DNA of 20,446 nucleotides from a virus (IMGVR_UViG_3300031608_001144:1-20446); one strand, 5' to 3'; positions 1-20,446 are shown, numbered from the stretch's first letter. Numbers and translations: made by a program. Notes: generated from the sequence alone by a model not told the origin.

Positions 1-53
1 TCTTCTTCAAGGTTCTCTAATCGTTTTATAATCTGTTTAAGTTCTTCATACAC
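1..53 (-). CDS. Partial unknown gene, N-terminus only
   Basis: An open frame begins with GTG at 53 and runs off the left edge of the window. The 17 visible residues are charged and helical in character (starting Y-E-E-L-K-Q-I-I-K), as in a short coiled coil. It lies 8 nt downstream of the polymerase stop codon, where the next gene of the transcription unit is expected. There is no strong Shine-Dalgarno. A GATAAATA box resembling a T4 late promoter overlaps the polymerase stop just upstream. Too little is visible to name it. Confidence 0.3.
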   Translation of the reverse strand, partial: MYEELKQIIKRLENLEE

Positions 54-61
54 ATGTTTAT

Positions 62-2569
62 TTATCCAAAAAAGGAGTCTAAACTTGCGACAGGTTCTAC
101 ATTCCAGTTAATATGTCCTATAATGTTGCGTAATGGGTCGACAAATGATTTGTCAAACTGTAAATCGTAATCTATAAATCTATGTAAATCAAACTCTTTC
201 GGCAATGAGTTAGTAAATGCTATTACATTCTCATTGATAGGGTTTGGCATAGTAAGGTATGAGAAATGTATCTTCTCACCATTTCTAATCGGTTCATATC
301 GTTTAAGTAGATTCATTTCTTTGAGTCTATGATTGAACAACAATGAACCTCTGACATGAATTGGTGTGCCTTTGCCATAGATGTGTGTAGGGTCTGCATA
401 CTGAATAAGACCTTTACACCCTCTAGGGAATGCAACGTCTTCTGGAGGTAGTTCTCTGAATTCTTTTCTTGCAGTTTCTACAAAGTCCCATAACTGCTGT
501 TCATCACCACGCATTACAATTCTGATTGCTTTCTCTAATTTTCTTCTCACCCATAACGGCGTTGATGACTTTGCAGTCTCAATGCCCATAAGTTTAAGTT
601 TAGGTTCGTCTAGTCTTACACCCTCATTATCAAATACATTTAGAATGTATCTTTTCTTTGCAGTCCAGATACCTTTGTCTGCAATTACTTCACGACCCAT
701 TTCCATTTTCTGTTGATATGCGTTGGTGTATTCTGCAAGGTCTTCGAAACCTGCATCTAATACATCTTCAATCTTAGACTCTGCCTTAGCTAAGAAATCA
801 CATATCTTGTTCTTATCTGTTTCGCCTGGCATTACTGCTTCTACAAATTTATCCATTGTTAGATAGATTGAATCAGTGTCCATTGCGATAACATAATCTT
901 CGTTATCTGTTTTAAGTATCTTGTTTAGATATTCATTGACTATCTTCTCTGACCATTTGATAACTAACTGACCTGAGTAAGTAATTGCCTCTGCGAGATT
1001 TGGGTCAAAGAATGCGAACCATTGATTCGCCATAGAACCATAGGCAGAGTTCAATGCAATCTTTCTTACTTGTTGATTGTTGTATGCCCTCTTAATAAGA
1101 GTATCAAGTTCTGCGATTCGTTTAGGGTCTCGTTCTTTCTCTTTTTGTTTCTGATACTCAATCATCTTTTTCTTCCAAGCCTTACGTTCGTCATACATGA
1201 CTTCCATAATCTCTGGAAAGAAACCTTGTTTTTCTCGTGTGAACATTACACCATTGGGTGCAACTGTAGCGTTCATCTTCTTTGCAATAGACAAGTCTAC
1301 TTTCTTATGCAACATCAAATCTACATTGACATCTTGTCTATGACCTTTAATCATTTTCTCTGGTGAGATATTCCACTGCATAATCAAATGAGGATACAAT
1401 GAGTTCAAGTCGAATGACATAACCCAATTGTGACCACCAGTGATTGGTTCTTTTACATACGCACCTGCAATCTGATTAGTCTTGTTCTCATGTCTTTTCT
1501 GAGGTGGCGTTTGAACTCCTTGTTCTTTTAAGAAGTTGTAGATGATTGTTTCCCAATACTTAACCATACCGAATGTGTCGGTGTAATTACACTTGGCATC
1601 ATATGCCATTGCCTGAGTCAAGTCTAAGAACCCTAGTTTGTCTTCTAGTTCTTCTACGAGAACAACATCTTTAACATTGTATTCTAAGAACTTTGGGTAG
1701 TTGTTTTTGTATAAGGTGTGTAATGAACCATACTCTGAGTAATCTAGTTTCTTCTTACCTAACTCAAAGTGAGCAATGTAATCTAGTTTGTATGATTCTT
1801 GATTGTGGAAAGTAGACTTACGATACAGTTCTAAGTAATCAACTATGTTGACACCATACAAATCAAATATCTGAGTCTTCTGATAACCATTCTGTAGAAA
1901 TTCTCTACTTGAAGACATGCCCCATGGCGATAACTTCTTATGTGCATCTTCACCAAACAGTCTATCAATACGATTGCAAAGATAGGTCATATCAAATGCA
2001 TCTACATTCCAACCAGTGATTATGTCAAACCACTCTGAACGCCAGTACTTGATAAACTCTGTTAGTAGATGTGCCTCGTTACGGCAGTTGAAATAGATTA
2101 CATCTGATTCTGTTTCCCATTCACCTAAACCAAATACAACACAAGACTTACCGAATGGTTTGATTGAGATTGCATTGACTTTTTCTATCGCTTCGCCTGG
2201 TTCTGGAAAACCATTTTCAGACTCACACTCAATATCGAGTGTAGCGACTTTGATAACTTTTGGGTCAAATTCTATCTTGCCAGGAAACTTATCAGATATG
2301 TAAGTATAAACATATCTATCGTAACCATGCACTTCGAAGCCGTCAATGCCTGAATACTTCTCTTTGAACTTTCTTGCCCCACCCATAGAGTCAAGATTGA
2401 CCACATCTAGTGGTCTGCCGTCAAGTGCTTTGTAAGGCGTTGAACCCTTCTTTGAGGGAATGAAATGATTGGGACGATAAGAAACGGAAAGTTTTTGTTT
2501 CTTTCCGTTCTGATAGCCAATCGCTAATATTTTGTCACGAGTGCGACATACGTTTGTGTAAAAATCCAT
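62..2569 (-). CDS. 43: Family-B DNA polymerase, T4 gp43-like
   Basis: Replicative DNA polymerase with a 3'-5' proofreading exonuclease. At 835 aa it is slightly shorter than T4 gp43 (about 900 aa). Exonuclease residues are visible: D112/E114 in LDIECE, D193 in the WNVDAFDMTY segment and D301 in YNVKDVV. Polymerase motif A is FDLNSLYP (D387), motif B is KIALNSAYG (about 503-511) and motif C is AMDTDSIYL (D564, D566). A WTAKKRY motif follows in the thumb-proximal part. The extreme C-terminus, ASLDSFFG, resembles the peptide by which T4 gp43 docks on the gp45 clamp. The gene ends a run of small genes, and its clamp and loader lie about 14-18 kb upstream in the same orientation. It starts with ATG at 2569 with no clear Shine-Dalgarno; a short palindrome abuts the start. 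Confidence 0.97.
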   Translation of the reverse strand: MDFYTNVCRTRDKILAIGYQNGKKQKLSVSYRPNHFIPSKKGSTPYKALDGRPLDVVNLDSMGGARKFKEKYSGIDGFEVHGYDRYVYTYISDKFPGKIEFDPKVIKVATLDIECESENGFPEPGEAIEKVNAISIKPFGKSCVVFGLGEWETESDVIYFNCRNEAHLLTEFIKYWRSEWFDIITGWNVDAFDMTYLCNRIDRLFGEDAHKKLSPWGMSSSREFLQNGYQKTQIFDLYGVNIVDYLELYRKSTFHNQESYKLDYIAHFELGKKKLDYSEYGSLHTLYKNNYPKFLEYNVKDVVLVEELEDKLGFLDLTQAMAYDAKCNYTDTFGMVKYWETIIYNFLKEQGVQTPPQKRHENKTNQIAGAYVKEPITGGHNWVMSFDLNSLYPHLIMQWNISPEKMIKGHRQDVNVDLMLHKKVDLSIAKKMNATVAPNGVMFTREKQGFFPEIMEVMYDERKAWKKKMIEYQKQKEKERDPKRIAELDTLIKRAYNNQQVRKIALNSAYGSMANQWFAFFDPNLAEAITYSGQLVIKWSEKIVNEYLNKILKTDNEDYVIAMDTDSIYLTMDKFVEAVMPGETDKNKICDFLAKAESKIEDVLDAGFEDLAEYTNAYQQKMEMGREVIADKGIWTAKKRYILNVFDNEGVRLDEPKLKLMGIETAKSSTPLWVRRKLEKAIRIVMRGDEQQLWDFVETARKEFRELPPEDVAFPRGCKGLIQYADPTHIYGKGTPIHVRGSLLFNHRLKEMNLLKRYEPIRNGEKIHFSYLTMPNPINENVIAFTNSLPKEFDLHRFIDYDLQFDKSFVDPLRNIIGHINWNVEPVASLDSFFG

Positions 2570-2575
2570 ACTGTA

Positions 2576-2604
2576 AGTATACTACAGTTCTGGTTATTCT
2601 ACAA
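2576..2604 (-). promoter_or_regulatory. Possible weak promoter for DNA polymerase gene
   Basis: A TATACT -10 box (2576-2581) lies 17 nt from TTGTAG (2599-2604), which matches TTGACA at only 3 of 6 positions. AAAAACAC lies immediately upstream, partly like the block seen at the other promoters here. The -10 lies inside an imperfect palindrome (2571-2587, CTGTA ... TACAG) abutting the ATG, which could be an operator. Weak evidence. Confidence 0.3.
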
Positions 2605-2815
2605 GTGTTTTTCTGGTTGGATGCAATAATTCTTTTACTGCATTTAGTTTATCTTTAGCATCTGCAAGTTTGGCTACTTCCAAATCTATAGTTTGAACTA
2701 TATCTGAGTGTTCGCCAATGCCTGCTGGATTTTCTTGATATACTTGGATGTTTGTAGTGTGAACTGCAATGTCACCTTCGTATTTTTTTTCTAGAGCTCT
2801 TAATACATCTGCCAT
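2594..2815 (-). CDS. Small conserved phage protein, unknown function
   Basis: A 73-residue protein, acidic and predicted mostly helical, starting MADVLRALEKKYEGD and ending in a helix rich in K, L and E. I chose the ATG at 2815 because it follows the upstream stop codon by one base (TAA C ATG), giving stop-start coupling; the longer open frame begins only with TTG at 2863. It resembles small hypothetical proteins I associate with marine T4-like phages, but I cannot assign a function. It sits directly upstream of the polymerase gene. Confidence 0.75.
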   Translation of the reverse strand: MADVLRALEKKYEGDIAVHTTNIQVYQENPAGIGEHSDIVQTIDLEVAKLADAKDKLNAVKELLHPTRKTLVE

Positions 2816-2816
2816 G

Positions 2817-3110
2817 TTACTTAGCGACTTTGCCCCTCTGTTGGAAGTTATTACCTGTCGCAACTTTGAAGTTGGTCTCTAGTTGAGGTTTCGCATCAAA
2901 TACAGTCTGTATAAGACCTGCATTGATTGTGAATGTGTACTCTTTAGCAAATGGTATCCATGGTGCCATGTTGACTTCCATAGTTCCGTCTTTTACTTCC
3001 ATTAGGCATACTTGAGCTTCACTAATGACATAATCACCATTCCACTTTCGTTCTACGAAACCTATTAGCACTTCCCCTGTGTCAAGTCTGATACATCTTA
3101 CTCTACGCAT
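2817..3110 (-). CDS. Conserved phage protein, possibly Sm-like barrel
   Basis: A 97-residue protein beginning MRRVRCIRLDTGEVLIGFVE. The N-terminal two-thirds alternates hydrophobic strands with turns (LDTGEVLIG, DYVISEAQVCLME, GTMEVNMAPWIPF), the pattern of a small Sm/LSm-type beta barrel as seen in some RNA-binding proteins. That fold call is inference from strand pattern, not from a recognised signature. The start overlaps the lysozyme stop by 8 nt and the stop is one base from the next ATG, so the three genes are probably translated from one mRNA. Confidence 0.75.
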   Translation of the reverse strand: MRRVRCIRLDTGEVLIGFVERKWNGDYVISEAQVCLMEVKDGTMEVNMAPWIPFAKEYTFTINAGLIQTVFDAKPQLETNFKVATGNNFQQRGKVAK

Positions 3111-3558
3111 TTCTTACCATTTCCTGTAATTCAACTGAACGGCGACCAACTTGGCCAAACCACTTTGAGTCTTCCATTTCTACTGCCATCTTTTCCCAGT
3201 CTTCAGATACAACACCTTTCCACATGTTATTGAATTTGCCGAAACGACTTCCACCTAAGTTGAATGTCATATTGACTAATACATGTTGAATGTTTTCAGG
3301 AAGACTGTAAAAGTCCTCTCCACCTTTTGATTCGAATACATGGATTGCTTCATCGACATGTTTGTCGAAATCTGCCTCGTAATAACGGTCAACAATATCT
3401 TGACTGACTGGAGTTCCTGCTGGTTCTCCAAACTCTGAATCATCTTCTCTAATAAGATGCCCAACACCTAGTGTTAGATACCCTAGAGAATCTTCATAGA
3501 CTTCTAGTACTTCACCTTCGTGACGTTTGATTTGTTCTTTTAAAACATCTTTATTCAT
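3103..3558 (-). CDS. e: T4-type lysozyme (endolysin, GH24)
   Basis: Muramidase that hydrolyses peptidoglycan at lysis. The 151-aa length is close to T4 lysozyme (164 aa). The catalytic triad is intact with T4 spacing: E14 (in RHEGE), D23 (in YEDSLGY) and T29 (in LTLGVGH), against E11/D20/T26 in T4. Conserved LVNMTFNLGG and SKWFGQVGRR segments follow. There is no signal peptide, so it needs a holin to reach the cell wall; a holin-like gene lies at 16144-16317. An AAGGAATAAATC stretch precedes the ATG at 3558 and gives a good Shine-Dalgarno. It is a stand-alone enzyme rather than a fusion to baseplate gp5. Confidence 0.93.
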   Translation of the reverse strand: MNKDVLKEQIKRHEGEVLEVYEDSLGYLTLGVGHLIREDDSEFGEPAGTPVSQDIVDRYYEADFDKHVDEAIHVFESKGGEDFYSLPENIQHVLVNMTFNLGGSRFGKFNNMWKGVVSEDWEKMAVEMEDSKWFGQVGRRSVELQEMVRNA

Positions 3559-3572
3559 GATTTATTCCTTAA

Positions 3573-3752
3573 TTAACTGTCTTCTGTAGCGCCAGTGAAA
3601 TCTGGATCCTTCAGTTCGTCAAATGTAAAGCCTTCGCTTACTTTTGATGATTGAAATGTATCCTTATCACCTTCTTCACAATTAAAGTAATAAACTACTT
3701 TAACTTCCGGGTCGCCTTCCATTTTATGAAACTTTAGATTTATTCTTGCCAT
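3573..3752 (-). CDS. Small acidic protein, 59 aa
   Basis: A short frame of 59 codons, ATG at 3752 and TAA at 3573-3575, filling the gap between the 107-aa gene and lysozyme. The protein begins MARINLKFHKMEGDPEV and is rich in D, E and F. An AGAAGAGG Shine-Dalgarno-like stretch lies about 10 nt upstream. It overlaps the end of the preceding gene by 29 nt in a different frame, in keeping with the overlap style of the region. No family recognised; support is from position, ribosome site and composition. Confidence 0.62.
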   Translation of the reverse strand: MARINLKFHKMEGDPEVKVVYYFNCEEGDKDTFQSSKVSEGFTFDELKDPDFTGATEDS

Positions 3753-4047
3753 CTTTTTTATCCTCTTCTCTTTTGATTTGTTCTTGGATTAATTCTACTA
3801 GAATGTCACCCATGAGTGTGTTTAATTCACTATTATTTAGTAATTCCTGAATGTTATCCTCCGTGCCTTCTACATCTTCCGGCACTCTTCTTATGGTTCG
3901 TTTGAAGTTCATTTGAGGTTTGCCGTTTTCGAATTGAACATCACCAAACTGAAACACTAAACCCTTCCACTCACCAGACAACAGTTCTATGCCAGCATCG
4001 GCTTCATGAGGGTTCTCTACAACTTGATAAACTTCTTTAAAAAGCAT
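3724..4047 (-). CDS. Conserved hypothetical phage protein
   Basis: A 107-residue protein beginning MLFKEVYQVVENPHEADAG, with an N-terminal beta-rich half (GLVFQFGDVQFENGKP) and a charged helical C-terminus ending in a Lys/Glu/Asp-rich tail. It overlaps the glycosyltransferase stop by 11 nt. The strand pattern and the phrase 'F-G-D-V-x-F' recall small proteins of marine T4-like phages, but I recognise no domain. A cytoplasmic location is likely since there is neither a signal peptide nor a membrane segment. Confidence 0.75.
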   Translation of the reverse strand: MLFKEVYQVVENPHEADAGIELLSGEWKGLVFQFGDVQFENGKPQMNFKRTIRRVPEDVEGTEDNIQELLNNSELNTLMGDILVELIQEQIKREEDKKDGKNKSKVS

Positions 4048-5023
4048 TGTCCATTCTCCTTGCGAATTCTTTGTAATAACCTTCTTCTGTTAGATGCACT
4101 TCTGCATAGTTATTTCTATACTCTTCTAGCTTCGCTTCTCTAAATGAGTCGTCTCTTAACTCTAAAGACTTCTCTAAGAACTCTTCAAAAGTATAACATC
4201 TCTGCCACTTATTTATTCTGTATGTATTGTTACAATCGTAATTTCTCCATACTAGTGGTACGATACCAATTGCAAGTGCCTCTACATATCTAGATGTTGT
4301 TGCAGTTTCATCTAACCAGTTGAAACATAATGTTTCTCTACAACCCTCTAAGAGAGGATAAAGAACTTTCCAATCTTTAATCCATTTAGACTTTCTCTCT
4401 ACACCAGATGGCATACCACCAATAAGTTGGCATGAAAGGTCACTACGATAAATTTGGCGAATTGTCTTCTCTCTATCGTGGCCATGTTTCATACGACCCC
4501 AATATCCAAAGTCGTGAGTCTTAGATGACCCAACCATTTCTGCCAATGGGTTTTTTAAAGTATTTATAAAGTGATACTTCATGCCATGAATGTTACCACT
4601 GAAATCTATCTCATCGATTTTAGTGAATGATTTTAAATTGATACCCTTGAATACTTCGTTGACATATAACTCTGTTGTATCTGCCCTATCACTACAGAAC
4701 ATGATAACATGTTTACCCTCGAAGTGAGGTACAATCTTTGCCATATGTTCGTTCGATGTTGCAAGGTCTTTAGGGTTCATCTGTAATTCGCCATGATATC
4801 TAAACTCTGAGTCACTTGGTATAACAATGCAATCTGCCCATTCAATAGTCTCTGGCGTTCTCTTAGGTCTTTTGTTTTCAAATGATACATTGTAAGTATC
4901 ATAGTTATGTTCTGGATGGTCTCTCATCCATTTTATGTAATTCTCAAAGAAACTATCTAGTACAGTTTCTAATGGACCTAAGTACTTTACATTCGAACGA
5001 AGTCTTGCTATTGTTATATTCAT
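4037..5023 (-). CDS. Glycosyltransferase-like protein (GT-B type)
   Basis: A 328-residue protein. The C-terminal third has the look of a GT-B nucleotide-sugar binding half: TATTSRYVEALAIGIVPLVW (about 245-264), where a glutamate sits before a small-residue loop and a strand, as in family 1/4 transferases, followed by an EEFLEKSLEL helix. The N-terminal half (about 60-170) resembles a Rossmann-like acceptor domain with strands such as DCIVIPSD and KHVIMFCSD. The start overlaps the stop of the TagD-like cytidylyltransferase by 4 nt (ATGA), so the two are probably made together and act in one pathway. Candidate substrates are a CDP-activated polyol or sugar moved to DNA, LPS or a phage protein (inference). 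It is unlike T4 alpha- or beta-glucosyltransferase in any segment I can recognise. Confidence 0.72.
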   Translation of the reverse strand: MNITIARLRSNVKYLGPLETVLDSFFENYIKWMRDHPEHNYDTYNVSFENKRPKRTPETIEWADCIVIPSDSEFRYHGELQMNPKDLATSNEHMAKIVPHFEGKHVIMFCSDRADTTELYVNEVFKGINLKSFTKIDEIDFSGNIHGMKYHFINTLKNPLAEMVGSSKTHDFGYWGRMKHGHDREKTIRQIYRSDLSCQLIGGMPSGVERKSKWIKDWKVLYPLLEGCRETLCFNWLDETATTSRYVEALAIGIVPLVWRNYDCNNTYRINKWQRCYTFEEFLEKSLELRDDSFREAKLEEYRNNYAEVHLTEEGYYKEFARRMDNAF

Positions 5024-5421
5024 GATTGTGTAACCCTTTCTCTTAAACCACTCGAACTAAATGAGTGTTTTCTATTTGTATAAAAAATCTTTATAGGCAA
5101 GTAATCACCTGTAAAAGATTTATCCTTATAATCCTCACCTATGAATCTAACATCTATTGGTGTTGATTCTAGTAAGTCAATTAAACTTTGTTCAGTGTCG
5201 TATGGTACAACTTCGTCCACATCTCTTAAGGCAGAGACTTGAACGAATCTCTCGTATACAGATTGCACTGGTTGATTTTTTTCTTGTCTATCGATACTTG
5301 GGTCAGTCTGAAGTCCGACAATTAAATGGTCACAATTCTGTCTTGCCTGTTTTAACATGACTACATGACCTGCATGTAATAAGTCCCAAGCGCCACATGT
5401 AAACCCTATCTTAGTGTCCAC
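5020..5421 (-). CDS. Cytidylyltransferase, glycerol-3-P/TagD-like
   Basis: Nucleotidyltransferase of the HxGH superfamily, expected to transfer CMP from CTP to a phosphorylated polyol or sugar. At 133 aa it has the length of a single-domain TagD-type enzyme. Signatures are GAWDLLHAGH near the N-terminus (CTP-binding HAGH at 16-19), YERFVQVSALRDVDEV in the middle, FIGEDYK, and a C-terminal SFSSSGLRERV in the place of the RTxGISTT motif. The start codon is GTG at 5421, which gives the expected N-terminus (DTKIGFTCGAWD) and overlaps the previous stop by 11 nt. The downstream glycosyltransferase overlaps by 4 nt. Specificity (glycerol-P, ethanolamine-P or another) cannot be read from sequence alone. 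Confidence 0.88.
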   Translation of the reverse strand: MDTKIGFTCGAWDLLHAGHVVMLKQARQNCDHLIVGLQTDPSIDRQEKNQPVQSVYERFVQVSALRDVDEVVPYDTEQSLIDLLESTPIDVRFIGEDYKDKSFTGDYLPIKIFYTNRKHSFSSSGLRERVTQS

Positions 5422-5563
5422 TTCTTTCTATCTGCCTCTGTTGTTTTGCTTTAACTTCTTTTAAGTCTTCACTTATCAGATAAACAACCATTAGTAGTTT
5501 GTCTATTCTTTCTATTAGTTCGAAATGGTTATCAGTAGTCTCTTGTTCTCTTATGTTCTTCAT
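5411..5563 (-). CDS. Small coiled-coil protein, 50 aa
   Basis: A 50-residue protein, MKNIREQETTDNHFELIERI at the start, with heptad-like spacing of I, L and V followed by a basic, Gln-rich tail. I chose the ATG at 5563 because it overlaps the upstream stop as ATGA; an open frame extends 11 codons further up to 5596 but would overlap the DUF4338-like gene more deeply. It overlaps the downstream GTG start by 11 nt. No family recognised. Confidence 0.65.
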   Translation of the reverse strand: MKNIREQETTDNHFELIERIDKLLMVVYLISEDLKEVKAKQQRQIERSGH

Positions 5564-6684
5564 CTTATAATATCTATGTCTGCATTCTTTGACCAAACTT
5601 CTAGTTCAGTTCTTAATCTACCATCTCTCTGGAGATTTTCATATCTTTTAGTTGCCATCTTTTTCCACCATGTATAAACATTGTCTAATTCAAATCTGTC
5701 AAAGTTTACATTCTTCACTAAGGTATCTGTCTCTGAGTTCATATACTCTTTTACATTTGTGTAACCATATGTACCTAAGTATTGTCTCTTTCTTTCTGTA
5801 AGATTCTTTGCATCTATAAAACATTGTTTGAATGGTCTTAGCATTCCACTATCATTTTTTGCGAGTGAGTTTCTTATAATAGATATCATCTTACCTTGAG
5901 TCTTCAACTTTCTGCTTGATGCCTCTGGTTCAACTAGAGGTACGCCATTGTTTTTGTTCTCGAACCAGTCTTTAAGATGGTGATACTTGTCATCATTGAT
6001 ACTAGGTACAAAATCTGAATCAGTTAGACCAATGAATTTTAGATAAGGTTTCATGCCGTCATACATTGATGATGATTTACTTGAACCATATAACGATGTA
6101 GTTTCAAACATACAATAGTTTGTATTGTACTTCTTGTTCAATTCTCTTCTGGCGTAATGCGAAGTGCAAATAGCGGCAAGAAGTTTACCACCTAGATAAT
6201 TGAAACCAAATGGTTGAGTTGGTATGATATTGAAACCCATGATTGTAGAATCATTGAATCTCTTCATCGTATCTTTGTCCATTGTATTTAGAGGTTTGCC
6301 TAAGAACTCGTTACGAGGTTTACTGTTAATAGTAGGACTGCCGAATCTAATGAATCCAACAATCTTGTTTGTATTCTTTTCGTAAACTACCCACTTTAAA
6401 GTTTTGCCTGGTATAGATTTCTGTATCATTTGAGATGCAACTATGTCAATGTAATCATCATAGATTGGCATTTCTCTACACACGAACTCCATATCATTTG
6501 GGTGCATAGTAAAGTCTTGAAACATGTCATCTTCTGGACCCATGCCAAATAAGGACGCAGGTCTCTCTGCCATTTTCTCAAGTTTCACCTTGCGTAAATA
6601 GTCATCGATTCTGTCGAAATTAGAATAGTAGTCAATAAAAATTTGACCTACATATTCAGCATCTTGTTTTGAAAGTATTAACAT
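5560..6684 (-). CDS. DUF4338/DruA-like protein
   Basis: A 374-residue protein. The central region follows the pattern I associate with DUF4338, the family of DruA from the Druantia defence system: IVGFIRFGSP, an R-N-E-F-L-G segment, GFNIIPTQPFGFNYLGGKLL, then CMFETTSLYGSSKSSSMYDG, where DUF4338 proteins usually have an E-T, a G-T-x-Y and a glycine. The N-terminal third (about 1-100) and the Lys/Arg-rich C-terminus (about 255-374) I do not recognise. The catalytic role of the family is not established to my knowledge. In this phage it is the first gene behind a strong promoter and heads the cassette with the cytidylyltransferase and glycosyltransferase. The assignment is from remembered family pattern and needs a profile search. 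Confidence 0.6.
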   Translation of the reverse strand: MLILSKQDAEYVGQIFIDYYSNFDRIDDYLRKVKLEKMAERPASLFGMGPEDDMFQDFTMHPNDMEFVCREMPIYDDYIDIVASQMIQKSIPGKTLKWVVYEKNTNKIVGFIRFGSPTINSKPRNEFLGKPLNTMDKDTMKRFNDSTIMGFNIIPTQPFGFNYLGGKLLAAICTSHYARRELNKKYNTNYCMFETTSLYGSSKSSSMYDGMKPYLKFIGLTDSDFVPSINDDKYHHLKDWFENKNNGVPLVEPEASSRKLKTQGKMISIIRNSLAKNDSGMLRPFKQCFIDAKNLTERKRQYLGTYGYTNVKEYMNSETDTLVKNVNFDRFELDNVYTWWKKMATKRYENLQRDGRLRTELEVWSKNADIDIIR

Positions 6685-6687
6685 AAT

Positions 6688-6723
6688 AAAAAACCCAAGT
6701 CCATTATACGATGAACTTGGGTT
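6688..6723 (-). terminator. Rho-independent terminator after peroxiredoxin
   Basis: On the minus strand AACCCAAGT (6715-6723) pairs with ACTTGGGTT (6692-6700). After one mismatch three further pairs (6702-6704 with 6711-6713) leave a 6-nt loop, and a run of six T follows the stem. It lies just after the peroxiredoxin stop and ends 4 nt before the start codon of the DUF4338-like gene. The inner part also contains a -10 promoter box. Confidence 0.88.
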
Positions 6724-6740
6724 CCTGTCTAGTGAGTTTT
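6703..6740 (-). promoter_or_regulatory. Sigma70-type promoter inside terminator hairpin
   Basis: Minus strand: AAAACTCAC (6732-6740), then TAGACA (6726-6731, 5 of 6 matches to TTGACA), exactly 17 nt, then a perfect TATAAT (6703-6708). The -10 lies in the inner stem-loop of the terminator, so transcripts would begin in its descending arm about 12 nt before the ATG at 6684. It would drive the DUF4338-like gene and the cassette below it. Confidence 0.75.
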
Positions 6741-6744
6741 TGTA

Positions 6745-7290
6745 TTATGCTACGAAGTCATCATCAGGTGACCAAGAGCAACCAGTTAGTCCGCCTGCCT
6801 TAAGTGCCTGAAGAGTTCTTAACACTTCGTCTGCATTTCTACCTGTATCTAATGCGTTCACTGATACATGTTGAATCATACGGTCTTTATCAATAATGAA
6901 TGTTGCCCTATAGCAAACACCTTCCATATGATTGACAATCCCGAGTTCTTCTGAAAGATACAACCCACAATCTGCGGCCAATGAATGTCTGATATTACCT
7001 ATCAACTCATTGTCGTTTTTCCATGCAAGTTTACAAAACTCATTGTCACCACTAATACCAATGACATTGGCTTCGTCTACTAAAATATCCATTGCAGAAA
7101 TTTCTGTAGGACAAATAAATGTAAAGTCTTTAGGATAGAAATAGATTACTGACCAATCATGTTTATGTGGCGTGTAACTACCTTCTACTGAGACTGATAC
7201 AAGTTCATTACTAGGATTAACTCCTTGTAATTCAAAGGGTGGGAATTCGTCCCCGACTGTTAGCATTCCGTTATTATAAGGGTATGACAT
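6745..7290 (-). CDS. 2-Cys peroxiredoxin, AhpC/Prx type
   Basis: Thiol peroxidase that reduces hydrogen peroxide and organic hydroperoxides, recycled by a thioredoxin- or AhpD-like partner. At 181 aa it has the usual AhpC length. The active site is YPKDFTFICPTEI with peroxidatic C60 in the PxxxTxxC motif (P53, T57), and the partner arginine is R128 in YRATFIID. A C-terminal cysteine, C171 in TGCSWSPDDD, is placed like the resolving cysteine of 2-Cys enzymes. C86, C108 and C126 are additional. A GGAGAAC Shine-Dalgarno lies 5-8 nt before the ATG at 7290. The gene follows the tRNA on the same transcript and ends at a strong terminator, so tRNA and peroxiredoxin form a two-gene unit. A likely auxiliary metabolic gene protecting the infected cell from oxidants. 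Confidence 0.95.
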   Translation of the reverse strand: MSYPYNNGMLTVGDEFPPFELQGVNPSNELVSVSVEGSYTPHKHDWSVIYFYPKDFTFICPTEISAMDILVDEANVIGISGDNEFCKLAWKNDNELIGNIRHSLAADCGLYLSEELGIVNHMEGVCYRATFIIDKDRMIQHVSVNALDTGRNADEVLRTLQALKAGGLTGCSWSPDDDFVA

Positions 7291-7310
7291 ATTGTTCTCC
7301 GTTTAAAAAT

Positions 7311-7384
7311 TGGAGCGGAGAGAAAGATTTGCACTCTCGTCTGTCTAATGGTATTAGACCGTTTTTCTAGTAAACTATCTCCGC
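7311..7384 (-). tRNA. tRNA-Gly, anticodon ACC (atypical)
   Basis: A 74-nt cloverleaf on the minus strand with encoded CCA. The acceptor arms GCGGAGA/TCTCCGC pair fully, with T at the discriminator position and CCA next. D-arm: GTTT/AAAC with a 7-nt loop. Anticodon arm: GTCTA/TAGAC with loop ATACCAT, so T33 is followed by ACC. The variable loop is 4 nt. T-arm: GAGAG/CTTTC with loop TGCAAAT. Glycine identity is supported by G1-C72, C2-G71, G3-C70, U73 and C35-C36. Odd points are A34 in a Gly anticodon, an A32-U38 pair, one G instead of GG in the D-loop, and G in place of T55. It may be functional or mildly decayed. A promoter lies directly upstream. Confidence 0.8.
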
Positions 7385-7392
7385 ACTCATTT

Positions 7393-7430
7393 ATTATACT
7401 AAATCAGTGCCCAATTTGCAAGGGGGTTTT
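7393..7430 (-). promoter_or_regulatory. Promoter for tRNA-Gly and peroxiredoxin
   Basis: Minus strand: AAAACCCCC (7422-7430) abuts TTGCAA (7416-7421, 4 of 6 matches to TTGACA), then 17 nt, then a perfect TATAAT (7393-7398) whose downstream edge is 8 nt from the mature tRNA 5' end. The architecture matches four other promoters in the window. Confidence 0.75.
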
Positions 7431-7435
7431 CGAAA

Positions 7436-7885
7436 TTATTTAATCTTAATTTCTAGAGGTTTCTCTTCTTCTGGAATCTCTCTTTGAACTGAGATTATAA
7501 GAATGCCGTTTACAACTTCTCCAGTCTTCACTTTAAAGTAGTCGCCAAGAGTCCAACTTTTCATGAAGTTTGCCTCTGAGATTCCTTTATGTGTGAATGA
7601 CGGAAAGTCATTACCTTCAACTATGTTCTTTCTCTCGTATCTGGTTTCTTTCTTCCCTTCTACTTTGAGAATGGAATCTTTAAACTCAATAGAGAGTTCA
7701 CTCTTATCGAAACCTGCAACTGCAAGTTCAATGAGAAATTCGTCTTTTGAAGACTTAATCACATTGTAAGGTGGATAGTTGGATTGTGGATTATTTGAGA
7801 TTCTCTCGATATCATCGAAGAGTCTTTCAAATCCAATTGAAAATGGTCTGAATTGACCAATATTGCTGGTGTTTATGCTTGTCAT
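7436..7885 (-). CDS. hsp20: Small heat-shock protein Hsp20 (IbpA-like)
   Basis: ATP-independent holdase chaperone of the alpha-crystallin family, cytoplasmic. The 149 residues show the IbpA-like N-terminus (FERLFDDIERI), a complete alpha-crystallin domain from about 38 to 135 (PYNVIKSSKDEFLIELAVAG, LKVEGKKE, then the GISEANFMKSWTLGDYFKVK segment), and a C-terminal I-x-I-type motif (LEIKIK) used for oligomer assembly. An AAAGGAG Shine-Dalgarno lies 6 nt before the ATG. The leader is about 110 nt long, begins at a T4-late-like box and contains a hairpin. Hsp20 genes are common in marine T4-like phages, where a role in virion assembly has been proposed. Confidence 0.96.
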   Translation of the reverse strand: MTSINTSNIGQFRPFSIGFERLFDDIERISNNPQSNYPPYNVIKSSKDEFLIELAVAGFDKSELSIEFKDSILKVEGKKETRYERKNIVEGNDFPSFTHKGISEANFMKSWTLGDYFKVKTGEVVNGILIISVQREIPEEEKPLEIKIK

Positions 7886-7943
7886 AGTTTTCTCCTTTAT
7901 TAAGCAAGTTATAGTCCTAACCCCAATTGGGCATTAGGCGTGA

Positions 7944-7986
7944 AAGTGTTTCTTATGTTGTACAATGTACAGTTAATGAAACACTT
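7944..7986 (-). promoter_or_regulatory. Hairpin in hsp20 leader
   Basis: AAGTGTTTC (7944-7952) pairs with GAAACACTT (7978-7986), 9 bp. Within the enclosed segment TGTAC and GTACA form a second short stem with a 3-nt loop. It lies in the untranslated leader, about 60 nt before the hsp20 start. It does not include the ribosome site. It could stabilise mRNA or bind a regulator. Confidence 0.5.
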
Positions 7987-7995
7987 CTACACTTT

Positions 7996-8003
7996 TATTT
8001 ATA
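7996..8003 (-). promoter_or_regulatory. T4-late-like promoter box for hsp20
   Basis: A perfect TATAAATA on the minus strand between the 36-aa gene and hsp20. T4 late promoters consist of this box alone. In AT-rich DNA a few chance copies are expected in 20 kb, so the intergenic position is the main support. Confidence 0.5.
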
Positions 8004-8021
8004 CAGATGTTACCAGTTTTA

Positions 8022-8132
8022 TTACTTATGTTCTAAAAGAATATTCAGTAATGTGCCTGACTTCATCATGCTGTCGAATTTATCTGCGAAGGTTGTTAGA
8101 TACTCGGCAGATAATGATGCGTAATATTGCAT
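8022..8132 (-). CDS. Small protein, 36 aa
   Basis: A 36-codon frame, ATG at 8132 and TAA at 8022-8024, with a textbook ribosome site (AGGAG, 6 nt spacing). The protein begins MQYYASLSAEYLTTFADKFD and continues as an amphipathic helix. It lies in a 352-nt stretch (7886-8237) otherwise without genes. A 14-codon frame with a weaker ribosome site (8145-8189) ends 12 nt before its start and could be a leader peptide. No family recognised. Confidence 0.55.
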   Translation of the reverse strand: MQYYASLSAEYLTTFADKFDSMMKSGTLLNILLEHK

Positions 8133-8208
8133 TGTTATCTCCTGTTATGTTGCGTAACTATCCGTGAACTTGGTCTTCGATGTTGCCATCTACTCACTCT
8201 TTTGTCAC

Positions 8209-8227
8209 ATAATTGTCACACAATTAT
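8209..8227. repeat. Perfect palindrome with overlapping direct repeat
   Basis: ATAATTGT (8209-8216) and ACAATTAT (8220-8227) form a perfect inverted repeat around CAC. TTGTCACA also occurs twice, at 8202-8209 and 8213-8220, with an 11-bp period. No T-run follows on either strand, so it is an operator candidate rather than a terminator. It lies between the 73-aa gene and the 36-aa gene. Confidence 0.5.
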
Positions 8228-8237
8228 TTAGTGTTTT

Positions 8238-8459
8238 TTAAACCTCTGCGGTTTTCGGTCCGAATTCAATTATCATCTTCTCTTTATTTCTTCTAACAAT
8301 TTCATTCTTAACTTTCTGACGAAGTTTAGGTATGACTGGTTTGTTATAAGCTTTGATGAGTTCATCAACTGATAAGTTTTTGATGTAATTTGTTCTTGTG
8401 GTTACCTTTCCAGTATTTCTGTCTTTAGTAACTATTGTTGGTCCGAATTTGATTGGCAT
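8238..8459 (-). CDS. Small basic conserved phage protein, 73 aa
   Basis: A 73-residue, Lys/Arg-rich protein. The pattern MPIKFGPTIVTKDR, NYIKNLSVDELIKAYN and KLRQKVKNEIVRR matches a family of small proteins I recall from T4-like marine phages, in which a K-F-x-P start is followed by a Y-I-K strand and a C-terminal K-x-x-x-x-N-E-x-V-R-R helix. Its function is unknown; the charge suggests nucleic-acid or protein binding. A CAGGAG Shine-Dalgarno lies 7 nt upstream of the ATG, and a dedicated promoter sits immediately before it. The C-terminus is longer than in the relatives I remember. Confidence 0.85.
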   Translation of the reverse strand: MPIKFGPTIVTKDRNTGKVTTRTNYIKNLSVDELIKAYNKPVIPKLRQKVKNEIVRRNKEKMIIEFGPKTAEV

Positions 8460-8479
8460 GATTTACTCCTGTTGTAACA

Positions 8480-8517
8480 ATTATACAACATCACTCATGT
8501 TATGTATAGGTGGTTTT
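8480..8517 (-). promoter_or_regulatory. Promoter for 73-aa gene
   Basis: Minus strand: AAAACCACC (8509-8517) abuts TATACA (8503-8508), followed by 17 nt and a perfect TATAAT (8480-8485). The upstream block overlaps the stop codon of the preceding gene, so the promoter separates the curli/cyclase operon from the small genes below it. Confidence 0.72.
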
Positions 8518-8857
8518 ATCTTAAAGGACAAGTTGCCTTATTAGCGAGTTGTTGATTCGTTATAACAACTGCACCAGTGAATATGGTCAATGCGTTAATC
8601 TCTTCTATTTTCCAATAGTCTTGACGGAAGATTGTAAACATTAAGAGTGCCTTATGTAATATGAGATGGTCTCTATGTGGAACAGGTGGTAAAAATGGAT
8701 TTGATTCTTGAATGCAACTGTACTTTAGACCTTCTACAGTAGAATGTATATCTAGTGCTTGAACGAAGTAAAACCAAAACCAGTCCTTTTTATCAGTATC
8801 AGATTGGAGTGTATATTGTGACGAGTTCTTCTTTTCCCTTAACTTTAATTCTATCAA
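8516..8857 (-). CDS. Small membrane-associated protein with ExNP motif; start uncertain
   Basis: The C-terminal 95 residues form a convincing gene product beyond the cyclase stop: WFWFYFVQALDIHSTVEGLK, then ESNPFLPPVPH, then a hydrophobic helix and another hydrophobic stretch (ALTIFTGAVVI). The order aromatic helix / D-x-x-x-T / E-x-N-P-x-L / x-P recalls small phage and bacterial membrane proteins of the DUF5658 kind (inference). The start is unclear. The frame has no ATG between 8921 and the conserved part; I give TTG at 8857, which limits overlap with the cyclase to 59 nt. The frame stays open up to an ATG at 9091 with AAGGAA ahead of it and a signal-peptide-like N-terminus, which would overlap the cyclase by 293 nt. 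Last gene of the curli/cyclase operon. Confidence 0.6.
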   Translation of the reverse strand: MIELKLREKKNSSQYTLQSDTDKKDWFWFYFVQALDIHSTVEGLKYSCIQESNPFLPPVPHRDHLILHKALLMFTIFRQDYWKIEEINALTIFTGAVVITNQQLANKATCPLR

Positions 8858-10640
8858 CTTTAGTGAATGCTCTGTCTGGACATTGGCTATAAGTTCTTTC
8901 TGATAACAACAAGTCCACCCCATCATAATTTCTCGTTTGGCCTTCGAGTCTAGCGCCAAGGTTGACGGCATCGCCGATGACGGAATAGTCAAATCGTAAT
9001 TCTGAGCCCATGTTTCCGACAATACATTCGCCTGTACTAATCCCGATACCGATATTAATAGGAGGCAGATTAAGTGGTTTAAGTTCTTCATTTAGTTCCT
9101 TGGTTGCATTTAATACTTCTAACGCTGATTTTACTGCCATATCGGCATGATTAGGACACTCTAACGGAGCATTCCAGAAACTCATGATGCAGTCGCCCAT
9201 ATACTTATCTATGGTACCACTATTATTTAGAATTATCTTAGTTTGCATGTCCAGAAACTTGTTGATGAGTTCGACTAGACCTTCAGGATTGTCTTGTTGC
9301 ATGTAGTGTTCGCTTATGGGAGTGAATCCGATTATGTCCATAAACATGAAGGTCATCTCTTTTCTATCTCCGCCTAATCTTAGTTTAGAGGGGTCTTTTT
9401 GTAGTTCCTCAATCATGTCAGGAGATAAATACTTTTGGAACTGCTTCTTTATTTGTTGCTTTTCTTGGAAAGTTACATAGTATTTGTTGAAGGACGCATG
9501 ACCAAAAACCACAACGGAGCTTAACGATGACCAGAAAATATCGAAAAGAACGAGATTGTAAGACCACATATAATAACTCCCACCCACCTGAAGTACTACG
9601 AAACCTACTGAAACTATCGCCGAATAGGCTGTGGGAAGTCTGTAGACCGATACCAGTATTCCTAGAAGGACTATCAGAAGAAGAACGGTTTCTACGAATT
9701 CAAGATAGTCGGATACATGTATTTGAACTCCTGACGAAACGGTTTGGATTAGGTGTGCTTGAACTTCGTGGGGATACATTACACCCATTGGGGTTGAAAC
9801 TGGAATAGATAACCCCTCAGCGGTTAATCCATAGACTAGAATCTTATTCTCTAAATTAGATTCTCTTAAGTCTGCGAATGAGATAGACTCGAATTCGTTC
9901 CAATACGATATCATCAAGTCAGCGCTTGATGTGGTCTCTATTGGTTTATCTCTGCCCATTTTAACCCACTCGATACCTGCATCAGCAGTTACCCTAGTTT
10001 GATAATTGGGTTGGTCATAGTATGCTCTGAGAACTTCGAATCCTAAACTTGGATATAATTGACCATTCGCCTGGATTATCAGCGGAACCGCTCTGTTTGT
10101 TCCGTCAAAATTAGGTGTATTCGCCACAGGTGGTGTGGCAACAGTGACCCCCATACCCCATGTACTGTTTTGTAGTTTTGGAATTGGCGATACTAAACCT
10201 GGAAAGTTCCACACATGGTCTTGTATATCACCATCACCAAATACTGAGGTGTTTACGAATGGTGCATTACCAGATTCTTTTTGTATTGTGGGTGCTGAGG
10301 ATAATATCGTTAGTCTGTTTTCTAATGCCTCTGCAAAGACATCATCTCCACCTAATCTATCTGGTTCTGCAAATAGTATATTGAATACATGAGTGTTTGA
10401 GAAATGAGTTTCCCATAATGTGTCTGCGTATATATCTCTAGGGAAAGGATACTGACCATACTTCTCTATTGCCTTCTCATCGATGTTGACCAGTAGAATG
10501 TTGTCCACTATCACTTTTTCTTTTTGTTGGTGTAGAACATCGAAGTAGGACCATCTAATATTGTCTATTAGATAAGGCGACCATATCTTTATGCCCACTA
10601 GGGCGATGATGGTTATTAAAACTGTTTTCCAATTATACAT
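8799..10640 (-). CDS. CHASE2-domain class III adenylate cyclase
   Basis: Membrane cyclase expected to make cAMP from ATP in response to an extracytoplasmic signal. Order: N-terminal TM helix (about 5-22), periplasmic CHASE2 domain (about 25-310), three TM helices (about 315-335, 338-355, 362-383), a short linker, and the catalytic domain (about 425-613). The catalytic set is complete: metal-binding D435 (FMFMDIIGFT) and D483 (KYMGDCIMSF), K479 plus S553 at the purine-selecting positions, which favour ATP over GTP, and N560/R564 (VNLGARLEG) for transition-state stabilisation. The full length matches bacterial CHASE2 cyclases, so it is not a fragment. Upstream is a FecR-domain gene, a frequent partner of CHASE2 cyclases in bacterial genomes. 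It lies in the curli operon. Such an intact sensor cyclase is remarkable in a phage. Confidence 0.95.
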   Translation of the reverse strand: MYNWKTVLITIIALVGIKIWSPYLIDNIRWSYFDVLHQQKEKVIVDNILLVNIDEKAIEKYGQYPFPRDIYADTLWETHFSNTHVFNILFAEPDRLGGDDVFAEALENRLTILSSAPTIQKESGNAPFVNTSVFGDGDIQDHVWNFPGLVSPIPKLQNSTWGMGVTVATPPVANTPNFDGTNRAVPLIIQANGQLYPSLGFEVLRAYYDQPNYQTRVTADAGIEWVKMGRDKPIETTSSADLMISYWNEFESISFADLRESNLENKILVYGLTAEGLSIPVSTPMGVMYPHEVQAHLIQTVSSGVQIHVSDYLEFVETVLLLIVLLGILVSVYRLPTAYSAIVSVGFVVLQVGGSYYMWSYNLVLFDIFWSSLSSVVVFGHASFNKYYVTFQEKQQIKKQFQKYLSPDMIEELQKDPSKLRLGGDRKEMTFMFMDIIGFTPISEHYMQQDNPEGLVELINKFLDMQTKIILNNSGTIDKYMGDCIMSFWNAPLECPNHADMAVKSALEVLNATKELNEELKPLNLPPINIGIGISTGECIVGNMGSELRFDYSVIGDAVNLGARLEGQTRNYDGVDLLLSERTYSQCPDRAFTKVDRIKVKGKEELVTIYTPI

Positions 10641-10687
10641 AGATGTCTACCAGATTACCCTTTTTCCACTCGACTAATCTGTATTTT

Positions 10688-10843
10688 CTAAACTTGTTCA
10701 ACTGTTGGCCACGCAAAGAAAAATATGTAAAGACATATTAATAGTAGAGATGTGGCGAGGATAACATTCCAGGCTTGAGACCATTGTTGTTGTTTCTTCT
10801 TTTTACGATACTCGTTGACTTCTTTTATAACTCGTTCATTCAT
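10688..10843 (-). CDS. 51-aa single-TM protein
   Basis: ATG at 10843, one base after the stop of the second curlin-like gene (TAG A ATG), and TAG at 10688-10690. The N-terminal half is strongly basic and polar (YRKKKKQQQWSQAW); a TM helix follows (about 27-44, containing ILATSLLLICLYIFFF), then a short tail. By the positive-inside rule the N-terminus stays in the cytoplasm. It sits between the curlin-like gene and the cyclase in the same operon. No family recognised. Confidence 0.7.
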   Translation of the reverse strand: MNERVIKEVNEYRKKKKQQQWSQAWNVILATSLLLICLYIFFFAWPTVEQV

Positions 10844-10844
10844 T

Positions 10845-11651
10845 CTAATTGCCTTGTGTTATGTTTACTGCACACCCACCAACTGTATAACAACTTTGAG
10901 TTAGTGTGTAGTTTTGTGTACTATTACCTGTTTGAGTTACATTTAGGTTAGTTGATTGTGTTCCTGTTAGGGTTATGTTTGCGTTATGAGCGCCTTGTCC
11001 ATCTTGTACTATAGAACCTGTATTACCATCAGTATATGATTTCAATGTGAGGTTTTTCTGTCCATCTGTTTCTTGGATTACATAAAATGAATTATTGTCT
11101 GCATACAGGTATATTGTAGCATCATGAGCTGAATATAGATTTTGACTACCATTTCGTTGATACCCTGCTAATGCATTATTATTACCGTGGATATCTAGAG
11201 TAAGTTGATAGTTACCACCTTCATCACCGTCACTTGAAAATGTAGTATCGGTTGACCCACTTAAAGTCAGACCTTGACCCCAACGGACGGAATTACTGTC
11301 ACCTTTAATATGAAAATCTATATTTGATTCTGCACATGAAGAACCCCTAGTGCAACTTTGTTCAAAGTGAATGTTATTAGAATCACCATTCAAGTCTCCG
11401 CCACCAGTTTGTTGTGAACCCCAAGTAGGTACCCAAGAAATTCTATTCTTGTTTCCCACTTGCTTGATTAGTATTGAATTTGATGCACCACCTAGTGAAA
11501 AGATAGTGTCGTTGTCGTAACCTATTTGAGTTATATTGATACCAAGATTGTCATTGGACTGACTTCCTGTTGTGTTCACATCAACCTTGTTGTCATCGTC
11601 TGCGACAACTAACAAGGGTAACATAATTAATAATGATAAAATCTTTTTCAT
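10845..11651 (-). CDS. Curlin-like secreted amyloid subunit (second)
   Basis: A 268-residue protein with a signal peptide (MKKILSLLIMLPLLVVA). The mature part is built from degenerate repeats rich in N, Q, G, S and T with alternating hydrophobic residues, such as INITQIGYDND, ILIKQVGNKN, LNVTQTGNSTQ and a terminal VNITQGN. This is the N/Q-x-Q-x-G-x-x-N rhythm of CsgA/CsgB curlin strands. All four cysteines occur as two CX5C pairs (C100/C106 and C254/C260), each followed by A-x-x-N-I or A-V-N-I, which suggests small disulfide loops. CsgG and CsgF lie upstream in the same operon, so this is a probable secreted substrate. Whether it is the major subunit or the nucleator cannot be told from the sequence. 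Confidence 0.82.
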   Translation of the reverse strand: MKKILSLLIMLPLLVVADDDNKVDVNTTGSQSNDNLGINITQIGYDNDTIFSLGGASNSILIKQVGNKNRISWVPTWGSQQTGGGDLNGDSNNIHFEQSCTRGSSCAESNIDFHIKGDSNSVRWGQGLTLSGSTDTTFSSDGDEGGNYQLTLDIHGNNNALAGYQRNGSQNLYSAHDATIYLYADNNSFYVIQETDGQKNLTLKSYTDGNTGSIVQDGQGAHNANITLTGTQSTNLNVTQTGNSTQNYTLTQSCYTVGGCAVNITQGN

Positions 11652-11652
11652 T

Positions 11653-11808
11653 CTAGATTATCCATAAGAGTAGTAAGCCCAATAATAATCCTTCAGACCA
11701 AGCAACCCACAACATTTGGTATTCGTCCCAACCAAAATAGTCTGCTACTTCCCATGTCAAATTTTCGTGCCACTGTCTCATCTTTTTAAAGTCAATATTA
11801 ATATTCAT
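11653..11808 (-). CDS. 51-aa protein with C-terminal TM helix
   Basis: ATG at 11808, TAG at 11653-11655, followed by one base and the ATG of the second curlin-like gene. An AGGA Shine-Dalgarno overlaps the FecR-gene stop. The N-terminal 40 residues are polar and unusually Trp-rich (five W); the last 12 residues are a hydrophobic run of Leu, Trp and Ile. Together with the upstream residues MLWVAWSEG it could make a tail anchor or membrane hairpin. The lack of a signal peptide suggests an inner-membrane protein. No family recognised; tight spacing on both sides supports translation. Confidence 0.7.
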   Translation of the reverse strand: MNINIDFKKMRQWHENLTWEVADYFGWDEYQMLWVAWSEGLLLGLLLLWII

Positions 11809-11816
11809 AAGTTTTC

Positions 11817-12983
11817 CTAGTTCTGCCTGATAACAATCTCAATGCCATCGCCTTCTCCGAAATTGATAATACCTGTGTATCCATCAACTACGATATCAGC
11901 GAAACCAGCACCACCGGCTGCTATCTGGATATTTATAACTCCATTAACACTTCTAAAAAGAACCAAGTCGCCGTCTTTTTCAAATACATTAAACTGCGAG
12001 TCTTTGTTAAAACCACCTGAAACACCTACAAGTCTGAAACCTGCAACTTCGTTTCCTCCGCCTTTACCCCCTTTTCGGGATAAGGACACTGTGGTCTTTT
12101 CTAGTTCTTCAATAACGTCAAGTAAGTCGGTTAAAAAATCAACATCAAGGAAATCGATGTCCAGCTCAGAGAAATCAGCCTCTGTGGTGTCTGCCAAGGC
12201 GTCAGCCTCTAGTTCGTTGAATTCTAAGAAATCAACATCTAGTAATCCTTGGTCTGAATCTAAGTCATCTTGATATGATTCTTCCATCGCCTGTCTAATC
12301 TCCGTTGGAGGATTGACAATAAACATATTGTCGATTAAGTTAGGTGTAATGCCTAAAACTGTAACCGCTGTAGTTGGTGCAGTATCAAATGATGCGACTG
12401 TCGTGGCTTGATATGCCTCTGTTAGTACAATCTCACCACCGTCATTATATACTACTATTTCACCAGATGATGCACCTGTCTCTTCATCTGGAAGTAAGAT
12501 TACCATTGTCCTTCCTAACTCATCAATGGTGGTCGTGAAATCTGTCCCTCTCATTGTTATGTTAGCTGTAGGTGTTGATACATCTATGTTTGATTTTGAA
12601 ATTCTTTTACCAGCACCGGAAGCAAAACGAGCTGTACCTCTGGCCATTCTGATAGCCATTTTTGATTTACTTGGGTCTGGGTCATAGTATGCCTCGTCTA
12701 TGTATACGAGGGAATTTTCTGTTAGACTAAGTTCTTCTTCGTCTAGAAATTTGATAAGTAAACGACCATTGGCCGTTTCTGCTTCATCATACATGTTGAT
12801 GTCTGAACCGACATCTGTTTTTAATCGTGTGTCATTTCGTGTAATCGATGTTACACCTTTCGCCTCAATCACGTCACCAATGGGCTCAGCCGCAAGACTG
12901 AACCCACAAGTGAACAGTAAAGAAAAACCGAGAACTCTACGAGTCGCCGGCTGAATCTTTCTGACTGATTTGAATAACTGCAT
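11817..12983 (-). CDS. Secreted FecR-domain protein
   Basis: A 388-residue protein. A Sec signal (n-region with RKIQPATRR, hydrophobic core about 18-31, cleavage near AA/EP) leads into a FecR domain (about 35-200), whose hallmark is VSTPTANITMRGTDF at 135-149. There is no TM helix, so it should be periplasmic or exported rather than a classical FecR membrane anti-sigma factor. An acidic linker (about 232-295) contains three LD[VI]DFL motifs. The C-terminus (about 310-388) is glycine-rich with regular beta strands. FecR-domain proteins of this kind are often encoded beside CHASE2 cyclases; here the cyclase is three genes downstream. It may be the ligand or modulator of the CHASE2 sensor (inference). 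The start overlaps the first curlin-like gene by 47 nt. Confidence 0.88.
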   Translation of the reverse strand: MQLFKSVRKIQPATRRVLGFSLLFTCGFSLAAEPIGDVIEAKGVTSITRNDTRLKTDVGSDINMYDEAETANGRLLIKFLDEEELSLTENSLVYIDEAYYDPDPSKSKMAIRMARGTARFASGAGKRISKSNIDVSTPTANITMRGTDFTTTIDELGRTMVILLPDEETGASSGEIVVYNDGGEIVLTEAYQATTVASFDTAPTTAVTVLGITPNLIDNMFIVNPPTEIRQAMEESYQDDLDSDQGLLDVDFLEFNELEADALADTTEADFSELDIDFLDVDFLTDLLDVIEELEKTTVSLSRKGGKGGGNEVAGFRLVGVSGGFNKDSQFNVFEKDGDLVLFRSVNGVINIQIAAGGAGFADIVVDGYTGIINFGEGDGIEIVIRQN

Positions 12984-13671
12984 TATCGCTGGTGATGTTC
13001 AAATTAATGTTTGAATTAGGTGTTGCACACCCTCCGCCGCCTGAGACACATGTACCAGATACCTGGATTATGTCAACGTCAGCACTGTCGCCAGTGTGGT
13101 CAAAATTAATTGTATGAGCACCATCTTTCTGCAATGTATTGATATTATTAGAAGCACCAGTAACATCAAAGTTCCATGTTAAATCGTTTGCCTCCCAATC
13201 TATATCCCAAACATTACTACTTCCGATAAGGACTAAATCTGCATTGAGTCTCTCTGCGGTTGCAACCTTTCCTTGGTCCAAATCATATGTATTTGAACTT
13301 CCAGTCATGTTGAAATTAATGTCTGAGTCGTCAGCTGAACCGGTGGCACCAATGTTCCAATCGATTGAGTTACTTGAACCTGTCATTAATACACGGTACT
13401 TTGATGAATCAGCAATGACCGGACCAAACAGTAAGTTTTGGTTACCTATCATGTCGATATCGAATTCCATGGAAACACCAGTTACGGTCATATTTGCACC
13501 GGAACCAGAACTGAAGTTATTCAGTCCCATTTTGTTACCAAAACCAATTTGGTCTACATATAATTTCAATGTGTCTCCAACTTGGGTTACCATAACTTCG
13601 TTATCATCAGTAGCAGCGGCAAAAACGAATGGTGTCGACATTAGCAATAAAATACTTAAAATTTTATTCAT
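12937..13671 (-). CDS. Curlin-like secreted amyloid subunit (first)
   Basis: A 244-residue protein starting at the ATG at 13671, which gives a proper signal peptide (MNKILSILLLMSTPFVFA) and has an AGGAGAAGAAG ribosome site; the open frame extends 11 codons further but without a signal. The mature part has repeats built around G-S/A-S-N and alternating D/N and hydrophobic residues: IGNQNLLFG, TGSSNSIDWNIG, TGSSNTYDLDQG, IGSSNVWDIDW, TGASNNINTLQ. Its only two cysteines form a CX6C pair (C208/C215) near the C-terminus, followed by P-N-S-N-I. It overlaps the CsgG stop by 8 nt and the FecR start by 47 nt. The repeats are farther from CsgA than those of the other subunit, so 'curlin-like' rests on repeat rhythm, secretion signal and the CsgG/CsgF neighbours. 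Confidence 0.75.
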   Translation of the reverse strand: MNKILSILLLMSTPFVFAAATDDNEVMVTQVGDTLKLYVDQIGFGNKMGLNNFSSGSGANMTVTGVSMEFDIDMIGNQNLLFGPVIADSSKYRVLMTGSSNSIDWNIGATGSADDSDINFNMTGSSNTYDLDQGKVATAERLNADLVLIGSSNVWDIDWEANDLTWNFDVTGASNNINTLQKDGAHTINFDHTGDSADVDIIQVSGTCVSGGGGCATPNSNINLNITSDNAVIQISQKDSAGDS

Positions 13672-14635
13672 TTTCTTCTTCTCCTGTTGATAAAGTAGAA
13701 TCATCTTCTAACTCATGTAACTCATTTTTACCTGAAGCCTCATGAGGATGTCGATGACCGTCCTTTATTTTCCAAAGACGCCTATCGTGTCCTTGGTAGA
13801 TTAATTCCAGTACGGCAGCCTCGATAGCTGTTCGTACTGCGTATGTCACGGACTCATTATTACCCACTCCGTCCTCGATTTCGATAAGTTGTGTTCCTTC
13901 TTCAATGAATCGGAATACATCTCCACCTGAACCATAAGAAAGGATAGTCTTTCTCGTTTGGACATTTAACAAAACTTCGCCTGTGAGAACACTAACTGCC
14001 CTCATAGAAACTGTAACAGCATCTTGACGATACTGTCGACTAAAACCAATCCCGAGGGTTCTTGCACCTCGACCACCTGTTAGTAAATTGGAATCATAGC
14101 CTATTATGCCACCTTCTATTACAATTCCTGCAAATAGTAATGGCGCTAATTCTTGGTACTTCTCTTCGCCACTTGCCTTGGCGAAATCTTTTCTTGCACT
14201 TCTAATAATCTGTCTTTCTCGAACTAAGTTGTCTATACCGTTTCTCTCAACAACTCTAAACCATTGTCCGTTACCTGCCGTTTTGAGTGCATCAATAACC
14301 ATTTCGGTTGCACCTTGAGTTACAGCAGTAGAGAATGATGCGAGATTACTCTCTGGTTTTCTTTGACCTGTCTTATCTATAAAATTGTATACTGCGACAA
14401 CAGGTTTTTGGTCAGCAGCAGGAAGATTCAATAATGCCAAATGAGAAGGCAATCTAACAACAGTTGGTTGGTCAATACAAATGTATTTTCTGGACATTAC
14501 TTTGTTTATGCCAGTGAATACATCTTTGTTGAAACCATTCTCATAGTTACAATCTTTAGGGTCTTCACTCCACTGAGGTATTGAGGCACATCCTGTCAGG
14601 AGAAGTAAGGCAGATAATATGAATCTAGTTATCAT
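13664..14635 (-). CDS. csgG: CsgG outer-membrane curli secretion channel
   Basis: Lipoprotein that forms the nonameric outer-membrane pore for curli subunits. The lipobox is LLTGC with C16 as the lipidated residue. Strong CsgG signatures follow: PVVAVYNFIDKTGQ (about 78-91), FSTAVTQGATEMVIDALK (about 101-118), RVVERNGIDNLVRERQIIR, and GGIIGYDSN then GGRGARTLGIG in the strand region. At 323 residues it is longer than E. coli CsgG (277) because of an N-terminal insertion with two extra Cys (C29, C53) and an acidic C-terminal tail. The stretch that forms the pore constriction is KPESNLASFSTAV (93-105), one residue longer than in E. coli and lacking the Tyr of the E. coli constriction. CsgF lies 3 nt upstream. 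Confidence 0.96.
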   Translation of the reverse strand: MITRFILSALLLLTGCASIPQWSEDPKDCNYENGFNKDVFTGINKVMSRKYICIDQPTVVRLPSHLALLNLPAADQKPVVAVYNFIDKTGQRKPESNLASFSTAVTQGATEMVIDALKTAGNGQWFRVVERNGIDNLVRERQIIRSARKDFAKASGEEKYQELAPLLFAGIVIEGGIIGYDSNLLTGGRGARTLGIGFSRQYRQDAVTVSMRAVSVLTGEVLLNVQTRKTILSYGSGGDVFRFIEEGTQLIEIEDGVGNNESVTYAVRTAIEAAVLELIYQGHDRRLWKIKDGHRHPHEASGKNELHELEDDSTLSTGEEENE

Positions 14636-14638
14636 CTA

Positions 14639-15127
14639 TTATCCCAAGTCTGGGTCTTGGCCAAAGTTTCCAGTTCCTACAGGTATCTCAATAACTGAGG
14701 TCGTTCCGTCTTCAGCAATAATAGTCATTCTAATCATCTCTGTACCATCGTCATTGGTTATAACCTCATAAGTTACTGTATTTCCTTCTAGAACAAATGA
14801 ACCAAATCTTACTGAACCATCGTTTGAAAACATTGATTCGACTAATTGTTTTGCCATCTGAGAATAGATTCTACTCTCTAGGTTACGAATAAATTTTGCC
14901 ATGGTTGTATTGTCTTCAGCTCTCTCGGCAGCCTTTCTTGCAGCTTCAAGTGAATCCATGATTTCTTTTTTTCTTGTGAACTCTTGGTTCTCAACAGTTA
15001 GGTAATGAGATGCAGTACCTTGACCACTGAAACTAGGGTTCTTAAATTTGTGTACGATATCAGCACTTATAGCGCTCATAAAGAATATTCCACCGAATAG
15101 TATTGCTGTGACTAAGTATTTGTTCAT
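14639..15127 (-). CDS. csgF: CsgF-like curli assembly factor
   Basis: Partner of CsgG that sits at the outer mouth of the pore and links secretion to fibre nucleation. A signal peptide (MNKYLVTAILFGG ... SAISA) is followed at once by DIVHKFKNPSFSG, equivalent to the FRNPNFGG N-terminus by which E. coli CsgF inserts into CsgG. The middle is a charged helix (about 50-100), and the C-terminus has beta strands (FGSFVLEGNTVTYEVI, GTTSVIEIPVG) like the CsgF beta domain. At 162 residues it is about 25 longer than E. coli CsgF. The start overlaps the upstream stop by 4 nt (ATGA), and csgG follows after TAA TAG. No CsgE homologue is visible in the window. Confidence 0.92.
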   Translation of the reverse strand: MNKYLVTAILFGGIFFMSAISADIVHKFKNPSFSGQGTASHYLTVENQEFTRKKEIMDSLEAARKAAERAEDNTTMAKFIRNLESRIYSQMAKQLVESMFSNDGSVRFGSFVLEGNTVTYEVITNDDGTEMIRMTIIAEDGTTSVIEIPVGTGNFGQDPDLG

Positions 15128-15393
15128 TTTCGTTTCGCCTCTTCTTGTAACCTTTGTACTTTCATATTCTCCTTCATTTCTAAAACTACATCAACTTTCT
15201 GTTGTAATCTTATCAAATCTTGGTCTAACATTCTTGTCTGGTCTATTACTTTAATCAATTGAAAATGCATCTTTTCAATTTCGGGTTCTAGTTTTTCACC
15301 TACAAACCACCAAATATAATATATGAAATAGCCAAGTCCTACTGACATGACTATTGGGAATCCGTAATCAGATATAACTTGAGCGATATCCAT
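15124..15393 (-). CDS. TM/coiled-coil protein B, YvrJ-like N-terminus
   Basis: An 89-residue protein. The N-terminal TM helix (about 10-30, DYGFPIVMSVGLGYFIYYIW) is followed by about 55 residues of charged helix with heptad-like L/V/I spacing, predicted coiled coil, and a basic end (EEAKRK). I chose the ATG at 15393, which overlaps the upstream stop as TGATG. The GFPI ... GYFI pattern is shared with the preceding gene (GAPI ... GFFI), so the two are paralogues, and it recalls the short YvrJ family and holin-associated proteins (inference). It overlaps csgF by 4 nt, so it is translationally tied to the curli export genes. Confidence 0.8.
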   Translation of the reverse strand: MDIAQVISDYGFPIVMSVGLGYFIYYIWWFVGEKLEPEIEKMHFQLIKVIDQTRMLDQDLIRLQQKVDVVLEMKENMKVQRLQEEAKRK

Positions 15394-15689
15394 CAATCTC
15401 TCCTTACATCTAGTTTTTCGTCTTCTATGAAGTTCTCTGCTCTAGCGATTCGTTCTATGTCTGGTCTTAATTCCAACGCTGATGAAACTAACAGGTCTAT
15501 CTTAATCATTTCGTTTGACATGGTTCTTGCCCTATTCTCTAACGACTTACAAAACATTGTTAAAGTCGATATTGAGTCTACTACACCTTCTAGTATCTGT
15601 TTGATGACTATAAAGATGAAGAAACCCATCAGAATACTTCCTGCAATTGGGGCACCCACTTCACCTATTAGATTAAAAATCTCTTCCAT
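15393..15689 (-). CDS. TM/coiled-coil protein A, YvrJ-like N-terminus
   Basis: A 98-residue protein and the first gene of the curli operon. A TM helix (about 12-31) contains GAPIAGSILMGFFIFIVI; the remainder is a soluble helical region with a short acidic end. It is a paralogue of the next gene by its N-terminal G-x-P-I-x-x-S-x-x-x-G-F/Y-F-I pattern, while the coiled-coil halves have diverged. No Shine-Dalgarno is evident, and a T4-late-like TATAAATA lies only 5 nt before the ATG, so the mRNA may be nearly leaderless. The role is unknown. Possibilities include an inner-membrane scaffold for the secretion apparatus or a holin-like pair. Confidence 0.8.
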   Translation of the reverse strand: MEEIFNLIGEVGAPIAGSILMGFFIFIVIKQILEGVVDSISTLTMFCKSLENRARTMSNEMIKIDLLVSSALELRPDIERIARAENFIEDEKLDVRRD

Positions 15690-15694
15690 ACTCT

Positions 15695-15702
15695 TATTTA
15701 TA
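15695..15702 (-). promoter_or_regulatory. T4-late-like promoter of curli operon
   Basis: A perfect TATAAATA between the terminator of the preceding gene and the first curli-operon ATG, 5 nt before that ATG. A T4-type late transcript starts about 6 nt after the box and so would begin at the start codon itself. Confidence 0.6.
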
Positions 15703-15726
15703 CAAATTGACTGTTATCTAGAGGCT

Positions 15727-15755
15727 AAAAAAAAGGGACTCAGATGAGTCCCTTT
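15727..15755 (-). terminator. Strong rho-independent terminator
   Basis: Minus strand: AAAGGGACTC pairs with GAGTCCCTTT (15746-15755 with 15732-15741, 10 bp) around a 4-nt loop, followed by a run of eight T. It lies after the SAP-like gene and isolates the curli operon. A second small stem (GTCC/GGAC, about 15760-15773) lies just ahead of it at the stop codon. Confidence 0.93.
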
Positions 15756-15773
15756 CAGTGTCCTTGTGAGGAC

Positions 15774-16064
15774 TTACTTTAACTGCGAGTGTATCTCGTT
15801 GATTACAGCTGCCTTAGAACCACTTCGTTTTACCTTCAGTGATTGTTTATCAGCAAGTTCTAGTAACTGGACTTTAGTTAATGTCTTAAGTTCAGCCTTA
15901 GATGTAACACCATTATTGTTTTTATCTACAACAACACCAGACTTTACTACTCTTGGTTTTGAAACCGGAGCAGGAGCCGATGAAGTTGTAGTACCACTTT
16001 CATCTCTATTGAGATAAGCGTAAACAATAACAAATAACACTACAATTGCAATTGCGTATTCCAT
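15774..16064 (-). CDS. Membrane-anchored SAP/HeH-like protein
   Basis: A 96-residue protein in three parts: an N-terminal TM helix (about 3-18, YAIAIVVLFVIVYAYL), a Pro/Ser/Thr-rich flexible linker (about 20-50), and a C-terminal helix-extension-helix of the SAP/Rho-N kind (about 60-96, LTKVQLLELADKQSLKVK then an SGSKAAVINEI helix). SAP-like motifs commonly bind DNA, so the protein could tether phage DNA or a nucleoprotein to the membrane (inference). With the N-terminus out, the domain would be cytoplasmic. An AGGAG Shine-Dalgarno lies 7 nt before the ATG. It has its own promoter and terminator, so it is a single-gene unit. Confidence 0.8.
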   Translation of the reverse strand: MEYAIAIVVLFVIVYAYLNRDESGTTTSSAPAPVSKPRVVKSGVVVDKNNNGVTSKAELKTLTKVQLLELADKQSLKVKRSGSKAAVINEIHSQLK

Positions 16065-16094
16065 AATATACTCCTATTGAAATTATGAATCTCC

Positions 16095-16132
16095 AGTATA
16101 TCGAAGTTCCATTGATTTGTAAAGGGGGTTTT
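16095..16132 (-). promoter_or_regulatory. Promoter for SAP-like gene
   Basis: Minus strand: AAAACCCCC (16124-16132) abuts TTTACA (16118-16123, 5 of 6 matches to TTGACA), then 17 nt, then TATACT (16095-16100). The leader is about 25 nt with a good Shine-Dalgarno. The block is identical to that before the tRNA promoter. Confidence 0.78.
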
Positions 16133-16143
16133 TATAGAACTTT

Positions 16144-16317
16144 TTAGTCCTTTGCTTTTCCAACATTTAATGCGACCCAATCAAGCAGTTTATAAGCTTT
16201 CTTGACTATGCCATCATCAACTGGTGTAGGTGTAAGAGCTGCAACTAGAGATGCACCCATTACTAACCAAGGTAACACTTGTACCCAAGCAATTATCCAT
16301 TGAAGAAATTCCAACAT
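16144..16317 (-). CDS. Holin-like small membrane protein, 57 aa
   Basis: A 57-codon frame, ATG at 16317 and TAA at 16144-16146, with a strong AGGAG ribosome site 7 nt upstream. The N-terminal half is a TM helix rich in Trp and Leu (about 4-29), followed by TPTPVDDGIVKKAYKLLDW and a short Lys-rich end. The TPTPxDD ... ALNxGKAK layout matches small membrane proteins I recall from marine phages, some of them suggested to be holins. A late-type promoter box lies just upstream. A lysozyme that needs a holin is encoded at 3103-3558. Holin function is inference. Confidence 0.75.
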   Translation of the reverse strand: MLEFLQWIIAWVQVLPWLVMGASLVAALTPTPVDDGIVKKAYKLLDWVALNVGKAKD

Positions 16318-16338
16318 ATAATACTCCTGTTATTAATT

Positions 16339-16346
16339 GATTTATA
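16339..16346 (-). promoter_or_regulatory. T4-late-like box before holin-like gene
   Basis: TATAAATC, 7 of 8 matches to the T4 late box, in the 39-nt gap between regA and the holin-like gene, 21 nt before the ATG. Position and spacing suit a late promoter for a lysis gene; a chance match in AT-rich DNA is possible. Confidence 0.45.
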
Positions 16347-16356
16347 ACAAGGATAT

Positions 16357-16767
16357 TTAGTTTATGTTAGTGCCTATTGAGTATTTTTGTGTGAGTTTCC
16401 ACTGACTCTTTTCTTTATAAGGTATAACCTTAATCTGAGAGAGTGGCGCTCTAGGCTCTTCTATTTTCTTTGAGTCAAGTACCTTGACAAGGTTCCATTG
16501 TCTTAATAAATCGACAATAGTGTTTCGTCTAGCGACATCTGATTCGTCAAAGTTTGTTTGTTTGCCATCGAGTTTGAATAACTCTTTGAAGTGGACAATG
16601 TAGTACTTGCCCCTTTTGTGTAGTATATGACATGACTGAAAGAGTTCCTTTTCTTTTCGAGACGCTACACCTATTCTAGATAGAGTTTCTCTTATCTTTA
16701 AGAAGTCATCCTTTTCAGGAAATGTTATTTCTACTAAGTCTTTTACTGATTCTAATAAGTCATCCAT
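16357..16767 (-). CDS. regA: RegA translational repressor
   Basis: RNA-binding protein that in T4 blocks translation of early mRNAs, including those of the replication genes. Strong family match: FLKIRETLSRIGVASRKEKE, LFQSCHILHKRGKYYIVHFK, then an R-R-x-x-I helix, and SQWKLTQKYSIGTN at the C-terminus, nearly superposable on T4 RegA. I chose the ATG at 16767, which gives 136 aa and overlaps the gp62 stop (ATGGATGA); the open frame reaches a GTG five codons further. The N-terminus is about 14 residues longer than T4 RegA (122 aa). Gene order 45-44-62-regA follows T4. Confidence 0.96.
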   Translation of the reverse strand: MDDLLESVKDLVEITFPEKDDFLKIRETLSRIGVASRKEKELFQSCHILHKRGKYYIVHFKELFKLDGKQTNFDESDVARRNTIVDLLRQWNLVKVLDSKKIEEPRAPLSQIKVIPYKEKSQWKLTQKYSIGTNIN

Positions 16768-17152
16768 TATTCTTTCCACCAATTTTCATACTGTCTTTCA
16801 AGTCACGATACTGTTTATCACTTAATAACTCAAGATATTCTTTGGCCCTTTGTGAAGAGACACCGAAGGCGCTCTTTACAGTTTCCACTTTCTTACTTTC
16901 GAAAGGTTTGTGCCATTTAGAAAATCTTTGTCGTTTTCTAAGAGTATTTATGAAAAAACAGTATTGAAGACGGTGGCCAGTGCTATGTCTGGTATTCATC
17001 TCGTTTACTAGAAAGACTGCATCTTGGTGATAAGATAATGCCTTATTGATTAGGAATGGTTGATATGCTTTCTCTTCGATATCATCAACCATGATATCTT
17101 TTTTGTCGTAAGAGACCGACTTAACGAAGTCGAAAGGATTTCGTTTGGACAT
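16760..17152 (-). CDS. 62: Clamp-loader small subunit, gp62-like
   Basis: Small subunit of the T4-type clamp loader, partner of gp44. At 130 aa it is shorter than T4 gp62 (187 aa), like the marine-phage version. Recognisable pattern: PFDFVKSVSYDKKDIM, YQPFLINKALSYHQDAV, LVNEMN and RKRQRFSKWHK, the conserved F-x-x-N-x-x-L-S and R-F-x-K-W elements. It starts directly after the TAA of the previous gene (TAAATG) and overlaps regA at its 3' end. It lies four small genes downstream of gp44, whereas the two are adjacent in T4. Confidence 0.9.
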   Translation of the reverse strand: MSKRNPFDFVKSVSYDKKDIMVDDIEEKAYQPFLINKALSYHQDAVFLVNEMNTRHSTGHRLQYCFFINTLRKRQRFSKWHKPFESKKVETVKSAFGVSSQRAKEYLELLSDKQYRDLKDSMKIGGKNNG

Positions 17153-17419
17153 TTACTTTCCTGTATGAGCTCCGAAAGTTTTAAGGAGTTCTTCATCATT
17201 GAGAGGTTCGCCAAAGAAAACAATTTCGCCTGTCTCTCTAACTTCTCTCTTGACAACACCATTATTGAATTCTATATCGAGTACCGAACCATCGTTACCC
17301 CTAGTATCATACCAACAAGATGTTAATGAATGTGCATGAAGCGACTTAACGCCATTTGCCCATTCGTGTGCTAGGATTAATCTCCTCTGTCTATCTACTG
17401 TTTCGTTATATTGTGTCAT
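17153..17419 (-). CDS. Conserved hypothetical phage protein, 88 aa
   Basis: An 88-residue protein beginning MTQYNETVDRQRRLILAHEW, with YDTRGNDGSVLDIEFNNGVV in the middle and GEIVFFGEPLNDEELL near the end. I recall similar small proteins between the clamp-loader genes of T4-like marine phages but know no function. The strand-rich middle suggests a compact alpha/beta fold. It overlaps the upstream 39-aa frame by 14 nt and abuts gp62 without a gap, so it belongs to the replication transcript. Confidence 0.8.
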   Translation of the reverse strand: MTQYNETVDRQRRLILAHEWANGVKSLHAHSLTSCWYDTRGNDGSVLDIEFNNGVVKREVRETGEIVFFGEPLNDEELLKTFGAHTGK

Positions 17420-17525
17420 TGTTTGCTTCTTGGGTTTCTTTGTTTATTCTATCCGCAGTTCTTTGAAAGGACTTTTCAAGTTGATTGTCAAACCATCTCA
17501 TGAACCACTGTCTTAATTTACCCAT
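17406..17525 (-). CDS. Small basic helical protein, 39 aa
   Basis: A 39-codon frame with ATG at 17525 overlapping the upstream stop as TAATG, and TAA at 17406-17408. The protein begins MGKLRQWFMRWFDNQLEKSF, an amphipathic Trp/Arg/Phe-rich helix, and ends in a polar tail. The translational overlap on both sides argues that it is expressed. No family recognised; the N-terminus could bind membrane surfaces or nucleic acid. Confidence 0.62.
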   Translation of the reverse strand: MGKLRQWFMRWFDNQLEKSFQRTADRINKETQEANNDTI

Positions 17526-17938
17526 TATGCTTCTTCGTTTGGATTCCACATAACTAAGTTTTTAGTTTTGAGTCTGTTAGCAACAATACGGTATCTGTTT
17601 CTTTCTTCTGTCCATTCTTTTAACCATTTGTGTCCATCTCTCTCTGCATCTACAAAGATTGCATTGGTAAATGCTAACGGTAATAGTATTGCAATATGTA
17701 TGATGATACTGATTAGAGTATTGTAGTTAAAGAACCCTAAGTAGTTTGCAGCCAGAAACCCGAAGAACACACTCCATACAGTAAACAAAACTAACATAAA
17801 GTAAGTTTGTAAACTTGGGTCAGGTATATATTTTAATGGATTATATTTCACATCCATAACTCTTCGCCAACCGTTGACAAGTGCAAATGCAAGTCTTCTT
17901 AATAGACTTGGTTTTTTCATTATTGGTTCTACTTTCAT
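17525..17938 (-). CDS. Two-TM membrane protein, unknown function
   Basis: A 137-residue protein with a basic N-terminus (KKPSLLRRLAFALVNGWRR), two TM helices (about 50-72, TYFMLVLFTVWSVFFGFLAA, and about 76-100, starting TLISIIIHIAILLPLAF) and a charged cytoplasmic C-terminus. I chose the ATG at 17938 because GGAG lies 7 nt ahead of it and it follows the upstream stop by one base; in-frame ATG and TTG codons lie 12 and 15 nt further up. It occupies the space between gp44 and gp62. It may anchor replication or DNA to the membrane, but nothing in the sequence proves that. Confidence 0.78.
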   Translation of the reverse strand: MKVEPIMKKPSLLRRLAFALVNGWRRVMDVKYNPLKYIPDPSLQTYFMLVLFTVWSVFFGFLAANYLGFFNYNTLISIIIHIAILLPLAFTNAIFVDAERDGHKWLKEWTEERNRYRIVANRLKTKNLVMWNPNEEA

Positions 17939-17939
17939 T

Positions 17940-18041
17940 TCATTCTCCATCAATGTGATTTCTCACATACTCTTTTATTACATGCATACCATATGTTGCC
18001 CATGTAATTACTATTAAACTCCATACTAATAATTCAATCAC
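17940..18041 (-). CDS. 33-aa single-TM micro-protein
   Basis: A 33-codon frame beginning with GTG at 18041, overlapping the gp44 stop as GTGA, and ending with TGA at 17940-17942 just before the next gene. It has an N-terminal TM helix (MIELLVWSLIVITWATYG) followed by a charged tail. Its end carries the ribosome site of the next gene. A competing ATG frame in the same stretch gives only 24 polar codons. Support comes from the 4-nt overlap and the clean TM segment. Confidence 0.55.
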   Translation of the reverse strand: MIELLVWSLIVITWATYGMHVIKEYVRNHIDGE

Positions 18042-18982
18042 TTAAACTTGCACTCTGACATAATCTCGGTGAGACATGCAGTGAAGTTAATTTCTGAATC
18101 CATAGCGAATGCAGCCTTGTACTGATAATCAGCGATGAACAAAACAGCTGCAGGTATAGAACTTGGTTCTAATCTTTGTTCGAGTGCATCAAATACCTTA
18201 CGATATAAGCCATTGAAATCATTATCAGAATTCTGAGCAACCCATTTTCTCATGGCGCCCCAGTTTTTACCTGCAATCATATCAATCAATGGTGTGAGTT
18301 TTTCTTCTGATAATGTCGCTAGTAGCCCACTATCTATTACACCACTTGCACCATATCGTTGAACTTCGTTGATACATCGTCTGAAATCTGGAAAGAACTT
18401 TAGTATAAGTTCTACTAATACCTTTTCATCATACTGAATACCCTCATTGTCACATATAGATTTTAGTCTATCAAGGCCACCCATTGCGAGTGATTGTTTT
18501 TCGTTCTTGGGTATTGTGAAATCAATTACAGTACATCTACTATGTAGAGGTGCAATGATTCGATTCTTGTAGTTACATGTAAAGATAAACCTACAGTTAC
18601 TTGAGAACTCTTCTATGAAGTTTCTCAATGCAGGTTGTACTGAGTCAGCAGATATGTAATCTGCTTCATCAAGTATGACCACTTTCGGGCCACCTTGAAG
18701 AGATACAGTAGAAGCGAAGTTTTTAATCTTTGTTCGCAAAGTGTCGATAAGTCGGCCTTCGTCACTGCCATTGATGACAATGAAATCAGCTCCTAACTCG
18801 TTACAGAGTGCCTTAGCGACTGTTGTTTTGCCTGTACCTTGTGAACCACAAAGCATCAGATTTGGTATCTCGTTATTAGAAACAAACTCTCGGAATGTTT
18901 TCTTAACGCCTTTGGGTAGTATAGTATCGGCAATGATAGTTGGACGATACTTTTCTACATATAAAAATTCTTTTGTATTCAT
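18038..18982 (-). CDS. 44: Clamp-loader ATPase, gp44-like
   Basis: AAA+ ATPase that loads the gp45 clamp together with gp62. Recognisable parts are VEKYRPTIIADTILP near the N-terminus, Walker A GSQGTGKTT (about 46-54), Walker B VVILDEADY (about 102-110), the sensor region FIFTCNY and the SRC arginine-finger motif (HSRCTVIDF), then the C-terminal collar helices. I take the ATG at 18982, giving 314 aa, close to T4 gp44 (319); the frame continues to a TTG at 18997 with GGAGG only 3 nt ahead. The leader (18983-19098) is structured and its GGAG is paired in the fold I see. Confidence 0.96.
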   Translation of the reverse strand: MNTKEFLYVEKYRPTIIADTILPKGVKKTFREFVSNNEIPNLMLCGSQGTGKTTVAKALCNELGADFIVINGSDEGRLIDTLRTKIKNFASTVSLQGGPKVVILDEADYISADSVQPALRNFIEEFSSNCRFIFTCNYKNRIIAPLHSRCTVIDFTIPKNEKQSLAMGGLDRLKSICDNEGIQYDEKVLVELILKFFPDFRRCINEVQRYGASGVIDSGLLATLSEEKLTPLIDMIAGKNWGAMRKWVAQNSDNDFNGLYRKVFDALEQRLEPSSIPAAVLFIADYQYKAAFAMDSEINFTACLTEIMSECKFK

Positions 18983-18998
18983 AATTAAGAAGAACAAA

Positions 18999-19067
18999 CC
19001 CCTCCGAGTGTTCGTGTATTAGACCATTGATGATGAGATTCTAATACTCCCATGAAAGTAGCGGAGA
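18999..19067 (-). promoter_or_regulatory. Structured gp44 leader that pairs its GGAG
   Basis: In the 116-nt gap before gp44 the minus-strand RNA can fold with an 8-bp stem (GTATTAGA/TCTAATAC, 19040-19047 with 19016-19023). Enclosing it, CTCCG (19062-19066) pairs with the CGGAG (19002-19006) of the only Shine-Dalgarno-like stretch before gp44. A 33-codon frame (ATG 19086 to TAA 18985) spans the whole leader and stops 2 nt before the gp44 ATG. A CATAAATA box lies 4 nt upstream of that frame. Either translation of the small frame or RegA binding could open or hold the structure (inference). Confidence 0.45.
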
Positions 19068-19098
19068 CTGGCGCTGTTTCACACATAAGTATTTATGC

Positions 19099-19764
19099 CT
19101 AAGCGCTGTAAGAACTATCTGGTTCTAAAGCAATAAAGTATTCTAAAGCCAAATCTTTATTATTGAAATGAGATATGCCTTTTGAGGATACTGCGACTGA
19201 GTAGTTGCCATCTAAAACTTTCAAGTTCTCAATCTTGAAGTTCATGGTGAATGTGTCACCATTGCCTTCGCCCACAACTCTACTGAATGTGTTTGAAGTT
19301 GTATTCTTCTTATCAGTTACTTGCATCTGAATTTTAGTCCCATCAGATGTAAGTATCAAATCATTAACACCCAATACTGAAGCTGCCTTTTGCAATTCAG
19401 TTAGAAGTGTAGAAGATAACTCTATATTAATCTCTGCCTGTGGCATAGTAATCATCTTCTCTGGTGAAGTGACCATACCCTCTGAGGCATAGAAGTAAGT
19501 TAGAGATGTATCAGCATCAGCAATACTCAATGACGCATCATTGAAATTGAATTCTGGATTCTCTAATAGACTAGTTGCACCTAGAAATTCTACAAGATTG
19601 TAGATACTAAATGACTTGTCGAATGTTTCTGGTATCGTAGCGATAGCCAGAATATTCTTCATGTTAGATATCGTCTTAAGTTGATTGCCTGAATCTACTT
19701 TGATACCCGAATTAATTGTAGCGAAGTTTTTTAATATCGCCTTTGTTTCACTTGAAATTTTCAT
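19099..19764 (-). CDS. 45: Sliding clamp, gp45-like
   Basis: Trimeric DNA sliding clamp, the processivity factor for gp43 and, in T4, the activator of late transcription. At 221 aa it is almost the same length as T4 gp45 (228). The N-terminus matches closely (SSETKAILKNFATINSGIKV), and the C-terminus has LALEYFIALEPDSSYSA where T4 ends in NYVVALEADSTHDF. A GGAG Shine-Dalgarno overlaps the stop of the DUF3310 gene. If T4 logic holds, this clamp would connect replication to firing of the TATAAATA promoters seen here. Confidence 0.95.
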   Translation of the reverse strand: MKISSETKAILKNFATINSGIKVDSGNQLKTISNMKNILAIATIPETFDKSFSIYNLVEFLGATSLLENPEFNFNDASLSIADADTSLTYFYASEGMVTSPEKMITMPQAEINIELSSTLLTELQKAASVLGVNDLILTSDGTKIQMQVTDKKNTTSNTFSRVVGEGNGDTFTMNFKIENLKVLDGNYSVAVSSKGISHFNNKDLALEYFIALEPDSSYSA

Positions 19765-19767
19765 TTC

Positions 19768-20085
19768 TTAGTCTCCATTTTTATCGTGATTATTTAAAGC
19801 AAGGAATCCATAATGAATTACTTTCAAAAGGTCGGCACGATTTTTCCCACCCTTTTTGCCATATCGTTGGGCATACTTTAAAATATTCCCAATACAAAAA
19901 CCTTCACCGTGTCCTGCATCCATAATGAATTCAGTTGCCTGATACTTGTTCAGACTGTAGTGTTGGTCATAAGTTGAATCTACATATTGAGAGAACTCTT
20001 TTAGAAGTTCTCCCTCATTGTATTTGTAGTCAATGCCTCGTTGGACTTTGATTTTTGACTTAGTAAATAAACCCATATTAATCAT
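19768..20085 (-). CDS. DUF3310 protein
   Basis: A 105-residue protein. The C-terminal half has the DUF3310 layout: DQHYSLNKYQATEFIMDAG, then FCIGNILKYAQRYGKKGG and DLLKVIHYGF, i.e. a Y-Q-x-x-E helix followed by the G-N-x-x-K-Y-x-x-R-x-x-x-K-G-G motif. The biochemical role of the family is not known to me, though it is sometimes annotated as a nucleotide kinase-like phage protein. I chose the ATG at 20085, with AAGAG ahead of it. A further ATG at 20076 would be the natural start for transcripts from the overlapping promoter, whose -10 box covers the first ATG. It heads the replication gene run. Confidence 0.85.
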   Translation of the reverse strand: MINMGLFTKSKIKVQRGIDYKYNEGELLKEFSQYVDSTYDQHYSLNKYQATEFIMDAGHGEGFCIGNILKYAQRYGKKGGKNRADLLKVIHYGFLALNNHDKNGD

Positions 20086-20121
20086 TATACTCTTAAGAGT
20101 CTGTTTCGTCAACAGGGTTTT
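20084..20121 (-). promoter_or_regulatory. Promoter ahead of clamp/replication genes
   Basis: Minus strand: AAAACCCTG (20113-20121) abuts TTGACG (20107-20112, 5 of 6 matches), then 17 nt and a perfect TATAAT (20084-20089). It lies inside the end of the AAA+ ATPase gene. Transcription would start about 20077, next to the ATG at 20076. Confidence 0.75.
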
Positions 20122-20446
20122 CTAAATGCACACCATCATCGACTTTAGTGTAAAGGTCGAGAACAGCGTTTCTAGTTTCTTCATCGAATCTAGATATGCA
20201 CATTGTAATTGCCTTGAGTTTGTCACCAAACATCTTGTAAGCACTAACGATGTGAACTAACCTTCTGGTTGTAATCACATCATCAATGGCGCCTTCGTAA
20301 TAAGTCTTTCTGATTATGTCAGCCCAATCAACTAGTTTCTTAACGAAGTCATCGTCAGCATCTCCAGTCAAAGCCATTTCTTGTTTCAGAATGTTTCTTT
20401 CAACAGTCACAGGTGGGTATTCTTGTTGCATGGTGATAGCGAATCT
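20093..20446 (-). CDS. AAA+ ATPase (CobS/MoxR-like), C-terminal part
   Basis: The reading frame is open to the window edge, and residues upstream of the first methionine (R-F-A-I-T) look like the end of an AAA+ sensor-1 strand, so the gene is cut by the window rather than starting at 20431. The visible 117 residues contain YPPVTVERNIL and a C-terminal lid with TTRRLVHIVSAYKMFGDKLK, then a cysteine-containing helix and a DLYTKVDD segment. This resembles the C-terminus of the CobS-like ATPases of marine T4-like phages. The Walker motifs lie outside the window, so the family call rests on the lid. The clamp operon promoter lies in its last codons. Confidence 0.65.
   Translation of the reverse strand, partial: RFAITMQQEYPPVTVERNILKQEMALTGDADDDFVKKLVDWADIIRKTYYEGAIDDVITTRRLVHIVSAYKMFGDKLKAITMCISRFDEETRNAVLDLYTKVDDGVHLENPVDETDS

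Follow-up and report, generated by a model that had tools for sequence, protein, structure and literature searches.

Genes for curli-type secretion have been described in ocean phages. According to PMC7029224 (2020), pelagimyophages carry CsgF and CsgG. A complete module that also includes two curlins, FecR and a cyclase is reported in PMC9599517 (2022) from pelagiphages of two families, together with expression of the module in metatranscriptomes. The same paper states that one or two histidine kinases invariably lie ahead of the module and that FecR and the cyclase are not found within bacterial curli operons. A role in lysis has been proposed for the cassette of Melnitz (PMC9004378, 2022), in which curlin genes were said to be lacking; contrary to that statement, the operon in the Melnitz GenBank record (MZ577097) names two curlin associated repeat proteins.

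The DNA analyzed here, hereafter the window, is a 20,446-base record from a marine T4-like phage (IMGVR_UViG_3300031608_001144:1-20446) and probably represents part of a larger genome; all of its substantial genes are carried on the minus strand. A sequence-only reading had recognized in it a curli operon with two substrates, FecR and a cyclase, without CsgE, and had taken the whole combination to be unknown. The first part of that reading stood, but the second was wrong: the combination is present in GenBank records MZ577097 and KC465899 and is described in PMC9599517. The phage curli gene set is confirmed as real but had already been described in related ocean phages between 2020 and 2022. 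What is added here is its gene order in 80 loci, a late promoter, the identity of the two leading genes (memA and memB), an operon in Hyphomonas, the type of FecR protein and the absence of CsgE.

The T8SS module of HTVC008M (KC465899) consists of CsgF, CsgG, curlin, FecR, a second curlin and cyclase in the same order as in the window, and this pelagiphage module is likewise without CsgE. In the window, two one-helix proteins without a kinase domain stand where the published “histidine kinase” is located. Window CsgG is 47% identical to HTVC008M CsgG and 51% identical, over the matched part, to Melnitz CsgG. In Melnitz, as in the window, two small proteins are followed by CsgF, CsgG, curlin, FecR, curlin and cyclase, and a late promoter element stands before the first gene; the Melnitz operon lies between an ssDNA-binding protein gene and baseplate genes, whereas that of the window lies beside regA. 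A late promoter and a bacterial operon are not mentioned in the available parts of the pelagiphage module papers. The csgBAC-csgDEFG system of E. coli shares CsgG, CsgF and curlin-repeat substrates with the phage cassette, which differs in that CsgE was not found, FecR and a cyclase belong to the operon, the promoter is of the phage late type and the curlins are longer and less regular. A 1,499-base “Salmonella phage” record (OR851715) that contains csgG is probably a piece of host DNA or a short contig.

Operon layout, conservation and late promoter element

The cassette is flanked by T4-like genes, with gp45, gp44, gp62 and regA on one side and gp43 (at most 48% identical to phage records among the matches listed) on the other, as the sequence-only reading had placed it. 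The minus-strand operon begins with memA (15393..15689; 98 aa; phrog_18771, 5e-24) and memB (15124..15396; 90 aa; phrog_18771, 1.5e-24), the latter overlapping memA and CsgF by 4 nt each. These are followed by CsgF (14639..15127), CsgG (13664..14635), curlin-type repeat protein 1 (curlin 1; 12937..13671), a secreted FecR-domain protein (11817..12983), a 51-aa membrane protein (11653..11808; hydrophobic helix at residues 33-51; present in 21 loci), curlin-type repeat protein 2 (curlin 2; 10845..11651), a second 51-aa membrane protein (10688..10843; hydrophobic helix at residues 27-45; present in 9 loci), a CHASE2 class III nucleotide cyclase (8799..10640) and a small DUF5658-like gene (8516..8857; DUF5658 3.8e-4, below the cut-off). 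Adjacent genes overlap or lie at most 8 nt apart, with the exception of a 47-nt space ahead of the cyclase gene. Place and strand of CsgG, CsgF, both curlins, FecR, the cyclase and the four small membrane proteins agreed with those originally claimed.

The DUF5658-like gene likely starts at a TTG at 8857, and its portion behind the cyclase gene matches relatives. A longer ORF at 8516-9091 was rejected as an overlap artefact; its first 97 residues are encoded within the cyclase gene but in a different frame, and the signal peptide formerly ascribed to it, which falls there too, is not real. Elsewhere in the window, peroxiredoxin (AhpC/TSA) and HSP20 genes are present downstream of the cassette (6745-7290 and 7436-7885), HSP20 also coming after the cassette in some relatives. 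A tRNA-Gly with the anticodon ACC, unusual in bacteria, was predicted at 7311-7384, a protein matching DruA (Pfam, 3.6e-9), a name given to a component of the Druantia defence system, is encoded at 5560-6684, and a phage lysozyme without a signal peptide at 3103-3558. No psbA was found among the relatives tested, which therefore give no sign of a cyanobacterial host.

A scan of viral contigs yielded 584 confirmed CsgG relatives, from which 80 viral loci were kept. Profile mapping revealed the order memA-memB-CsgF-CsgG-curlin 1-FecR-curlin 2-cyclase in all 80 loci wherever the contig reaches, and within the same limit curlin 1 stays beside CsgG. The cassette flanks vary by group, many having regA and others a lysozyme gene, and the cassette thus stays together in different settings; the neighbours within it do not vary at random, a possibility that had been raised when the operon was first noted. 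Pairwise dN/dS between the window and relatives, for which dS was saturated in several pairs, was about 0.01-0.22 for cassette genes, including about 0.10-0.16 for curlin 1, and 0.23-0.45 for curlin 2. Conserved gene order across 80 viral loci, together with low dN/dS, shows that the cassette represents more than a chance association.

An exact match to TATAAATA, the T4 late consensus, is present at 15695..15702 on the minus strand; it begins at 15702, with its first base 13 nt ahead of the memA start codon. Among distinct relatives, NATAAATA occurs within 60 nt upstream of memA in 52 of 58, compared with 1.2 expected from shuffles that preserved base composition only, the relatives not being independent of one another; the full TATAAATA is found there in 39 of the 58. 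By contrast, NATAAATA was found upstream of memB in only 1 of 56, and upstream of CsgF, CsgG, both curlins, FecR and the cyclase in none of the distinct relatives, a large gene-to-gene contrast. The late element is situated just ahead of memA in Melnitz, and in HTVC008M it stands ahead of CsgF and ahead of an upstream gene. A generic scan for sigma-70 promoters and terminators gave no excess above shuffles. Expression late in infection, which began as a guess, thus becomes a supported inference on account of the conserved T4-type late promoter before memA.

Secretion components and curlin-type proteins

The CsgG match (Pfam CsgG, 1e-54) spans almost the whole model, consistent with an outer-membrane pore lipoprotein, and the window protein carries the lipobox LTGC and matches E. 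coli CsgG structures at 2.9e-50. The FSTAV motif, including the pore Phe, is kept in 81/81 CsgG sequences. The constriction residues Tyr51 and Asn55 of E. coli CsgG are not kept, which counts against the proposed curli cassette. CsgF (Pfam CsgF, 5.5e-14) possesses a signal peptide and the docking motif F-x-N-P-x-F-x-G (FKNPSFSG in the window), which is found in 77 of 80 homologues, the other three being without it in the start chosen; comparison of CsgF with PDB sequences gave no meaningful match. The CsgG and CsgF profile hits are accordingly not weak, as had initially been considered possible.

No CsgE was detected in five relatives of near-genome length in searches with a positive E. coli control, in agreement with the absence first noted in the window. 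Of the components of a type VIII (curli) system, the cassette therefore contains the CsgG pore lipoprotein, the CsgF docking motif and a curlin-repeat substrate but not the CsgE gate, and the absence of this gate from the five relatives counts against the proposed cassette. CsgE is described in PMC7029224 as boosting output without being essential. In the search for CsgH, the controls gave no match. In the absence of CsgE, the CsgG pore might remain open, which would suit the suggestion, made in PMC7029224 and PMC9599517, that the pore takes up large nutrients or cofactors during infection. As the conserved CsgF and both curlins would then be needless, we consider uptake very unlikely.

Both curlins bear signal peptides. 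Curlin 1 was taken to start at the ATG at 13671, although its longest frame begins at 13704. Scanned alone, the window proteins fall under the Pfam cut-off (Curlin_rpt 0.0021-0.0023 for curlin 1 and 0.016 for curlin 2), whereas homologues scanned singly matched Curlin_rpt (E ≤ 0.01) in 28 of 33 cases for curlin 1 and 18 of 29 for curlin 2, the best score being 1.1e-9. AlphaFold models built from within-family alignments were beta-strand stacks with mean pLDDT values of 83 (curlin 1) and 78 (curlin 2). Searches of a viral structure library returned named fold matches at E ≤ 0.001 that were all “Curlin associated”; against PDB structures, nothing was obtained for curlin 1 at E ≤ 0.001.

Stacked beta-strands are also found in many tail proteins, and curlin 2 gives weak tail-fibre fold matches. 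These are the features that would be expected if the curlin-like proteins were virion or tail parts lying beside csgGF by chance, and unrelated beta-helix tail proteins had indeed been named at the outset as what could overturn their identification. The signal peptides, the Curlin_rpt matches, the occurrence of the same gene order in a bacterium (see below) and the restriction of significant named viral folds to curlin-associated ones all speak against a virion role, which is highly improbable; assignment as tail proteins was rejected on the last of these grounds. We conclude that both repeat proteins are curlin-type.

Leading genes, FecR protein and cyclase

The paralogues memA and memB, of about 90-100 aa, each consist of one hydrophobic helix (residues 11-29 in memA) and a helical tail. 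No kinase family was present among the matches of 31 memA/memB homologues (E ≤ 0.5), and neither protein has the HisKA or ATPase domain of a histidine kinase. Judged by position, memA and memB are probably the published “histidine kinase”, and the leading genes are probably not kinases; we call them phage-type small membrane proteins. The recurrent weak match in their homologues was to YvrJ, and a short match to the holin phrog_4898 was obtained with memB (6.5e-4) and memA (0.012). The bacterial csgG loci that were inspected contained neither gene.

These properties form the basis of the main rival explanation, namely that the cassette times or performs lysis, with memA and memB acting in the manner of small holins at the inner membrane and with CsgG-CsgF opening the outer membrane. 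The two genes lead the operon, 16 loci (including L034, L042 and L050) have a lysozyme gene 142-750 nt upstream of memA, and a T4-type holin was not found in five large relatives, albeit in a search without a good positive control. However, the holin similarity is very weak, the lysozyme gene of the window itself is 12.6 kb from memA, and two curlins and a FecR protein under purifying selection are left unexplained. A lysis function is for these reasons doubtful.

The FecR domain (residues 69-157; Pfam FecR, 1e-9) is the only Pfam match of the FecR protein. A FecR sigma regulator combines a cytoplasmic anti-sigma domain, a membrane helix and the FecR domain; the phage protein does not have this architecture and, since it has a signal-peptide-like start and the anti-sigma domain is missing, is not a sigma regulator. 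Alignment showed that its C-terminal end resembles a curlin strand (IxINQxN) in most relatives, through which it could contact the fibre.

The cyclase (CHASE2, 4.6e-28; cyclase domain, 8.1e-18) keeps the metal and N..R motifs, with FMDI..F, KYMGD and DYSVIGDAVNLGARLE patterns, and KYMGD is present in 37/37 sequences. The metal-binding Asp pair, the substrate Lys and the transition-state Asn and Arg of class III adenylate cyclases are all present, and the predicted substrate is ATP. A FecR protein adjoining a CHASE2 cyclase was also observed at other loci in several alphaproteobacterial genomes.

A bacterial counterpart and the proposed function

A scan of species genomes revealed 80 loci. Seven of these come from MAGs assigned to Synechococcus, Rhodobacteraceae, Sphingobacteriales, Flavobacteriales, Saprospirales and Pirellulales, but look like phage contigs with the cassette that had been binned there; they were rejected as bacterial and were left out of the bacterial count. 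In Hyphomonas sp. TMED17, a 705-kb contig carries CsgF, CsgG, curlin, FecR and CHASE2 cyclase in a row amid bacterial genes, with an operon GC content near that of the flanks. The core order is the same as in the phage; the bacterial operon differs in having one 504-aa curlin in place of two shorter ones and in being without memA and memB. CsgE was not found in the Hyphomonas genome either (E. coli control positive). In a midpoint-rooted tree in which its branch is long, the TMED17 CsgG falls in a supported group with phage CsgG (99/92), apart from other Hyphomonas copies. This locus is an exception to the statement on bacterial curli operons in PMC9599517. No other full-length relatives of the FecR protein were found in 385 alphaproteobacterial genomes with a query alignment that included the Hyphomonas protein; further bacterial matches were confined to the FecR domain, placed in different contexts.

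The existence of a bacterial counterpart would fit cargo recently acquired from bacteria that does nothing for the phage. Against this stand the 584 relatives in one viral-contig scan, the low dN/dS and the conserved phage-type promoter; functionless cargo, already disfavoured by the selection data, is extremely improbable.

The sequences themselves document which genes are present and in what order, the conservation of the promoter element, the selection on the proteins and the conserved motifs. Taken together, they argue, with a probability that we put at about 0.6, for a type VIII (curli) secretion cassette that the phage carries and expresses late in infection, for which timing, export, fibres and cAMP signalling are envisaged as follows. 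The late promoter would switch the operon on, and the host Sec system would take the curlins, the FecR protein, CsgF and CsgG into the periplasm. Assembled CsgG would form the outer-membrane pore on which CsgF docks, and the curlins would exit through it without CsgE to build fibres on the cell surface, possibly with one curlin as nucleator. The envelope may be sensed, and cAMP raised, by the FecR protein and the CHASE2 cyclase, which also occur as a pair in bacteria.

Purposes for the amyloid like those offered in the sequence-only reading (superinfection exclusion, aggregation and release) appear across PMC7029224, PMC9004378 and PMC9599517, the first two having been raised in PMC9599517. 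Since the cassette appears late, superinfection exclusion is rated, as a guess, slightly above host aggregation as the benefit. No clumping was seen in cultured Melnitz infections (PMC9004378), which counts against curlins at the surface. A more specific scheme, in which a captured bacterial amyloid operon, the FecR/CHASE2 envelope sensor and memA/memB link amyloid display to the lysis timetable, with coating or tethering of the dying cell at progeny release, is unlikely.

If a late-expressed curli cassette is the correct reading, ocean phages would make their hosts display amyloid late in infection, a trait missing in the published SAR11 and OM43 hosts. The late promoter indicates when expression of the cassette should be looked for, the FecR protein is something other than an iron regulator, and the bacterial operon with the same core provides a laboratory counterpart.
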